Origin: Desulfosudis oleivorans Hxd3
Lineage (GTDB): Bacteria > Desulfobacterota > Desulfobacteria > Desulfobacterales > Desulfosudaceae
Reading direction: 5' to 3'
NCBI RefSeq assembly: GCF_000018405.1
Contig: NC_009943.1
Coordinates: 571,255 to 635,254, forward strand
Length of the DNA: 64,000 nt
The notes under the pieces are model-generated. The model ran no database searches. It had not been told where the DNA came from and worked only from the letters and a program-made list of their open reading frames with translations. Positions 1 through 64,000 of this stretch are shown here, piece by piece. Within the stretch, counting starts at the first letter, position 1. Each line of letters opens with the position of its first letter. Made by a program: the position numbers and the translations under genes.

Positions 1-76
1 CCAAGACCCCTTTTTTGTCCCGGGCCTCCAGGTTGACAAGAACCGCCTCCTTACGCAGTACATCCAGAAGTTTCAT
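1..76 (-). CDS. ptsN: PTS IIA-like nitrogen-regulatory protein PtsN (N-terminal fragment)
   Basis: Only the first 25 codons lie in the window; the gene runs off the left edge. The start MKLLDVLRKEAVLVNLEARD resembles the N-terminus of PtsN/EIIA-Ntr proteins, which begin with a short helix and the segment leading to the phosphorylatable histidine. PtsN is a cytoplasmic phosphocarrier of the nitrogen PTS. Its place just downstream of rpoN and hpf on the same strand is the standard order in Proteobacteria and carries most of the weight. The catalytic histidine is outside the window, so this rests on the N-terminus and context. Confidence 0.7.
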   Translation of the reverse strand, partial: MKLLDVLRKEAVLVNLEARDKKGVL

Positions 77-255
77 GTTTACTACCTTTATAAAACAGCC
101 GCCGGTTTCCCAGGTTGATATGCCAGAGTGGAAAAATACGTCACTTGGCCGGCGATGTCAACCCGGGGCAGGAGACCGCGCAAGACGGGGAAGGAGATGC
201 TTTTTCCCGGTGCAGTCCGTTTTCCCGGTGCCAAAAGTCCGAAAGGAGTGCCCCT

Positions 256-597
256 TTACGGCAGGTCCGTGTCCTCCCGCTTGGCGGCTTTTCGGGTGGC
301 CGGCCGGTGCTGCTTGATCTTCTGTTTGTTTTTCTTGATCTGTTTTTCGATTTTGTCCATGACCAGGTCGATGGCCGCATACATGTCCTCTGTTTCTTCC
401 TTGCCGATGATATTGAGCTTGTCCCCGGTCAGGTTGATCTCCGCGATGTTGCGAAATTTTTCCACCGAGAGCAACACCTCAGCTTTGGCAGGGGAGTCGA
501 AGAGCCGGTCGAACTTGTTGAGTTTTTCCGACACAAACTGTTTCAGGTGCTCCGATGCCTCCAGGTTCTTGAATGTGACTGTTACCTGCATGACCAT
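256..597 (-). CDS. hpf: Ribosome hibernation promoting factor, short form
   Basis: This 113-residue protein has the S30AE/HPF fold signature: MQVTVTFKNLEASEHLKQFV at the start, then a helix rich in K and D (EKLNKFDRLF), a strand pair, and the ending helix MYAAIDLVMDKIEKQIKKNK followed by a basic tail. It lacks the extra C-terminal domain of long HPF, so it is the short, rpoN-linked type that binds the 30S subunit and promotes 100S dimers in stationary phase. It lies five bases downstream of rpoN on the same strand and is almost certainly co-transcribed. About 180 bases separate it from ptsN. Confidence 0.93.
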   Translation of the reverse strand: MVMQVTVTFKNLEASEHLKQFVSEKLNKFDRLFDSPAKAEVLLSVEKFRNIAEINLTGDKLNIIGKEETEDMYAAIDLVMDKIEKQIKKNKQKIKQHRPATRKAAKREDTDLP

Positions 598-602
598 TCT
601 CC

Positions 603-2045
603 TTAAAATTGTTTGCGCTTGGTGGATGACAGGATGCCCATGGCTTCCCGGTATTTTGTCACCGTGCGCCGTGCGATGTTGATGTTGGCCGCTTTGAGTA
701 TGTCAGCGATCTTGTCGTCGCTGAAGGGCTTTTTGGGGTTTTCGTTTTTTATGATCTGCCGAATTTTGTCCTGTACGCTGACCGACGCCATGCTGTCGGC
801 GCCGGTCCGGTTGATGGCGCTGTTGAAAAAGTATTTCAATTCAAAGATGCCCTGGGGTGTGTGGGCGTATTTGTTGGTGGTGACCCGGCTGATGGTGGAT
901 TCGTGCATGCCGATGTCTTCGGCCACATCCCGCAGGATCATGGGCCTGAGGTGGGCCACCCCCTTTTCAAAAAAATCACGCTGAAACTTGAGGATGCTGT
1001 TCATGACCGCGTAGATGGTCTTCTGCCGCTGCTGAATGCTTTTGATCAGCCAGGTGGCGGACCGGATTTTTTCCTGCAGGTACTCTTTGGCCTCTTTTGA
1101 TCCGGCGGCCCGGCCCCGCATCGCCTGCCGGTAGTAGGGGCTGATGTGCAGTCGCGGCAGGTCGTCGTCGTTTAAAACAATGACAAAATCGTTTTCGAAT
1201 TTGTGAACATAAATATCGGGAATGATGTACCCGGCGTCCTCCTGCTTGAAGCTTCTGCCGGGCCGGGGCTCTAAGGTCCGGATCAGGTTGACCGCGGCCA
1301 CGATCTCTTCCGTGTCGGTTTTCAGTGCCCTGGCAATGACCTTGTAATTTTTGGACTCCAGATGCTTCATGTGGTTGTTCAGGATGCCGGCGATCACCGG
1401 GGTGTCGATTCCCAGCTGGCGGGCCTGGATCAACAGGCATTCCGCAAGGGTCCGGGCGCATACGCCGGGCGGGTCAAAATTCTGGAGCATGGCCAGAATG
1501 GTTTCCACCTGCTCTATGGGCGCGTTGGCCGTGGCCGCGATCTCCGCCACATCGGCCTTGAGATAACCATCGTCATCCACGTTGCCGACGATCAGGCTGG
1601 CAATGGCCTCTTCCTGGCCGGTGGGCAGGGTCATGAGAAACTGCCACAGCAGGTGGTCCTTTAAGGACTTGTGGGAGGCGACAAAGGATTCATACTGGGG
1701 CTGCTCCCTGGCCTCGCTTTCAAACTGGACCCCGCCGTAGGAGTTGTATTCATTGAGGTAGTTTTCCCACTCCACCTGGTCGGAGATCTTTTCTTCAATA
1801 GAGACCTCCTTTTCCGCTTCAACCCTTTCGGGAAGGGCCTCCGCTTCCCTGTCATCGGTTGAGAGCTCGTCTTCGGGCGCTGTTTCCGGGGCCTCTTCCA
1901 GTGCCGGATTTTCGGACAGTTCCTGCTGGATCATGTCCACCATCTCCAGCCGGTTGAGCTGCAGCAGCCGAATGGCCATCTGCAGCTGGGGGGTCATGAC
2001 CAGTTGCTGGCTCAGCTTGAGGTGTTGTCGCAGATCAAGGGCCAT
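603..2045 (-). CDS. rpoN: RNA polymerase sigma-54 factor
   Basis: This 480-residue protein has full sigma-54 architecture. Region I at residues 5-35 is rich in L and Q (QQLVMTPQLQMAIRLLQL). An acidic region II covers roughly 45-90. The core-binding and HTH region follows, and the RpoN box ARRTVTKYRE lies at 458-467. Sigma-54 directs polymerase to -24/-12 promoters that need an AAA+ activator. Two strong -24/-12 sites occur in this window, before pilA (11706) and before a glnK-amt operon (47252), and a matching activator is at 9987-11393. The gene begins two bases after lptB. Confidence 0.98.
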   Translation of the reverse strand: MALDLRQHLKLSQQLVMTPQLQMAIRLLQLNRLEMVDMIQQELSENPALEEAPETAPEDELSTDDREAEALPERVEAEKEVSIEEKISDQVEWENYLNEYNSYGGVQFESEAREQPQYESFVASHKSLKDHLLWQFLMTLPTGQEEAIASLIVGNVDDDGYLKADVAEIAATANAPIEQVETILAMLQNFDPPGVCARTLAECLLIQARQLGIDTPVIAGILNNHMKHLESKNYKVIARALKTDTEEIVAAVNLIRTLEPRPGRSFKQEDAGYIIPDIYVHKFENDFVIVLNDDDLPRLHISPYYRQAMRGRAAGSKEAKEYLQEKIRSATWLIKSIQQRQKTIYAVMNSILKFQRDFFEKGVAHLRPMILRDVAEDIGMHESTISRVTTNKYAHTPQGIFELKYFFNSAINRTGADSMASVSVQDKIRQIIKNENPKKPFSDDKIADILKAANINIARRTVTKYREAMGILSSTKRKQF

Positions 2046-2046
2046 A

Positions 2047-2769
2047 CTATAACCTGAACCCCTCTCCCAGATAGATGCTTTTCGCGGTTTTGCTCTCCGC
2101 GATCACCTGCGGCGTGCCGGCCTCAATGATCTGCCCGTTGTTGAGAATATAGGCTTTGTCGCAGACCCCCAGGGTTTCCCGCACGTTGTGGTCCGACACC
2201 AGGACGCCCAGGCCCCGGTCGGTGAGGTGCTGAATGATGGACTGAATATCGGCCACGGCCAGCGGATCAATGCCGGCAAACGGCTCGTCCAGCAACACAA
2301 AAGCGGGGTTGGTGGCCAGGACCCGGCAGATCTCCAGGCGGCGCCGCTCTCCGCCGGAGAGCAGGCCGGCCCGCTGCCCGGACAGGCGCTCAATGCCCAG
2401 CTCTTCCAGCAGGGTATGGGTCCGTTCCACCTGCTGCGCCACGGGCAGGCCCAGGTATTCAAGAACGGCCCGAATGTTCTGTTCCACCGTCAGTTTTTTA
2501 AAGACCGACGACTCCTGGGGCAGGTAGCCGATGCCCTTGCGCGCCCGAATGTGCATGGGATCGCCGGTTATATCGTCGCTGTCCACGGCGATGGCGCCGC
2601 TGTCGGGACGGATCATGCCCACGGTCATATAGAACGTGGTGGTTTTGCCGGCGCCGTTGGGCCCCAGCAGGCCGGCCACCTGTCCGCTTTCCAGCTCCAG
2701 GCTCACCGCGTTCACCACGGGCCGTCCGCTGTAATGTTTCACCAGTTCCCGTAAATAGAGTACCGCCAT
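2047..2769 (-). CDS. lptB: LPS export ABC transporter ATP-binding protein LptB
   Basis: This 240-residue ABC ATPase powers extraction of LPS from the inner membrane as part of LptB2FG. Walker A is GPNGAGKTT at residues 36-44. The ABC signature LSGGERRRLEI is near 139 and Walker B with FVLLDEPFAGIDP is near 158. The lptC-lptA-lptB-rpoN order identifies it as LptB rather than a generic ABC subunit. It is followed two bases later by rpoN, so expression is probably coupled. Length is normal for the family. Confidence 0.97.
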   Translation of the reverse strand: MAVLYLRELVKHYSGRPVVNAVSLELESGQVAGLLGPNGAGKTTTFYMTVGMIRPDSGAIAVDSDDITGDPMHIRARKGIGYLPQESSVFKKLTVEQNIRAVLEYLGLPVAQQVERTHTLLEELGIERLSGQRAGLLSGGERRRLEICRVLATNPAFVLLDEPFAGIDPLAVADIQSIIQHLTDRGLGVLVSDHNVRETLGVCDKAYILNNGQIIEAGTPQVIAESKTAKSIYLGEGFRL

Positions 2770-2783
2770 GCCGGTGGTTCCTG

Positions 2784-3347
2784 TTATTTTTCCGTCTGGT
2801 CGTCGTTTTTGGATCCGTCCGGGTGGATCACCGCCTGAACCCTTGTTTCCCCGCCGCTGATAACGGTGACGCTTTCGGTTTCCGTGTGCAGGGTGATGGT
2901 GTCTCCGGAAATGCGGCCGCTTTTGCCCGTGACCGTGGAGCCGGGCCCCATGAGTACCACCCGGCCCGATTCCCGTGAATAGACGGCCTGGTCTGTTTTT
3001 GCAACTTTGTCGTCAAACAGAATGGTGACATTGCCCGTGGCGATGATCTCCCTGACGGTTTTGCCGGTACCGGTGTCAAGCCGGTTGGCGGTTCCGGGCG
3101 CCTGAGTGTCCGGGGCCGGGCTGTAAAAAACCTGAAGGGTGTCGGCCTGAATGTCAAATTTTTCGCCCACGGCGCGGACATTGCCGGTAAACTCGGCATA
3201 GTCGGCCCGGCTTTCAGAGACCAGCCGGTCCGCAGAGATATGAATGGCCTTTGCGTCGTCCTGCGGGGGGGGTGGTGTGTCGGCCGACGCGAAGAGCGCC
3301 GGAAAAACCAGAAAACAGATTGTCAGCAGTCCGGTTTGTATTTTCAT
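2784..3347 (-). CDS. lptA: Lipopolysaccharide transport periplasmic protein LptA
   Basis: LptA forms the periplasmic bridge that carries LPS to the outer membrane. The start at 3347 gives a clear signal peptide (MKIQTGLLTICFLVFPALFA), cleaved before SADTPPPP. The mature part has the OstA/LptA beta-jellyroll pattern, including IHISADRLVSESRADYAEFTG and the repeat-like GNVTILFDDKVAKTDQAVY. A longer frame opens at 3380 with an ATG that overlaps the lptC stop (TAATG). That coupled start would add 11 residues before the signal peptide, so the true start is uncertain. Confidence 0.9.
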   Translation of the reverse strand: MKIQTGLLTICFLVFPALFASADTPPPPQDDAKAIHISADRLVSESRADYAEFTGNVRAVGEKFDIQADTLQVFYSPAPDTQAPGTANRLDTGTGKTVREIIATGNVTILFDDKVAKTDQAVYSRESGRVVLMGPGSTVTGKSGRISGDTITLHTETESVTVISGGETRVQAVIHPDGSKNDDQTEK

Positions 3348-3379
3348 TGTGTTCCATATGCCTGTTTCGATTGCCGGCA

Positions 3380-3952
3380 TTATTGAAGCGCCAGTGCGTC
3401 GTCGGTGATGCGGCCGGTTACGTTTCCCGACAACACCGCCTTGCCGGATGTCATGTCAAAGGTCATGGAATTACCGGTAAAACGGAACGAATCCCCTGTG
3501 ACGACAACCGGTTCGACAGAGTAAAGTATATGCCGGTTGTCGTTATAATGCAACGTCTGGGCATAAATTTTGCGAGCCCGGTTTTCCACCACCACCCCGC
3601 CGGAAAGGGTGGCGTCGCCGGTCTCGGTGGACAGCTCTCCCTGTTTCGCGGTGACCACCGAAGGGGTGCCGTCTTCGGCAAGAAACGTCAGCGTCACATT
3701 TTCAAACACCGCCTTTTTGTCACGGGCCAGAAGAGAGGCGGTGTCGGCGGTCAGGGTGTGGGAGATGCGGCCTTCCTGAACAAAGGTCTGGGAAACACCG
3801 GTCATGGAGATATCAACACCTGTGTCGGCCTGTTCAGTCGCCGCCGGCGGTACTGAAAGGGGCCGGCTCTGTACCAGCAGATAGATCACGGCACCCAGCG
3901 CGGCAAAAACGGTGATCATGAGAAACAGGGATATGGGCCGGGTGTATCGCAT
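3380..3952 (-). CDS. lptC: LPS export system protein LptC
   Basis: This 190-residue protein has one N-terminal membrane anchor (residues about 8-27, ISLFLMITVFAALGAVIYLLV) and then a periplasmic LptC-type beta-jellyroll, with alternating strands such as GVSQTFVQEGRISHTLTADTA and GKAVLSGNVTG near the end. LptC receives LPS from LptB2FG and passes it to LptA. The stop codon overlaps a possible lptA start. Sequence conservation in this family is low, so the call rests on architecture, size and position between kdsC and lptA. Confidence 0.92.
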   Translation of the reverse strand: MRYTRPISLFLMITVFAALGAVIYLLVQSRPLSVPPAATEQADTGVDISMTGVSQTFVQEGRISHTLTADTASLLARDKKAVFENVTLTFLAEDGTPSVVTAKQGELSTETGDATLSGGVVVENRARKIYAQTLHYNDNRHILYSVEPVVVTGDSFRFTGNSMTFDMTSGKAVLSGNVTGRITDDALALQ

Positions 3953-3976
3953 GAAGTGTCTGGATTCCGAAAGATG

Positions 3977-4501
3977 CTAAAGAAATTTTCCGGCGGCCGT
4001 TTTCCACAGGCCCCGGGCGTGCAGTATGTGTTCACACACTTCTCGGACCGCGCCCCTGCCGCCCGGCGCACGGGTGACAAAAGCGGCCGTGCTTTTTACC
4101 GCCGGATGGGCGTCGGCCACGGCAATGGCAAGCCCCGCCCTTTTCATCAGGGGAATGTCGGGCAGGTCATCACCCATAAAGGCCGTCTGACCGGCCTGAA
4201 CCCGGCACCGGGCAAGGATTGCTTCCAGGCACGCGGCCTTGTCTTTTACATTGTCGTAAACGGTGGTAATGCCCAGCTCTTTGCATCGTCGGTTCAGGGC
4301 ATCAGAGGAGCGGCCGGTGACAATGCCCACGTCAATGCCGCTGCGGACCAGCATGCGCAGCCCCAGGCCGTCTTTGACGCTGAAGGCTTTTGTCTCCGTG
4401 TCGGTTTCGGTGTAAAAAAGGGTGCCGTCGGTGAGCACGCCGTCCACGTCCAGGAGCAGCAGGCAAATGGGCTCAAACAGTGAAAGATCGATGTCATGCA
4501 T
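3977..4501 (-). CDS. kdsC: 3-deoxy-D-manno-octulosonate 8-phosphate phosphatase KdsC
   Basis: This 174-residue HAD-superfamily enzyme of the C0 (cap-less) subclass removes phosphate from KDO-8-phosphate in LPS core synthesis. The nucleophile motif DVDGVLTDG begins at residue 18. Motif II is in GIVTGRSS, the motif III lysine follows, and motif IV is MGDDLPDIP. It overlaps the end of kdsA by eight bases, so the two consecutive KDO steps are translationally linked. Length is typical of KdsC. Confidence 0.96.
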   Translation of the reverse strand: MHDIDLSLFEPICLLLLDVDGVLTDGTLFYTETDTETKAFSVKDGLGLRMLVRSGIDVGIVTGRSSDALNRRCKELGITTVYDNVKDKAACLEAILARCRVQAGQTAFMGDDLPDIPLMKRAGLAIAVADAHPAVKSTAAFVTRAPGGRGAVREVCEHILHARGLWKTAAGKFL

Positions 4502-5333
4502 GGCCGGCCTGCTCGGTTGCCGCCTGCCGAATGGCCACCAGTGCGGTCAGCAGGGGCTCGACCTGTTCCAGGGGCAGGGAGTTGGGGCCGTCGCACAACG
4601 CCTTGTCCGGGTTCCGGTGGACCTCCAGGAAGATACCGTCCGCGCCGGCCGCCACCGCGGCCCTGGCCAGGCAGGGCACGAACTCCCGCTGGCCACCGGA
4701 GCAGGTGCCCTGTCCCCCGGGAAGCTGAACGCTGTGGGTGGCGTCAAAGATCACCGGTTTGCCGGTCTGCTGCTGCATGATGGGAATGGCCCGGAAATCG
4801 ACCACCAGGTTATTGTAGCCGAACATGGCGCCCCGCTCGGTGATCAGAATGTTCTCGTTGCCCGCGGTTCTGGCCTTTTCCACCACCTGGGTGATGTCCC
4901 AGGGCGCCAGGAACTGCCCCTTTTTTATATTGATGATTTTTCCCGTGGCCGCCACCGCGGTGATAAAGTCGGTCTGGCGGCAGAGAAAAGCCGGTGTCTG
5001 AATGATATCCAGAACCTGGGCCGCCGGGCCGATCTGTGATTCCGTGTGAACATCCGACAGCACCGGCACATGCAGCCGCTCTTTGACCCTTCTCAGAATG
5101 TCAAGCCCCAGGTCCGGGCCCGGTCCCCGGAAGGAGTGGACGGAACTGCGGTTGGCTTTGTCGTAGGATGCCTTGAATATAAAAGGAATCCCCAGCCTGT
5201 CGGTGACGGTTTTCAAAAACTCGGCGGCCTGCAGGGTGGTGTCATAATCCTCTATGACGCAGGGGCCGGCAATAACAACCAGGGGGGCGCCCCCGCCGAT
5301 GGAAATGTCGTTTAAAACAATGGTGTCGGTCAT
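4494..5333 (-). CDS. kdsA: 2-dehydro-3-deoxyphosphooctonate aldolase (KDO-8-P synthase)
   Basis: This 279-residue enzyme condenses phosphoenolpyruvate with arabinose-5-phosphate to give KDO-8-phosphate, the committed step to KDO. Signature segments are VIAGPCVIE near residue 20, FKASYDKANRSS near 53, DVHTESQ near 96, and DATHSVQLPGGQGTCSGGQ near 198, which all belong to the DAHP/KDO8P synthase I fold. It is the first visible gene of the kdsA-kdsC-lptCAB-rpoN run, and the strand switches just upstream, so the operon promoter probably lies in 5334-5560. Confidence 0.97.
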   Translation of the reverse strand: MTDTIVLNDISIGGGAPLVVIAGPCVIEDYDTTLQAAEFLKTVTDRLGIPFIFKASYDKANRSSVHSFRGPGPDLGLDILRRVKERLHVPVLSDVHTESQIGPAAQVLDIIQTPAFLCRQTDFITAVAATGKIINIKKGQFLAPWDITQVVEKARTAGNENILITERGAMFGYNNLVVDFRAIPIMQQQTGKPVIFDATHSVQLPGGQGTCSGGQREFVPCLARAAVAAGADGIFLEVHRNPDKALCDGPNSLPLEQVEPLLTALVAIRQAATEQAGHA

Positions 5334-5644
5334 GCGTTCTTTCCTGGAAACGGTTTTCGTGTCCTCATAACAGCTGGATGGACACTTCCTGGTGAACCCG
5401 TTGTTTGTCTATGGCCTTTTGTATCCCGGAGAGGTGCTAAAGTCAAGGTGTTCGCATGGGGCGCAGGGTGCCGGGAGGTAATGATCCTGGCGTGAAAAGA
5501 GGAGGGTGTCAGGACCGTCAATAGGATCGAAGTAAAAACGGGCTGAAGGATGTTGACTCTTGAATATAAAGGCATTCCCTGATATGGTTACTCAATTTTT
5601 AAACAGCCGGTCGTTTGGAACGGTTTCTTTTTGCAAGGAGGTGG
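5334..5644. other. Divergent intergenic region between kdsA and the M23 peptidase gene
   Basis: No convincing gene is seen in these 311 bases. It must hold the promoter for the kdsA operon (minus) and for the M23 gene (plus). On the plus strand TTGAAT at 5560-5565 and TATGGT at 5583-5588, 17 bases apart, form a weak sigma-70-like pair about 55 bases before the M23 start. No hairpin terminator is evident. Confidence 0.35.
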
Positions 5645-7009
5645 ATGGTGCGCAGCAAAAGCGACGGAAAATCAAGAGCATGGCCGATAATTCTGATGCT
5701 GATGCTGGCTGCCGGCGCCGTAGCCCTTCTGATCCTGTTTTTTCCCCGGCTGGAGGGGAAAGCCCCGGTTGTGGCATTTTCCGATTTTAATCCCGCCATT
5801 GGAACTTCTTCCTCCTTTACCGTCTCTGTCTCTGATGACAAAAGTGGCCTGCGCCATGTGTGGATGGCATTGCTGGTCGACGGCAGGGAGGTGGTGCTGG
5901 CCGACGAGTCGTATACCGCGCCCGTTTCGGAAAAAGACTTTAACCTGACCATCGAGCCGGGCGCCATGGACCTGCCCGACGGGCCGGCCCTGCTGCGGAT
6001 TTCGGTAACGGACAACGCTGCACGGAACTGGTTAAAGGGGAATCTCACCTACCTGGAGCAGGCCGTGACCATTGACACCCGAAAGCCGGACGTGTCGGTG
6101 ATCAGCCGGCAGCACTATGTGAACCAGGGCGGCGCCGGCCTTGTGGTTTACCGGGTGGCGGAACCGGGCACCACCCACGGGGTGCTGGTGGGGGACAACT
6201 TTTTCCCCGGCCACCAGGGAGTGTTTAGCGACAAAACACTCTGTCTGGCCCTTTTTGCCGTGGATCATCGCCAGGGCAAAGACACGCCGCTTCTGGTTTC
6301 TGCCACCGACGCGGCGGGCAACACGGCAAAAACCGGGTTTTACTACCTGATCAAGCCCAAAACGTTTCCCAAAGATGTGCTGACCATATCCGACACCTTT
6401 TTAAACCTGAAGATGCCCGAGTTTGATCTGCCTGAAGAGCCGGCGTCCCTGCTGGACAAGTTTGTGACCATCAACTCCGCGGAACGCAAAAGAAACGTGG
6501 AAAAGATCGTGTCCCTGTGCCGGACATCGGACAGCGCCCTTCACTGGAAGGGAGATTTTATCCGGCTGCCCAACGCGGCCCCCAGGGCCGGGTTTGCCGA
6601 TCAGCGGGAGTATGTCTACAACGGCAAAACGGTCAGCCATTCCGTCCACATGGGCATCGACCTGGCCTCACTGGCCAATGCCGAAGTGCCGGCGGCCAAT
6701 GCCGGCCGTGTGGTGTTTGCCGACTGGATCGGCATTTTCGGAAAAACCGTGGTGATCGATCACGGGTGCGGGCTGTTTTCCATGTATTCCCATCTTTCCA
6801 CCATGGATGTGACACCCGGGAAGATGGTGGAACGGGGCACGCCCATCGGCCGGACCGGCATGACCGGCATGGCGGCCGGTGATCATCTCCATTTCGGCAT
6901 GATGGTTCACGGCACGTTCGTCAATCCGCTGGAGTGGTGGGACGCGGCGTGGATCACCAACAACATTACCTCGAAAATAGAAGCTGTGGCGGACCTGCCG
7001 CGGCTGTAA
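5645..7009 (+). CDS. Membrane-anchored M23 family metallopeptidase
   Basis: LytM-type M23 proteins cleave peptidoglycan cross-bridges in the periplasm or act as activators of other hydrolases. One membrane segment (about residues 14-34, WPIILMLMLAAGAVALLILF) anchors the protein. A long middle part has Ig-like beta-strand patterns (SFTVSVSDDKSGLRHVW, LRISVTDNAARN). The M23 domain forms the last 120 residues, with zinc ligands in HMGIDLA and HLHFGM. The Shine-Dalgarno AAGGAGG at 5635-5641 favours ATG 5645 or GTG 5648 over the upstream ATG 5615. The specific substrate is unknown. Confidence 0.88.
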   Translation: MVRSKSDGKSRAWPIILMLMLAAGAVALLILFFPRLEGKAPVVAFSDFNPAIGTSSSFTVSVSDDKSGLRHVWMALLVDGREVVLADESYTAPVSEKDFNLTIEPGAMDLPDGPALLRISVTDNAARNWLKGNLTYLEQAVTIDTRKPDVSVISRQHYVNQGGAGLVVYRVAEPGTTHGVLVGDNFFPGHQGVFSDKTLCLALFAVDHRQGKDTPLLVSATDAAGNTAKTGFYYLIKPKTFPKDVLTISDTFLNLKMPEFDLPEEPASLLDKFVTINSAERKRNVEKIVSLCRTSDSALHWKGDFIRLPNAAPRAGFADQREYVYNGKTVSHSVHMGIDLASLANAEVPAANAGRVVFADWIGIFGKTVVIDHGCGLFSMYSHLSTMDVTPGKMVERGTPIGRTGMTGMAAGDHLHFGMMVHGTFVNPLEWWDAAWITNNITSKIEAVADLPRL

Positions 7010-7053
7010 ACGGCCGGCGGCTGGTGCTGCCGTGCATGTGAAAGAGACGACAA

Positions 7054-7704
7054 TTGACCGGAGAAGAGACGCGCGCGTCAACGGAAGAGAAGCGGTCCGA
7101 CGGCAGGAGCAGCCTGCGGGAAAATGTGGAGGCCGTGCTGGTGGCGGTGCTGCTGGCCCTGTTTATCCGGACTTTTGCGGTCCAGGCCTTTAAGATCCCC
7201 TCAGGCTCCATGATTCCGACACTTCAGATCGGAGACCATATTCTGGTCAACAAGTTTGTCTACGGGCTGGAGGTGCCGCTGCTGCGAATGCCCCTGTTTG
7301 ACGGAAAGGATCCGGCCCGGGGCGATGTCATCGTGTTCAAGTATCCTGAAGACCCGCAGAAGGATTTCATCAAGCGGGTGGTGGCCGTGGGCGGGGATGT
7401 GGTGGATATTCAGAACAAGAAAGTTTATGTGAACGGCGAACTGCTGCCGGATGCCTACGCCATTCACACCGACGCCCGCATGGTGCCGGTACGGGACAAC
7501 CTGGGACCCATTCATGTGCCCGAGGGCAAGCTGTTTGTGCTGGGCGACAACCGGGACAACAGCCATGACAGCCGGTTCTGGAAGTTCGTGGATATGGAGG
7601 CCGTGCGCGGCAAGGCGTTTATCATTTATTGGTCGTGGAACGACCGGCCGTCCGGCGTGACCGACCGGGTGCGGTGGGGCAGAATCGGCCGAATGCTCAG
7701 GTAG
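7054..7704 (+). CDS. lepB: Signal peptidase I
   Basis: LepB removes signal peptides from exported proteins at the outer face of the inner membrane. One N-terminal membrane segment (VEAVLVAVLLALFIRTFAV, residues 25-43) is followed by the catalytic serine in SGSMIPTL (S52), the catalytic lysine in DFIKRVV (K107), and the conserved GDNRDNSHDSRFW box. The start is a TTG codon at 7054. A start at a later methionine would remove the membrane anchor. The next gene, pyrB, begins nine bases downstream. Confidence 0.96.
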   Translation: MTGEETRASTEEKRSDGRSSLRENVEAVLVAVLLALFIRTFAVQAFKIPSGSMIPTLQIGDHILVNKFVYGLEVPLLRMPLFDGKDPARGDVIVFKYPEDPQKDFIKRVVAVGGDVVDIQNKKVYVNGELLPDAYAIHTDARMVPVRDNLGPIHVPEGKLFVLGDNRDNSHDSRFWKFVDMEAVRGKAFIIYWSWNDRPSGVTDRVRWGRIGRMLR

Positions 7705-7713
7705 GGGGGGAAG

Positions 7714-8649
7714 ATGGGGCTTTCAACACGCGATATTCTGGACATGGGGTCGCTGAGTCGCAAGGACATTTCCCTGGTTCTGGACACGGCCCGGAGCATG
7801 AAGGAGATATCCCTGCGGCCGGTAAAAAAGGTGCCCACCCTTCGGGGAAAAACCGTTGTCAGTTTTTTCTATGAGCCCAGCACCCGCACCAAGGTCTCTT
7901 TTGACGTGGCGGCCAAGCGGCTTTCCGCTGATTCGATTTCCCTTTCCGTGGCCACCAGCAGCATGACCAAGGGAGAGACCCTTCTGGACACGGTGAAAAA
8001 CCTGGAGCGCATGAGCCCGGACGTGGTGGTGATCCGCCATTCGTCGGCCGGCGTTCCCCACATGCTGGCCCGCCACGTGTCGGTGCCGGTGATCAACGCC
8101 GGTGACGGCATGCACGCTCACCCCTCCCAGGCCCTTTTGGACATGATGACGGTGCAGGAGAAAAAGGGCCGCATCGAGGGGCTGCGGCTGGCCATTATCG
8201 GCGATATCGCCCGCAGCCGGGTGGCCCGGTCCAACGTGGAGGGGTTTTTAAAGATGGGGGCCAGCGTGGTGCTGGCGGCGCCGCCCACCATGATTCCCGT
8301 GGGAGTGGAGACCTTTGGCGCGGACGTGACCCACAACGTGGACGAGGCTATTGCCGGCGCCGATGTGATCATGATGCTGCGCATTCAAAAGGAGCGAGCC
8401 GCCGCCTTTCTCTTTTCCACGGTCCGGGAGTATGCCAGAACCTACGGCCTGACGGCCAATCGATTGAAGAACGCCAAAAAGGACGTTCTGATCATGCACC
8501 CCGGCCCGGTAAACCGGGGCGTGGAGATCGCGCCCGAGGTGGCCGACGGCCCCTACTCCGTGATACTGGACCAGGTGGAAAACGGGGTGGCGGTGCGCAT
8601 GGCCCTGTTTTATCTTGTGATGGGAGGTCAGCGGGATGCTGGTGATTAA
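7714..8649 (+). CDS. pyrB: Aspartate carbamoyltransferase, catalytic subunit
   Basis: PyrB joins carbamoyl phosphate and aspartate in the second step of pyrimidine synthesis. The carbamoyl-phosphate loop FFYEPSTRTKVSFD lies near residues 51-64, with the S-T-R-T signature at 56-59. HPSQALLDMMT is at about 136, and the C-terminal part has HPGPVNRGVEI. The 311 residues match the usual catalytic chain. No pyrI is adjacent, so this is probably an unregulated class. It overlaps pyrC by 14 bases. Confidence 0.97.
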   Translation: MGLSTRDILDMGSLSRKDISLVLDTARSMKEISLRPVKKVPTLRGKTVVSFFYEPSTRTKVSFDVAAKRLSADSISLSVATSSMTKGETLLDTVKNLERMSPDVVVIRHSSAGVPHMLARHVSVPVINAGDGMHAHPSQALLDMMTVQEKKGRIEGLRLAIIGDIARSRVARSNVEGFLKMGASVVLAAPPTMIPVGVETFGADVTHNVDEAIAGADVIMMLRIQKERAAAFLFSTVREYARTYGLTANRLKNAKKDVLIMHPGPVNRGVEIAPEVADGPYSVILDQVENGVAVRMALFYLVMGGQRDAGD

Positions 8650-9925
8650 AGGCGGACGGGTCATTGACCCCGGTGTGCGGGACGGAATTTACGATATCGT
8701 GATCGCCGACGGGAAGATTCGCGGGATTGTTGAAAGCGCAACCGGCGCCGTGCCCGCGGAGGGGGTTTCCCGGTGGATCGACGCGTCCGGAAAGATCGTG
8801 GCCCCGGGCCTGATCGACATGCATGTCCATTTCCGGGAGCCGGGATATGAATACAAGGAGACCATTGCTACCGGGTGCGCGGCCGCGGCCAGGGGCGGGT
8901 TTGCGGCGGTCTGCCCCATGCCCAACACCGATCCGGTCAACGACCATGCCCAGGTGTGCGAGTTTGTCCGCGGCCGGGCGAAAGCCTGCGGCGTGGGCGT
9001 AAAGGTGTGGCCGGTGGGTGCCGTCAGCGTGGGCCAGGCCGGAAAAGAGCTGGCGGAGTTCGGCGAGTTGAAGGCCGCCGGCGCCGTGGCCCTGTCCGAC
9101 GACGGCCATCCCGTATCTGACGGCCAGCTCATGCGAAGGGCTTTAGAGTATGCAAGGGGTTTCGGCCTGCCGGTGATCTCCCATTGCGAGGAGCTTTCCC
9201 TGGTGGGGCCCGGCGTGATGAACGAAGGGGCCTTTGCCGCGCGCCTGGGCCTGGCCGGTATTCCCAATGCCGCGGAAAGCGTTATGGTGTGCCGGGACGT
9301 GGCCCTGTGTGAGCTGACCGGGGCGGCCCTCCATATCGCCCATGTAAGCACGGCAGAGTCGGTGCGGATTGTTCGGGAGGCCAAAAAGCGGGGCGTGCCC
9401 GTGACCGCGGAAACAGCCCCCCATTTTTTCATGCTTACTGATGAAGCCGTGGGGCTTTATGACACGTCGGCCAAGGTCAACCCGCCGCTTCGGTCCATGG
9501 CCGACCGGGAGGCGATTCGGGAGGGGCTTGCCGACGGCACCATCGACGTGATCGCCTGCGATCACGCGCCCCATTCGGTGCTTGAAAAAGAGGTGGAGTT
9601 TGACGCGGCGGCCAACGGCATCAGCGGCATCGAAACCTCCCTGGGCCTTTGTCTCTCCCTGGTCAATGACAACGTGCTCTCCATGGCCGGACTGATTGAC
9701 AAAATGTCCATGGCGCCGGCCCGCATTCTGGGAAAACCGTGGGGCCTGAAAGAGGGGAGTCCCGCTCATATTACCATTATTGCTCCTGACAGCCCCTGGG
9801 TGGTGAATGCAAAAACCTTTTTCTCCCTTGGGAAAAACACCCCGTTTGACGGGTGGGAGCTTTCCGGCCGGGCCGTGATGACCATTGCCGACGGCCGGGT
9901 GATTTTTGACGGCCTGACCGCGTGA
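8636..9925 (+). CDS. pyrC: Dihydroorotase (class I, PyrC type)
   Basis: This 429-residue amidohydrolase closes carbamoyl-aspartate to dihydroorotate. The metal motif DMHVHFREPG (H63, H65) is the type I dihydroorotase form, and DHAPHS near residue 304 supplies the second metal-site region. The ATG at 8636 lies inside the end of pyrB, a translational-coupling layout often seen for pyrB-pyrC. A C-terminal metal-free beta-domain (AHITIIAPDSPWVVNA) is present. The gene is complete. Confidence 0.96.
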   Translation: MLVIKGGRVIDPGVRDGIYDIVIADGKIRGIVESATGAVPAEGVSRWIDASGKIVAPGLIDMHVHFREPGYEYKETIATGCAAAARGGFAAVCPMPNTDPVNDHAQVCEFVRGRAKACGVGVKVWPVGAVSVGQAGKELAEFGELKAAGAVALSDDGHPVSDGQLMRRALEYARGFGLPVISHCEELSLVGPGVMNEGAFAARLGLAGIPNAAESVMVCRDVALCELTGAALHIAHVSTAESVRIVREAKKRGVPVTAETAPHFFMLTDEAVGLYDTSAKVNPPLRSMADREAIREGLADGTIDVIACDHAPHSVLEKEVEFDAAANGISGIETSLGLCLSLVNDNVLSMAGLIDKMSMAPARILGKPWGLKEGSPAHITIIAPDSPWVVNAKTFFSLGKNTPFDGWELSGRAVMTIADGRVIFDGLTA

Positions 9926-9986
9926 TACGCCGGCCGGGTTTTTTGTTTTCAATCAAAGCAAAACCATAAACCGAGGAGTTTTTCCC

Positions 9987-11393
9987 ATGGCAGGCGCCAA
10001 GGCCAACATACTGGTGGTGGACGATGAACTGAGCATGCGGGAGCTTCTGGATGTGATGCTTTCCCGTGAGGGATACAAGGTGGCCTGCGCCGAGGACGGC
10101 ACCCAGGCCCTTTCCATGCTGGGGGAGATGAAATTCGATCTGGTGCTGTGTGATGTGCGGCTGGGCGACATGTCGGGCATTGATGTGCTCAAAGCGGCCA
10201 AAAAGGCCAATCACGACACCGTTGTGATCATGATCTCCGCCTATGCCACCACCGAGGTGGCGGTGGCGGCCATGAATGAGGGGGCCTATGACTTTGTGCC
10301 CAAGCCCCTGGACAGTGCCGAGCTGAAGCAGACCATTATCCGTTCCCTGTCCCTGCGCACAGTGGAGCAGGAGCGCCAGGCCCTGGACAACAGCCTGGAG
10401 GACCACCTCTATTTCGAACGCATTGTCGGCAGCCATCCCAAGATGAAGCATATCTACAACATGGTCCGGCAGGTGGCCCAGACCAGGACCCGGATTCTGA
10501 TCACCGGAGAGAGCGGCACCGGAAAAGAGCTGATCGCCCGGGCCATTCACGAGCAGAGCGACAGGGCGAACCACCCCTTTGTGGTGGTCAACTGCGGCGG
10601 TATTCCGGAAAACCTGATGGAGAGCGAGCTGTTCGGTCACAGGAAAGGATCGTTTACCGGTGCTGTCATGGACAAGAAGGGGCTTTTCACCATTGCGCAC
10701 AAGGGCACCATCTTTCTTGACGAAATCGGCGAGCTGAGCATGCCCCTGCAGGTCAAGCTGCTGCGGGTGGTCCAGGACGGGGCCTTCAAACAGGTGGGGG
10801 GAACAGAAGAGATATCCGTGGATGCCAGAATTCTTTCGGCCACCAACAAAAATCTCTCCCAGGAGGTGATTGACGGCAATTTCCGGGAGGACCTGTTTTA
10901 CCGGCTCAATGTGATTGAGTTGAACGTGCCCCCCCTTCGTGAGCGCAAGAGCGATATTCGGGTGCTGGCCCAGTTTTTTGTGGAAAAATTTTCAAAAGAC
11001 CTGGGCAAGGAGGTGATTAAGCTCTCCTCCTATGCCCTGGACATGCTGGAAAAATACAGTTTTCCCGGCAATGTGCGGGAGCTTGAGAACCTGATAGAAC
11101 GCAGCGTGGCCCTTTCCACCACCAATATCATTCTGCCGGAAAGCCTCTCCCTGGCCGTGCACAAGCGGCGCTGGATCGAGGGGGTGCCGGGCCGGCGGTT
11201 CGACCTGGAGGAGGTGACCAAGGGGGTGGCGCTGGATGAGATTCTGGCTGACATTGAGCGGGCCTATCTTAAAAAGGCCCTGGAGAGCAGCGGGGGCAAC
11301 AAGAACCGGGCTGCCGAACTGCTGGGCATCAGCTTTCGCTCTTTTCGGTACCGGTTGGACAAGCTGAATGTGCCGTGGGACGAAGAAGAATAG
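9987..11393 (+). CDS. pilR: Sigma-54-dependent response regulator, PilR-like
   Basis: This 468-residue NtrC-class activator has three parts. The receiver domain (1-125) has DD at 12-13 and phospho-acceptor D56 in LVLCDVRLGD. The AAA+ domain (about 145-385) has Walker A GESGTGKE, the sigma-54 loop GSFTGA and Walker B TIFLDEIGEL. A Fis-type HTH lies at the C-terminus (NKNRAAELLGISFRSFRYRL). It lies 500 bases before a pilin gene with a perfect -24/-12 promoter, which is why I call it PilR-like. No histidine kinase gene is next to it; the upstream neighbour is pyrC. The loop is GSFTGA rather than GAFTGA, a common tolerated variant. Confidence 0.88.
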   Translation: MAGAKANILVVDDELSMRELLDVMLSREGYKVACAEDGTQALSMLGEMKFDLVLCDVRLGDMSGIDVLKAAKKANHDTVVIMISAYATTEVAVAAMNEGAYDFVPKPLDSAELKQTIIRSLSLRTVEQERQALDNSLEDHLYFERIVGSHPKMKHIYNMVRQVAQTRTRILITGESGTGKELIARAIHEQSDRANHPFVVVNCGGIPENLMESELFGHRKGSFTGAVMDKKGLFTIAHKGTIFLDEIGELSMPLQVKLLRVVQDGAFKQVGGTEEISVDARILSATNKNLSQEVIDGNFREDLFYRLNVIELNVPPLRERKSDIRVLAQFFVEKFSKDLGKEVIKLSSYALDMLEKYSFPGNVRELENLIERSVALSTTNIILPESLSLAVHKRRWIEGVPGRRFDLEEVTKGVALDEILADIERAYLKKALESSGGNKNRAAELLGISFRSFRYRLDKLNVPWDEEE

Positions 11394-11705
11394 AGTGAAG
11401 GCGTTTTTATTAAGGCGCATCTCGGACGTTGGGTAATTTCAGTGCAGCCGATGGCTTTTAAAAGGGGCCAGTGCACCTACTAAATTGGAAAAGACCCTTA
11501 TATTATTGATGCGCTGGAAAAAAACAGGGACGCAGATCGCGGAGGGTGGTGACAAAATTTGTGAAAAATCGCACAAAATTTGTAACCTCTGAGCGGCCGG
11601 TTTGGGTGGTTTTGCTTTTCCGCAGGACCCCAGCCAAGGATCATATAGGTTTTAAATGTTATAAAATCAATATATTATGTTTTATCTGGGTGCTTATTGA
11701 AAAAA

Positions 11706-11720
11706 TGGCACCCTTTTTGC
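11706..11720 (+). promoter_or_regulatory. Sigma-54 (-24/-12) promoter of pilA
   Basis: The sequence TGGCACCCTTTTTGC matches TGGCAC-N5-TTGC exactly, with GG and GC exactly 12 bases apart. Transcription should begin near 11732, leaving an untranslated leader of roughly 160 bases before pilA. The upstream gene encodes a sigma-54 activator and rpoN is in the same window, so control by PilR and sigma-54 is a strong inference. Confidence 0.9.
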
Positions 11721-11752
11721 TTTTTAGTTTGCACACATGATTTGGAGCAGAT

Positions 11753-11781
11753 CGCCCGGTGATATTGTTTTTCACCAGGCG
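11753..11781 (+). promoter_or_regulatory. Hairpin in the pilA 5' leader
   Basis: CGCC-C-GGTGA at 11753-11762 pairs with TCACC-A-GGCG at 11772-11781: nine pairs, one mismatch and a nine-base loop. It is followed at once by GGAAAGGAGGA, which looks like a Shine-Dalgarno sequence but has no start codon at the right distance. The hairpin may stabilise or regulate the leader; no known riboswitch class is recognised. Confidence 0.4.
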
Positions 11782-11893
11782 CGGAAAGGAGGACGGTTAC
11801 CACAAAACAGGAGGACAAAAAAAGGAAAAAGGCGTACACTGAACGTAAACCAATGAACCACAAAATCACCAACACCAAACCAAGGAGGATGTT

Positions 11894-12349
11894 ATGTTAA
11901 GAAAAATGAGAGCAAAAGTCACACTGGGAACCCAGGGCTTCACCCTGATTGAGCTGATGATCGTTATCGCCATCATCGGTATTCTGGCCGCCATCGCCAT
12001 TCCCAACTTCATCGCCTACAGAAACAAGACCTTCTGTTCGGCCACTGAATCGGATGCCAACTCCATTGCATCGGCGATTGCTGACTACTTCTCCATTCCG
12101 GCCAACGTGTCGGTTACCGACGGCTCTCTTGAGAGCGACGCCAACGGCAAGACCTATGTGGGGACCGAGCTTTCCAACGGTAACACCTGGGATGTCGACG
12201 CCACCAACATGGACAATATCGTCATAGAGGTTACGGATGTGTCCGGCCGTTGCCCCGACGATTATCAGACCGCCATGGACGCCACCGTCAGCCCCCGGGG
12301 TTACTGGGATGGCAACAGCCTGTACGTCAAGAGCATGACCATGGAGTAG
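11894..12349 (+). CDS. pilA: Type IV pilin (major pilin PilA-like)
   Basis: This 151-residue prepilin has a 15-residue basic leader ending in Gly. Next comes the class III signal FTLIELMIVIAIIGILAAIA, with the conserved Glu at +5, so PilD would cleave G15/F16. The mature part is about 136 residues, with two cysteines (in TFCSAT and GRCPDD) that could form a disulfide loop. The start is set by AAGGAGG at 11882-11888. Mature length fits a full pilin rather than the short, aromatic-rich Geobacter type. A strong own promoter and terminator indicate a highly expressed single-gene unit. Confidence 0.93.
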   Translation: MLRKMRAKVTLGTQGFTLIELMIVIAIIGILAAIAIPNFIAYRNKTFCSATESDANSIASAIADYFSIPANVSVTDGSLESDANGKTYVGTELSNGNTWDVDATNMDNIVIEVTDVSGRCPDDYQTAMDATVSPRGYWDGNSLYVKSMTME

Positions 12350-12371
12350 ACCACTGGTCTGAGCAGGTTTT

Positions 12372-12403
12372 AAAAAGGGGAGGCATTTGCCTCCCCTTTT
12401 TTT
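12372..12403 (+). terminator. Rho-independent terminator after pilA
   Basis: GGGGAGGC (12377-12384) pairs with GCCTCCCC (12389-12396) around the loop ATTT, flanked by A5 on the left and followed by a run of seven T. It ends 54 bases after the pilA stop, so pilA is likely a monocistronic unit. Confidence 0.93.
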
Positions 12404-12637
12404 GTTTTCGTTTATTTTGCGGCTGGCCCCGGCAGGCAGGCAGAAGATTCTTTTCGATGGAATCATTTGTTTAAAAGCGCCAGAGGATTGTGCCGTCCTC
12501 CACCGCCACTCGCGTGGCAAAACCATGCATACCGCCTACCGGGGTTGTTTTGTGTTGTAAAAAAACTGACCCTGGTATAACATTTTGAAATGTAATTATA
12601 AAAATTTGATTTAACAATATGAAAGCCCGAAAAACCG

Positions 12638-14365
12638 ATGATTTTTTCAGCACCATGTGATGACACGGCCGCCGCTGTTGATACCGGCGGATCATGGCGA
12701 TTGGTTGCACGACTGTTACTGGCGGGTGGGCTGTTGCTGGCGACCGGTTGCATAGTGATTCTGGCGTCGGTGCCGCCGGTGAGCCGGGATGCGCTGATTC
12801 ATCACCTGGCTGTACCCAAAATGTATCTGCGCCATGGAGGGCTTTATGAGATTGCCTCCATGCATTTTTCGTATTTTCCCATGAACATGGACCTGCTTTA
12901 CCTGGTGCCCCTCTATTTTAAAATCGATATTGCCGCCAAATATGTCCATTTTCTGTTTGCGCTGTTTTGCGCCGGACTGATCTATCGGTATCTGCGGCAG
13001 ACTTTGAATCGGAATTATGGTCTTCTGGGGGCTCTGTTTTTTCTGACCCTCCCGGTGATCGTGAAGCTGTCGGTAACGGTTTATGTGGACCTGGGCCTGA
13101 TCTTTTTCTCCTGGGCATCGCTTTACCTTATTATTCAATGGCATGACGCCGGCTTTCCCCCCCGTCGCCTGATCCTGGCCGGTATTGCCTGCGGCCTGGC
13201 CCTGGGCACTAAATACAACGGCCTGCTGCTGCTCCCGATCCTGGGAACCCTCATCCCGATTCTTTATGCATCAGAAAAGAACAGAGCCGTTTTTCATGAA
13301 AATTTTCGGCTGCGGTACAAAAACGCTTTTGCCGGACTGGGCTGGTCCGCGATATTTATAGTGATTGCTCTGATTCTTTTTTCTCCCTGGATGATTCGCA
13401 ATATGGTCTGGAAGGGCAACCCGGTTTATCCTTTGTATAACAGCGTTTTCAATCCGCCCGCGCAGCCGGTTTTTTCAGAAACGGTTGAAAAAGAAGAGAC
13501 ACCGGCAAAAAATGCCTTCTGGATGCGGCGTCATGTCTATAAAGAGTCTTTCTGGCAGACACTGTCAATTCCGGTTCGGGCTTTTTTTCAGGGGCAGGAT
13601 GACAACCCCCGTTATTTTGACGGCCGGTTGAATCCGTTTCTGCTGCTGCTGTCCCTGGCGGCGTTTATTCGTGCTCGGCAACCGTGCTTCCCGGCCTTTA
13701 CCACCCATAGAACGGTACTGGCCCTGTTTGCCCTGCTGTTTATACTGTTTGTCCTTTTCCAGACCGATTTTCGTATTCGATATATGGGGCCGGCCATTCC
13801 TCCCCTGGTGGTGCTGTCTGTTTTTGGCATTCGCAACCTGTCAGACTTGGCGTCGCGGCAGACCGGCGCCATAAAAAAGGCGGGGCAGGCCGCGGTCACA
13901 GCCGTGGTGCTGCTGGCGCTGTTTTTGAACGGACACTATGTTTACAGCCAGTTTTCTCATATCCGGCCGCAGGATTATCTTTCCGGGGCCGTGGATCGGG
14001 GAGCTTATATCAGCCGGTTCCGTCGGGAGTATCCGGTGATTGCCCACGCCAATAAGGTCCTGCCTGCCGATGCCCGGGTGTTGTGCCTTTCCATCGGTGA
14101 CCGGACCTACTACCTGGACAGAGATCTCCACCTGGCCGAGGATTTTTATGATAAAACCGGCGGGCGGTATTCGGAAGCGGATGTGATAAACAAACTGACC
14201 CGGTACAACACCACCCATGTGATCATCGACAGGGGGGTACTTTTTGACTGGTTGAGGACATTGCCCACAGAGGATCGGGCGGTTTTTTTAAACGTGTTTA
14301 AAAACAACACCCGGGTGCTGTATGAAGAGAACAATGTGCTACTGCTGGAGCTGGCGCTTCAGTGA
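12638..14365 (+). CDS. GT-C-fold membrane glycosyltransferase-like protein
   Basis: This 575-residue protein has about ten hydrophobic membrane segments, with a soluble C-terminal region from roughly residue 440. The first loop has an acidic motif (VSRDALIHHLAVPKMY) at the position of the catalytic Asp of PMT/ArnT-like GT-C enzymes, which use polyprenyl-linked sugar donors. GTKYNGLLLLP and FSPWMIRNMVWKGNPVYPLYN are typical of this group. It lies between the pilin gene and a disulfide-forming fusion, so glycosylation of the pilin or another exported protein is possible. It could equally serve the polysaccharide cluster that follows. The stop overlaps the next gene's region. Confidence 0.7.
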   Translation: MIFSAPCDDTAAAVDTGGSWRLVARLLLAGGLLLATGCIVILASVPPVSRDALIHHLAVPKMYLRHGGLYEIASMHFSYFPMNMDLLYLVPLYFKIDIAAKYVHFLFALFCAGLIYRYLRQTLNRNYGLLGALFFLTLPVIVKLSVTVYVDLGLIFFSWASLYLIIQWHDAGFPPRRLILAGIACGLALGTKYNGLLLLPILGTLIPILYASEKNRAVFHENFRLRYKNAFAGLGWSAIFIVIALILFSPWMIRNMVWKGNPVYPLYNSVFNPPAQPVFSETVEKEETPAKNAFWMRRHVYKESFWQTLSIPVRAFFQGQDDNPRYFDGRLNPFLLLLSLAAFIRARQPCFPAFTTHRTVLALFALLFILFVLFQTDFRIRYMGPAIPPLVVLSVFGIRNLSDLASRQTGAIKKAGQAAVTAVVLLALFLNGHYVYSQFSHIRPQDYLSGAVDRGAYISRFRREYPVIAHANKVLPADARVLCLSIGDRTYYLDRDLHLAEDFYDKTGGRYSEADVINKLTRYNTTHVIIDRGVLFDWLRTLPTEDRAVFLNVFKNNTRVLYEENNVLLLELALQ

Positions 14366-14385
14366 GAGGGGGAAGGACCGGGACC

Positions 14386-15558
14386 ATGCGCGCGCGCAAT
14401 TTTTTTAAGCAGGGCCCCCCGCTGGCCTATGGCTGGTATTTCATACCGGTTTTTGTCATTGCGTTGATCGGTTTTGGTGACTCGATCTACCTGGCTGTTT
14501 CCCATTATCGTAATTATGTGGATATGGGATACCAGAGTTTCTGCGCCATATCCCGGTCCCTGAACTGTGACACGGTTTCTCAGAGTCCTTATTCCATATT
14601 TTTAAACGTGCCGGTTCCTGTATGGGGTATTTTCGGATACGGGTTTTTTCTTTTTCTGCTGGGCGTTGCCTGGCATCCCACCGCCGGCAGAAAGCGGGTC
14701 TGGACCCTGCTTTTTGTCATCAGCCTGGCCTTCAGTGTGTACAGCGTGGTGCTGGCCCTGATCTCATCCTACCTGATCCGCAGCTACTGCATCATGTGCA
14801 TTCTCAGTTATGCCGTCAACCTGGCCCTTTTGTTTTATGCCTGGATGATTCGAAAGCGGTTTGGATGTGAACCTTTTGCCAGTGCCCTGGTCCTGGATAT
14901 TCGTCACCTTCTGAATTTCAAAAAGACAACGATACCGGTTGCCGCTGTATTCGGCGTTGTGGGTCTGGCCATGATGTTGGCTTTTCCCGACTATTGGCAC
15001 CTGAGCCCGCCGCCCCTGTCCGCCCAGACACGCACAGGCGTTACCGCGGAGGGGCACCCCTGGATCGGCGCCCAACACCCGAAGCTGGAGATTGTTGAAT
15101 TTACCGACTACATGTGTTTTCAATGCAAAAAAATGCATTTTTTTCTTCGGCGTCTGGTTGATGCCCATCCCGACACCCTTCGTCTGGTCCATCGACATTT
15201 TCCCATGGACCACGAGTATAACCCGTTTGTAAAAGAGCCGTTTCATGTGGGTGCCGGCAAACTGTCTCTTATTGCCCTTTATGCGCAGACGCAAGAAAAG
15301 TTCTGGGAGGCCAACGACCTTCTGTTTACCCTGGGGAAAGCGGATATAAAATTAAAGGACGTTCTGAATCCGCTGGGGCTGGAGGTGACCGGACTGGCTG
15401 ACGCGCTTGAAAACAGGGGTCTGGAAAGGGTGCTGAGGCAGGATATTCATGACGGTCTCAGGATAGGTATTACCGCCACACCCTGCTATGTTATCGGCGA
15501 TTACGCTTATGTCGGCACCATACCGGCGAATATTATAAACGAGGCAATCAGGCGGTGA
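14386..15558 (+). CDS. VKOR-DsbA fusion, thiol-disulfide oxidoreductase
   Basis: The N-terminal half is a vitamin K epoxide reductase-type membrane domain. It has a cysteine pair in FCAISRSLNC and the quinone-linked CxxC in SYCIMCILSY, with four to five membrane helices. A further helix leads to a periplasmic DsbA-like thioredoxin domain with active site CFQC (in DYMCFQCKKMH). Such fusions make disulfides and replace the DsbA/DsbB pair in many anaerobes and cyanobacteria. ATG 14386 has AGGGGGAAGGA before it and is preferred over GTG 14362, which overlaps the previous stop. The neighbouring pilin has exactly two cysteines and is a plausible client. Confidence 0.9.
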   Translation: MRARNFFKQGPPLAYGWYFIPVFVIALIGFGDSIYLAVSHYRNYVDMGYQSFCAISRSLNCDTVSQSPYSIFLNVPVPVWGIFGYGFFLFLLGVAWHPTAGRKRVWTLLFVISLAFSVYSVVLALISSYLIRSYCIMCILSYAVNLALLFYAWMIRKRFGCEPFASALVLDIRHLLNFKKTTIPVAAVFGVVGLAMMLAFPDYWHLSPPPLSAQTRTGVTAEGHPWIGAQHPKLEIVEFTDYMCFQCKKMHFFLRRLVDAHPDTLRLVHRHFPMDHEYNPFVKEPFHVGAGKLSLIALYAQTQEKFWEANDLLFTLGKADIKLKDVLNPLGLEVTGLADALENRGLERVLRQDIHDGLRIGITATPCYVIGDYAYVGTIPANIINEAIRR

Positions 15559-15635
15559 TGTGTCAGGCGGCACACCATTTGTTGCGTGGCGCCGGTGCGG
15601 TATGAAAAGGCGGTTGAACTGATCGGAGAAAAGCC

Positions 15636-16691
15636 ATGAATGTTCTGGTGACAGGCGGCTGCGGGTTTCTCGGGTCCCATGTCTGCGAATATTACGCCCG
15701 CCGGGGTGACCAGGTGGTCTCCTATGACAACATGACCAAGCATGAGCTTGAGCGGGCCGGGTTTGCCACGGGAAAAGCCAGAAATCATAACCGTGATTTT
15801 CTGGCCGGCCTGGGCGTGGACCTGGTCACGGCCGACATCCGCGATGCGGAGCAGTTGATCGACAGCGCCGCCGGGTGTGACTATATTGTTCATACTGCGG
15901 CCCAGCCTGCCATGACCATCAGCGTGGAAGATCCGGCCCTTGATCTTTCTTCTAATGTGATGGGAACATTTAATGTACTGGAGACGGCCCGGCGGTTGAA
16001 AGTTCCCGTGGCGTCATGCGCCACGATCCATGTTTACGGCAACCGGATCAACGACACATTGACGGAAGGTCAAGCCCGCTATGCCCGGCAGCCCGAGGCC
16101 ATTGACGAGGATCATCCCGTTCTTGAGGGCACCCTCACCCCCCTTCACGCGTCAAAGGCCGGGGCTGAGCTTTATGTGAGAACCTATATCGAGACCTACG
16201 GGGTGACGGCGGCCAGCTTTCGGCTCACCGGCATCTACGGGCCCCGCCAGTTCGGTGGCGAAGACCATGGATGGGTGGCCAACTTTGCCATTCGAAGCGT
16301 GCTGAAGCGCCCCCTTACCATTTACGGCACCGGCAAGCAGGTTCGCGACATTGTGTTTGCCGGCGACGTGTGCCGCGCCTTTGACGCTTTTTACCAGAAG
16401 CGCGTGCCGGGCATTTACAACATCGGCGGCGGCCCGAACACGGCCATATCCCTGCTTGAGTGCATCGCTTTGCTGGAAAAACTCAACGGCGAAAAACCGG
16501 ACATCCGGTTTGGCCCGGACCGGCATGGAGACCTGCGGTATTTTGTCTGCGATGTCTCAAAGGCCCGGTCCCTTCTGGGCTGGCGCCCGGAGGTGAAGCC
16601 TGAACCGGGCATCAGGGCGTTACTTGAGTGGATTCGGCAAAACAGGAAATGCTTTGGTTTCACAACTGAATCAAAAGGGAGCCTGTCGTGA
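15636..16691 (+). CDS. NAD-dependent nucleotide-sugar epimerase/dehydratase
   Basis: This 351-residue extended SDR has the Rossmann motif GGCGFLGSH at residues 7-15. The active-site serine/threonine region is in VASCATIHVYG. The usual YxxxK is not clear: the matching segment reads LHASKAGAE, with His-Ala replacing the tyrosine position. Substrate-domain signatures are FRLTGIYGPRQ and GTGKQVRDIVFAGDVCRAF, as in CDP-paratose or UDP-sugar epimerases. It opens a run of polysaccharide genes and overlaps the nucleotidyltransferase gene by four bases. The exact sugar cannot be named. The missing tyrosine deserves checking. Confidence 0.82.
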   Translation: MNVLVTGGCGFLGSHVCEYYARRGDQVVSYDNMTKHELERAGFATGKARNHNRDFLAGLGVDLVTADIRDAEQLIDSAAGCDYIVHTAAQPAMTISVEDPALDLSSNVMGTFNVLETARRLKVPVASCATIHVYGNRINDTLTEGQARYARQPEAIDEDHPVLEGTLTPLHASKAGAELYVRTYIETYGVTAASFRLTGIYGPRQFGGEDHGWVANFAIRSVLKRPLTIYGTGKQVRDIVFAGDVCRAFDAFYQKRVPGIYNIGGGPNTAISLLECIALLEKLNGEKPDIRFGPDRHGDLRYFVCDVSKARSLLGWRPEVKPEPGIRALLEWIRQNRKCFGFTTESKGSLS

Positions 16692-17416
16692 AAGCGCTTA
16701 TTCTGGCGGGGGGCAGGGGAAACCGCATCAACGAGTTTTCCGAAAACAGGAATAAGTGCATGGCCCTGCTCAAGGGCCGGCCCCTGCTGGAGCATGTGCT
16801 TTTGCGCATGGCCCCCGAAGACCTGTCCGAGCTTGTGGTGGTGGTCGGCTATAAGGCCACGGAGATTATCAATCACTTCGGCATTCGCTATCAGGACAAG
16901 CGTATCCGGTATGTGCTGCAGAAGGAGCAGAAGGGCCTGGTGCATGCCATGGGGTGCGCGAAAGCGGCACTGGAAGGGGAAGATTTTTTTCTGGCCCTGG
17001 GCGATGAAGTGCTGACCAGCGACCGGTGCAGTGATATGATTCGAATGTTTAAAGGTGATCCGAACCCCTTCGGCGTGTGCGGTATCGTGAAAGTGGAAAA
17101 TTGCGACCAGATTCGCAAAACTTATGCTGTTGTAAAGGATGAGCAGAACCGGATATTTCGGCTCATCGAAAAACCGATTCGGCCCATTAACGATTTTCAG
17201 GGCACCGGCCATTGCATTTTTAATAACCGGATTCTGGACTATATTGATATAACGCCTTTTCATCATGAACGCCGGGAAAAAGAGTTGCCGGACCTGGTGC
17301 AGTGCAGTATTGATGACGGCAAAACCGTTCGTGCGTTTCCGGTGTGCGACCGGTACGTGAACATCAATTCCGTGGAAGATCTGGATGTGGCGGAATCCCT
17401 ATTGAAAGATGAATAA
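16688..17416 (+). CDS. Sugar-nucleotidyltransferase-like protein
   Basis: This 242-residue single-domain protein has the nucleotidyltransferase start LILAGGRGNRI at residues 4-14, K24 in NRNKCMALLKGRPLLEH, and an acidic metal site in FLALGDEVLTS. It should transfer a nucleotide to a sugar phosphate. The usual GxGxR loop is changed to GGRGNRI, and a long C-terminal beta-helix is absent, so it is closest to the RmlA-like/MobA-like short enzymes. It overlaps the upstream epimerase by four bases, so the two probably make one NDP-sugar. Confidence 0.82.
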   Translation: MKALILAGGRGNRINEFSENRNKCMALLKGRPLLEHVLLRMAPEDLSELVVVVGYKATEIINHFGIRYQDKRIRYVLQKEQKGLVHAMGCAKAALEGEDFFLALGDEVLTSDRCSDMIRMFKGDPNPFGVCGIVKVENCDQIRKTYAVVKDEQNRIFRLIEKPIRPINDFQGTGHCIFNNRILDYIDITPFHHERREKELPDLVQCSIDDGKTVRAFPVCDRYVNINSVEDLDVAESLLKDE

Positions 17417-17425
17417 CGGCATCCA

Positions 17426-18562
17426 ATGAGGCAATCAAAGGAAAACATCACCACCGTTCTGTTGACGGCCACCTCTTACCCCCGCGACACCCAGGACTGG
17501 CGGGGACGGTTCCTTGCCGACATGGTGGAGGCCCTCTCCGGCCGGCCGGCGGTCTCTCTTCGAACCTGGCTGCCGCCGGGCATTCTTCCGGCCGGTGTGA
17601 CCACTGCCGCGCTTCCGGAAGAAGCTCGATTTCTGGAGGCCCTTTCCGAAGCCGGCGGCATTGCCCATATTTTGAGGAGTGAAAAATTAAAAGGGATCCC
17701 CTGGGCGCTGAAGCTGCTCAGACACCTTCGCGCAGTTTATCAAAGGGAATCCCACGTCAGCGTGATGCATGTCAACTGGCTGCAGAACGCCATACCGTTG
17801 TGGGGCAGCCACACCCCGGCGCTGATCACGGTGCTGGGCACGGATTATAAACTGTTGACCCTGCCGGGGATGGTGAGCCTGCTGCGCACGGTGATCCGGC
17901 AGCGCAAAACCATCATCGCGCCCAATGCCCACTGGATGCAGGCGCCGCTTGAAGAAAAATTCGGCGATATCGCGCAAATCCGGCCCATTCCCTTTGGTGT
18001 TCAGCGAAGATGGTTTGATATTCAAAGGCAATTTTCCGGTCAGGGGATTAACCGGTGGCTGGTGGTGTCCCGGCTGACGGCCAACAAGATCGGCCCCCTG
18101 TTTGAGTGGGGCCGTGACGTGTTTGATGCGGAGAACGAATTATGCCTGCTGGGGCCAAACCAGGAAAACCTGCCGGTCCCTGAATGGGTCACATACGGGG
18201 GTGCCACCTATCCGGAGGACCTGGAGAGAAAGTGGTTTCCTTCGGCGGCCGGCCTGGTTACCCTGAGCCGGCACGACGAGGGAAGGCCCCAGGTGATTCT
18301 GGAGGCCATGGCCACCGGCCTGCCGGTGATTGCCTCGGACATGGCGGCCCATCGGGACGTGGTGATCCACAAAAAAACAGGCTGGATCGTGACCACCCCG
18401 GACGATTTAAGACAGGCCATCAATTTTATGAGCGTGCCGGAAAACAACCGGCGTATGGGAGAGGCGGCAAAAATCTGGGTAAAAGAGCACATCGGCACCT
18501 GGGAAGATTGCGCCATGCGTTACGAAGCCGCCTATGCGGACTTGACAGGGAAAGTATCATGA
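17426..18562 (+). CDS. Glycosyltransferase family 4-like protein
   Basis: This 378-residue GT-B enzyme has the GT4 nucleotide-binding signature in the C-terminal domain: SRHDEGRPQVILEAMATGLPVIASDMAAHRDVV, with the E-x7-E pattern. The N-terminal domain carries MHVNWLQNAIPLWG and a position for acceptor binding. It would add a sugar from an NDP donor on the cytoplasmic side. Its TGA overlaps the next ATG (ATGA), so it is translationally coupled to the epimerase downstream. Confidence 0.87.
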   Translation: MRQSKENITTVLLTATSYPRDTQDWRGRFLADMVEALSGRPAVSLRTWLPPGILPAGVTTAALPEEARFLEALSEAGGIAHILRSEKLKGIPWALKLLRHLRAVYQRESHVSVMHVNWLQNAIPLWGSHTPALITVLGTDYKLLTLPGMVSLLRTVIRQRKTIIAPNAHWMQAPLEEKFGDIAQIRPIPFGVQRRWFDIQRQFSGQGINRWLVVSRLTANKIGPLFEWGRDVFDAENELCLLGPNQENLPVPEWVTYGGATYPEDLERKWFPSAAGLVTLSRHDEGRPQVILEAMATGLPVIASDMAAHRDVVIHKKTGWIVTTPDDLRQAINFMSVPENNRRMGEAAKIWVKEHIGTWEDCAMRYEAAYADLTGKVS

Positions 18563-19476
18563 AGCATCCAACGGTTCTGCTGCTGGGCGGCGGAGGGTTT
18601 ATCGGCCGGGCATTGGCCGGGCATCTGTGCCGCACGGGAGGGCCGGTTCATGTCGTGGGCCGAAACCCGGTGAAAAATTTTGAGGGCGGCGCGGTGTTTC
18701 ATCAGGGCAGCATGGCGGACCGTTCTCTTTTGGAAAGCATTCTTCCCCAATGCGATGTCGTTATTCATCTGGCCTCGGCCACCACGCCAGGTTCCTCAGC
18801 CGGCCGGCCTCTGGCGGAAGCCGACACCAACATCCTGCCCACCCTGAAACTGTTGGACATGTTCCGTGATTGTGGAAACCGGTGGATGATTTTTGTTTCA
18901 TCCGGGGGCACACTTTATGGAAATCCCGAAACGGTTCCCGTAAACGAAAGCCAGCCGCTTTGTCCGCTTTCTTACCACGGTGCCGGAAAGATCGCCATTG
19001 AGGCGTTTCTGCATGCCTTTGCGCATGATTCCGGAAAACATGTGACCATTCTCCGGCCCGCCAATGTTTACGGGCCGGGTCAGCCCCTGAGCCAGGGGTT
19101 CGGCTTTATCCGTACCGTTCTGGAACATGCGCGCATGGACACGGAGGTGAAAATCTGGGGGGACGGTTCGACGGTACGCGACTTTCTTTATATTGAGGAC
19201 ATGATAAAAGGCATTGAAAGCGTCATGAACGCCGACCCCCATACCGATACCTACAATATCGGCTCCGGAGAAGGCCATAGTCTCAATAATGTAATTAAAA
19301 CCGTGGAAAAGGTTTGTGGTCGACCCCTGAAGGTCCAGTATTCAACGGCCCGGCAGGTGGACGTGCGCAAGATTGTACTGGATTGTTCGAAAATCATGGA
19401 AAAAACAGGATGGAAACCCGAAACATCGCTGGAAGAAGGAGTCCGGTTAACGTGGCAATGGATGCTTCATCAGTAA
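18559..19476 (+). CDS. NAD-dependent epimerase/dehydratase (UDP-glucose 4-epimerase-like)
   Basis: The real start is ATG 18559, inside ATGA with the previous stop, although the reading frame is open far upstream. The 305-residue product begins MKHPTVLLLGGGGFIGRALA, an SDR GxxGxxG. It has the catalytic serine in FVSSGGTLYG and YxxxK in YHGAGKIAIE, where Y-H-G-A-G-K has one extra residue relative to the canonical spacing. LRPANVYGPGQ and DGSTVRDFLYIEDM are typical of GalE/RmlB relatives. It probably supplies an NDP-sugar for the neighbouring glycosyltransferases. Confidence 0.85.
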   Translation: MKHPTVLLLGGGGFIGRALAGHLCRTGGPVHVVGRNPVKNFEGGAVFHQGSMADRSLLESILPQCDVVIHLASATTPGSSAGRPLAEADTNILPTLKLLDMFRDCGNRWMIFVSSGGTLYGNPETVPVNESQPLCPLSYHGAGKIAIEAFLHAFAHDSGKHVTILRPANVYGPGQPLSQGFGFIRTVLEHARMDTEVKIWGDGSTVRDFLYIEDMIKGIESVMNADPHTDTYNIGSGEGHSLNNVIKTVEKVCGRPLKVQYSTARQVDVRKIVLDCSKIMEKTGWKPETSLEEGVRLTWQWMLHQ

Positions 19477-19498
19477 CCCGGCTGGGCGGGGAAACGGG

Positions 19499-20539
19499 AT
19501 GAGTGGCCCAATGGATGAAGTCTTCCATCAGGACATCGTCTGCTCGGTCTGTATCGCCAACTATAACGGCGCCAACGTGCTTGCGGCATGCCTGGATTCT
19601 GTTTTTCAACAGGCATTTCCTTATCCGTTTGAGGTGATCGTGCATGATGACGCATCCACAGACGGATCGGCCGGCATTGTTGCGGAAAAATATCCGACGG
19701 TGCGACTGCTTCAAAGCCGGACCAACGTGGGTTTTTGTGTCAGCAACAACCGCATGGCGGCTGTTGCAAGGGGCCGGTTTATCCTGCTGCTGAACAATGA
19801 TGCCGAGTTGCACCGGGACGCCTTTGCCACGCTTTATGATGTTGCGGTCAGGCAAAACGTGTATGGCATTCTCGGCCTCCCCCAATACAGCATGGCGACC
19901 GGTGAACTGATCGACCGGGGCAGTCTGCTGGACATTTTCTGTAACCCGGTTCCCAACCTGAACCCGTCCCGGCGCGACGTGGGCATGGTGATCGGCGCCT
20001 GTCTCTGGCTGCCCCGGCACCTCTGGCAGGAGCTGGGCGGTTTTCCGGAATGGTTTGAGAGCCTTGCCGAAGACATGTACCTCTGCTGTTACGCCCGGGT
20101 CAAGGGATATCCGGTCATCGCCCTTGCGGCGTCCGGGTTCAATCATTGGGTCGGCGAGAGTTTTGGCGGCGGCAAAGTGGTCGGTCGCACTTTGCAGACC
20201 ACCTATCGCAGGCGCACCCGGAGCGAGCGCAACAAAACGTATGTCATGCTGCTGTGCTATCCCGCCCCCCTTGCCCAGGTGTTGGTTCCGCTTCATTTGT
20301 TGCTGCTGGCGGTAGAGGGACTGCTGCTTTCAGCCTTCAAAAAAGACGCCCGCATCTGGAAAGAAATTTATTGGCCCTGTTTATTGGCCCTCTGGCGTCG
20401 CCGCCACATGCTGATGCGCCTGAGGTGCGAGATACAGGCAACACGGCGAGCCTCCTTAAAGGCTTTTTATTCGACGCACACCTTCTGGCCTCATAAACTG
20501 ACCATGCTGATCAAATATGGTCTGCCGATATTGAAATAA
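19499..20539 (+). CDS. Glycosyltransferase family 2 protein, rhamnosyltransferase-like
   Basis: This 346-residue GT-A enzyme begins the catalytic domain at SVCIANYNGANVL. It has DDASTDGS for the nucleotide and the metal-binding LLNNDAEL triad. A Trp-rich segment (GACLWLPRHLWQELGGFPEW) is typical of the WbbL/rhamnosyltransferase subgroup. About residues 250-280 there is a hydrophobic stretch that may bind the membrane. It lies 22 bases after the epimerase. The donor sugar is unknown. Confidence 0.87.
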   Translation: MSGPMDEVFHQDIVCSVCIANYNGANVLAACLDSVFQQAFPYPFEVIVHDDASTDGSAGIVAEKYPTVRLLQSRTNVGFCVSNNRMAAVARGRFILLLNNDAELHRDAFATLYDVAVRQNVYGILGLPQYSMATGELIDRGSLLDIFCNPVPNLNPSRRDVGMVIGACLWLPRHLWQELGGFPEWFESLAEDMYLCCYARVKGYPVIALAASGFNHWVGESFGGGKVVGRTLQTTYRRRTRSERNKTYVMLLCYPAPLAQVLVPLHLLLLAVEGLLLSAFKKDARIWKEIYWPCLLALWRRRHMLMRLRCEIQATRRASLKAFYSTHTFWPHKLTMLIKYGLPILK

Positions 20540-20572
20540 CGCGGCGCAAGATGCGCTTGACAGGGATGTGGC

Positions 20573-21430
20573 ATGGAAAAAGCAGACGATATCGCCGGCC
20601 GGGGCGCAACACCGCAACAACCGTTGGTCAGTATCATCACGGTGGTACTCAATGGCGCGGACACCCTTGAGCGGGCCATAAAAAGTGTCGTCAGCCAGAC
20701 ATTCAGGGATTTTGAATATATCATCATAGACGGGGGCTCCACGGATGGCACTCTTGATATCATCCGACGGTACGAATCCCATCTGACCTGCTGGATCAGT
20801 GAACCTGACAAAGGGCTGTACGATGCCATGAACAAAGGGGTCGCCCTGTCAAAAGGGGAATGGGTCTATTTTTTGGGTGCGGATGACTATCTGCTCGATG
20901 GGTTCACGTCAGCGGCGGCCCGGTTGAAAGATGGAACCACGGTGTACTATGGCAATGTGTATCGACCTGTTGCGGACAGGATTTATGACGGCAGATTCTC
21001 CTTCTATAAGCTGGCCTGCCGGAACATATGCCACCAGAGTATTTTTTATCCCAGATGCGTATGGAAAAAATTTTCCTATAATTTAAAGTATCCGGTCTTT
21101 GCGGATTATGATTTAAACCTGCGGTGCTTTGTCGATGACGGCATACAATTTAAGTACATACCTGACACGATCGCCGTTTTTACGGATGAAGGCGGCCTCA
21201 GCCCTAGGCAGGCGGATAAGGCGTTTGAGAAGGATAAACTGGACCTGATCAAGGCAACTTTTCCTTCCCGGACCCACATGTTAATGCTTGCGCGCACCGG
21301 TTTATTGAAAATTTTAGCCGTGCTGGGGCTGCAAAAGACAGCCACCGCAATATATCATTTTTTTCTCAAGGTACGGTTGGTGCCTGCAAAGGGGCGCTCA
21401 GGAACCGTTAAGAAGGATGAAAAAGGGTAG
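20573..21430 (+). CDS. Glycosyltransferase family 2 protein
   Basis: This 285-residue GT-A protein begins LVSIITVVLNGADTLERAI, has IIIDGGSTDGT for UDP-sugar binding and FLGADDYLL as the DxD-equivalent. The IDGGSTDGTLDIIRRY form is common in colanic-acid and O-antigen glycosyltransferases (WcaA/WcaE-like). It is the last gene of the plus-strand half of the cluster; the next gene converges from the other side 22 bases downstream. It is related to the protein at 21453-22358 and both may act on the same glycan. Confidence 0.86.
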   Translation: MEKADDIAGRGATPQQPLVSIITVVLNGADTLERAIKSVVSQTFRDFEYIIIDGGSTDGTLDIIRRYESHLTCWISEPDKGLYDAMNKGVALSKGEWVYFLGADDYLLDGFTSAAARLKDGTTVYYGNVYRPVADRIYDGRFSFYKLACRNICHQSIFYPRCVWKKFSYNLKYPVFADYDLNLRCFVDDGIQFKYIPDTIAVFTDEGGLSPRQADKAFEKDKLDLIKATFPSRTHMLMLARTGLLKILAVLGLQKTATAIYHFFLKVRLVPAKGRSGTVKKDEKG

Positions 21431-21452
21431 TCGCTTGAGTCGGGCGGAACGG

Positions 21453-22358
21453 TTAAAAATAGACGGTCTTTATTTGCCATCGGCCCTCCATGTTCGTTTC
21501 TGCTTTCGAGATAACAGCGGCGCTGTATTTATTTTTCCAGGGTATGTGGAAGGCGTTTGACAGACGGCGGATCGGAGGCGCCTGTTTCAGACCCTGCCAG
21601 AAGGAAGCAATGCCGTTGCCGCGAGGCCAGTTGAACCGGTGCCGCATCTCTTCAAGGGATTGTCCGGCCTCACGAATATAAGTGTCTGTGCCGCGGCTTC
21701 GGTTGTTTTCGTGAACGCGGAAGCCGGCCAGAGGGTGATCCACGCCGTAAAGATCGGCATGAGAAAAGAATCTCGCCCACAGGTCAAAGTCGCCGGCCAG
21801 AGAGAACGCTGTCCGGACGCCACCGACCTTTTCCCATAATTCATGTCTCCAGAATGTGGACTCCTGCTGAATAAACCCCAGGCCGGAAAATGGCTTTGTA
21901 ACGTAAAGCCCATCCAGAAAGGCCTGCCTGGAGAAACCGGGCATCTGTTTTGTCGAGATGCGTTGCCCCCGGCTGTTGAAAACTGTTTGCCTCAAGGTGG
22001 TCAGCCACGCTACATCCGGGAAATCCGCGAAAATGGTGCCTACTGTTTTTAAGGCATCCCTGCAATACATATCGTCACTATTCAACCAGGCAAAAACATC
22101 GCCGCCGGCTTTTGTAAAGCCTTTGTTGACCGCAAAATAATGCCCTTCATCGGGTTTGCTGGACCAGAAGTGAAGATAGGCGGCATACTTTTTGATGATC
22201 TCCAGAGAATTGTCGGTGGAGCCCCCGTCGATAATAATATATTCAAGGTTGGGGTAGCCTTGGGAGAGCACCGAATCAATGGTTGCCTCAAGGTAGCGGC
22301 CCTGGTTGAAGGAGGGGGTGACGATGCTGATTTTAGGCCATTGCATCCTGTGCACCAT
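21453..22358 (-). CDS. Glycosyltransferase family 2 protein
   Basis: This 301-residue GT-A enzyme has ISIVTPSFNQGRYLEATIDS, IIIDGGSTDNS and the metal-binding segment AWLNSDDMY. The C-terminal part has FWRHELWEKVGGV and FDLWARFF, where an ED-like acidic pair would bind the acceptor. It starts the minus-strand half of the polysaccharide cluster in map order and ends 22 bases from the convergent gene. No obvious terminator lies between them. Sugar specificity is unknown. Confidence 0.86.
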   Translation of the reverse strand: MVHRMQWPKISIVTPSFNQGRYLEATIDSVLSQGYPNLEYIIIDGGSTDNSLEIIKKYAAYLHFWSSKPDEGHYFAVNKGFTKAGGDVFAWLNSDDMYCRDALKTVGTIFADFPDVAWLTTLRQTVFNSRGQRISTKQMPGFSRQAFLDGLYVTKPFSGLGFIQQESTFWRHELWEKVGGVRTAFSLAGDFDLWARFFSHADLYGVDHPLAGFRVHENNRSRGTDTYIREAGQSLEEMRHRFNWPRGNGIASFWQGLKQAPPIRRLSNAFHIPWKNKYSAAVISKAETNMEGRWQIKTVYF

Positions 22359-22396
22359 GCGTTCAGGTTAATAGGGACGGCCCGAAGGCGAACCCC

Positions 22397-23134
22397 TTAT
22401 TTATAATGCGGGTGGTCGAAAATTTTTTCATCTTTCCTGCAGAAAAACAGGTCCATCTGCCACAGCGCCTTGTCGTGGTCCCTGAGCATGGGATCGGCCA
22501 TGTCGTAGCAGCGAAAGCCCAGGTTTTCCATGTGAGCGCACATTTTGTGGAATCGCAGGGCGTTTTGGGAAATTTGAAAATTATAGACTTCCATGATGAT
22601 GACGGAGGTTTTTTCAAGGGTCTGTTTTGCGCCCTTTAAAATGGGCAGCTCGTAGCCATGAGTATCAAATTTCAACAGAAAAGAGCCGCTCAGATTATGT
22701 TTTGCAACAATCGCATCAATTGTTCTTACCGGCACTCGCCTCGTTTCGCCGCCATGCCCGTTGATCGTACTGCCGTCCAGATCCTGGGCGATGGTAAGCG
22801 TTGCCGTATCCCCGTCGGTCTCTCCGGCCGCGCACAGTTCGAAAGAGAATTTCGGAAATCGACGGACGAGCCTGAGAAGTTCTTCTTTTCTTTCCACGAG
22901 CGGCTCTATGGCGACAAACGAGGCGGCGGGGAAGACCTTCATTGCCTTGAGGCTCCAGGTGCCGTTTGATCCGCCGATATCGACAACGCTGTCAATCCTG
23001 ATACCATGGTCATGTATGCGTTCTATCGCTGAATTTATGTTAAAGTCATCAGCCTGGCGGCTGATAATTTTTGCACCGACAGGTTTCAGAATGCGATTGA
23101 CCATGTTGACGGTTCTTAAAATGATTGAGTTCAT
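22397..23134 (-). CDS. FkbM family methyltransferase
   Basis: This 245-residue SAM-dependent methyltransferase has motif I VVDIGGSNGTWSLKAM at about residue 51 and the acidic end of strand 2 in FVAIEPL. FkbM features include VPVRTIDAIV and FLLKFDTHGYELPILKGA. FkbM enzymes often O-methylate sugars in polysaccharide and glycolipid clusters, which fits the neighbours. Start MNSIILRTVNMVN; a later start is possible. Confidence 0.87.
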   Translation of the reverse strand: MNSIILRTVNMVNRILKPVGAKIISRQADDFNINSAIERIHDHGIRIDSVVDIGGSNGTWSLKAMKVFPAASFVAIEPLVERKEELLRLVRRFPKFSFELCAAGETDGDTATLTIAQDLDGSTINGHGGETRRVPVRTIDAIVAKHNLSGSFLLKFDTHGYELPILKGAKQTLEKTSVIIMEVYNFQISQNALRFHKMCAHMENLGFRCYDMADPMLRDHDKALWQMDLFFCRKDEKIFDHPHYK

Positions 23135-23173
23135 AGAACTGTCCCGGGTGTTTTTGCGTGTTTATAATTGTTA

Positions 23174-24283
23174 TTAGTTGCCTGAGACTTTTTTGTAAAC
23201 AGCAAGGGTGTCTTGAGCACATTTTTCCCATGAAAACATCTTTATACGATCAAAGCCCTTTGCCTTCAGACGTTCGGCATGTTCAGGAGAGAAAACCACT
23301 TCTTCCATGGCAGACCGCAGATCCGATTCGCTTTCCGGGTCAAAGAGCCGCGCTGAATTCCCAACCACCTCCGGTATGGATCCTGTATTGGAACATACTA
23401 CCGGACAGCCCAGGGCCATCGCTTCCAGCGGTGGGATACCGAATCCTTCGTAAAGGGATGGGTAGACAAAGACGCTGGCAGATGCATACAAACCCGCCAG
23501 AACGGAATCGTTCCCTTCCATATACTGAACGCAGTCCGGCGGGAGATTAAGGAGTGCCATTAAATCCTTCTCATGGGCGGTTATTTCACCACCGCCGAAG
23601 CATATGATCGGGACTTCGTTTCTCAACGATTTTGAAGAGGCATACGCACGCAGTAATAATTGATAATTTTTGTACCCGTCCCGGTGACCGACATATAGAA
23701 TGAAGGGTTTCCGGCCCGTTATGGGATAAACAGCAGGGGTCGCGCCGGAGAGAGAATAGCCATGATACACCACAGAAGTTTTTTCTTCCGGCACACGCAG
23801 CAGTTCTATCAGATCCCGGCGCGTATTCTCAGAAACACATATGACATGGTCGGCACGGTTAACCGCAGCGGCCTTGATTTTTGTGGTGATATCCCGGCCC
23901 GGAAAATATTCAGCAAATTTTTCATGAATCATGTCATGAACGGTTATCAGGCCTTTTGCCGAATGTGGGCGATGATCTGTTCCGGAATAAAAGGTTTCAT
24001 GGAAAATATCTAGGTCGCTTCTACGGGTTATCAATATTCGGGTTAAGGCATTGTTTATGCTTCTTCTAATATATCCTGAAAAAGGATAGTTTTTAATTTT
24101 TATCCCCCGGAGGCGGATATCAGAAGTCAGGTCCAGATATTCATTTATATGTAATGGCGCAAAAATTTCGATGCTGCAATCTTCCCTGGCTGACAGGTGT
24201 TTTGCAAGTTCATAAAAATATCTTGAAATACCACCATGCCGCTGAGCATGAAAGATATGGTAATCATATAGTATGTTCATCAA
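23174..24283 (-). CDS. Glycosyltransferase family 4 protein (mannosyltransferase-like)
   Basis: This 369-residue GT-B enzyme begins MMNILYDYHIFHAQRHGGIS, the glycine loop for the acceptor domain. It has a middle domain with HDMIHEKFAEYF and the C-terminal GT4 signature YPSLYEGFGIPPLEAMALGCPVV containing E-x7-E. Such PimB/mannosyltransferase-like proteins extend polysaccharides from NDP-mannose or related donors. The coding sequence is more AT-rich than the surrounding housekeeping genes. Confidence 0.88.
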   Translation of the reverse strand: MMNILYDYHIFHAQRHGGISRYFYELAKHLSAREDCSIEIFAPLHINEYLDLTSDIRLRGIKIKNYPFSGYIRRSINNALTRILITRRSDLDIFHETFYSGTDHRPHSAKGLITVHDMIHEKFAEYFPGRDITTKIKAAAVNRADHVICVSENTRRDLIELLRVPEEKTSVVYHGYSLSGATPAVYPITGRKPFILYVGHRDGYKNYQLLLRAYASSKSLRNEVPIICFGGGEITAHEKDLMALLNLPPDCVQYMEGNDSVLAGLYASASVFVYPSLYEGFGIPPLEAMALGCPVVCSNTGSIPEVVGNSARLFDPESESDLRSAMEEVVFSPEHAERLKAKGFDRIKMFSWEKCAQDTLAVYKKVSGN

Positions 24284-24301
24284 AAATTCCGCGCAGATTA
24301 T

Positions 24302-25054
24302 TCAAGGAGGTGATTTAAAAAATTTGTTGATTTTTTTGAGTCGGTTATTCATCCGGGACCCACATATCCTTCCGAGGCGGAATACAATGCCTATATAAGG
24401 TTGCCATGGTTTCAAATGAGTTGTCGCTTTTGGGGAAAATCGGAACACCATGACAGGGATTTTCATGTTGCCGTACCGGTGGCGAAGGGCGGCCAGGCGG
24501 TGCTGCCCGTCACGGACAATGCTCTGTCCTTTAAAAAGAATGATATGCCTGCCTTCACGAGGATACCCGAAGTTTTCAATATTCGCCACTACTTGCACCA
24601 GTCGCTCTTTGTTGTTCATGCCGAGATAGCTCTTTTGTTCATAACAGAGGAATTTTTCATCCCCGGTGGCAAGAAAACGATATGCGGGTGTTTGCTTGAC
24701 CGGCTTCACGGTGTAAATACCTAGGCGTCGGGAGCGATATACGATGCAACGCAAATCGTCGATATAGCGCTCTTCAATATCGATACCTTCAAGGTGTGCC
24801 AGAAGCGATCCACAGGTCAGTAAAAACATGGGATCAAACTGTTCCGCCGTGTAGGGAGAGAAACGGCCGGTGGCATCAAGGGCTTTTTTCATGCCCTCGG
24901 CGAGGTCAAGAAAGTCAGTTATAGTAAAATCAAGGCGTACCGGCCCGATATGCAGATGGATCGCTTCGCCGATATTGTCTTCAATTTGCAGCCTGTCAAG
25001 ACCGGCGAGGCCGCCCTGCAGTTCTGCCAGAGTGATAACGGCGGGGTTGCTCAT
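24302..25054 (-). CDS. Unknown protein with ParB/sulfiredoxin-like core
   Basis: This 250-residue protein is not a recognised enzyme. Residues about 30-60 (LHIGPVRLDFTITDFLDLAE) match in pattern the 71-residue protein encoded at 25703-25918. A ParB-like motif near residue 190 reads KGQSIVRDGQHRLAALRHRYG, the segment that in ParB/Srx-fold proteins binds nucleotide. The C-terminal tail is very basic (RLKKINKFFKSPP). It lies at the end of a tight run with a nucleotidyltransferase and the small protein, so the three likely act together. A role in activating or controlling a surface sugar is possible but not shown. Confidence 0.6.
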   Translation of the reverse strand: MSNPAVITLAELQGGLAGLDRLQIEDNIGEAIHLHIGPVRLDFTITDFLDLAEGMKKALDATGRFSPYTAEQFDPMFLLTCGSLLAHLEGIDIEERYIDDLRCIVYRSRRLGIYTVKPVKQTPAYRFLATGDEKFLCYEQKSYLGMNNKERLVQVVANIENFGYPREGRHIILFKGQSIVRDGQHRLAALRHRYGNMKIPVMVFRFSPKATTHLKPWQPYIGIVFRLGRICGSRMNNRLKKINKFFKSPP

Positions 25055-25055
25055 G

Positions 25056-25706
25056 TCAATAGTCCGTAAAATGCAGATGTTCTCTAATAATTTCCGTATA
25101 TCGGCCCGTCTGCAACAAGGCCAGAAGGGACATGGAAAATTTAAAAAAAACCAGTCGGCTTATTTCAAGCATTTCGGTTTCATTCAGCCGTGCCATCAGG
25201 TGATCGATTCGGCGAATATATCCTTTCTCAAACCGGCGTTTGTCAAAAACACAGCGTGTCAGCAAATGGATCCACTCGCAGACAGGATTCAATCCGGGAA
25301 TGTGCAGGCCGTCGACCAAATGATAGCCACAGGATGTCCAGGCTTGCGATTGAATGGTTTGATCCAGTGGAATCCATTCGCCTTTGTTAAGACTGCGGCA
25401 GGCCAGTTCGAAGTGACAATCAATAATAAAAGGCGCGTTGTTGTTTCTGTAAAACCGGAACGGGTGGACGCCATACAGGAATTTTTCATTTTGAAAAGGA
25501 TGTGGCGTCCTGTGAAAGCCGGCCTGTGGCATCCATTTTTCAAGTTTTTCGCTGTCCTGCCATCGGACCAAAATGTCGATATCCTTGCCGCTTGAAAGAC
25601 GGTCCGGAAGCTCGTTGTCAATATTGCGAAGAAGACGGAATGGAGGTCCTGAGTCCACCATGGCGGAACAGAAAGTCAGGATGTGGCTGGCGGGGATCAG
25701 ATTCAC
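25056..25706 (-). CDS. Minimal nucleotidyltransferase-like protein
   Basis: This 216-residue protein has the Pol-beta-type pattern GKDIDILV near residue 40, which supplies two metal-binding aspartates. It is preceded by FRLLRNIDNEL and followed by FIIDCHFELAC, a likely third acidic position. This layout resembles the uncharacterised nucleotidyltransferases found beside polysaccharide and peptide-modification genes. It overlaps the upstream 71-residue gene by four bases and ends one base before the ParB-like gene. The substrate is unknown; antitoxin-type NTases would be shorter. Confidence 0.6.
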   Translation of the reverse strand: MNLIPASHILTFCSAMVDSGPPFRLLRNIDNELPDRLSSGKDIDILVRWQDSEKLEKWMPQAGFHRTPHPFQNEKFLYGVHPFRFYRNNNAPFIIDCHFELACRSLNKGEWIPLDQTIQSQAWTSCGYHLVDGLHIPGLNPVCEWIHLLTRCVFDKRRFEKGYIRRIDHLMARLNETEMLEISRLVFFKFSMSLLALLQTGRYTEIIREHLHFTDY

Positions 25707-25918
25707 ACCAACTCCTTAATGGATTTTAAGTTTTTTTCCGCCACAAGAATGGCGCTGGCCAGAGAGAAAAAATCCTCAAGGGAGCACTCAAACCGGGCGC
25801 TTTCCGTTTGAATATGCACGACGGAAGATTCCCCTTCACAAACGGGATGATTCAATTCCACATTTATGGTTGCACCGGGCAGTGTGATTCGTGACAGGTC
25901 TTGCGTTTTTTCACCCAT
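25703..25918 (-). CDS. Small 71-residue protein of unknown function
   Basis: The coding sequence is tightly packed: one base after the methyltransferase stop and overlapping the next gene by four bases, which supports it as real. The protein has a strand-rich start, then HIQTESARFECSLEDFFSLASAI and a helix ending KELV. The middle shares the pattern H-I-x(5)-R-x(6)-D-F-x(2)-L-A with residues 30-60 of the ParB-like protein at 24302-25054, so the two share a small domain. It is perhaps a binding subunit or adaptor. No known family is recognised. Confidence 0.6.
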   Translation of the reverse strand: MGEKTQDLSRITLPGATINVELNHPVCEGESSVVHIQTESARFECSLEDFFSLASAILVAEKNLKSIKELV

Positions 25919-25919
25919 A

Positions 25920-26825
25920 TTATACCTTTTCCAATACCAGAGCCCGCAATGGGCGGTTTATACGGGAGCCGAAGTTGAGAGACATATCTGGAACAGCCTG
26001 TCCGTCCAGAGTACATTCCATGATGGTGGCTCGCAATGAGGCACTGTCCGCCGTTGCCAGAACTCTTTCCGAAAGCGCCCTGCTGTCATAGATTCGTGCG
26101 AAATGGCCATCATCCTTTCCCCCGGGAAGTGACGAAGACGGGTCTTCTATACACATCGCCCGCTGGTCATAACAGCTTTCGGGTTTTATGTTCCAGACCT
26201 CCGCATAGCGGTCTGCAATAAAAAGAGGAAGAATACAGGCTCGGCCGCCGGTTTTGAGCAGCCGCGATATTTCAAGGACAAACCGGGCGTCCTTATCACC
26301 GCGGAAGTGCTCCACGGCATGATGACAGGCGATTTTTGTCACTGCCCCATCAGGAAGCCCGATTGCCGTAACATCACCTCCCACGAAGTTCACTCCCCCG
26401 CGCTTTACATTGCCGGTAGAATAGATTTGATCATTCACATAAAGGTTCCGGCAACCGACCACATTGCGAATATTGGATAAATACTCAGAGCGACCTCCGG
26501 CCGCATCAAGAACAATATCATCTTTTTGAATATTCAGCAGCATAGCTGAAAAGAAAAACTCCAAGGCCTTTTTGTGCGGATAACGGACATTCAGGAAACT
26601 GCTTTTCGCCCTGGTTAGCCATTGTCGGTAGCTGGCCGTGGAACAATCAAAAACAACGGCTGTATGAAGGCAGGTGTTTTCATACAGAGGGGAATGAACC
26701 TTTTCGATCGATCTTATTTCTTTGTCCAGTATGACATTCCATTGTTTCCGGCTTAAAAAAAAGTTTTTATATAAGGAAACGAGATGCTGTCTGGCGCGTC
26801 TGGGCATGTTTGGGCGGTCAGGCAT
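25920..26825 (-). CDS. Class I SAM-dependent methyltransferase
   Basis: This 301-residue protein has the Rossmann-type SAM site IVLDAAGGRSEYLSNI near residue 101 and a post-I acidic strand in LYVNDQI. Motif II (ACHHAVEHFRGD) and FVLEISRLLKTGGRACIL are typical of Methyltransf_11. The N-terminal 90 residues are not similar to anything I recognise. It is the first gene of the tight run with the small protein, the nucleotidyltransferase and the ParB-like gene. Substrate unknown; a sugar or lipid carrier is likely from context. Confidence 0.75.
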   Translation of the reverse strand: MPDRPNMPRRARQHLVSLYKNFFLSRKQWNVILDKEIRSIEKVHSPLYENTCLHTAVVFDCSTASYRQWLTRAKSSFLNVRYPHKKALEFFFSAMLLNIQKDDIVLDAAGGRSEYLSNIRNVVGCRNLYVNDQIYSTGNVKRGGVNFVGGDVTAIGLPDGAVTKIACHHAVEHFRGDKDARFVLEISRLLKTGGRACILPLFIADRYAEVWNIKPESCYDQRAMCIEDPSSSLPGGKDDGHFARIYDSRALSERVLATADSASLRATIMECTLDGQAVPDMSLNFGSRINRPLRALVLEKV

Positions 26826-26923
26826 GATGATATGTCCTCATATGAATATTATTACGGTGGTATAAATTTTCGTATGACAGGCCCACTTGCAAGGATACCA
26901 GGACCGCTGTTCCAGGCAGGCCC

Positions 26924-28273
26924 TTATTTTTGCTTTAACAGCCGGTTGATAAAAAAAAAGCTCTGGCACTGCATGCGAAACAAGGGCCTTGTTCTTTTAT
27001 GCAAGGCATTGAAAAAGACGCTTGCACAGGCCAGTGACGCTATGGTGGCCCAGGCAGCGCCAACAATTCCCATTGTCGGGATTAAAACCATGTTTAGGCC
27101 GACGTTTAAAACCGCGCCTGATAGCGTTCTGTAAAAAGAATGTTTTTGAAGCCCTTCGATGAGAAACCACTTTCCACCGGCAGCCTGCAAGAAGAAGAAG
27201 ATACCGGCCCAGATATGTATGGAGAGGGCAGTGCCGGCCAGGTGGTAGGCTAAACCAAACAGAGAGGTCACGATCCAGTCCGCAAATAATGTTATCGGAA
27301 GCGCTACGATACATGCCAGCGCCACCATTAAATCAAATAGTTTTTGTAAAGACTGGGTATACAGGTCTTCACTCTTTTTTTTCGCTTGGATAATAAATGG
27401 GAAAACCGATGCGGTAATGGTCATGGGAATAAAATACCAGACCTCACTGATTTGAACAGCGGCCGTGTAAAGGCCGACGGCCTCGTTTCCGACCATCTGT
27501 CCCAGCATGATCTGATCAATACGCATATAAATCAGGTACGCTATTCCCGCGAGAATTAATGGCCAACTGTCGCTTAAAAGGGTCTTGGCGCGATAGAGCC
27601 TCGGCCGCCAGGCTTTTATATCACCGCCGCGCCATGAATATATGACTATCAGGCCGGTCGCAATCACCAGGCCCTGGGCGAACAAGACCCATATAAAGGC
27701 GATCAGGGGCGCCTTGGCGAGAATAAGGCCGATTTTTACCGCTGAGACAAAAAGAAAAACGCCGCTTTCGGTCCAGACAACATACTTGGATTGAACCTGA
27801 GATTCAAACCAGTAACGCACCACGTCGGTAGCATTGAACACCATTAAAAAAGCCAGAATGGACACCGCAAGCTTTGCCATTCCGTCGTCCGGTTTTACAA
27901 AGCCAATAGTCAGCATCGTCAGACCAAAGGCGAACAGGCCGCCAAGTGCCTGCAGCGCAAAGGCCGTTCCCATGGTGGTATTGGTCTCGGAAGGGTTCTG
28001 CACCAGATCCCGCACGGCTATACCATTAAAACCCAGGCCGGCGATAACGGAAAACAGGGCGACAAAGGCCACGGCATAGCTCATGAGCCCGAACTGTTCG
28101 GGGCCCAGATATCGGGCTACCCAGATACTTACGATCAGCCCCACGCCCATTCGCAGAAATTTATCAAAGAACAGCCAGCTGATATTGTTCAGTATCCGCA
28201 TCAAGTCCGGGCTCTGCTCAATTCTGCCGCGCAGTCCGTAAGGCAGATAGCTTAATGGGCTTTGAATTTTCAA
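26924..28273 (-). CDS. Wzx-type polysaccharide flippase
   Basis: This 449-residue membrane protein of the MOP superfamily has 12 or more predicted hydrophobic segments. Motifs are LFFDKFLRMGVGLIVSIWVARYLGPEQFGL, typical of the first helix pair, and repeated basic cytoplasmic loops. It flips undecaprenyl-linked sugar repeat units across the inner membrane. No Wzy polymerase, Wza or Wzc is recognised nearby, so the export machinery is incomplete in this window. It ends close to the winged-helix regulator, which is only seven bases upstream. Confidence 0.9.
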   Translation of the reverse strand: MKIQSPLSYLPYGLRGRIEQSPDLMRILNNISWLFFDKFLRMGVGLIVSIWVARYLGPEQFGLMSYAVAFVALFSVIAGLGFNGIAVRDLVQNPSETNTTMGTAFALQALGGLFAFGLTMLTIGFVKPDDGMAKLAVSILAFLMVFNATDVVRYWFESQVQSKYVVWTESGVFLFVSAVKIGLILAKAPLIAFIWVLFAQGLVIATGLIVIYSWRGGDIKAWRPRLYRAKTLLSDSWPLILAGIAYLIYMRIDQIMLGQMVGNEAVGLYTAAVQISEVWYFIPMTITASVFPFIIQAKKKSEDLYTQSLQKLFDLMVALACIVALPITLFADWIVTSLFGLAYHLAGTALSIHIWAGIFFFLQAAGGKWFLIEGLQKHSFYRTLSGAVLNVGLNMVLIPTMGIVGAAWATIASLACASVFFNALHKRTRPLFRMQCQSFFFINRLLKQK

Positions 28274-28280
28274 GCGGCTG

Positions 28281-28832
28281 CTACCTCTGTTTTTGCCTTG
28301 TCCAGACCAGAAGATTCGGCCGGGTTACCAGCGTGGGCTCAAAGGATTTGAACTCTTCTATTGTTAATACAAGGGTGCGAATTTTTCGTTTGATGTAACG
28401 TTCGGTTTTTCTGCTCAAGTCGTTCAGGTGATAGGGGTCAATATTGCCCACCAGGATGAGGTCGATAATGCCGGTGTCTTTTCCTTCGGCATAATCATCA
28501 ATGATATAGGCTTTTTCAAGGTCTCCCAGTCGTGTCAGGATGCTTTCAATAAGCTGGTCCAGCCCGAGAAATTTTCCGACCATGGATTTGAGCTCAGGGA
28601 AAAGCGGGTGTTTTGTGTTGGCCGCGTAAATGACACTGCGGCCGTTCTTCTCAGAGGTCAGCAGGCCGGTTTTCCTGAGCTGGTTCAGTTCTTCCCGCAC
28701 GGCGTTGGTGGAAACATCCAGTTCCTTGGCCAGTTCGCGCAGGTAGGACCGGGCCTCTGGATTGAAGAAAAACCGCACCAGAAGCCGGATACGGGTTTTT
28801 GATGAGATGAGCCCTGAAAAAAGTGTGTCCAT
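28281..28832 (-). CDS. Winged-helix regulator with NTase-like C-terminal domain
   Basis: This 183-residue protein begins with an ArsR/MarR-like winged helix: SYLRELAKELDVSTNAVREELNQLRKTGLLTSEKNGR (about residues 28-64). The C-terminal half (from about 95) has LEKAYIIDDYAEGKDTGIIDLILVGNID, a nucleotidyltransferase-like layout. Where an active enzyme has the metal-binding aspartates, the sequence keeps a single D-x-I. It may sense a nucleotide or sugar nucleotide and control the polysaccharide operon that follows seven bases downstream. Confidence 0.7.
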   Translation of the reverse strand: MDTLFSGLISSKTRIRLLVRFFFNPEARSYLRELAKELDVSTNAVREELNQLRKTGLLTSEKNGRSVIYAANTKHPLFPELKSMVGKFLGLDQLIESILTRLGDLEKAYIIDDYAEGKDTGIIDLILVGNIDPYHLNDLSRKTERYIKRKIRTLVLTIEEFKSFEPTLVTRPNLLVWTRQKQR

Positions 28833-29066
28833 TCTCGATCTTTTTATGAGTAGTTTTTCTGTTCATAAAATATGCGGTATTTTCCGAACATTTGTCAAGG
28901 CTTTTTTCTGAGGAGGGTAACCATTCGGTTCCGCTACCGGGATGTTACACCCGGAATCGATAGAATTGACTGGCCACCTGCATTCGCCAGAGTGACAGTG
29001 GAGGTGGTGGATATGAGGGTATAAAGGGTGCTGTTGTTTATTGGGAGGGGGTACGCGGAAACAGGG

Positions 29067-29783
29067 TCAGAATCGGAACAGATTATATTTGACAATTACC
29101 CAGATCGCCCGGACCCCGTCGCGCCATCCGATTTTTTTGCCCTCCTGGTATGTCCGGCCGTAATAGGAGACGGGGACTTCGTAGATGCGGAGGTGCTTTT
29201 TGGCGATCTTGGCGGTAATCTCAGGCTCAAACCCGAACCGGGGTTCTTCAATGGTGATGCCCTCCAGCGCCTTTTTGGTGAAAACCTTGTAGCAGGTTTC
29301 CATGTCGGTCAGGTTCAGGTCAGTGAACATGTTGGACAGCAGCGTGAGAAACCGGTTGCCCATGTAGTGCCAGAAATAGAGCACCCGGTGGGTGCCGGAA
29401 CCGGCAAACCGGGATCCGTACACCACGTCGGCCCGGCCCTCAAATATGGGTTGCAGCAGCACGGGATATTCTGCAGGGTTATACTCCAGATCCGCGTCCT
29501 GAATCAGGAGAATGTCCCCGGTGGCATGCGCAAGCCCGGTTCCAATGGCCCGGCCCTTACCACAGTTTTTTTCATGAAACACCCGCTTGATTTCCGGCGC
29601 GTCAAGGCCGGAAAGGATTTGCCGGGTGCGGTCGGTGGAGCCGTCATCAACGATGATTACCTCCTTCCGGTAGGGCACGTCCAGGACCCGCTCAACCACC
29701 TCCTGAACGGTTTCCTCCTCGTTATAGACGGGGATGATGATACTCAATAGAAGGTCAGGGGAGCAGGTCCGGCCGGAAGTCAT
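29067..29783 (-). CDS. Dolichyl-phosphate-mannose synthase-like glycosyltransferase (GT2)
   Basis: This 238-residue GT-A protein has LSIIIPVYNEEETVQEVVE, DDGSTDRT, IQDADLEY (DxD) and the DPM1-type YGSRF and FGFEPEITAKIA motifs. It has no C-terminal membrane domain, so it is the short cytosolic form that loads a sugar onto undecaprenyl phosphate. It ends two bases before another GT2 gene. The lipid-linked sugar could feed the GT-C protein at 12638-14365, which uses such donors. Confidence 0.86.
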   Translation of the reverse strand: MTSGRTCSPDLLLSIIIPVYNEEETVQEVVERVLDVPYRKEVIIVDDGSTDRTRQILSGLDAPEIKRVFHEKNCGKGRAIGTGLAHATGDILLIQDADLEYNPAEYPVLLQPIFEGRADVVYGSRFAGSGTHRVLYFWHYMGNRFLTLLSNMFTDLNLTDMETCYKVFTKKALEGITIEEPRFGFEPEITAKIAKKHLRIYEVPVSYYGRTYQEGKKIGWRDGVRAIWVIVKYNLFRF

Positions 29784-29785
29784 CT

Positions 29786-30751
29786 TTACCTCTTAATCGA
29801 CTCGCTTTTCAGGTCTTTGTTGGCTTCCATGTCGAACCACATGGCAAAAAGGATAAACTGGCTGGCCGACATGAAAGAGAACATGGCGGCCAGCGCGTTG
29901 ATGGGGGGGATATAACCGGAGATGTACCATATGTAAAAAAGCCGGGCAAAAAGTCCCGCAGTCAGTGCGCCAAAGCCCATGCCCAGCAGGTAGAAAAAGA
30001 CCAGTGGGTGGAAATCCTTGATAATGTATTTTTCTTTCATACGCCAGAAAAACCGCTTGAACAGCAGCCAGCTGATGGTAAAAACAACCTTTTTGATACG
30101 GATGCCCGACTTTTCCCCCACATTGTAAACAGGTTCCACCGGCACGTCCGCCACTCTGAAGTTGTCCACATTCAAAAGGATCATCAGGTCGTTGGGCTGG
30201 CCGTATTGTTTGTACATCCGGTCCCAGTCAATGGTGTTAAGGGCCTTGTTGCTGATGGCGGTATAACCGGACTGAAAGTCCGATATGTGCCAGTAGCCGG
30301 AAACGATCTTGGTTAAAAGAGAAAGAAAGGCGGTGCCGAAATACCGGATTTTGGGCATATGCCGGTAAGCATTACCGGAAAAAAAACGGTTGCCCTTTGT
30401 GTAATCCACCGCCCCGCTGGCCACCGGTTCCACCAGGGCCGGCAGGTCGGCCGGGTCCATCTGGCCGTCCCCGTCCATTCGCACCGCGATGTCGATATGG
30501 TGCTCAATGGCCCACCGATAGCCGGACACCAATGCCCCGCCGCATCCCTGGTTAACGTCGTGGCGCAGCAGCACCACCCGCCCGTCTTTTTTTGCCTGAC
30601 CGGTTACGACGTCGGCTGTTGCATCGGTGCTGGCGTCATCCACCACAACAATGTGGTCCACCCACTCCGGCAGGGTGGAAAGCACCCGAAGAATCTGGGT
30701 GGTTTCGTTATGCGCGGGAATCACCACGCAAACGCTTTTGTTCTGATACAT
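29786..30751 (-). CDS. GT2 glycosyltransferase with C-terminal membrane helices
   Basis: The 321-residue protein has the GT-A domain VCVVIPAHNETTQILRVLS, DDASTDAT, MDGDGQMDP (DxD-like) and SDFQSGYTAISNKA. Two membrane helices lie at about 240-265 and 285-305 (FFYLLGMGFGALTAGLFA). This is the architecture of polyprenyl-phosphate glycosyltransferases such as GtrB or ArnC. It is coupled to the DPM1-like gene downstream. The strand switches just upstream, so its promoter lies in 30752-30880, which also serves the ATPase gene. Confidence 0.88.
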   Translation of the reverse strand: MYQNKSVCVVIPAHNETTQILRVLSTLPEWVDHIVVVDDASTDATADVVTGQAKKDGRVVLLRHDVNQGCGGALVSGYRWAIEHHIDIAVRMDGDGQMDPADLPALVEPVASGAVDYTKGNRFFSGNAYRHMPKIRYFGTAFLSLLTKIVSGYWHISDFQSGYTAISNKALNTIDWDRMYKQYGQPNDLMILLNVDNFRVADVPVEPVYNVGEKSGIRIKKVVFTISWLLFKRFFWRMKEKYIIKDFHPLVFFYLLGMGFGALTAGLFARLFYIWYISGYIPPINALAAMFSFMSASQFILFAMWFDMEANKDLKSESIKR

Positions 30752-30889
30752 GGCAGGTGCCTTTGTCGTGTCCGGCCGGTATTTGCAATCTTCTTGAAAT
30801 TTTAATACGATATGCTAACTAATGTATAGACACGCCGTGTTTTTTTCAAGGCTTTTGTTTTCAAACAGTCCGCGGAAACGGTGAGAACG

Positions 30890-32707
30890 ATGATCGACGA
30901 TTTTGAAAAACTGTTTGCCCCCAGAAAAGTATGCCAGATCCTGGTTGCCAGAAAGATGATCTCAAAGGAAACCGCCGAAGACCTGCTCAAACGGTATGGC
31001 GGGGTGAAGTCAAAACTGGAAAAGGCCCAGAGTGCCAGGCTGGCCGCTGCTCCGCCGGGCATAAGGATCAACAATCCCATCACCATCGTGGATGTGATGG
31101 TGTCCATGGGGCTTTCCAGGGCCGACACCGAGGTGGGGGAACTGGATGAGGATGCGGTGTTCCAGGCTCTGGCCGAGGAGTGGGACGTTCCGTTTAAAAA
31201 AATAGACCCCCTGAAGCTGGACCTGGAGTTGGTCACCAACACGATTCCCCGTTCCTTTGCCATGAACTATCTCTCTTTGCCCATTGCCGTTGAAAACGGT
31301 GAGTTGATTGTGGCCACCCCCAACCCGTTCAACACCACGGTAATGGATGATATTGCCCGGGTGGTACACCGCAGGGTGGTGCCGGTGGTCAGCACCAAGT
31401 CGGACATCATTCGTACCATTAACGAGTTTTTTGGTTTTAAAAAATCCATTGCCGCCGCTGAGACGCAGTTCGCGGCCCCCACCGTGGACCTGGGCAACCT
31501 GGAACAGTATGTGCGCCTGGCCGGTGAGGGTGAGCTTCCTTTAAATGACAGCCACATCGTCAACGCGGTCAACCACCTGTTTTCTTACGCACTGGATCAG
31601 CATGCCAGTGATATTCATATTGAGCCCAAGCGGGACATCACCATGGTGAGAATGCGTATCGACGGTGTGCTGCACACCATTTACAAGATACCCAAGAAAG
31701 TTCACTACGCCCTGGTGAGTCGTATCAAAAACCTGGCGCGCATGGACATGGCTGAAAAGCGGCGGCCCCAGGACGGTCGCATCAAAACCGACAAAGGGGG
31801 CAGTGAGGCGGAGGTTCGGGTCTCCACGATTCCCGTGGCATTTGGAGAAAAAGTGGTCATGCGGATCATGGACCCGGACATCCTGTTTCAGCCGCTGGAG
31901 GGCCTGGGTTTTTCCGCCGAGGAGATGAATATTTACCAGCAGATGGCCAACCGGCCCAACGGCATCATCCTGGTGTGCGGTCCCACGGGCAGCGGCAAGT
32001 CCACCACCCTTTACTCCACGCTGCGGTATCTCTCTACTCCGGACGTCAATATCACCACCGTGGAAGATCCCATTGAAATGGTGCATGAGGACTTCAATCA
32101 GATTTCGGTTCAGCCGACGGTGGGCATCACGTTTGGATCAATTCTGAGAAATATTCTTCGTCAGGACCCGGACATCATCATGATCGGTGAAATGCGGGAC
32201 CTGGAAACCGCCCAGAATGCCATTCAGGCCTCGCTGACCGGCCATCTGGTGCTCTCCACCCTGCACACCAACGACGCTCCTTCTTCTATCATCCGACTGC
32301 TGGATATCGGGGTCCCCAACTTCCTGGTGCAGGCCACACTGGTGGGCGTCGTGTCACAGCGCCTGGTGAGACGGATCTGTCCTTACTGCCGGGAACCCAT
32401 TGAAATAGATGCCGCTGAGTTTGAGACCATGGGCATTCAGACGGGGAAACGGGGGAAGCTGAAGTTGTACAAGGGTAAGGGATGCACCAAGTGCAGAGGC
32501 ACCGGCTACAAAGGCCGGACCGGCATTTTTGAGCTGCTGCCATACACGGAAGCCATTCGGGCGTTGACCCTTCCCCAGACCGATATGGCAAAGATTCAGG
32601 CCAAAAGCAGGGAAGAGGGTATGATGACCCTGCGAGAAGCGGCGGTGAAAAAGATGCTGCGGGGTGAAACTACCTATCAGGAGGTGCTGCGGGTCACCTG
32701 GGAATAA
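30890..32707 (+). CDS. Type II/IV secretion ATPase (GspE/PilB family)
   Basis: The 605-residue ATPase drives pilus or pseudopilus assembly. An MshEN-type N-terminal domain covers about 60-160. The ATPase core has Walker A GPTGSGKSTTL near residue 365, the Asp box near 395 (TTVEDPIEM) and Walker B (DPDIIMIGEMRD). The His box is in GHLVLSTLHTND. A zinc site has CPYC...CTKC spacing (about 495-540), with GTGYKGRTGIFELL after it. Start ATG 30890 is preferred over GTG 30881. It lies 19 kb from pilA, so it could be PilB or a type II secretion GspE. Confidence 0.93.
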   Translation: MIDDFEKLFAPRKVCQILVARKMISKETAEDLLKRYGGVKSKLEKAQSARLAAAPPGIRINNPITIVDVMVSMGLSRADTEVGELDEDAVFQALAEEWDVPFKKIDPLKLDLELVTNTIPRSFAMNYLSLPIAVENGELIVATPNPFNTTVMDDIARVVHRRVVPVVSTKSDIIRTINEFFGFKKSIAAAETQFAAPTVDLGNLEQYVRLAGEGELPLNDSHIVNAVNHLFSYALDQHASDIHIEPKRDITMVRMRIDGVLHTIYKIPKKVHYALVSRIKNLARMDMAEKRRPQDGRIKTDKGGSEAEVRVSTIPVAFGEKVVMRIMDPDILFQPLEGLGFSAEEMNIYQQMANRPNGIILVCGPTGSGKSTTLYSTLRYLSTPDVNITTVEDPIEMVHEDFNQISVQPTVGITFGSILRNILRQDPDIIMIGEMRDLETAQNAIQASLTGHLVLSTLHTNDAPSSIIRLLDIGVPNFLVQATLVGVVSQRLVRRICPYCREPIEIDAAEFETMGIQTGKRGKLKLYKGKGCTKCRGTGYKGRTGIFELLPYTEAIRALTLPQTDMAKIQAKSREEGMMTLREAAVKKMLRGETTYQEVLRVTWE

Positions 32708-32744
32708 TACACCACCGCCGACATCGGGTGCTGTAACTGGACAC

Positions 32745-32780
32745 AAAAAAAGCGGGAACAGTGCCAACCTGTTCCCGCTT
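32745..32780 (-). terminator. Rho-independent terminator downstream of the LysM gene
   Basis: AAGCGGGAACAG (32750-32761) pairs with CTGTTCCCGCTT (32769-32780) around a seven-base loop, a perfect 12-bp stem. On the minus strand it is followed by a T run (the A7 at 32745-32751), and it begins 18 bases after the LysM gene's stop at 32798. The plus-strand ATPase gene converges on it, but there the stem is not followed by T. Confidence 0.9.
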
Positions 32781-32797
32781 GAAAAACAGAGTTTGAC

Positions 32798-34066
32798 TTA
32801 TAAAGGACTTCTAAAAGTCGCCCCCGCTTCAATCATGTCGTCGGAATTGGTGACCACCACCGTTGCTGTGGTATCAAGGGTCAGCAGCACCAGCAGCCTG
32901 CCGTATACGATGGGAGGCATGGCCACTTTTTTCCCACCTACCTGTTCGTTTTCCTGATAATAAACCTCATAGCGCTGTCCGGTGTATATTCCGTCTTTTT
33001 TGCCCCGGTTGATAAAGACAACGGCGTGTTCACCAAAAATTTTTGCCGGTGAATTAACACCGACGATGGTGCCGGTCAGTCCTTCCGGACTCTCTGTCAG
33101 GGGGATTTTCGGGGCCCGTTGTTCAAAAGGCATGATCAGGTCGCCGACGGTGATTTCCTGAAAGGACCTGTGAATATTGGCCACGGCGAAGTCTGGGGTA
33201 ACAGCGGTGATTTCCGCAATTCCGGCAATATTGTATTGGTGCCCGACATATTTACCCGTGGTAGGATCATCCACGGGTGTGATCGGTTTGTAGATCCGGT
33301 AGGTGTTGCCACTGATAAAGGATGTGTCACCGGTCTGTTGAATATAGATGGTGTCGCCCTGACTCAGTAGTTTTCGGTCATACCCTTCCACCTTGAAAAT
33401 TTTTCCCAGCTTGTAGGGATCCAAAGGGTTGCGCGACAGCACCGTTTTTTCCAGCCGCTGAATAAATCCCACGGAGTCGATGGGCGCAAATTCGAAGTAT
33501 ACTTGCTTTTCCACCGGAGGCTCTGGTGCGGCCTGCTCCTCTGGCATAAACTGAGCCACCGCCACTTCCTCTTCCGGCGGCGGTGGCGGCACCATTTTGT
33601 CCCGGTAGTCCGGCACATCGGTTTTCTGATAGAGCCGAATCTTCTGACCGGGATAGATGAGGTGAGGGTTGGTCAGATCCTTGTTCTGTCCCCACATGGC
33701 AGGCCACACCCATTCGGAATCGTAAAATTTTCTGGAAAGATCCCACAGGGTGTCCCCCGGCCGGACAGTGTAGTAAAACCCGGGTGCAAAGTCCCCGCCT
33801 TCCGGTTGATCCGCCTGCTCATCTTCTACAGCAAGCTGAGTGCCGGTTGTCGTTTCCTGAAAAACCGAAGTGTCCTCAGCCGGTGGTAAGGGGTCGGTTC
33901 CCGTGCCCTGAACAGTGGGCTCACCCGGTGCCACGGCGGCGGCATCGCCGGCCGATGGGGCTGCCGGCTCATTCTCAGCCATTGCTGCACCGTATAGGGT
34001 CGCAGTGAAAAACAGGCCCACAAGAAACAGAACGATGAATGAAAAGAGGGGTTTTTGATCTGGCAT
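32798..34066 (-). CDS. Secreted LysM-domain protein
   Basis: This 422-residue protein has an N-terminal membrane segment or signal peptide (FSFIVLFLVGLFFTATLYGAAMA) and an acidic, Pro-rich stretch. One LysM domain follows (about 98-150, YYTVRPGDTLWDLSRKFYDSEWVWPAMW). LysM binds peptidoglycan. The remaining 270 residues are beta-rich and contain LLSQGDTIYIQQTGD and GDLIMPF, as in deltaproteobacterial envelope proteins of unknown role. It is a single-gene unit with its own terminator. What it does beyond wall binding is not known. Confidence 0.82.
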   Translation of the reverse strand: MPDQKPLFSFIVLFLVGLFFTATLYGAAMAENEPAAPSAGDAAAVAPGEPTVQGTGTDPLPPAEDTSVFQETTTGTQLAVEDEQADQPEGGDFAPGFYYTVRPGDTLWDLSRKFYDSEWVWPAMWGQNKDLTNPHLIYPGQKIRLYQKTDVPDYRDKMVPPPPPEEEVAVAQFMPEEQAAPEPPVEKQVYFEFAPIDSVGFIQRLEKTVLSRNPLDPYKLGKIFKVEGYDRKLLSQGDTIYIQQTGDTSFISGNTYRIYKPITPVDDPTTGKYVGHQYNIAGIAEITAVTPDFAVANIHRSFQEITVGDLIMPFEQRAPKIPLTESPEGLTGTIVGVNSPAKIFGEHAVVFINRGKKDGIYTGQRYEVYYQENEQVGGKKVAMPPIVYGRLLVLLTLDTTATVVVTNSDDMIEAGATFRSPL

Positions 34067-34127
34067 AATTCACCTGTCTGTGGTGTGTAGAACGGTTAAT
34101 AATTTTTATGGCGCTGCTAATGCCTAT

Positions 34128-34157
34128 AACCTACATTTTGTGGCCCGCAATTGTCAA
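34128..34157 (-). promoter_or_regulatory. Sigma-70-type promoter of the LysM gene
   Basis: On the minus strand a perfect -35 TTGACA (34157-34152) is followed after 18 bases by TAGGTT (34133-34128), about 60 bases before the start codon at 34066. The -10 is poor, so this is a tentative call. Confidence 0.4.
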
Positions 34158-34218
34158 GTTTTTAGTTTTTCTGGCAGGTTGGAGAAAAATTTCGAACGGT
34201 GTGCCGCCGGGAGAAAAA

Positions 34219-35004
34219 TCACAGACTGACATGCTCCAGCGCCACCTCCCGGCTGAGAATCAGCTGGGCCGTGGTTTTGAACTGGGCCGTGATGTCGGAT
34301 ACCAGGAACCGGGCTGTTCCGGTTTTCGACAGTGAGGCCTCCATCGGCGGATGACCGTCGATAAACGCCTTGACCGACCGGGCCACGGCCGTGGAGGAGT
34401 CAATGATGGCCACCCGCCTGCCGATCTTGTGACCAATGGTCTTTTTTAAAATCGGATAGTGGGTGCATCCCAGGATCAGGGTGTCCACCTGCCGGGTTTT
34501 GAGCGGGTGAAGGTATTTTTTCACGATCATGGCGGTTTCCGGCTTTTTCAGCCACCCCTCCTCCACCAGGGGCACCAGCAGGGGGCAGGCCTGGGAATGG
34601 ACCCTGGCGCCGGGCCGCTGTTCAAGAATTTTTTTTTCGTAAATACCGCTGTTGATGGTGGCCCGGGTGCCGATGACGCCGATGGCGCCGGTTTTTGAAA
34701 GCCGGGCCGCAAGGGCCACCGCCGGGGTGATCACTTCAAACACCGGAATGTCAAAGCGGGCGGTTACGGCTTCGGTGGCCACGCTGGAGGCGGTGTTACA
34801 GGCCATGATCACCATTTTTGCGCCGTGGGACAGCAGCAGCTCGGTGTTTTCCAGCGCGTACTTGATGACGGTTTCCGGGCTTTTCGCGCCGTAGGGGGTC
34901 CGGGCCGTGTCGCCGAAATAGAGGATGTCGTAACCGGCCAGTTCATCCATCACGGCCCTGGCAACGGTGAGCCCGCCCAGCCCCGAATCAAAGATGCCGA
35001 TCAT
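34219..35004 (-). CDS. murI: Glutamate racemase
   Basis: MurI makes D-glutamate for peptidoglycan. The protein has FDSGLGGLTV at the N-terminus, the first catalytic cysteine in MACNTASS (about 70) and the second in LGCTHYP (about 180). The reading frame is open for another 36 codons upstream, but the family starts at MIGIFDSGLGG, so 35004 is the start. The gene overlaps the upstream Cys-cluster gene by 17 bases. Length (261 residues) is typical. Confidence 0.96.
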   Translation of the reverse strand: MIGIFDSGLGGLTVARAVMDELAGYDILYFGDTARTPYGAKSPETVIKYALENTELLLSHGAKMVIMACNTASSVATEAVTARFDIPVFEVITPAVALAARLSKTGAIGVIGTRATINSGIYEKKILEQRPGARVHSQACPLLVPLVEEGWLKKPETAMIVKKYLHPLKTRQVDTLILGCTHYPILKKTIGHKIGRRVAIIDSSTAVARSVKAFIDGHPPMEASLSKTGTARFLVSDITAQFKTTAQLILSREVALEHVSL

Positions 35005-35458
35005 TGGTGGACCGCCCTTCAGAAACGGGTTGTTCCAAATGCCTGCTTCCGGCCGGCGGCAGGTCCGCCAGGTGCCGGCGCACACAGGCCCGAATGGTTT
35101 CCGGCCCCACACCGGTTTTAATGCCCGGGCACATCGAGGACATGATCTCCCAGTTGCCCGGATCGATCATTACGCTTTCAATGTAAGGCCATGCCCGGCA
35201 CATGCGCGGTTTGACCGGATGAATGGTACACACCCTGTCCCAGAAGACGCAGTACCCGTCCGCTTTCTGGGCCAGCACCGGCCGGCTGCCGGAAAAGGCG
35301 CACCACTTTTCGACAAACTCTTTTGGATCGGTGTGAACATAGGCGGAAATGGCGGCGATATCTTCAGGGGTCACAAAAGTGCCGCCATATCCCCGGCAGC
35401 AGTCGCCGCACTGTTTGCACTCAAATATCTCTTCGGGTTGTGTATGATCAGAGGGCAT
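34988..35458 (-). CDS. YkgJ-family cysteine-cluster protein
   Basis: This 156-residue protein has the CxxCxxCC cluster FECKQCGDCCRGYGGT at about residues 13-28 and further cysteines in FWDRVCTIHPVKPRMCRAWP, which together bind zinc or an Fe-S cluster (CxxCxxCC family). The function is unknown. It lies between recR and murI and overlaps both by 11 and 17 bases, so the three form a compact operon. Confidence 0.85.
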   Translation of the reverse strand: MPSDHTQPEEIFECKQCGDCCRGYGGTFVTPEDIAAISAYVHTDPKEFVEKWCAFSGSRPVLAQKADGYCVFWDRVCTIHPVKPRMCRAWPYIESVMIDPGNWEIMSSMCPGIKTGVGPETIRACVRRHLADLPPAGSRHLEQPVSEGRSTNDRHL

Positions 35459-36047
35459 AGCGTTTTTCCATGGCGTTTTTAAGGGTCACCGGGTCGCTGT
35501 ACCGGACTTCTCCGCCGGCGGGCATGCCCGAGGCGATGCGGGTCACGGTAACAGGAAAGGGTTTTAACACCTCAACCAGGTAGGCGGCCGTGGCCTCTCC
35601 CTCCACCCGGGTATCGGTGGCGAGCACGATCTCTTTGACAATTCCTTTTTTTACCCGGTCCACCAGCTCCCGAATGCGAATATCATCAGGGCCGATGCCG
35701 TCCATGGGAGAAAGTACACCGTGAAGCACATGGTACACGCCCTTGAAGGCCGCCGTTTTTTCAATGGCCATCACCTCGGTGGGGCCTTCCACCACGCAGA
35801 GCAGTGAGGCGTTGCGGTCGGGATCGCCGCAGATGGCGCACACCGGGGTGTCGCTTAAGGTAAAACAGACCGAGCACATTCGGGTGTTTTTTTTCAGGTC
35901 CACCAGGCTGCGGGCCAGTTCGTGCACGGCCCGGTCCGGCACGTGAAGCAGGTGCATGGCCAGCCGCTCCGCGGTTTTCTGGCCGATGCCGGGAAGCCGG
36001 GAAAGGTGGGAAATCGCGTTGCGAATGGAGGGCGGATAGGGAAGCAC
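35448..36047 (-). CDS. recR: Recombination mediator RecR
   Basis: RecR (199 residues) works with RecO and RecF in recombinational repair. It has an N-terminal HhH (LSRLPGIGQKTAERLAMHLL) and a zinc finger CSVC-x8-CAIC at about 57-72. The Toprim domain begins at LLCVVEGPTEVMAIE and the C-terminal Walker-like segment is in IASGMPAGGEVRYSD. The dnaX-ybaB-recR order is conserved in many bacteria. Its start codon shares one base with the ybaB stop. Confidence 0.97.
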   Translation of the reverse strand: MLPYPPSIRNAISHLSRLPGIGQKTAERLAMHLLHVPDRAVHELARSLVDLKKNTRMCSVCFTLSDTPVCAICGDPDRNASLLCVVEGPTEVMAIEKTAAFKGVYHVLHGVLSPMDGIGPDDIRIRELVDRVKKGIVKEIVLATDTRVEGEATAAYLVEVLKPFPVTVTRIASGMPAGGEVRYSDPVTLKNAMEKRYAL

Positions 36048-36358
36048 TACATCAGTCCGGGAATGTTAAGGCCGCCGGTGAGTTTGCCCATTTCACTGTT
36101 CATCATCTCCTGGGACTTGGTCAGGGCGTCGTTGATCGCGGCCAGCACCAGGTCCTGAAGCATCTCCACATCCGCCGGATCCACCACCTCTTTTTCAATC
36201 ACCAGGGCCGTGATCTGCTGGCGGCCGTTGGCGGTGGCCTTGACCATGCCGCCGCCGGCGGTGGCTTCAACGGTTTTTTCGGCCAGTTCTTCCTGGAGCT
36301 TTACCATCTGGGCCTGCAGTTTCTGGGCCTGCTTGAGCATACCTCCCATGTTTTTCAT
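36047..36358 (-). CDS. YbaB/EbfC nucleoid-associated protein
   Basis: The 103-residue protein begins with the coiled coil [42 protein letters not shown], followed by strands and [18 protein letters not shown], the EbfC pattern. It forms a dimer that binds DNA. It lies between dnaX and recR, as is usual, and overlaps recR by one base. Length matches the family. Confidence 0.95.
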
Positions 36359-36410
36359 CTTTACTGACTCCTTTGTTCCCGGTGGCCGCTTGCCTTATCC
36401 GGATTTTATT

Positions 36411-38123
36411 CTATGTGTTTACAATAGTTCCACCAAAAATGTTCAGGGCCTCGGCAACCAGCGGGTCCGGACCCGCGGTCCTGGGTTTTTGTTTGTCCGG
36501 TTGCGCCGGCTGGGTGTCGCACGTATAGGTGACGGCAAGGTTTATATCGGTTTTAAAAAAATCACAACACACCTGTTTCAGGTTTTCCATGCTCTGTTCC
36601 CGGGCAAGGATGGCCTTGTTGGTCTGGGAACCGTATACCTTGATCTCCAGCCGGCCGCCCTCCATGGCGGCCAGGGTGCTGTTGCGCAGGTTGGCCCCCA
36701 GCAGGGGGTATTGTTCGTCGATTCTGGCCAGAATGGCCTCCCAGGTCCCTGCGTTGTCCAGGGGTACCGGGTCCGTGGTACCGGTTGCGACCGGCCCGGT
36801 TTCTTCTGGCAGTGGCGAAGCCGGCGGCGGAGAAGATGGCCGCGGTTGATTTTCCGTGGGCGCGGGCCTGGCCTGGGCCGGCCGGGACGCGGAAACACCG
36901 GCAGCACCGTCGGCGTTTCTTTCGGGTGCCGCGTCTTTGGAAGCCGTGGCAGGTGCATTGCCGTTGCCGGCCAGTTGGGCAAAGGATTTTCTGAGGGCGT
37001 CCACTTTTTGAATCAGCGTATCAATGGGCAGCACCGGTTTGGTGTGCAGCAGCTTGACAAAGACCATCTCCACGGCGATTTTCGGCTGGCTGGAAAACCG
37101 GACCCTGTCCTCTTCCGCCAGCATCAGGGCCATGGCCTGGCTTAAAAAGAGTTCGGTCACGTCGCGGGTCTGGGCCTGCATCTTTTCCACGGCCCAGCCG
37201 GGCAGGGACGCCAGGCGCTCGGCCCGGACCCCCAGCTTGACCATCAGCAGGTCTCGAAAATGGCCCAGCATCTCGGCGTAGAATCGCTTGATGTCGTGCC
37301 CGCCCCTGTAAACGGTATCCAGAATGTCCAGCGCACCTGTCATGTCGCCGGCCAGCACGGCCCCGGACAGGCCGAAAATCACCTCCCGGTCGATGATGCC
37401 CAGGGCTTCGAGCACCATTTCATGGGAAACCGGTCCCTGGGCGCTGCTCATCACCTGGTCCAGCAGGCTCAGGCTGTCCCGGACGCTGCCGCCCGCCTCG
37501 TGGGCGATCAGTTCAAGGCTCTTTTTTTCGATGGGGATGTTTTCTTTTTCGCACAGGGTTTCCAGGTGCGCCACCAGGGGATCAATGCCCACAAAGGAGA
37601 GGTCGTGGCGCTGACACCGGGAGAGAATGGTAACCGGAATTTTGTGGGGCTCGGTGGTGGCAAAAAAGAACATGACATGCGCGGGCGGTTCTTCCAGGGT
37701 CTTGAGCAGGGCGTTGAAGGCCGGGCCGGAGAGCATATGGACTTCGTCGATGATATAGATTTTGTAGGGGCTGTGGGCCGGCATGAACTTGACGTTGCCG
37801 CGAAGCTCCCGTACCTGGTCCACGCTGTTGTTGGAGGCGCCATCGATTTCAAATACATCGGTGGCGTTTCCCGACGCGATCTCCAGGCAGGAGCGGCAGG
37901 CGCAGCAGGGCGTGGGCGTGGGGCCCTTTTCGCAGTTCATTGCCTTGGCCAGAATCCGGGCGATGGTGGTTTTCCCGGTGCCCCGGGGACCGGTGAACAG
38001 AATGGCGTGGGCCACCCGTCCCGACGCAATGGCATTGGTCAGGGTGCGGGTCACCTGCTGCTGCTCGACAACCTCCTCAAAGGTCTGGGGCCGGTATTTG
38101 CGGGCAAGAACAAGATAGGACAT
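36411..38123 (-). CDS. dnaX: DNA polymerase III subunit gamma/tau
   Basis: DnaX is the clamp-loader ATPase. Walker A GPRGTGKTTIARILAK lies at about residue 45 and a zinc module CEKGPTPTPCCACRSC at about 64-79. Walker B is in YIIDEVHMLS and the sensor 1 region is in FFFATTEPHKIP. Domain III has GHFRDLLMVKLG. The C-terminus (from about 390) is Pro/Ala-rich and then a tau-like tail. The 570-residue length is typical. Two tRNA-Ser genes lie just upstream on the same strand. Confidence 0.96.
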   Translation of the reverse strand: MSYLVLARKYRPQTFEEVVEQQQVTRTLTNAIASGRVAHAILFTGPRGTGKTTIARILAKAMNCEKGPTPTPCCACRSCLEIASGNATDVFEIDGASNNSVDQVRELRGNVKFMPAHSPYKIYIIDEVHMLSGPAFNALLKTLEEPPAHVMFFFATTEPHKIPVTILSRCQRHDLSFVGIDPLVAHLETLCEKENIPIEKKSLELIAHEAGGSVRDSLSLLDQVMSSAQGPVSHEMVLEALGIIDREVIFGLSGAVLAGDMTGALDILDTVYRGGHDIKRFYAEMLGHFRDLLMVKLGVRAERLASLPGWAVEKMQAQTRDVTELFLSQAMALMLAEEDRVRFSSQPKIAVEMVFVKLLHTKPVLPIDTLIQKVDALRKSFAQLAGNGNAPATASKDAAPERNADGAAGVSASRPAQARPAPTENQPRPSSPPPASPLPEETGPVATGTTDPVPLDNAGTWEAILARIDEQYPLLGANLRNSTLAAMEGGRLEIKVYGSQTNKAILAREQSMENLKQVCCDFFKTDINLAVTYTCDTQPAQPDKQKPRTAGPDPLVAEALNIFGGTIVNT

Positions 38124-38192
38124 GCTCGAAGCAAACTCCCTGCGCGGCGCATCGTATTGGATGACGGATGTCGGGTCTGCGTGTTGTGAGTG

Positions 38193-38283
38193 TGGCGGAG
38201 AGAGAGGGATTCGAACCCTCGGTGCCTGTTAGAGCACACACGATTTCCAGTCGTGCACCTTCAGCCAGCTCGGCCATCTCTCC
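38193..38283 (-). tRNA. tRNA-Ser (GGA)
   Basis: The minus-strand transcript of 91 bases begins GGAGAGA and ends TCTCTCC-G-CCA, a perfect seven-pair acceptor stem with encoded CCA. The anticodon stem-loop CGA-CTGGAAA-TCG carries anticodon GGA (reads UCC/UCU). A long variable arm, typical of serine tRNAs, separates it from the GGTTCGAAT T-loop. It lies between dnaX and a second serine tRNA. Confidence 0.95.
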
Positions 38284-38354
38284 GCAGGGTGTTCTCGATG
38301 TTGTACCGCCGGTTCCGGGGCCGGTTTCCCGCAGCCGGTTCACGGCGCGGGTCA

Positions 38355-38446
38355 TGGCGGAGAGGGAGGGATTTGAACCCCCGATCCCGCGTCAACAGGA
38401 TGCCGCTTTTCGAGAGCGGTGCCTTCAGCCTCTCGGCCACCTCTCC
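38355..38446 (-). tRNA. tRNA-Ser (CGA)
   Basis: The 92-base minus-strand transcript has acceptor GGAGAGG paired with CCTCTCC and an encoded CCA. The anticodon loop CTCGAAA reads anticodon CGA (UCG codon). The long variable arm again marks serine, and GGTTCAAAT forms the T-loop. It lies 71 bases upstream of the GGA isoacceptor in transcription order; the two are probably co-transcribed with each other and perhaps with dnaX. Confidence 0.95.
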
Positions 38447-38590
38447 TGCAAAGTCCCCGGAATGGGGCTGTCGGCCAATGGCGGCCCATGGGCCGGCCCT
38501 TTGCCGAAAACAACCTGTCATTTGTATACTCTTTGACCGGCGGTGTCAAATTAAAATGATCGGTTGATCCGGCTTCTTTATGTCATCGAA

Positions 38591-38614
38591 ATCGGTATCG
38601 GTATCGGTATCGGG
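38591..38614. repeat. Tandem ATCGGT hexamer repeat
   Basis: Three perfect ATCGGT units and one ATCGGG follow each other in the space upstream of the serine tRNAs. A related run, with two perfect units and two variants, occurs at 57068-57097. The repeats are short, and no gene or hairpin explains them. Confidence 0.7.
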
Positions 38615-38641
38615 GCAGGCATCGCCAAAACAGGGCCGGTA

Positions 38642-39367
38642 TCAGGGCAGAAACATCCGTTCAACTTCAGGGGTGTACCGGTCGTCCGCGTCGTAGATCA
38701 CCAGGGGAGAAGGAATGACGGCGCCGGGCCGGCCGTTACGGGTGCCCTTGATCAGCACCAGCCGGGCCTCCTCGTGCTGCCGGGAGTGGATGGTACGCAC
38801 CAGCTTGGGTTCGATGCCCGCCTCCCGCATGGCACAGATCATGTCCGGTGCCCGGAACGCGGGGTAGATAACGACAAACTCGCCGGCCGTGCGCAGGGCC
38901 CGTTTTGCCGCCGCCAGAATATCTTTCAGGGTGACGGCCAGTTCGTGCCGGGCAATGGCCCGTTCCTCGTCGGGGTTGATCCGGCCGGCAGCCACCTTTC
39001 GAAAAGGGGGGTTGCACACCACGATGTCGGCCTTGCCCGCCGGCAGGTGATCGTTCGCGTTTCGAATGTCGGCACAGACGATGCTTACACGATCGGTCAT
39101 CTGGTTGGCCGCCGCGTTTTCCGTGGCGATTTGAGCGAGTTGCGGCTGAATCTCAATGCCGGTGATTGATACCGATGGGTGGCGGCAGGCCAGTATCAGG
39201 GGAATGATGCCGCACCCGGTGCCCAGGTCCACGATGCGGGCGCCGGGTGCCGGGGTGATGTGCCAGGCAAGGATCACCGCGTCAATGGAGAACCGATAAC
39301 CGTCCGCCGTCTGCCGGACGCAAACGTGGCCGTTAAAAAAGGAGTCTTGCGTGATGGGCCGGGTCAT
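38642..39367 (-). CDS. TrmN6-like tRNA1(Val) adenine methyltransferase
   Basis: The 241-residue N6-adenine methyltransferase has the SAM motif I VDLGTGCGIIPLIL at about residue 45 and the N6-methyltransferase catalytic motif CNPPF in DIVVCNPPFRK. The family includes TrmN6/YfiC, which modifies A37 of tRNA1-Val, and PrmC-like enzymes of different length. The best match is TrmN6-like from size and from the start DSFFNGHVCVRQTADGYRFSIDAVIL. It overlaps the upstream DUF721 gene by four bases. Confidence 0.85.
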   Translation of the reverse strand: MTRPITQDSFFNGHVCVRQTADGYRFSIDAVILAWHITPAPGARIVDLGTGCGIIPLILACRHPSVSITGIEIQPQLAQIATENAAANQMTDRVSIVCADIRNANDHLPAGKADIVVCNPPFRKVAAGRINPDEERAIARHELAVTLKDILAAAKRALRTAGEFVVIYPAFRAPDMICAMREAGIEPKLVRTIHSRQHEEARLVLIKGTRNGRPGAVIPSPLVIYDADDRYTPEVERMFLP

Positions 39368-39687
39368 GAGTGAAGGCCGCCGATTTTGAATCTCATGTCC
39401 GTGACCAGGTCCCGGCCGGCGGCCTGATTGATTTGCCGAATCATATCGTTCTGATGAAAGCGGAGATGCTGAATCCAGGCCGGACTGGTCACATGGACGG
39501 TGAGGGTCTTCTGTTTTATGGCCGCCGGCTGAGCGTTCTGGGCGGTCGGCCCGTCCACAACGGTTGGCCAGATTTTGGAAATCAGCATCAGGTCGGCATG
39601 AAGGCCGTTCTGCATGCCCCGCATGACACCCTGAAGGATCGCACCGATGTGCTCAAATTCACCTTTTTCTCTTTTTTCCCTGGCCAT
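39364..39687 (-). CDS. DUF721 (DciA-like) protein
   Basis: This 107-residue protein has the DUF721 pattern: an N-terminal helix with GAILQGVMRGM, then IWPTVVDGPTAQNAQPAAIKQKTLTVHVTSPAWIQHLRFH and the ending AGRDLVTDMRFKIG. DciA proteins load the replicative helicase in bacteria without DnaC; DUF721 is the related family. The gene lies beside a tRNA methyltransferase-like gene and overlaps it by four bases. The exact role in this organism is inferred from the family only. Confidence 0.8.
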   Translation of the reverse strand: MAREKREKGEFEHIGAILQGVMRGMQNGLHADLMLISKIWPTVVDGPTAQNAQPAAIKQKTLTVHVTSPAWIQHLRFHQNDMIRQINQAAGRDLVTDMRFKIGGLHS

Positions 39688-39752
39688 GGCTGTTTAGGTC
39701 TCAGAAATCGCAAAGCGTGTCAATTAAAATCACCTATATTTTCGGATCGGCC

Positions 39753-39781
39753 TTGACTTCATATGGCCGCTGCTTTACAGT
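39753..39781 (+). promoter_or_regulatory. Candidate sigma-70 promoter of hflKC
   Basis: TTGACT (39753-39758) and TACAGT (39776-39781) are 17 bases apart, a good -35 and a fair -10, about 90 bases before the hflK start at 39869. No other strong site is seen in the interval. Confidence 0.45.
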
Positions 39782-39868
39782 CTTTTCTTGTAACACGTCA
39801 CGCGGTCAATGTCGACGCAGTCAAAAATCCAAAATAGGGTCTGTTATTCTATGGACACGGGAAAAACA

Positions 39869-40951
39869 ATGAACTGGGACTGGGAAAAGCTTCAGCAGCA
39901 ACAAAAAAGCAGGCGGCCGTCCGGCCCCGGTCCATCCGGGGGCGGTGGTGGTGGAACACCGCCTCAGATGGATGAACTGATCAATAAATTCAAGAACATG
40001 AAATTTTCCATGGGCCCGGTGCTGATCATCGTGGCAATCCTGGTGATCCTGCTCGGGTCTACCATGGTCTACACGGTGGAGCAGCGGGAGGTGGGAGTGG
40101 TCCAGCGGTTCGGCAAATATGTGCGCACCACCTATCCCGGGCTTCACTTCAAGCTGCCCATGGGCATTGAAACCCTGCACATTGTCAACGTGGACGAGAC
40201 CCGGTCCGCAGGCTTCGGGCTTTCAACGGCCCAGGCGGAAAAGACCCTGTTCTCCTCCCGGCCGGCGGCCCCGTCCAACGTCTATGACGAGTCCCTGATG
40301 CTCACCGGAGACCTGAACGTGGGCATCGTGCCCTGGGTGGTGCAGTACAACATCAAGGATCCGATCCGGTTTCTGTTCAGAGTGCATGAAGCCGAGATTC
40401 TGCTCAAGGATCTGTCCGAGGCCACCATGCGCCTGGTCGTGGGGGACCGGAGCATCAACGAGGTCCTGCTGATCCGGGAGGAGATCGCCTCCGAGTGCCG
40501 AACCCGCTTGCAGCAAGAGCTGGATGACGCGGAAACCGGGATTCAGGTGACTGCCCTGGAGCTGGGCAAGACCAATGTGCCCCCCAAGGTTCAGCCCTCC
40601 TTTAACGCGGTGAACAAGGCCGAGCAGGAAAAGGAGACCATGATCTTTACCGCCCGCAAGGAGTATAACCAGGCCATTCCCGCGGCCATGGGCGAGGCCA
40701 AGAAAACCATCCTCGCCGCGGAGGGCTATGCGCTGGACCGGGTCAACCGGGCCGAGGGTGATGCCGCCAAGTTCATGGCGCTTTACAAGGAGTATTCCAA
40801 GGCCAAGGATGTGACCCGCCGGCGGCTCTATCTTGAAACCATGAAGGATGTGCTGCCGAAACTGGGCAAAAAATACCTGATCGACGAAGATCAGAAAAAT
40901 GTTTTGCCGCTGCTTAATCTTGAAACCGGAAACAGGGGTGTGACCAAGTGA
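39869..40951 (+). CDS. hflK: FtsH protease modulator HflK
   Basis: HflK is a stomatin/prohibitin-type (SPFH) protein that forms a large cage with HflC around FtsH. It starts MNWDWEKLQQQQ, then a Gly/Pro-rich linker and one membrane helix (VLIIVAILVILLGSTMVYTV). The SPFH domain begins at EQREVGVVQRFGKYV. Upstream in-frame starts at 39809 and 39851 lack good ribosome-binding sites, and the family starts at the MxW position. The stop overlaps hflC by four bases. Confidence 0.95.
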   Translation: MNWDWEKLQQQQKSRRPSGPGPSGGGGGGTPPQMDELINKFKNMKFSMGPVLIIVAILVILLGSTMVYTVEQREVGVVQRFGKYVRTTYPGLHFKLPMGIETLHIVNVDETRSAGFGLSTAQAEKTLFSSRPAAPSNVYDESLMLTGDLNVGIVPWVVQYNIKDPIRFLFRVHEAEILLKDLSEATMRLVVGDRSINEVLLIREEIASECRTRLQQELDDAETGIQVTALELGKTNVPPKVQPSFNAVNKAEQEKETMIFTARKEYNQAIPAAMGEAKKTILAAEGYALDRVNRAEGDAAKFMALYKEYSKAKDVTRRRLYLETMKDVLPKLGKKYLIDEDQKNVLPLLNLETGNRGVTK

Positions 40952-41937
40952 AATCCAGAGGTATAACAACGATTGCTGTCGTGCTGGTCGTCGGCATTGT
41001 CGCTTTTTTTCTCTCCGCGTTTATCGTGGATGAAACTGAACTGGCCATCGTCACCCGCTTTGGCAAGGTGACCCGGGAACCGGTGATGGAGGCCGGGCTG
41101 AACTTTCGGGTGCCTTTTCTGGACAAAGTGTACCTGTTTCCGAAAAACCTGAGGGAATGGGACGGCGAAAAAGGGGAGCTGCCCACCCTGAACAAAACCT
41201 ATATCTGGGTGGACACCTTTGCCCGGTGGCGAATTGAGGACCCGGTGGTGTTTTATCAGCGGGCCGTGAATATGGACAAGGCCCAGCGGCTGATGGGCAA
41301 TATTCTTGACTCAGAGGTGAAAAACGCCATTGCCAACCAGGAGCTGATTGAGACGGTGCGGAACAGCAACCGGCAGATGGCCTCCCTGGAAGAGCTTTTT
41401 TCATCATCCTCCGAACCCACAGATGGAGAGGCCACCACCGGTACCCGGAGGGGGACGGTGAAAAGCAGCGAGATCAAGGTCGGGCGGGAGCAGGTGGAAA
41501 ACATCATTCTGGAACGGGCCAAACCCAAGATCGCTGAGCTGGGCATCGACCTGGTGGATGTGAAGATCAAGCGGATCAACTACCGGGAGGACGTGCAGGA
41601 ATCGGTGTACGACCGCATGATCGCCGAGCGGTCCCAGATCGTGGAGCAGTTCCGGTCCGAGGGCCGGGGAGAGGCCCAGCGGATTCTGGGTGAAAAAGAG
41701 AAGAAGTTAAAGGAGATCCAGTCTGAAGCATATAAAACGGCCCAGACCATTATGGGAAAGGCCGATGCCAGGGTCACGGAGATTTCCGCTGACGCCTACT
41801 CAAGGGATCCGGAGTTTTATTCGTTTGTGAAAACGCTTTCTCTTTATGCCGAGTCCCTGGATGAATCCAGTTCAGTGGTGCTTTCCACAGACACCGATTT
41901 TTTCAAATACCTCAAGGGGTATTCGGACAAACGGTAG
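40948..41937 (+). CDS. hflC: FtsH protease modulator HflC
   Basis: HflC (329 residues) has an N-terminal membrane helix (ITTIAVVLVVGIVAFFLSAFIV) followed by DETELAIVTRFGKVTREP, the SPFH start. C-terminal coiled coils contain EQFRSEGRGEAQRILGEKEKKLKEIQSEAY. An insertion rich in S, E and T at about residue 150-175 (EELFSSSSEPTDGEATTG) is longer than in E. coli. It is coupled to hflK by a four-base overlap, and a terminator follows at 42019. Confidence 0.96.
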   Translation: MKSRGITTIAVVLVVGIVAFFLSAFIVDETELAIVTRFGKVTREPVMEAGLNFRVPFLDKVYLFPKNLREWDGEKGELPTLNKTYIWVDTFARWRIEDPVVFYQRAVNMDKAQRLMGNILDSEVKNAIANQELIETVRNSNRQMASLEELFSSSSEPTDGEATTGTRRGTVKSSEIKVGREQVENIILERAKPKIAELGIDLVDVKIKRINYREDVQESVYDRMIAERSQIVEQFRSEGRGEAQRILGEKEKKLKEIQSEAYKTAQTIMGKADARVTEISADAYSRDPEFYSFVKTLSLYAESLDESSSVVLSTDTDFFKYLKGYSDKR

Positions 41938-42018
41938 CCCGGGCCACAGCGTTGCACACCGCGCCTTGTGTTTGCGGGCAAATCGACGCCTGCAATATCC
42001 GCGGCTTAACACAACGGA

Positions 42019-42062
42019 AAAACGCCTTTGACACAACGCAAAGCGTGCGTCAAAGGCGTTTT
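42019..42062 (+). terminator. Terminator-like hairpin after hflC
   Basis: AAAACGCCTTTGAC (42019-42032) pairs with GTCAAAGGCGTTTT (42049-42062), a perfect 14-bp stem with a further small pairing inside the loop. It is followed by TTTT only, so termination may be moderate, but it lies 82 bases after hflC and is a clear hairpin. Confidence 0.75.
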
Positions 42063-42330
42063 AATTGCCGTCATATACTTAAAAGCGCAGGCGCTTATCT
42101 GCCTTTTCTTCTCTGGTGGCGTGTGCGCGCAAGAAGTTTTCTGTGTTTATGCTTCCGCATCTTTTTCCGTCTTTTTTTAATAACCGAGCCCAAGAGCCCA
42201 CCTCCTTTTTATTCAAATTTCTTGTGATTCATACCCTTTTTTGTGTTGCGTGTCCACACTATATGAATATATTTTCAAAATGCAAGAGTTTTGTTGCTCA
42301 TATGACAGGGGGGGACAGGTATTGACCACC
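42063..42330. other. AT-rich intergenic region before the HExxH gene
   Basis: This 270-base interval is rich in T runs and low in GC compared with its surroundings. No gene is convincing. It probably holds the promoter of the HExxH gene. The segment GGGGGACAGG at 42309-42318 is a possible Shine-Dalgarno sequence just before a TTG at 42322. Confidence 0.4.
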
Positions 42331-42891
42331 ATGAAACAGAAAACGAGGCAGGCCCGGCAGGCCACACCCTGTTTTTCCTTAGACCAGCTCGCGGTGCTCA
42401 ATGATTCTGTGGCCGTGGCCGAAGAGATGGTATGCGATTACTACAAGATGTCGGCCAGCCAGTGGCTTCGCCACCGCTACGATGTAAAAACACGGGCCGG
42501 GCTTTCCGGCACTGAGATCGTGGAAGGCCCTTTTGCTCAGATCGTCCGTTACGCGGCCCGGGGCAGCGATGCGTCTCTGGGCTCTTCTGTCTATGATTTC
42601 TATAAGATATGCGTTCAGGACCCGGCCATTCTGTCGGTTGTTTCCGCCACGCCCGGTCTTTCTCTTTTTCCCTTTCTGGTCTATGTCATCGTGCACGAAC
42701 TGGTTCACATTATCCGGTTTGCCCGGTTTGACCAGCACTTTGACGCGCCGCCCGAAGAAAAGGAGAGAGAAGAGGGGCGGGTCCACCGGGCCACCCGGGC
42801 CATCCTGGTGCGGCATGAGATTGCCGGCATGGCGCCGGTATTAAAATTTTATGAAAAATGGGAAACGTGTCAGGCGCCTGTCGATTTGTGA
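42331..42891 (+). CDS. Conserved protein with HExxH zinc-binding motif
   Basis: The 186-residue product has the metallopeptidase-type motif VHELVHIIRF at about residues 123-132, preceded by a hydrophobic run (LSLFPFLVYVIV). The rest does not match a family I can name. A second ligand could be a glutamate in the following helix (EEKEREEGRVHRATRAILVRHEIAGMA). Start ATG 42331 gives MKQKTRQ; TTG 42322 is nearer a purine-rich stretch. It has no signal peptide, so it is likely cytosolic. A peptidase activity is possible but unproven. Confidence 0.6.
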   Translation: MKQKTRQARQATPCFSLDQLAVLNDSVAVAEEMVCDYYKMSASQWLRHRYDVKTRAGLSGTEIVEGPFAQIVRYAARGSDASLGSSVYDFYKICVQDPAILSVVSATPGLSLFPFLVYVIVHELVHIIRFARFDQHFDAPPEEKEREEGRVHRATRAILVRHEIAGMAPVLKFYEKWETCQAPVDL

Positions 42892-42931
42892 AATAATCGG
42901 GCCTGCCGTTTATTTTGTTTGTTTTTTCACC

Positions 42932-42959
42932 TTGACAATGCCATAAAGAGACTTAAACT
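42932..42959 (+). promoter_or_regulatory. Candidate sigma-70 promoter of the FmdB-type gene
   Basis: TTGACA (42932-42937) and TAAACT (42954-42959) are 16 bases apart, about 90 bases before the start at 43051. The -35 is perfect and the -10 matches four of six. Confidence 0.45.
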
Positions 42960-43050
42960 TTTGTCAACCAAATTTGAGGTATATGGGTTTTCAGGATTTT
43001 TGAATGCCCCGGCCTGTGGCCGATGTAAAGAACAAGAGGGAGAACACGTT

Positions 43051-43317
43051 ATGCCGATCTACGAGTATGAATGCACCAAATGTGGAAAAATCCACGAGGC
43101 ATGGCAGAAGATCAACGACAAGCCGCTGCAGCGGTGTGACGCCTGTTCAGGCAAACTTCACAAACTGATTTCCCACAGCGCTTTTCATTTAAAGGGTTCC
43201 GGCTGGTACGTGACCGACTATTCAGGCGGCGCAAAACCGGGCGCGTCAACGTGCCAGGCATGCGAATCAACGCCGGCTGCATCCAAGGAAAAAAGCGGCT
43301 CGTCTAAAGATAAATAA
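43051..43317 (+). CDS. FmdB-type zinc ribbon protein
   Basis: The 88-residue protein begins with the FmdB signature MPIYEYECTKCGKIHEAWQK, with a CxxC pair and a second one in RCDACSGKLHKL, the small zinc ribbon of this family. A Gly/Ser/Ala-rich, disordered tail with two more cysteines follows (STCQACEST). The family is often described as a putative regulator, but the function is not known. The start with an upstream AGAGGGAGAA is preferred to a longer frame that begins at 42919. Confidence 0.88.
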   Translation: MPIYEYECTKCGKIHEAWQKINDKPLQRCDACSGKLHKLISHSAFHLKGSGWYVTDYSGGAKPGASTCQACESTPAASKEKSGSSKDK

Positions 43318-43429
43318 TAATAACAATTGGATATGGTGTTTCCGGGCCGGCTCTGAGGCCGCCTGGGATTACAGGTGTATGCTTTTTTGTGTATAAATAA
43401 ACGCTTGACAGGCAAGGAGGAGAAAGAAG

Positions 43430-43717
43430 ATGAAGTTCAGACCATTGCACGACCGGATTCTGGTAAAACGGGTTGAGGAAGAGACAAAGACCAAGGGCGG
43501 TATCATCATTCCCGACACCGCAAAGGAAAAGCCCATTGAGGGCAAGGTGATGGCGGTTGGCAACGGCCGGCTCGGTGAGGACGGCAAGCTCATTCCTTTG
43601 GAGGTCAAGAAGGGCGATCGGGTACTGTTCGGCAAATATGGCGGAACAGAGGTCAAGATGGACGGCCAGGAATACCTGATCATGCGGGAAGACGACATTC
43701 TCGGTATTCTGGAATAG
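43430..43717 (+). CDS. groES: Co-chaperonin GroES
   Basis: GroES (95 residues) begins [35 protein letters not shown], the mobile loop region, and ends with [14 protein letters not shown]. It forms the heptameric lid of GroEL. Translation starts after AAGGAGGAG. It is 37 bases before groEL in an operon that ends with a strong terminator. No CIRCE element (TTAGCACTC repeat) is seen upstream, so control is not HrcA-type at that site. Confidence 0.98.
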
Positions 43718-43754
43718 AACAATTTAAGACAAAAGACATAAAGGAGTGAATGAA

Positions 43755-45407
<1,653 letters not shown>

Positions 45408-45440
45408 CAACCTGCTCCCTTTCCGCTTTAATAAAAATAG

Positions 45441-45474
45441 AAAGCCCCCGTGAAACCTCACGGGGGCTTTTTTT
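45441..45474 (+). terminator. Rho-independent terminator after groEL
   Basis: AAAGCCCCCGTGA (45441-45453) pairs with TCACGGGGGCTTT (45458-45470) around the loop AACC, followed by a T run. It ends groESL transcription. An A-rich left flank means it may also act on the amt gene that comes from the other side. Confidence 0.95.
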
Positions 45475-45496
45475 ATGAATACGAATTTTCCGTCGC

Positions 45497-46831
45497 CTAC
45501 TTCTGGGCGTAGGCCGACACACTAAAATCCGGGTAGGCATTACCGCCGTGCTCGGAAAAGTCAAGCCCCTCGGCCTCTTCTTCAGGAGATACCCGCAGGC
45601 CGATGGTTTTGTCTATCAGCTTGAACATGACAAAGGCCATGGAAAAGGTCCATGCAAAGCAGGTCCCCATGCCCAGAAGCTGCACGCCGATGATGGACGC
45701 CGATGTGCCGCCCATGTTGAAGATACCGGCGGCCAGCGTTCCCCAGGCCCCGCACACACCGTGGACCGATACCGCGCCCACCGGGTCGTCGACCTTGATT
45801 TTGTCGAAAAAGAGAACGGAGAACACCACCAGCACACCGGCAATGGCGCCGATGATAATGGAACTGGTCGGCGACACGTTGGCGCATCCGGCCGTGATAC
45901 CCACCAGGCCGGCCAGGGCGCCGTTTAAGCTCATGCTGATTTCCGGCTTGCCGAACTTGAGCCAGGAGACGATCATGGCAAACACGGCGCCTGTGGCCGC
46001 GGCCAGGTTGGTGTTGACAAAGATCATGGCAATGCTTTTGTCCGCAACGGTGGTGGAGCCGGGGTTGAACCCGAACCAGCCCAGCCACAGGATAAAGACG
46101 CCCAGGGCCGCCAGGGGAATGTTGTGACCGGGAATGGCCCGTGCCGTGCCGTCCTTTGCGTACTTTCCCATACGGGGGCCCAGCACGATGGCACCTGCCA
46201 GGGCCGCCCAGCCGCCCACCGAGTGCACCACCGTGGACCCGGCAAAGTCGATAAACCCGAACCCTTCCAGCCAGCCGCCGCCGTTGAACAGGCTGCCCCA
46301 GGCCCAGCTGCCGAACACCGGGTAGATCAGGGCGCTTAACACGATACTGTAGGCGATATAGCCGATGAACTTTGTCCGTTCCGCCATGGCACCGGACACG
46401 ATGGTGGCTGCCGTGGCGCAGAAGACCACCTGGAACATCCAGAAGGCCAGGACCCAGGGATCCCCTTCCGGGGAAAAGTCACTTAAGAAGAACCCGCTGG
46501 TGCCGAACCATCCGGAGGCCGAGGCCCCGAACATCAGGCCGAATCCCACGGCCCAGAAGACCAGGCTGCCGATGGAAAAGTCCATCAGGTTTTTCATTAA
46601 AATATTGACCGCGTTCTTGGCCCGGGTAAAGCCGGTCTCCACCAGGGCAAACCCGGCCTGCATGAAAAAGACCAGGCACGCCGCAACCAGGGTCCAGAGG
46701 TAGTCGGCATGGCTCTGCACCAGTTCAATGGCAGCGGCGTTGGCCGCCGGCGTGATGGCCGCTTCCCCGGCCCATGCACTGACTGACATGGCCAGACCCA
46801 GCAGGGGCGTCATATATAATATCCGTTTCAT
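45497..46831 (-). CDS. amtB: Ammonium transporter (AmtB family)
   Basis: The 444-residue protein has a signal peptide-like start (MKRILYMTPLLGLAMSVSAWA) and about 11 membrane helices. Amt signatures include FVETGFTRAKNAVNILMKNL-like (FALVETGFTRAKN), the pore residues near DFAGSTVVHSVGG, and VHGVCGAWGTLAAGI. It imports ammonium and is controlled by the PII protein encoded 21 bases upstream, which would block the pore when nitrogen is plentiful. Confidence 0.96.
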   Translation of the reverse strand: MKRILYMTPLLGLAMSVSAWAGEAAITPAANAAAIELVQSHADYLWTLVAACLVFFMQAGFALVETGFTRAKNAVNILMKNLMDFSIGSLVFWAVGFGLMFGASASGWFGTSGFFLSDFSPEGDPWVLAFWMFQVVFCATAATIVSGAMAERTKFIGYIAYSIVLSALIYPVFGSWAWGSLFNGGGWLEGFGFIDFAGSTVVHSVGGWAALAGAIVLGPRMGKYAKDGTARAIPGHNIPLAALGVFILWLGWFGFNPGSTTVADKSIAMIFVNTNLAAATGAVFAMIVSWLKFGKPEISMSLNGALAGLVGITAGCANVSPTSSIIIGAIAGVLVVFSVLFFDKIKVDDPVGAVSVHGVCGAWGTLAAGIFNMGGTSASIIGVQLLGMGTCFAWTFSMAFVMFKLIDKTIGLRVSPEEEAEGLDFSEHGGNAYPDFSVSAYAQK

Positions 46832-46852
46832 CCTGTATGCTCCTTTCTTTAT

Positions 46853-47206
<354 letters not shown>

Positions 47207-47251
47207 CTATTGGAATGTGAAAGGTCTTGTGCCCTTTCGATATTGACAAAA

Positions 47252-47266
47252 GCAAAGGATGTGCCA
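47252..47266 (-). promoter_or_regulatory. Sigma-54 (-24/-12) promoter of glnK-amtB
   Basis: Read on the minus strand, TGGCACATCCTTTGC is TGGCAC-N5-TTGC with the GG-GC distance of 12, a match as good as that of pilA. It lies about 60 bases before the glnK start at 47191. Control by an NtrC-type activator under nitrogen limitation is likely. The activator gene is not in the window. Confidence 0.9.
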
Positions 47267-47373
47267 GAAAAATATCGAATCGCGGATGGTTAATATAAAT
47301 ACCTCTTTTGTTTAATTATTTTCAATAAAAAGGAGTGACTGAGATGGTGCAGTAAGCCATGATAAAAAAAATA

Positions 47374-47423
47374 GTATTACGAAAATGTATTGATGGCATT
47401 CTATTATTGCATTTTTGTAATAC
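47374..47423. repeat. AT-rich 50-base inverted repeat
   Basis: GTATTACGAAAATG (47374-47387) pairs with CATTTTTGTAATAC (47410-47423), 13 of 14, and the pairing partly continues inward (TATTGAT with ATTATTG). It lies in the 616-base gap between the glnK promoter and the FHA gene, 108 bases upstream of the sigma-54 site. It has no T tail on either side, so it is not a terminator. It may be an operator or a hairpin in an untranslated RNA. Confidence 0.55.
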
Positions 47424-47808
47424 GTTTCCGGGTGTCCATCACGGCCCTGCCCTTGTAAACACCGGGTGCCGGGCAGGCGTAAATTTCCGGCCTGTTTTCG
47501 TGAGCCCGGGTATTTCACGAGTTGATTTGGCCGAAAGATGCAAGGCGCGGGACAAAATATTAAAGGGGCAACCCCCTTGGACCCTCGACCCCTTGAATCC
47601 TTGAACCCTTTGCTTCCATTAAATCGGAGAAGGCCCCAAACCTATACATATCGAAACACTTTATGAAATATTTACCTTAAGTACCTGTTTGCCTGATTCT
47701 TCTTGCAAAATCGAACTTGATTTAGCATAGTATGCAAATAAAGTTGCAGATGTTTTGCGGCAACCGGCAGGGAGGCCGGCCGTTTTGCACGGACAGAAGG
47801 AGGAACCC
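47424..47808. other. Intergenic region before the FHA gene
   Basis: No gene is supported. The left part contains GC-rich segments with no coding sense. A weak sigma-70-like pair, TTGCAA (47703-47708) and CATAGT (47726-47731) with 17-base spacing, stands about 80 bases before the FHA start at 47809, which has AAGGAGGAAC as its ribosome-binding site. Confidence 0.4.
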
Positions 47809-48489
47809 ATGACCCGGCGTGAAATCGACGATACCCTTAACCTGGATAAGGAAGCCCTTGACTTTGTCGAGCAGGAAAAGTTTCAGGTGGAGGAGAAAGT
47901 CATCTACTCCGGACGCAAAAAAGGGGCCTGCATTGTCTTTATCACCGGCCCGTCCAGGGGCAATGTGGTGGCCGCACACAAGGGAACCATGACCATCGGC
48001 CGGGACCAGGCATCGGACATTGTCATCAACAAGCAGTATGTTTCCAAAAAGCACGCGCAGATCATCTCTTCAGAAGATGGGGCGAAAATTGTTGACTGCA
48101 AAAGCACCAACGGCACTTTTCTCAACGACACTCTCATTGAACAGGCCGAACTTAAGGATCGTGACGAGATCAAGATCGGCAGCGTGATTATGCAGTACTT
48201 CCGTATCGACCTGAATGACGCGGACCAGGAGCGTATCCCAGCGGTTTTGGAGGACCAGAAACCATCGGCGTTTTATAACAAGGTATTTGCCGAGGTTCAG
48301 CCCTTTTTCGGCCAGATGACCGGCCGGTTCCTGGATCGCCAGATTCGGTCCCACCTGGGCAAGAGCCCCGGCACCCTTGAGTTTTCAGACAGGGAGAGCC
48401 TGGCAAGATGGCTCCGTATTTCAGCTGGCCTGCTGATGAATGAAAAAATCGCCGATACCCTGGCGGAAAAGATCCTGGCATTAGAGTAG
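47809..48489 (+). CDS. FHA-domain protein
   Basis: The 226-residue protein has an FHA domain (about 55-125) with TIGRDQASDIVINKQYVSKKHAQII and STNGTFLN; FHA domains bind phosphothreonine. The N-terminus has TRREIDDTLNLDK, an acidic threonine segment like the phospho-sites of kinase partner proteins. The C-terminal 90 residues are helical with no known motif. It lies about 100 bases before a Ser/Thr kinase gene. ATG 47809 follows AAGGAGG and is preferred to an upstream start. It probably reads the kinase's output. Confidence 0.85.
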   Translation: MTRREIDDTLNLDKEALDFVEQEKFQVEEKVIYSGRKKGACIVFITGPSRGNVVAAHKGTMTIGRDQASDIVINKQYVSKKHAQIISSEDGAKIVDCKSTNGTFLNDTLIEQAELKDRDEIKIGSVIMQYFRIDLNDADQERIPAVLEDQKPSAFYNKVFAEVQPFFGQMTGRFLDRQIRSHLGKSPGTLEFSDRESLARWLRISAGLLMNEKIADTLAEKILALE

Positions 48490-48588
48490 TGTCCATGCTT
48501 CTGTTGTAAGCGCACGAAAAAGGGTTCCATCCCAGGCCGCTGCACCTGCATCTTCACCGGCACGCGTCTATTTTACTGGAGCAGGCCC

Positions 48589-49485
48589 ATGGCAAAGCTC
48601 ACGGAGGTCGACCTGAGCCACCTGCTTGGACGGGAGGTGGGAACATCAACGCTTTTAAAAGAGCTGGACCGCGGTGCCATGGCCGTCGTGTTCGTGGCCT
48701 TTCAGCGCACCCTCAAGCGTCAGATCGCCGTTAAGATTCTTCCCAAATCCATTCTCACGCCTGAAACGGCCGCGCTTTTTGTTCAGGAAGCCGAGATGGC
48801 CGCCATTCTCTCCCACCCCAACATCATTCAGGTTTACGAGGTGGGAGAGACGGACGAATTTCTCTATTTCACCATGCAGCTGATCCAGGGCAACTCCCTC
48901 GCATACCATATCGGCCGGGTCCGGGACCATGTGATTCCGTCAAAAAGATTTTTGCCGGTTTCTGCCAGTCTTGACCTGGTGCGGGCCATGCTGGACGCTC
49001 TGGACTATGCCCACGGCCAGGACATCGTGCACCGGGACGTAAAACCCTCCAACGTGCTGATTGAACCCCATACGCAGCGCCCCATTTTGATGGATTTCGG
49101 CATCTCCAAAAGTGTGCGCGAGCCCGGCGCCGCTGAAAATACCATTCTGGGGACCCCGGTGAACATGGCGCCGGAACAGATTCTGGGAAAAGAGATGGAC
49201 AACCGGGTTGATGTGTACGGTGCGGGTGTCCTGCTGTTTCAGTCTCTTGTCTCAAACCTGCCGCTGGCACCGCATGAATCCACCAGGGAACTGCTGAAAC
49301 TCAAACTGGCCGACCGGATGTTTATTCGCCCGCCTTCTGCAGTCAACCCGGCCGTTCATTCAGACATGGACGAAATTGTTGTAAAGGCCACCGCGTTTCA
49401 CCCCCGGGACCGCTATGGCTCCTGCCGGGAGTTCGCGGATGCCTTGAAACACTACGCAGCCAACCATTTGCAGGCAGACCGTTGA
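48589..49485 (+). CDS. Serine/threonine protein kinase
   Basis: The 298-residue Hanks-type kinase has IAVKILPKS for the catalytic Lys, the catalytic loop HRDVKPSNVL and DFGISK, and an activation segment ending in APEQILGKEMD. It has no membrane segment or sensor, unlike PknB, so it is a cytosolic kinase. The glycine loop is degenerate (LDRGAMAVVFVAF), which does not rule out activity. It lies between the FHA gene and the large protein at 49497, so the three are one signalling unit. The next gene's frame begins four bases before its stop. Confidence 0.92.
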   Translation: MAKLTEVDLSHLLGREVGTSTLLKELDRGAMAVVFVAFQRTLKRQIAVKILPKSILTPETAALFVQEAEMAAILSHPNIIQVYEVGETDEFLYFTMQLIQGNSLAYHIGRVRDHVIPSKRFLPVSASLDLVRAMLDALDYAHGQDIVHRDVKPSNVLIEPHTQRPILMDFGISKSVREPGAAENTILGTPVNMAPEQILGKEMDNRVDVYGAGVLLFQSLVSNLPLAPHESTRELLKLKLADRMFIRPPSAVNPAVHSDMDEIVVKATAFHPRDRYGSCREFADALKHYAANHLQADR

Positions 49486-49496
49486 AAGGAGACCCA

Positions 49497-51713
49497 ATGG
49501 CAGAGCCGAAAGCCGGCAGCGCCGAATATGTCAAGCTGAGCCGCATGGTGTGCATGCTGTTGAACCGCGCCATGATGTACAAGGCCGACCACCCCCAGAT
49601 TCGTGAGGCGGCCGCCAACCTGTATAGGGAACTTGCCCTCCTGCTTCCCCAGGTGGCCTCCATCTCCCTGATTCTTCACCAGGACCAGCTTTACCTGGAT
49701 GAAGAACCGGTGGACCCGCGCATCAATGTGGGCCGCATCGTGGCCCTCTTCAAGAAAGCCGGCATTCAGTCGATTTCCTTTTTTAAGGGTATGGCCGCGG
49801 AAGAACTGGATGTGCTGATCGACATTGTCACATCGCCGGCCCAGTATGCCGACAGCCCGGCCATGATCGAGGAGCTGCGGTTCCGGGGGGTGGATCAGCT
49901 GAAGATCAACCATGTGTTTTATAAAAAAATCACCCGTGAAGAGGAGGTGATTACCCGTCGGGACCAGGAGGAAAAACCGGTTCCCCCGCCGGTCTCCGAC
50001 GCAGCAAAAAAGCAGCTCATGAAAACGCTGCTGGAGAGTGTACTTGCCGAGGAAACGGATAAAACCCTTTCCATGCAGCGTCTGATGAGTGATCCGGCGG
50101 GTATGTCGAAACAAATGCTGTCGGTAGAAGAAAAAGGTATGGCCGCTGTGGCATCCGGCAACCTTGCACCGGGAGATTCCGGCGCTGCCGGGGATACGGC
50201 GGCCATCACACCGGGTGCCACCCTCCTTTACCAGATCCAGACCCTGGGCGACGATATTCGGCAACACCTGGAAACCGAAGGCCCATCCGACATGATGAAT
50301 GTGGCTGAAGCGGTCTTTGAAATGAAGCGTCAATTGACCCTGGGAATTGAGGCTCGGAAGGCGGTCAACCAGGCCTATGAAAACGAATCGGCGATTGTAG
50401 ACCAGGTCAATGCCCTGTCCGATGATGTGCTGGTGCAGTTAATTAAAAACGAGTACCAGCAGGGAAAGATCACAACCGTCCGGCTGGCCCAGATACTGCG
50501 GCGCATGGTTCCCGAACCCGGCGAGCTGCGGCGGCTGCTGCCCAAGATCAAAAAAGCCCTGTTGTCCGAGGGCATGCCCGTTGCCGAGTATCTTTCCCTG
50601 GTACAGCATCTGGGCAAAGAACTGGAAAGCGAGGGGCTTTCCAGGGTGCTTCAGGAAGCGGCCGGGTCCGTGGGTGTGGATGGCGCCGACCTGGTCGACG
50701 AGATTCAGAAAAATCCGGAACAGGTGGCCGGCCTGATTGCCATTGCTGCCGAGATTCGAAAGGGCGACGGGGACCAGCAGGCCTTTATGGATACGCTGGT
50801 GAACTATGTTGAGGAGCTGGGAAGCGGACTCCGGAAAGAGACCGCCGGCGGAGATGCGGCTGACGCCCGCAGCATGATGGCCGACCTGGGATCAAACCTG
50901 ACGGCCCATCTGCGGGGCATGAACATAGACCCTGATGCCCTGGCCGAAATGGAGACCCGGATCAACGACCGCATTCAGGCGGTTTTTGACCGGCTGGACA
51001 CCGGTCCGGCGGCACTGGGGGGAGGCGGGTGCCCGGCACGAAAGGAGCGCACCCTGCTGGAGATGATGGAGCAGAGCCTGGAGGGCAATCAGGATTTAAA
51101 GCAGATTCTGCAGGCCGTGCGTGCGGATGCCCAAGCCGACGCCCTTGACGAGAACAGCATTGAACAGATATACGCGGCCATCGTCAAACACCAGGAGGCG
51201 AGAAGGGAAAAAGAGTCAAAACGGCAGATGCCCGCCGGTGTACTCAAGCCGGCCGAATTCCGGTTCCACCTTGAAAAGGAGCTGTCCCGGGCCGGGCGTC
51301 ATAAGCTTTACCTGTCCACCCTGGCCTTTACCATCATCAATGTTCGGCCCAAAACCAAAGTGCCGGCTGATGTGAAAATCAAGAAAGCCGATCTTTTTGC
51401 TGCCGCTTACGAGCGACTGGTGGAGGTCGCCCGGACTTCGGATATCGTGGGTGAGCTGGATCCGAACACCATGACCATTATCCTGCCCATGGCCGAAAAA
51501 GCCGGTGCCCGCCTGGCACTGCAGCGCATCACAAAACTGCTTCACGACCAGCCCTTTGAAATTCAGGGCATTCCCTTGAACGTGATCATTGCCGGTTCGG
51601 TCACCTCGTTTATGCCGGACGAAAGGCCCAACACCGAATCCTTTATTCGCACCATGGCTTATGAACTGGACCATGTGGCCAAGCGGGTCAGAAATGTTCA
51701 CAATCTGACCTGA
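49497..51713 (+). CDS. Large protein with degenerate GGDEF-like C-terminal domain
   Basis: The 738-residue protein has an N-terminal part (about 1-150) with a pattern seen in myxobacterial and related signalling proteins: KADHPQIREAAANLY, LILHQDQLYLDEEPVDP and FFKGMAAEELDVLID. A long helical middle follows (about 180-560). The last 150 residues resemble a diguanylate cyclase fold (FRFHLEKELSRAGRHKLYLS...), but the GGDEF loop is changed to ELDPNTMT, so it should not make c-di-GMP. It may bind a nucleotide or act as a scaffold for the kinase and the FHA protein. ATG 49497 follows GAAAGGAGA and is preferred. Confidence 0.65.
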   Translation: MAEPKAGSAEYVKLSRMVCMLLNRAMMYKADHPQIREAAANLYRELALLLPQVASISLILHQDQLYLDEEPVDPRINVGRIVALFKKAGIQSISFFKGMAAEELDVLIDIVTSPAQYADSPAMIEELRFRGVDQLKINHVFYKKITREEEVITRRDQEEKPVPPPVSDAAKKQLMKTLLESVLAEETDKTLSMQRLMSDPAGMSKQMLSVEEKGMAAVASGNLAPGDSGAAGDTAAITPGATLLYQIQTLGDDIRQHLETEGPSDMMNVAEAVFEMKRQLTLGIEARKAVNQAYENESAIVDQVNALSDDVLVQLIKNEYQQGKITTVRLAQILRRMVPEPGELRRLLPKIKKALLSEGMPVAEYLSLVQHLGKELESEGLSRVLQEAAGSVGVDGADLVDEIQKNPEQVAGLIAIAAEIRKGDGDQQAFMDTLVNYVEELGSGLRKETAGGDAADARSMMADLGSNLTAHLRGMNIDPDALAEMETRINDRIQAVFDRLDTGPAALGGGGCPARKERTLLEMMEQSLEGNQDLKQILQAVRADAQADALDENSIEQIYAAIVKHQEARREKESKRQMPAGVLKPAEFRFHLEKELSRAGRHKLYLSTLAFTIINVRPKTKVPADVKIKKADLFAAAYERLVEVARTSDIVGELDPNTMTIILPMAEKAGARLALQRITKLLHDQPFEIQGIPLNVIIAGSVTSFMPDERPNTESFIRTMAYELDHVAKRVRNVHNLT

Positions 51714-51719
51714 CCCGGG

Positions 51720-52757
51720 TTACTCGACCCACTGAATGCGGGCCTGTTCCCTGGCCACCACGTTGTCGATCTGCATCTTGGGCCATCCCAGGGTCAGGGA
51801 GCTGATGATTTCAAACTGGTCGTCAATACCCAACTGCCTTCTGAAAGCCGGGTAGAACCCCAGCCCCCTTACCAGTGATACCCAGCAGGTGCCCAGGCCC
51901 AGGGCGTGGGCCGCCAGCACCATGTTCTGTCCGCAGATGCCGGTGTCCAGCTGAATGGAGCCGATGCCCCGCTTGTCGGCCAGCAGGATGATCAGCACCG
52001 GCGCGTTAAAAAAGATGTGGTAGTCCGGGTCACTGGTCACGGTATTGATGCCGCCCCGGGCACGGGGCTCCACGTCCCCGGTTTTGATCCGGCAGAGCAG
52101 GGCCATCACCATGTTCTGCCACCAGTTGAGCTTTGCGTTTGGATCGCCGGGCGTTTTTTTGTCCAGGTAGGCGTGGGGCATCATGATAAATGTCCCTTTG
52201 CGAAGGGACCGTTTGCACTTGTCATTGATCTCGTCAATGACCTGTTTGTTGGTGATGGCGATAAACTTCCAGGGCTGGTTGTTGCCCGCCGACGGCGCGA
52301 ACCGTCCCGCCTCGATCACCCTTTCTACCAGGTCCCGCTCCACCGGCTTTTTTTTGTAAAGCCGTATGCTTCGCCGCTTGTAGATCACCCGTTCGGTCTC
52401 GGTGAGCTGGCCTTCAATCTGCTCAAAGGGCTCGCCGGCGCGGCTGCGTATGGGTGCGGGAAGGGTTTTGCCGTTTTCAAACAGGTGGGTGTTTTTCCAG
52501 AAACCGGCGCCCACCCGGTAGTCTCCTTCAATGACAATGGCCTTGTTGGGGCAGGTGGCCACGCAGTTCTGGCAGGTGATGCACCGGAAATGGTCATAAC
52601 GCTGGTTTGGGGCCGCCTTGCCGTCGGCAACCATAAGGATCTGCATGGGGCAGGCGGCCACGCAGGCCCCGCACCCGTTACATTTCTCTTCATCTAAAAC
52701 AAACCGTGCAAAAGCGGCCTCCGGGTTGTTGGTCGATTGAAAAAATTTTTTGATCAT
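51720..52757 (-). CDS. Ferredoxin-nitroreductase fusion protein
   Basis: The 345-residue protein has two 4Fe-4S clusters at the start: CNGCGACVAACPM (about 21-33) and CITCQNCVATCPN (about 58-70). A nitroreductase domain follows from about 125 (ERVIYKRRSIRLYKKKPVERDLVERVIEAGRFAPSAGNNQPW), which binds FMN. The C-terminal motif GICGQNMVLAAHALGLGTCWVSLV is typical. Electrons would come from ferredoxin rather than NAD(P)H. Substrate unknown. It converges with the signalling module, six bases away. Confidence 0.88.
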   Translation of the reverse strand: MIKKFFQSTNNPEAAFARFVLDEEKCNGCGACVAACPMQILMVADGKAAPNQRYDHFRCITCQNCVATCPNKAIVIEGDYRVGAGFWKNTHLFENGKTLPAPIRSRAGEPFEQIEGQLTETERVIYKRRSIRLYKKKPVERDLVERVIEAGRFAPSAGNNQPWKFIAITNKQVIDEINDKCKRSLRKGTFIMMPHAYLDKKTPGDPNAKLNWWQNMVMALLCRIKTGDVEPRARGGINTVTSDPDYHIFFNAPVLIILLADKRGIGSIQLDTGICGQNMVLAAHALGLGTCWVSLVRGLGFYPAFRRQLGIDDQFEIISSLTLGWPKMQIDNVVAREQARIQWVE

Positions 52758-52867
52758 GGCCGCTCCCTGTCGTTAACGCCGATTTAAATGATTAAAGGAC
52801 CTCTCTAAAAATTGATTTTTTCCCAACACCAAACGCCATTTTTTGTTTTTGGCGGTTTATTTTTTTA

Positions 52868-52960
52868 TCTCGCGAAGGCGCAAAGTGCGCAAAGGATTAT
52901 GCCTTCTGCTTTACACCCAGCGTTCACGCTTTTCTCTGCGTCCTTTGGGTCTTTGCGAGA
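52868..52960. repeat. Imperfect inverted repeat with GCAAAG-rich arms
   Basis: The left arm begins TCTCGCGAAGGCGCAAAG (52868-52885) and the right arm ends CTTTGGGTCTTTGCGAGA (52943-52960), which reads back as TCTCGCAAAGACCCAAAG. The arms share most positions and are about 57 bases apart. Similar CTCGCAAAGGCGCAAAG elements are known from intergenic spaces of many bacterial genomes. This may be such an element; copies elsewhere cannot be checked here. Confidence 0.5.
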
Positions 52961-53015
52961 AATTTAATTTTTCGCGGTTCCCTAAAGTCATGATGTTGGA
53001 TCGATGATAGTATGG

Positions 53016-53035
53016 AGTTGACTCTCTAGTCAACT
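53016..53035. promoter_or_regulatory. Perfect 20-bp palindrome, likely operator of the MerR-TetR regulator
   Basis: AGTTGACTCTCTAGTCAACT is a perfect inverted repeat with eight-base arms and a four-base spacer, of the form used by TetR-family dimers. The TTGACT also fits a -35 box. It lies 131 bases before the regulator start at 53167. Autoregulation, and control of the genes at 54398-60497, are the natural hypotheses. A related but imperfect TTGACTCAACCGTCCAA stands at 54324-54340, 57 bases before the thiolase start. Confidence 0.65.
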
Positions 53036-53166
53036 GAAAATGAATTGTGCGCCTTTCTTTCTCGTGGAATAATGCCTTATTTAATGAAGGCTATAAAATT
53101 TCAGGATTGACCCGGGTCGATAACAGGTGTATAGTTTGTGGTCAGAATCAGGGAGGATGTAAAAAA

Positions 53167-54060
53167 ATGGAAAACACGCAGCATCTGTTTCGCATCGGCG
53201 AGCTGGAACGACTGTCCGGCGTGGCCCGGCGCAACATTCATTTTTACATGCAGCAGGGCCTGCTCCATGCGCCCCACCGCACCGGACGGACCATGGCCTA
53301 TTATGACGCGTCCCACCTCAACAAGCTGGCCTATATTATTGAACAGAAAGCCCTGGGCCAGCCCCTTTTTTCCATTCGGGAAAACATCGAACGCTTGGAG
53401 GCCGAAAGCCCCGGCTGCTTTTCGGCCCGCCGGTCCACACCGGCCCGGAAGGCCGGCACCACCGATCGGCGAATGCCCCGCCGGGGCAAAAGCATGAAAA
53501 CCCGGGAGGCCATTCTTGACCTGGGCTCCGCCCTGTTCCGGCAAAAAGGGTACCGGGCCACCAGGGTCAGTGACATCACCACCCGGCTCAACATCGGCAA
53601 AGGCACGTTCTATTTTTATTTTTCCGACAAAAAAGAGCTGCTTTTAGCCTGCGTGCCCAGAATATTCGGCGAACTGTTTGCCAACGGGTGGGATGTCATA
53701 CGTCAGGAGGCCGACCCCCTCAAACGTCTGGAGTTGCGGGCCCGGGCCGTTCTGCCGGTGTTGGACGAGTTTTGCGCCATTCTGGCCATCTGCGAAGAGG
53801 CCCATGAAGACCCGGACCCCAAGCTCAAACAGATGGGCGAGCAAACCCTGGTAACGATCCGAAAGCCCATGGAATCGGATATTCGCAAGGGCATGGCCCA
53901 GGGCCTGATTCGAACGGTGGACCCGGCCATTGCCGCGGCCCTGATGATCGGGGCCATGCGCAGCATGCGGGTGTTGCGCTCCATGGACCCGGACATCTCC
54001 GATGACGCTGTTTTGCGCGAAGTGATCGGTGTGGTGCTTTCCGGTATTCGGCGACATTGA
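53167..54060 (+). CDS. MerR-TetR fusion transcriptional regulator
   Basis: The 297-residue regulator has an N-terminal MerR-type winged helix (LFRIGELERLSGVARRNIHFYMQQGLL, about residues 7-33, then TMAYYDASHLNKLAYI). A linker of about 30 basic residues leads to a full TetR DNA-binding domain (MKTREAILDLGSALFRQKGYRATRVSDITTRLNIGKGTFYFYFSDKKELL, about 113-162). A helical C-terminal ligand domain follows. Two different HTH domains in one chain are rare. ATG 53167, preceded by GGGAGG at 53150-53155, is preferred to an upstream frame. It faces the thiolase-CoA ligase operon and is likely to control it. Confidence 0.85.
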   Translation: MENTQHLFRIGELERLSGVARRNIHFYMQQGLLHAPHRTGRTMAYYDASHLNKLAYIIEQKALGQPLFSIRENIERLEAESPGCFSARRSTPARKAGTTDRRMPRRGKSMKTREAILDLGSALFRQKGYRATRVSDITTRLNIGKGTFYFYFSDKKELLLACVPRIFGELFANGWDVIRQEADPLKRLELRARAVLPVLDEFCAILAICEEAHEDPDPKLKQMGEQTLVTIRKPMESDIRKGMAQGLIRTVDPAIAAALMIGAMRSMRVLRSMDPDISDDAVLREVIGVVLSGIRRH

Positions 54061-54209
54061 TGGCTTCGTGAAAAGCCCAATATCTGCGTTGCGCTGCGCC
54101 CCTCGTCACTGCGGCGTACATATAATTGCTGCTGGAACATCACGCCAGCGGCGTGACTCATTCCTCGGGATTTGCGACGCCTTGATCTTGAACTTTTTAC
54201 TTTGCCATC
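54059..54209. repeat. 151-base imperfect palindromic intergenic element
   Basis: The element starts GATGGCTTCGTGAAAAG and ends CTTTTTACTTTGCCATC, which are near-complements, and inner parts pair more loosely (GCGCCCCTCG with CCTCGGGATT). It starts inside the last codon of the regulator and occupies the space before the thiolase. The shape fits a MITE-like or structured repeat of the kind seen between genes in Desulfobacteria. No open frame or terminal T run. Confidence 0.55.
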
Positions 54210-54397
54210 CCAAAACAGATTTTTTACGAGAGCATCAACATTAACCGGCGTGCTATAACTATACACTCACTTTACATATAATTGACCACGGTTCCTTAAA
54301 ATAAAGGATTTGAATAAATTTTCTTGACTCAACCGTCCAAACCGGGATAGCCTTTTCCCACATCAGTGATCGTCAATATAGAAAAGGAGTGGCAGCA

Positions 54398-55621
54398 ATG
54401 CGTGATGTGGCAATTATCGGAGCGGGCATGACCCGGTTCGGCAAGTTTCCGGAAAAGAGCATCAAGGACCTGGTCAAAGAATCGAGCCAGGCCGCGATAA
54501 AGGATGCCGGCATTCAGCCGTCAGACATTCAGGCCGCCTACGTGGGCAGCGCCGTGGCCGGCCTGATGACCGGCCAGGAAATGATCAAGGCCCAGGTCAC
54601 CCTGTCGGCCATGGGCATTGAGGCGATTCCCATGTACAACGTGGAAAACGCCTGCGCCTCCTCTTCCAGCGCCCTGAACCTGGCATGGACAGCGGTGGGG
54701 GCCGGCATTTTTGACTGCGTGCTGGTGACAGGTTTTGAAAAGCTTTATGACGAGGACAAGAAAAAGTCCTTTGCCGCCCTGGGCACGGCCGTGGACATTG
54801 AGCTGTTCAAGCTGTTTCTGGCCGAGTTCCAGAAAAACCAGGGCAAGGGTGAATCGATCATAAAAGAGGGCAGCGGCCAGAAGCGCAGCGTGTTCATGGA
54901 CATGTACGCCCACTACACCAAGATATATATGGACCGCTACGGCCTGACCCAGGAGCACTTTGCCAGGATCGCGGTCAAAAGTCACAAGAACGGTGCCCTC
55001 AATCCCCATTCCCAGTACCAGGAAGAGGTCACCCTGGAGCAGGTGCTGAACTCCGGTGATGTGTCCTGGCCGTTGACCCGAATGATGTGCTCACCCATCG
55101 GCGACGGCGCCGCCGCCGTTATCGTCTGTTCAAAAGAGGCCGCGGCCCGGTTTGGGGCCCGGCCGGTCTGGATCGCTTCCAGCGTGGTGGGCAGCGGCAA
55201 GCTTTCCGGTGACCTGGAAGACACCCTGACCAAACGGCTGGCGCCCAAAGCCTTTGAGGCCGCCGGCATCGGGCCGGACGATATCGACGTGATCGAGGTG
55301 CACGACGCCACCTCACCGTCTGAAATCATCACTCTCATTGAGCTGGGGTTGTGCCCCGGCGCGGACGCGCCCAAGTGGATTGACGAGGGCTACATGGAGA
55401 TCGACGGCTCCCGTCCGTCCAACACTTCGGGCGGGCTGGCGGCCAAGGGCCACCCCATCGGCGCCACCGGCCTGGGCCAGGTTTATGAAATCGTCAACCA
55501 GCTGCGGGGCACCGCCGGCAAACGCCAGGTGAAAAATCCGAAAGTGGGCATGACCCACAACGGCGGCGGCATTCTCGGCGTGGACGCCGCCGCCATGGCC
55601 CTGCACGTGTTTAAAAATTAA
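54398..55621 (+). CDS. Thiolase family protein (SCP-x-like acetyl-CoA acetyltransferase)
   Basis: The 407-residue thiolase has the nucleophilic cysteine in ENACASSSSALN (about residue 86), the histidine in GGLAAKGHPIGATG (about 347) and the glycine loop in THNGGG (about 385). The spacing and the sequence AIIGAGMTRFGKF fit the SCP2/SCP-x thiolase group, which acts on lipids or CoA esters that classical thiolases do not. ATG 54398 follows AAAAGGAG. It is the first gene of the operon with a PaaK-like ligase and two Fe-S proteins. Substrate unknown. Confidence 0.87.
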   Translation: MRDVAIIGAGMTRFGKFPEKSIKDLVKESSQAAIKDAGIQPSDIQAAYVGSAVAGLMTGQEMIKAQVTLSAMGIEAIPMYNVENACASSSSALNLAWTAVGAGIFDCVLVTGFEKLYDEDKKKSFAALGTAVDIELFKLFLAEFQKNQGKGESIIKEGSGQKRSVFMDMYAHYTKIYMDRYGLTQEHFARIAVKSHKNGALNPHSQYQEEVTLEQVLNSGDVSWPLTRMMCSPIGDGAAAVIVCSKEAAARFGARPVWIASSVVGSGKLSGDLEDTLTKRLAPKAFEAAGIGPDDIDVIEVHDATSPSEIITLIELGLCPGADAPKWIDEGYMEIDGSRPSNTSGGLAAKGHPIGATGLGQVYEIVNQLRGTAGKRQVKNPKVGMTHNGGGILGVDAAAMALHVFKN

Positions 55622-55658
55622 CCAGCGCTTTTTTCCAAAAACCAGGGAGAATATTTAA

Positions 55659-57026
55659 ATGGACAACAATCAGCCCTACTGGAACATGGAGATCGAACCC
55701 AGGCTCAACACGGAAGAGATGCGCGAGCTTCAGTGGAAAAAGCTGGTGCCGGCCCTTCAGTGGCAGTATGAAAACACGCCCATGCACCGCAGCCGGTTTG
55801 AAAAGGCCGGCATCACGCCCGCCGACATTCGCAGTTTTGACGATTTTGCCCAGGCCTTGCCGCCCATGGGCCAGGCGGAGATTCGGGATCTGATCGGCGA
55901 AATCGGCCTGGACATGGACAAGCTCATGGGCCACCTGTTCGGTGAAAAGCGCATGAACGATCTCTATCTGCTCACCACCACCTCCGGCACCACCGGCATT
56001 CCCACGCCCTATCCCAATTTCGGGGCCTCCCTGGACGACGCCGCCGAAATTATGGCCCGGGCCGCCTGGCGCATCGGCATTCGGCCCGGTGACCGCGTCG
56101 GCATCTGCTTCGGGCTCTCCATGCATGCCGCAGGAACGCCCCAGGTGCTGTGGTTCCGCAAGTTTCCGGGCATCACCCTGGTTCCCATCGGCGCCGAGGC
56201 CGGCACGGAAAAGATTCTCCAGTTTATGCAGCTGTTCAAGGTCAACGTGTTTCTGGGCACGCCTTCACTGGCCCTTCATCTCATCGAGCGGGCCCCGGAA
56301 GTGCTCATGGGCCAGACCGTGAAATCCCTGGGCATCAAGGTGCTGATGCTGGGGGCCGAAGCCGGTGCCGGCATTCCCGAGGTGCGCGCCAAGCTGGAGG
56401 AGGCTTACGGCGCAAAGGTGTTTGACCTGGGCGGCGGCTACGGCTGCTCCTGCGATCACCCGGTCTACCAGGGCATGCACTGGATTGCCGACGATTATGC
56501 CTACTACGAACTCATCGACCCGGAAACCCGCCAGCCCGTACCCATGGAAAACGGCGCCACCGGCATCATGGTGGGCACCTCCTTAAACCCGCCGGCCGCG
56601 GTCTGGTTTGACCTGCGGTTTACCATGATGGACATTCACCAGGTGTTTACCGACCCCTGCCCTTGCGGCCGGTCCGGTTTCAGGTATAAGATCGTGGGAC
56701 GGGCCGACGACATGCTCAAGGTCAAGGGAGTGCCGGTCTACCCGGCGGCCATTGAGGGGGTGATCCATTCCTTTCCCGACAAGCTCACCGGCTCCTTCCG
56801 CATCGTGCTCGACGAACCGCCCCCCCGGGTGGTGCCCCCGCTTAAACTTAAAATTGAATACGCCGAAGGGGTCAGAAAAGAAGACCTGCCCGGCATTGAG
56901 GCCGACCTGACAAGCCGGATGCATTCGCTTTTGAAAATCCGGCCGGCCATCCAATGGCTGGCGCCCAATACCCTGGAGCGGGCCACAAAGAAAACCCAGC
57001 TCCTGGAAAAGGCTTACGAGGAATAG
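55659..57026 (+). CDS. PaaK-like AMP-forming CoA ligase
   Basis: The 455-residue adenylate-forming enzyme resembles phenylacetate-CoA ligase. The phosphate loop TTTSGTTGIPTPYP is near residue 107. A cysteine pair CSCDHP (about 265) and a CPCGRSGFRYKIVGRADDMLKVKG segment match the metal-site and A8 region of PaaK. The family activates aromatic or related carboxylic acids to CoA thioesters. It follows the thiolase by 37 bases. The substrate cannot be named. A fatty- or aromatic-acid degradation role is inferred from the operon. Confidence 0.85.
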   Translation: MDNNQPYWNMEIEPRLNTEEMRELQWKKLVPALQWQYENTPMHRSRFEKAGITPADIRSFDDFAQALPPMGQAEIRDLIGEIGLDMDKLMGHLFGEKRMNDLYLLTTTSGTTGIPTPYPNFGASLDDAAEIMARAAWRIGIRPGDRVGICFGLSMHAAGTPQVLWFRKFPGITLVPIGAEAGTEKILQFMQLFKVNVFLGTPSLALHLIERAPEVLMGQTVKSLGIKVLMLGAEAGAGIPEVRAKLEEAYGAKVFDLGGGYGCSCDHPVYQGMHWIADDYAYYELIDPETRQPVPMENGATGIMVGTSLNPPAAVWFDLRFTMMDIHQVFTDPCPCGRSGFRYKIVGRADDMLKVKGVPVYPAAIEGVIHSFPDKLTGSFRIVLDEPPPRVVPPLKLKIEYAEGVRKEDLPGIEADLTSRMHSLLKIRPAIQWLAPNTLERATKKTQLLEKAYEE

Positions 57027-57067
57027 GGTGAGCCGTCATTCCGGATAAAATTGATCAATACCTTGTC

Positions 57068-57097
57068 ATCGGTATCGGTAGCGGTATCGGCATCGAG
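57068..57097. repeat. ATCGGT-type hexamer repeat
   Basis: ATCGGT, ATCGGT, AGCGGT, ATCGGC and ATCGAG follow one another in the 144-base gap between the CoA ligase and the epimerase fusion. The run is related to that at 38591-38614. It interrupts an otherwise tight operon. Confidence 0.65.
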
Positions 57098-57170
57098 AAC
57101 CCTTGCCGCATCGATCCCGATTTGGACCGGCCGGGAAAAAATTCATAAACCTTCAACCAGGAGGTAGACC

Positions 57171-58940
57171 ATGGGCACCACCGTTGCCATCACCGGCGTT
57201 AACAGCTACTTTGCATCCACTATCCTGCCGCTGCTGGAAACCGATCCTGACGTGGATAAAGTCATCGGCATTGACGTGTCACCCTGGAAAGGGGGATATG
57301 GCAAGGTTGAGTTCCACCGGGCCGATATTCGGGACCCCCAGATCGCCGACATCCTGGCCGGGGCCGACGTGGTGTATCACCTGGCCTTTATCGTGGGCCA
57401 GATTCAGGACACTCAAAAAGCCCTGGACATTAACATCAACGGCAGTCGCAACGTGTTTGAGTCCTGCGTGAAGAACAACGTGTCCAAGGTGATCTACACC
57501 AGCTCCTCCACGGTCTATGGCGCCCATGCGGATAATCCCATCGGTTTTCGCGAAGACGCCCCTCTGCGCGTCAACGAGGACAGCTACTACAACGAAAGCA
57601 AGGTCAAGGTCGAAACCTTTGCCCGGGATTTTTTCCGCAACCATCCCGATATCACGTTTACGGTCATTCGGTCGGCCCTGCTGTTCGGCCCTCACATCGA
57701 CAACATGTTTTCAAAGCTTTACGACCTGCCGGTGTCGTCCCTTCCCATGGGCCGCACCACCCACAACCAGTACATTCACGAAGAAGACCTGGGCAGCGCC
57801 CTTCACATGGCCATGGCCTGCGACCTGCCCGGCATCTACAACGTGGGGGCCGACGACGGCATGGCTACCCGGCACGCCTTTGCCATGGCCGGGGTCCGCA
57901 TCATTCCGGTGCCCACAAGCCTGCTCAAGCTGGTGGCGGCCGTTGGGTTCAAGCTGCGCCTGTTTTCGGCCGGCCGCGGCTGGGTCAGCCTGGGCGAATA
58001 CACCATCTTCATGAATTGCGACAAGTTCAAGCAGGCCACCGGGTGGAAACCCCGGTACACCTCCCGCCAGACCTTTGAGTCCTTTCTGGCGGCCCGCGAG
58101 CGTGACGCCAAAGACAACCCCATTCAGGCCACCCTGTCCTGGATATTCAAAAGCGGCCCCCGCACCCGGCCCACCATGGCGGTGCTCAACGTGTTCCGGC
58201 TGGGAAAGGTACCCGGTCTTCGGCGGGCCATTCCCTGGATGAACCCCAAAAAGAACAGCATGAGCTACCTGCCGGTCAACCGCAGCCTGGGCCAGGTGGT
58301 GGACCAGGTGCTGCCCGCCCAGGTGGTGCACGATTTTATCGACGCCGCCGACACCTATGTCATCATGGACAAGTGTGGCTGCCGGCTGGCCCGAAAGTGC
58401 CAGCACCACACCCCGGACATCGGGTGCCTGTTCATGGGAGAAACCGCCCTGAAAATGCCCCACGGTGTCAGCCGCCGGGTCACCCGCGAACAGGCCCACG
58501 CCCACGTGGACCGGGCCATCAGCGTCGGCCTGATTCCCATGACCGGCAAGGTGCGGGTGGATAACTTCATCTTTCTTACCCCGGACCGCAGCAAGCTGCT
58601 GTCTGTCTGTTTCTGCTGCCACTGCTGCTGCATGATGACCTCGCTCAAGCACATTCCCGGTGACTACCTGGACGGCATCATGCCGCGCATCGAAGGCCTG
58701 GAAATCTCTGTCACCGACGCCTGCGTGGGCTGCGGCACCTGCGTGGAGTTCTGCGGGTTCGGCGCCATCACCATTGAAAACGGCAAAGCGGTGCACAACG
58801 ACCAGTGCCGGGGCTGCGGCCGCTGCGAAACCCGGTGCCCCAACCACGCGGTCAGAATCACCATCAACAACCCCAACGTCACCGAGGATGTGAAAAAACG
58901 GATCGAACAGTACGTGGACTTCAAGGGAACAGCGGCCTGA
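57171..58940 (+). CDS. NAD-dependent epimerase fused to an iron-sulfur domain
   Basis: The 589-residue protein has two parts. Residues 1-310 are an extended SDR: GVNSYFASTILPLLE replaces the usual GxxGxxG, VIYTSSSTVYGAH gives the serine region, and SYYNESKVKVE gives the YxxxK. The second part (about 365-589) has MDKCGCRLARKCQHH, then the motif CFCCHCCC near 482, then two 4Fe-4S sites CVGCGTCVEFC (about 518) and CRGCGRCETRC (about 546). The same layout is found alone in the next protein. The fusion suggests a redox-linked step on a CoA or sugar-like substrate. Start ATG 57171 follows AGGAGG. Confidence 0.82.
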   Translation: MGTTVAITGVNSYFASTILPLLETDPDVDKVIGIDVSPWKGGYGKVEFHRADIRDPQIADILAGADVVYHLAFIVGQIQDTQKALDININGSRNVFESCVKNNVSKVIYTSSSTVYGAHADNPIGFREDAPLRVNEDSYYNESKVKVETFARDFFRNHPDITFTVIRSALLFGPHIDNMFSKLYDLPVSSLPMGRTTHNQYIHEEDLGSALHMAMACDLPGIYNVGADDGMATRHAFAMAGVRIIPVPTSLLKLVAAVGFKLRLFSAGRGWVSLGEYTIFMNCDKFKQATGWKPRYTSRQTFESFLAARERDAKDNPIQATLSWIFKSGPRTRPTMAVLNVFRLGKVPGLRRAIPWMNPKKNSMSYLPVNRSLGQVVDQVLPAQVVHDFIDAADTYVIMDKCGCRLARKCQHHTPDIGCLFMGETALKMPHGVSRRVTREQAHAHVDRAISVGLIPMTGKVRVDNFIFLTPDRSKLLSVCFCCHCCCMMTSLKHIPGDYLDGIMPRIEGLEISVTDACVGCGTCVEFCGFGAITIENGKAVHNDQCRGCGRCETRCPNHAVRITINNPNVTEDVKKRIEQYVDFKGTAA

Positions 58941-58942
58941 AA

Positions 58943-59839
58943 ATGAAAGAATCCACTAAGCGTATAATAAGGTATCACGGCCTGCGGCCGGACCGGGCCT
59001 TTCACAACTGGCTCTATTTTGCCCACTACAGAATTTACGTTAAAACCATGCTGGCCGCCGCCCGGTTTCTGCAGAAGCACTTCGGCGGCATGTGGCTGCT
59101 CAGCCGCCCTTTCAAGTCGGTTTTCGAGCGCTACCACTCCAAGGTAATGACCGAGGCTGATGTGAGAAAAATTCTCACCTTGAACCGGGAGCTGGACCTG
59201 GGCCCCCACAAGCAGGTCATCCCCTATGCCTATGCCAACAAGATCATTTTTGACGAGCCGGACTTTATCGTGGTGATGGACTGCCCCTGCCGGCTGCACC
59301 GCGAGCACCACTGCGAGCCGGTTACCGTGTGCATGGCCGTAGGTCGCTACTATGGTCAACTCTGGCTGGAGCACTCCCAGAAGTTTCATCCCCGCAAAAT
59401 CACCCAGGAAGAGGCCCTGGAGCTGGTCCGGTCCCAGCGCGAAAAAGGGTGCATCACCACGGCCTGGGTCAAGGTGGGCACCGGCGGCCGCACCGGCATC
59501 ATCTGCAACTGCTGCACCTGCTGCTGCGGCGGGCTGGAAGGCATGCGCATGGTGAAAGCCATCAAGGGCGGAGAAAACGTTTCCAACGTGGCGCCCTCCG
59601 GCTACAAGGTGGACCACGACCCGGCCCTGTGCACCGCCTGCGGCACCTGCATCTCGGGCTGCATGTTCGACGCCATCACCGCCGATGAAAACGGCGCGCC
59701 TGTCTACAACCGGGACGCCTGCATGGGCTGCGGCCTCTGCGTGGAACACTGTCCCCGGCAGGCCCGCTCCCTGAACAAAGAGTTTGCCGAGGGCCTGTTC
59801 CCCCTGGACCTCGACATGCTCCAGGAAAAAAAGCAGTAA
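58943..59839 (+). CDS. Iron-sulfur protein with CxCCxCCC motif
   Basis: The 298-residue protein is a paralogue of the second half of the upstream fusion. It has VVMDCPCRLHREHHCEPVTVC (about 108-128), the cysteine cluster CNCCTCCCGG (about 188) and two 4Fe-4S motifs CTACGTCISGC (about 230) and CMGCGLCVEHC (about 261). The N-terminal 95 residues (HNWLYFAHYRIYVKTMLAAARFL) are helical without an epimerase domain. The start is ATG 58943, two bases after the upstream stop. It likely moves electrons for the fusion enzyme. No named family is recognised. Confidence 0.75.
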   Translation: MKESTKRIIRYHGLRPDRAFHNWLYFAHYRIYVKTMLAAARFLQKHFGGMWLLSRPFKSVFERYHSKVMTEADVRKILTLNRELDLGPHKQVIPYAYANKIIFDEPDFIVVMDCPCRLHREHHCEPVTVCMAVGRYYGQLWLEHSQKFHPRKITQEEALELVRSQREKGCITTAWVKVGTGGRTGIICNCCTCCCGGLEGMRMVKAIKGGENVSNVAPSGYKVDHDPALCTACGTCISGCMFDAITADENGAPVYNRDACMGCGLCVEHCPRQARSLNKEFAEGLFPLDLDMLQEKKQ

Positions 59840-60188
59840 TATCCCACCGCAACAGCGGTTTGAAATGCAGGGGCTGCCTTGCCTGTGCGGAGTGGCCCTT
59901 TCATTGGCTATTGGTCATTGGCCATTAACTATTGACTATTAACCATTCCTAAGCTCCTCGGGTGCCACGGGCACCAACGGTTGCCCGTGAAAGGCCTTCC
60001 GCCCTGCCACCCACGGGCTTTTTCGCCATTCCCTGCACGGCTCTGCGTTCCAAGGCTTCGGCCTTCTGAACGGATTTTCCTGCCCTTCACTGTTCGGCTT
60101 GTTGTTTGCCGTGCCGGTATGCTATTTTGATTCAAAAGCGCGGGCCACCGTCCGCACCGAGATTGCATTTCAAAAGGAGAAAGAGAAG
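59840..60188. other. Intergenic region with low-complexity and palindromic repeats
   Basis: No gene is seen. From 59903 to 59945 there are degenerate repeats of CATTGGCTATT and CATTAACTATT type. From 59962 a REP-like palindrome follows. The remainder (60000-60100) is GC-rich, non-coding and may hold a promoter for the small gene at 60189. Confidence 0.5.
59962..59994. repeat. REP-like palindrome, copy 1
   Basis: GTGCCACGGGCACCAACGG (59962-59980) is followed by TTGCCCGTGAAAGG. CACGGGCA (59966-59973) pairs with TGCCCGTG (59982-59989). The second copy at 60574-60606 has CACGGGTA pairing with TACCCGTG, a matched C-to-T and G-to-A change that keeps the stem. Confidence 0.65.
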
Positions 60189-60497
60189 ATGGCAGAACAG
60201 CCGAAAAACAGTGACTGGGTATTTGTGGCGGCCGAAGTGGCCGGCGACTGGGCAGGCCGGTTTGTGGCCTACCGGGATGAGGTCTCCGATATTTCTTATG
60301 TGCCGGCGTTTTACAAAAAAGAGGAGGCCCAGGCCTGCTTTATCAACCTGCCCCGGGAAAAGGGGAAAAAATATGAAATTCAGGCGGTGATGTTTGAGGA
60401 CCTGGCCAAAGACGCCACCGCCAACGGCTGCCTGATCTTCATGCTGGACGCCGACGGCCGCATTCTTCTGAAAATCGATCCCGCCACAGTAGATTGA
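60189..60497 (+). CDS. Small conserved-looking protein of unknown function
   Basis: The 102-residue protein begins MAEQPKNSDWVFVAAEVAGDW after AAAGGAGAAAGAG. It is acidic and rich in short strands: FVAYRDEVSDISYVPAFYKK, EEAQACFINLPREKGKKYEIQAV and the ending GCLIFMLDADGRILLKIDP. No cysteine motif or membrane helix. It is separated from the Fe-S operon by 349 bases but lies on the same strand, between two copies of a REP-like palindrome. I do not recognise a family. Confidence 0.6.
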   Translation: MAEQPKNSDWVFVAAEVAGDWAGRFVAYRDEVSDISYVPAFYKKEEAQACFINLPREKGKKYEIQAVMFEDLAKDATANGCLIFMLDADGRILLKIDPATVD

Positions 60498-60573
60498 AGC
60501 GAGCCCGGTCCCCAACACGGGCAGACTGCGCCTGGCCCGTGCCACCAGGTAAAGACGGGATTTTCATAGGCGG

Positions 60574-60606
60574 GTGCCACGGGTAAACCAAAGGTTACCC
60601 GTGAAG
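60574..60606. repeat. REP-like palindrome, copy 2
   Basis: GGTGCCACGGGTAAACC (60574-60590) is followed by AAAGGTTACCCGTGAA (60591-60606); CACGGGTAAACC pairs with GGTTACCCGTG with one bulged base. The flanks TGCCACGGG and CCCGTGAA are shared with copy 1 at 59962-59994. Confidence 0.65.
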
Positions 60607-60680
60607 GGACGGGCAACGGGAGTAGCCATGCCTTATTAAAAACAGGCGGGATATGGGCTGTCGATTTCGATTAAAGCGGA

Positions 60681-60714
60681 CAGGGGCGCAGAACTTGCGC
60701 CCCTGATTTTTTTT
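60681..60714 (+). terminator. Rho-independent terminator after the 102-residue gene
   Basis: CAGGGGCGCA (60681-60690) pairs with TGCGCCCCTG (60696-60705) around the loop GAACT, followed by A and a run of eight T. It lies 184 bases after the small gene and just before the convergent Yip1 gene. Confidence 0.9.
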
Positions 60715-60730
60715 ATAATTTCAAAAAGCC

Positions 60731-61264
60731 TTACATCGCTCCCTGGGGCGCGCCGAACAGGGACACCAGCAGGCCGATGACCACGGCCTGGACGATAAAT
60801 CCGATGAGGCAGACGCCCACGGCCCGCAGGGTGCTGGTGTAGTCCAGGGCCTGGCGCACCGCAATGATCATGGTTGCCAGCATCCAGATACCGGTTATCA
60901 TAAAAACAATGGCGCCAAGGCCGGGAATGATGGCCAGAATGCGAAGCAGCCCCGGTGAGCTGGAAAATCCGATGGTGCGCAGCAGTTCGGCCGGGCTGGA
61001 CTGGGTCTGGGGTTCGGGCAGGAGTTTTGTGCCGATAAGATAGGTCAGCCAGGCCCAGATGAACCAGCCGGCCAGTGCCCCCGCGGTTCCCAGCACAAGG
61101 CCCATGATGCCGCCGGTGCCGATGGTGCCGACGCCGGCCGCCAGGCTGGAAAGAATCACCACGCCCATGGCCTGGCCCATGGCCTCACCGTCCGCCTCCA
61201 CTTCTTCATAGACGTTGACATCCAGTTTTGCGGCCCGGATCATCCGGTCTGTAAATTGGGACAT
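60731..61264 (-). CDS. Yip1-family membrane protein
   Basis: The 177-residue protein has about four or five hydrophobic segments: VVILSSLAAGVGTIG, MGLVLGTAGALAGWFIWAWLTYLIG, LLRILAIIPGLGAIVFMITGIWMLATMIIAV and VGVCLIGFIVQAVVIGLLVSLFG. The GxxxP-type and YxxG-like loops fit the YIP1/DUF1282 family. The N-terminus MSQFTDRMIRAAKLDVNVYEEVEAD is cytosolic. Function in bacteria is unknown. It lies downstream of the second PII gene but is separated by a terminator. Confidence 0.75.
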   Translation of the reverse strand: MSQFTDRMIRAAKLDVNVYEEVEADGEAMGQAMGVVILSSLAAGVGTIGTGGIMGLVLGTAGALAGWFIWAWLTYLIGTKLLPEPQTQSSPAELLRTIGFSSSPGLLRILAIIPGLGAIVFMITGIWMLATMIIAVRQALDYTSTLRAVGVCLIGFIVQAVVIGLLVSLFGAPQGAM

Positions 61265-61378
61265 GATTTCCTCCTTGGGGTGTGTGGGGTTCTTATTATT
61301 AATCGCTTCCTTCTGGTTTGCAGTCTGGCCATGTCGGGCCAGAAAATCAAGGTTTTTTGCTGGGCTTTCGGGTCGGAG

Positions 61379-61423
61379 GAAAAAGAAAACCCCGGGGTCG
61401 GGCAGGGTTGTCCGGCCCCGGGG
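61379..61423 (-). terminator. Rho-independent terminator after the second PII gene
   Basis: On the minus strand a stem CCCCGGGGCCGG / CCGACCCCGGGG (61423-61412 and 61401-61390) is followed by TTTTCTTTTT. One mismatch in the stem. It lies 34 bases after the glnK2 stop and separates it from the Yip1 gene. Confidence 0.88.
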
Positions 61424-61456
61424 CGAATGGATTGAATGTAGGGTGTGGCGTTTAAA

Positions 61457-61810
<354 letters not shown>

Positions 61811-61834
61811 TTATATGGGACAAGGGTTGGGGCA

Positions 61835-63121
61835 TCAGTCCAGCTCAAAGGCCCGTTCGCCGTGAATGGCGTTGTCAAGGCCCATCATCTCATCTTCCCG
61901 GCTTACGCGCAAGCCGCCGGTGATCAGCCGGGTGACATAAACGATAATCAGGGTGGCCACGGCGGTAAAGGCAATGGTGGCCACAATGGAGATCGCCTGA
62001 ATGCCCAGCTGGGCGGGGTTGCCGTAAAACAGGCCGCTGGCCCCGGAAATGGCGGGGTTGGCAAACAGGCCGGTGGCCAGGGCGCCCCATATGCCGCATA
62101 CGCCGTGAACACCAAAGGCGTCCAAAGAGTCGTCATACCCGATTTTGTGCTTGAGCACGGCCACGCTGTAGAATCCCAGGACCCCGGCCACCAGGCCGAT
62201 GACCAGGGAGGCGGGCAGGTTGACAAACCCGGCCGCCGGGGTGATGGCCACCAGCCCGGCCACCACGCCCGAGGCAAGGCCCAGCAGGGTGGGCCGCTTG
62301 CTGACGATCCATTCGGCAAACATCCACGCCATGCCGGCCATGGCGGCCGATGTGTTGGTGACCAGAAAGGCCGAGCCGGCCAGGCCGTTGGCGCCCAGCG
62401 CGCTGCCCGCGTTAAACCCGAACCAGCCGAACCAGAGCAGGGCCGCGCCCAGGGCCGTTAAGGAGACGCTGGAGGGAAACATGGCCACTTTTCCATAGCC
62501 TTCCCGTTTTCCCAGCATCAGGGCCAGCACCAGGCCGGCAATACCCGCGTTGATGTGCACCACGTTGCCGCCGGCAAAGTCCAGTGCCCCCATCTCGGCC
62601 ATCCAGCCGCCGCCCCACACCCAGTGGGCCACCGGGCTGTAGACAAAGGTGAGCCACAGCAGGCAGAAGACAATCCACGCGGAAAACTTCATTCGGTCCA
62701 CCACTGATCCCAGCACCAGGGCCACGGTGATGCCGGCAAAGGTAAGCTGGAACAGGACAAACACCGATGCGGGAATGGTGCCGGACAGGGTGTCAATGCC
62801 GATGCCGTTTAAAAACAGGTGGTCCAGGCCGCCGATGATCCCGCCCTTGTCCGGGCCAAAGGCCAGGGTATAGCCCCAGCAGACCCACACCAGGCTGGCC
62901 AGGCAGTAGGCGGCAAAGGTCATGGCATAGGTGTTGAGCAGGTTCTTGCTGCGGGACATGCCCCCGTAAAACAGGGCCAGGCCGGCCGGGGTCATCATCA
63001 TCACCAGGGCCGTGGCCACGATGATCCAGGCCGTGTCGCCGGTGTCCAGCACCGCCTCTTCGGCAAATGCCGGCAGCACGGACAGCAGCAACGCCACCGG
63101 TACCAACAGAATTTTTTTCAT
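61835..63121 (-). CDS. Ammonium transporter (Amt family)
   Basis: The 428-residue protein has a signal-like start (MKKILLVPVALLLSVLPAFA) and about 11 membrane segments. It contains PAGLALFYGGMSRSKNLLNT, ALDFAGGNVVHINAG and FGVHGVCGIWGALATGL. Many of its Amt-conserved residues differ from the amtB at 45497, so it belongs to a different branch. It lies 40 bases before the PII gene and 22 bases after another Amt gene. Ammonium uptake is the likely role. Confidence 0.95.
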   Translation of the reverse strand: MKKILLVPVALLLSVLPAFAEEAVLDTGDTAWIIVATALVMMMTPAGLALFYGGMSRSKNLLNTYAMTFAAYCLASLVWVCWGYTLAFGPDKGGIIGGLDHLFLNGIGIDTLSGTIPASVFVLFQLTFAGITVALVLGSVVDRMKFSAWIVFCLLWLTFVYSPVAHWVWGGGWMAEMGALDFAGGNVVHINAGIAGLVLALMLGKREGYGKVAMFPSSVSLTALGAALLWFGWFGFNAGSALGANGLAGSAFLVTNTSAAMAGMAWMFAEWIVSKRPTLLGLASGVVAGLVAITPAAGFVNLPASLVIGLVAGVLGFYSVAVLKHKIGYDDSLDAFGVHGVCGIWGALATGLFANPAISGASGLFYGNPAQLGIQAISIVATIAFTAVATLIIVYVTRLITGGLRVSREDEMMGLDNAIHGERAFELD

Positions 63122-63142
63122 CGGAGTTCTCCTTTTTTTTGG

Positions 63143-64000
63143 TTATGTAATGAAGTCGGAGCGGACCAGGCCGTATCCGTTTTCACCGTGCAGGAACTGG
63201 TCAAGCCCCTCCACTTCCCCTTGCTCTTCAATGCGGAATCCCACGCTTTTTTCCACCACAAAATAGATGGCCAGGGTGCCGACCACGGCCAGGGCCACGG
63301 TGGCGCCGACACCGGCCAGTTGAACGGCCAGCTGGTTCCACGCGCTCCAGGCCCCGCCCGCCGCCTCGGCCGCGTCTTTCATCCAGCTGTCGCGGATAAA
63401 GAAGCTCAGCAGCAGAACCCCCAGGCCGCTGCCCACGCCGTGAATACCGAAACAGTCAAGGCTGTCGTCATACCCCAGCCGGTTTTTGGCTTTCAGCGCA
63501 AAGTAGCAGGCCATGGACGAAAGGGCGCCCAGGACCAGGGCGCCGCCGGGCAGCACCACGCCGGCGGCCGGCGTGATCACCACCAGGCCGGCCAGAATGC
63601 CGGACACAAACCCAAGGGAGGTGGCCTTGCGGTAAATCAGGGCCTCGATCACAAGCCAGGTGAGGGCCCCGCTGGCCGCGGATATCTGGGTCATGGTCAG
63701 TGCCCGTGCCGTGTCCAGGCCGCTCTGCACGGTGGAGCCGGCATTGAAGCCGAACCAGCCCACCCACAGCAGGCCCGCGCCCATCATGGTCATGACCATG
63801 TTGTTGGGCAGCATGGGGGTCTGGGGATATCCCCTTCTGGCGCCCAGCATCAGGGCGATGACCAGGGCGCTGACGCCCGCGGAAACATGGATCACCGTGC
63901 CGCCGGCCAGGTCGATGACCCCGGCCGCGCCCAGGTTGAAGAGCCAGCCGTCGGCGGCCCACACCCAGTGGCACAGGGGGCAGTAGATCACCAGAAACCA
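63143..64000 (-). CDS. Ammonium transporter (Amt family), N-terminus beyond window
   Basis: The gene runs off the right edge; the last 286 codons are present, beginning WFLVIYCPLCHWVW. Motifs VIDLAGGTVIHVSAG and FGIHGVGSGLGVLLLSFF match Amt transporters, but an insert (SWMKDAAEAAGGAWSAWNQLAVQLAG) near the C-terminus is longer than in the neighbour. Two tandem Amt genes and one PII gene form a single operon with its promoter outside the window. Confidence 0.9.
   Translation of the reverse strand, partial: WFLVIYCPLCHWVWAADGWLFNLGAAGVIDLAGGTVIHVSAGVSALVIALMLGARRGYPQTPMLPNNMVMTMMGAGLLWVGWFGFNAGSTVQSGLDTARALTMTQISAASGALTWLVIEALIYRKATSLGFVSGILAGLVVITPAAGVVLPGGALVLGALSSMACYFALKAKNRLGYDDSLDCFGIHGVGSGLGVLLLSFFIRDSWMKDAAEAAGGAWSAWNQLAVQLAGVGATVALAVVGTLAIYFVVEKSVGFRIEEQGEVEGLDQFLHGENGYGLVRSDFIT

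Follow-up and report, generated by a model that had tools for sequence, protein, structure and literature searches.

Two genes for cysteine-rich Fe-S proteins, P0001 and P0002, lie next to each other in the window analyzed here, a 64,000-nucleotide stretch of the Desulfosudis oleivorans Hxd3 genome, together with genes for a nitroreductase, a regulator, a thiolase homolog and a CoA ligase (Table 1). Both open reading frames are found where the first-pass annotation of this DNA had placed them, and an AGGAGG ribosome-binding site precedes P0001. Desulfococcus oleovorans (CP000859) is introduced in the cited report as an alkane- and palmitate-oxidizing sulfate reducer (PMC2253699).

Table 1. Genes and features of the P0001-P0002 locus (positions within the window; loci with room are defined in the text)
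Feature	Position	Strand	Remarks
2[4Fe-4S]-nitroreductase	51720..52757	-	orthologue in 11/17 loci with room
Regulator with MerR and TetR domains	53047..54060	+	orthologue in 12/17 loci with room
SCP2/archaeal-type thiolase homologue	54389..55621	+	orthologue in 15/17 loci with room
PaaK-like AMP-forming CoA ligase	55659..57026	+	orthologue in 10/17 loci with room
P0001, extended SDR and nine-Cys Fe-S module	57171..58940	+	589 aa
Extended SDR domain of P0001, residues 1-320	57171..58130	+	Pfam, fold, alignment
First half of nine-Cys core, P0001 (C402xC404, C410, C419)	58374..58427	+	
CFCCHCCC motif of P0001, residues 480-487	58608..58631	+	
2[4Fe-4S] ferredoxin part of P0001, Cys 518-556	58722..58838	+	Pfam, motif
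P0002, stand-alone family member	58943..59839	+	298 aa; starts 2 bp past the P0001 stop
First half of nine-Cys core, P0002 (C114xC116, C124, C130)	59282..59332	+	
CNCCTCCC motif of P0002, residues 188-195	59504..59527	+	
2[4Fe-4S] ferredoxin part of P0002, Cys 230-270	59630..59752	+	Pfam, fold search

Domain architecture of P0001 and P0002

P0001 consists of an extended SDR domain, a helical linker and a cysteine-rich module, in that order. Residues 5-226 match the Pfam Epimerase family (PF01370) with an E-value of 1.1e-24 and 87.7 bits against a gathering score of 20.9, and the N-terminal part of the predicted model (mean pLDDT 86.6, pTM 0.81) has the extended-SDR fold and matches UDP-galactose 4-epimerase-type SDRs in fold searches, so that the SDR domain proposed in the first-pass annotation is real. 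Across 21 sequences of this domain, S111 and K144 are kept in all and Y140 in 20, and we take these residues to be the catalytic Ser, Tyr and Lys; D35 is kept in 18/21, and from this residue we propose that the SDR is of the NAD type. The glycine motif reads TGxNSYFA, as against the usual TGxxGxxG, with the second Gly replaced by S in 20/21 sequences and the third by A in 21/21. At E ≤1e-10 a single PDB sequence matches the domain (6dnt, 8.8e-11). Selenocysteine was considered for three P0001 orthologues and rejected: the single TGA lies at the C-terminus, at the point where the shorter proteins terminate, and is not an in-frame codon for selenocysteine.

P0002 begins with an aromatic-rich region that is predicted to be helical, with low model confidence there; by eye, such starts are common to P0002, its closest copy and a further copy in the same genome (L018). 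The predicted model has a pLDDT of 72 and a pTM of 0.66, with values below 50 at residues 53-86 and ten-residue means of 69-95 over about residues 91-280. The PDB sequence matches of P0002 concern the ferredoxin part and, among the best 60 of 124, none has its best stretch starting before residue 188; no match to PHROGs was found at E 0.01.

The two proteins share, in the same order, a CxC, the motif CxCCxCCC (CFCCHCCC in P0001, CNCCTCCC in P0002) and two CxxCxxCxxxC sites (residues 518-528 and 546-556 of P0001, 230-240 and 260-270 of P0002), and the Fer4 profile is found in both. This is the order of motifs that had been described for them, with the correction that P0002 reads MDCPCRL and departs from the exact MDxCxCRL form.

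A nine-cysteine core defines a widespread protein family

Searching the 3,944,167-bp genome itself with P0002 gave 30 matches, of which 14, P0001 and P0002 included, extend across a core of ~115 residues upstream of the ferredoxin part, and the remaining 16 begin at query residue 168 or beyond; an HMM of the core alone likewise finds 14 copies. Nine cysteines are invariant in 14/14 copies (C114, C116, C124, C130, C188, C190, C191, C194 and C195 in P0002 numbering). The family architecture thus comprises a core with CxC, two further single cysteines and CxCCxxCC and, C-terminal to this core, a 2[4Fe-4S] ferredoxin. In 10/14 copies the core is preceded by an N-terminal region of ~100 residues, in the place of which P0001 has the SDR.

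D or K stands at the sixth letter of the motif in 5/14 copies and, therefore, the conserved form is CxCCxxCC. Among 128 unique sequences selected by CxCCxxCC, CxCCxCCC is the commonest form (102/128, with D, K or E in the other 26). Close homologues keep CxCCxxCC: it is present, together with a preceding CxC and a following Fer4, in all 39 regions fetched for the top hits of the core HMM, and the nine core cysteines are present in 10/10 P0001 orthologues, so that the pattern is no product of chance. All nine are also found throughout a 22-row alignment whose rows were chosen by that same motif. The conservation initially claimed for CxCCxCCC therefore stands for both copies, and gives way at the sixth letter within the genome and more widely in distant relatives, which break the motif.

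The first-pass annotation recognized no named family here, and this is borne out by the searches. Pfam and NCBIfam gave chance-level matches over the core, with no named family covering the cysteine-rich region; NCBIfam searches with the 14 cores hit three families, each matched by a single core (best 0.007), which we take as chance. Profile searches of the PDB found no sequence relative of the core; they hit four pentatricopeptide-repeat chains in which no stretch is significant alone, and which we take to be a one-helix artefact. Foldseek and VIA-align with the P0002 model retrieved essentially the ferredoxin part and nothing reliable over the core, which does not imply a new fold. Some matches do reach into the core, to chains of FwdF (Z 4.2-5.0, 5-7 A) and to the FliM middle domain (Z 3.9), at scores too low to be relied on. 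The 18 Pfam families that the 14 members hit at E 0.01 include neither the HdrB CCG-domain nor the double-cubane families. Literature searches by motif, family, architecture and organism did not meet the family in the titles and abstract openings among the matches listed, which lie mostly outside the subscription literature. P0001 and P0002 are thus members of an Fe-S protein family that is large and widespread and has apparently not been described.

Conservation of the core cysteines

For a wider view of the core we used the 216 unique complete sequences among 218 that an HMM detected across the whole of the fetched loci, a set in which close relatives and hits chosen for fetching are over-represented. 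With the nine cysteines numbered C1 to C9, where C3 is the lone cysteine after CxC and C7 the fourth letter of the CxCCxxCC motif, C1, C2 and C5 are kept in all 216 cores, C4 and C6 in 215, and C8 and/or C9 in 216. Of the pair C3 and C7, 187 cores have both, 24 neither and 5 only one. Wherever both are Cys (187/216), C8 and/or the variable sixth letter of the motif is Cys as well, and in the 13 cores that lack C8 and have C3 and C7 the sixth letter is Cys without exception (13/13). In this wider set the sixth letter is Cys in 160/216 and otherwise mostly D (37), with K, G, E, N, W and R also occurring. Distant relatives thus keep six cysteines, with C3 and C7 tending to be absent together.

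This pattern hints at an added site (C3, C7, and C8 or the variable letter) beside an older six-Cys site. Once relatedness is counted, the joint absence of C3 and C7 is not significant (median p 0.25): there are 4 independent pairs on supported branches of the tree, of which 2.8 change the same way, 0 the other way and 1.2 show no difference. With four such pairs, the two-site split is a hint. The number and conservation of the core cysteines as a whole argue for one or more metal sites beyond the two ferredoxin clusters, as the first-pass annotation had supposed; that such a center would be an unusual one is something that we still infer.

Distribution and descent

At E 1e-10 the core HMM finds the family in 97 of 198 sampled genomes of the same phylum, with at least 23 matches in each of four genomes (G001, G157, G186, G221). 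A wider HMM at E 1e-8 detects it in 51/199 genomes of a clostridial phylum, which was picked through a hit-bearing genome, that of an uncultured Oscillospiraceae (locus L091). All nine genomes behind hit-bearing loci, and hence chosen for a hit, contain the family, including genomes titled Lokiarchaeota, Clostridiales, Actinomycetota and Thermoproteota. A family of this spread has no domain model and no reliable structural relative in the libraries searched. P0001 itself is rarer: at E 1e-60 it is found in 12/147 genomes of its class, with the full-length fusion in 9/12, and a scan of the named genomes with P0001 orthologues yielded 50 loci.

A tree of 128 unique modules, from a short quick search with SH-aLRT support only and with some long branches flagged as meeting, places P0001 in a 43-row branch, mostly of CFCC type, in which SDR-fused and free modules are mixed. 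P0002 falls on another branch, with the copy at 3.76 Mb of the same genome and with CNCCPKCC proteins, which in other genomes sit in the same operon. Because the two belong to different branches, P0001 and P0002 appear to have been brought together and not duplicated in place; a tandem duplication is ruled out by this topology, within the SH-aLRT support and long-branch warnings just given. The "pair" of the first-pass annotation is thus joined by the operon and not by descent. Elsewhere, a second family member from a different branch lies nearby in 6/22 SDR-bearing named loci (L048, L053, L060, L062, L064, L076).

Gene neighborhoods and fusion partners

The cluster of nitroreductase, regulator, thiolase-like, CoA ligase and SDR-FeS genes recurs in Desulfobacterota. 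We counted orthologues (Table 1) in those 17 of the 22 SDR-bearing loci that have room for neighbors, meaning that the SDR part is flanked by >3 kb on its left or >4.5 kb on its right; several of the 17 come from close relatives, so that not all of them are independent. The arrangement varies: in L053 and L062 the nitroreductase is directly 3' of the ligase on the same strand, L060 and L063 have another AMP-binding enzyme after the thiolase-like gene, the ligase is missing from some loci, and none of the four neighbors is found in L056 and L074, where room is one-sided in L074. Furthermore, the SDR and the module are separate adjacent genes in 4/22 loci (L058, L061, L065, L070). Since they are fused in P0001 and adjacent in these loci, gene-fusion evidence indicates that the SDR and the Fe-S module act together.

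The thiolase and CoA ligase context noted earlier is therefore real and recurrent, and it is the term thiolase that needs qualification. The thiolase-like orthologues are 70-76% identical and keep the Cys nucleophile and the His of GHP in 18/18 sequences. The second catalytic cysteine is missing: the Cys of HDCF is replaced in 18/18 (HDAT or HDTT), and the CxG position is H in 16/18 and Q in 2/18. We take HDCF and CxG to be the usual second-Cys positions of SCP2-type thiolases and, with no Cys at either, ordinary thiolase chemistry is not to be assumed; the protein may catalyze an acyl transfer or a condensation in place of the usual thiolysis.

Other members of the family have other partners. 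Eight clostridial open reading frames of ~760-950 residues consist of the core and Fer4 followed by a flavoprotein; the two that were scanned match Fer4_20, Pyr_redox_2 and GltD/Nfn-type FAD-NAD(P) models, and one of them also matches Nfn-type PDB chains. In the core of these eight proteins, C7 and C8 are both missing in 5/8, and C8 is A, G or S in 3/8. An AMP-dependent CoA ligase and a full module occupy one open reading frame in L158, possibly two genes joined by a lost stop in one assembly, and L171 has four consecutive P0002-type genes, of which two have a GMC oxidoreductase gene after them (one GMC gene was scanned). The long open reading frames of L115 and L135, considered as further fusions, appear by eye to be upstream read-through.

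Beyond these cases, the neighborhoods of generic members show no enriched family. Of the 39 fetched regions, 33 were usable, the motif being present in the other six, in which greedy gene calling had dropped the open reading frame of the module. In 121 genes beside these 33 members, no Pfam family occurs in more than 3 genes, and among 121 control genes the maximum is 4; this comparison covers the first 25 families of 160 (cases) and 159 (controls), the cases being the best-scoring hits and the controls 121 of 128 genes from 20 stretches of six genomes, unmatched by genome. The families that reach at most 3 genes include short-chain dehydrogenase, nitronate monooxygenase, response regulator, MaoC and FAS1 dehydratase. 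By eye, TetR- and MarR-like genes adjoin two copies in the P0001 genome (L016, L018).

Functional implications

Taking these observations together, we hypothesize, with a probability of about one half, that the family acts as a partner-specific relay for electrons, in which one or more additional metal clusters of the core face the partner enzyme; of the functions considered this is the best supported. The ferredoxin part would trade electrons with a soluble low-potential pool or with a sister protein, and the core would present its additional cluster or clusters to the partner, which in P0001 would be the covalently attached extended SDR. In the cluster around P0001, judging from the families of its proteins, the PaaK-like ligase would form an acyl-CoA, the thiolase-like protein, with its Cys nucleophile and His and no second Cys, would catalyze acyl transfer or condensation, and the SDR, in which conservation of Ser, Tyr and Lys is observed, would oxidize or reduce an oxygen function. 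The core and ferredoxin of P0001, P0002 and the FMN-type 4Fe-4S-nitroreductase could then carry electrons, with which the same substrate, perhaps a hydrophobic one, would undergo a second redox reaction. Such a scheme would amount to the redox-linked conversion of a CoA ester or lipid that had been suggested from the sequence. Because SDRs are without flavin, direct transfer of a hydride to a cluster within P0001 is not chemically obvious and a separate flavin step would therefore be needed; the nitroreductase as its source is a guess. Moreover, since the neighbors of generic members show no enriched Pfam family, the relay idea rests on the fusions and a few loci.

The abundance of cysteines could also be read as a sign of catalysis. 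The nine cysteines exceed the need of two cubanes, and C3, C7 and C8 or the sixth letter, mostly Cys and otherwise mostly D, also K or E, would fit a cluster held by three Cys and a fourth, exchangeable ligand; the core could then itself be the catalyst, an Fe-S site of open-coordination, noncubane or multi-cubane type that reduces or oxidizes the substrate made ready by the ligase, the thiolase-like protein and the SDR, with the 2[4Fe-4S] part merely feeding it. This is possible, if somewhat unlikely, given that known catalytic Fe-S families are unmatched in Pfam and PDB profile searches, that many copies in the P0001 genome have, by eye, no obvious partner enzyme beside them, and that no neighbor family of generic members is enriched. 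An extension of the same idea, in which the core is a new Fe-S enzyme site with two separable centers (an ancestral six-Cys one and an added one of three Cys and an exchangeable fourth ligand), multiplied by anaerobes to more than 20 copies per genome and plugged onto NAD, FAD and CoA enzymes for low-potential CoA-ester or lipid chemistry, strikes us as rather doubtful.

The N-terminal region of the common form bears on a different possibility, namely that sensing of redox state or metals is the main role of the family: the common form, with its winged-helix-like N-terminus, would regulate genes, and P0001 and P0002 would be derived forms that kept the sensing core. Besides the presence of this region in most copies and the TetR- and MarR-like genes next to two of them, there are matches to HTH models, TrmB in 2/14 (best 0.0051) and a NirDL-like HTH in 1/14 (0.0011). 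These matches are weak, however; a similar-looking N-terminus (by eye) lies before the core in the clostridial flavoprotein fusions, with no HTH match in those scanned, and DNA binding seems unlikely there; and P0001 and P0002 themselves have no such region, so that a primarily regulatory role appears quite improbable. Cys-rich motifs of comparable density also occur in metal-binding proteins, and the core could in principle bind a different metal, such as Zn or Cu, for structure or storage and be redox-inactive; we consider this very improbable, as the ferredoxin part follows the core in the aligned members, the known fusion partners are mostly redox enzymes and the named hosts are mostly anaerobes.

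If the core does hold an unusual cluster, it would represent a new cofactor site for anaerobic biochemistry. Even as a mere relay, the family could explain the wiring of anaerobic dehydrogenases and CoA pathways, including those of an alkane-degrading sulfate reducer. The fusion to an SDR within a conserved gene cluster makes P0001 an attractive candidate in the search for new redox chemistry.

Comparison with known systems

P0001 and P0002 share the two CxxCxxCxxxC sites with clostridial-type 2[4Fe-4S] ferredoxins (PF00037, Fer4), but this likeness is confined to the last ~60-70 residues and the nine-Cys core lies outside the Fer4 family. HdrB and the double-cubane-cluster proteins, as we know them, offer a parallel in how the core might work, in that unusual spacing of cysteines could go with a non-standard cluster; the Cys pattern of the core is nevertheless different from theirs. 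A parallel in architecture is provided by the NfnB/GltD-type flavoproteins of electron-bifurcating enzymes, to which the clostridial relatives join the core and one Fer4 in one open reading frame. P0001, in contrast, has an SDR and no flavin domain, and the flavoprotein fusions differ from the nine-Cys form in that 5/8 have a core reduced to about six Cys.

The SDR part of P0001 resembles extended SDRs (PF01370) in its Epimerase match, fold and Ser/Tyr/Lys residues, and is set apart from them by its aberrant glycine motif, its C-terminal Fe-S module and its single close PDB sequence. With respect to pathways, the nearest analogy known to us is the OleA/OleC/OleD head-to-head hydrocarbon pathway. 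The P0001 cluster is unlike it in that the ligase is PaaK-like and the thiolase SCP2-like, and in that the OleD-type models match the SDR weakly: in NCBIfam, the P0001 SDR falls short of the cut-off for OleD 2-alkyl-3-oxoalkanoate reductase (NF042423/NF042422, 48.4 and 33.8 bits versus 580). What the two systems have in common is their mix of superfamilies, that is, a thiolase fold, an AMP-forming enzyme and an SDR.

Further family members and their neighborhoods

Members of the Fe-S family recur in several arrangements, with or without the SDR fusion of P0001 and including genes resembling the stand-alone P0002 (table). The metagenome-assembled genome carrying L068 might be mis-binned. In the L171 array, near-identical GMC oxidoreductase genes follow two of the four P0002-type genes, and TetR-like genes, recognized by eye, are interspersed. 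Also by eye, the diverged own-genome copy in L018 displays a C-terminal stretch resembling a membrane helix and is adjoined by a MarR-like gene.

Family loci and the cluster regulator
Feature	Position	Source or basis
P0001-type locus with three more family members nearby, of reduced (fewer core cysteines) and full types	L060 9879-15892	
Free P0001-type module (no SDR) adjoining a longer family member	L068 6522-8795	titled Spirochaetes
Diverged family copy, motif form CACCTDCC	L018 4940-5941	own genome
Four consecutive P0002-type genes	L171 1811-9422	MAG titled Spirochaetes
MerR and TetR domains within one regulator protein	window 53047-54060	domain matches

The MerR-TetR regulator recurs together with the P0001 gene cluster in other loci. 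Between the ligase gene and P0001 (window 57060-57110) lie short repeats of the GGTATCGG type.
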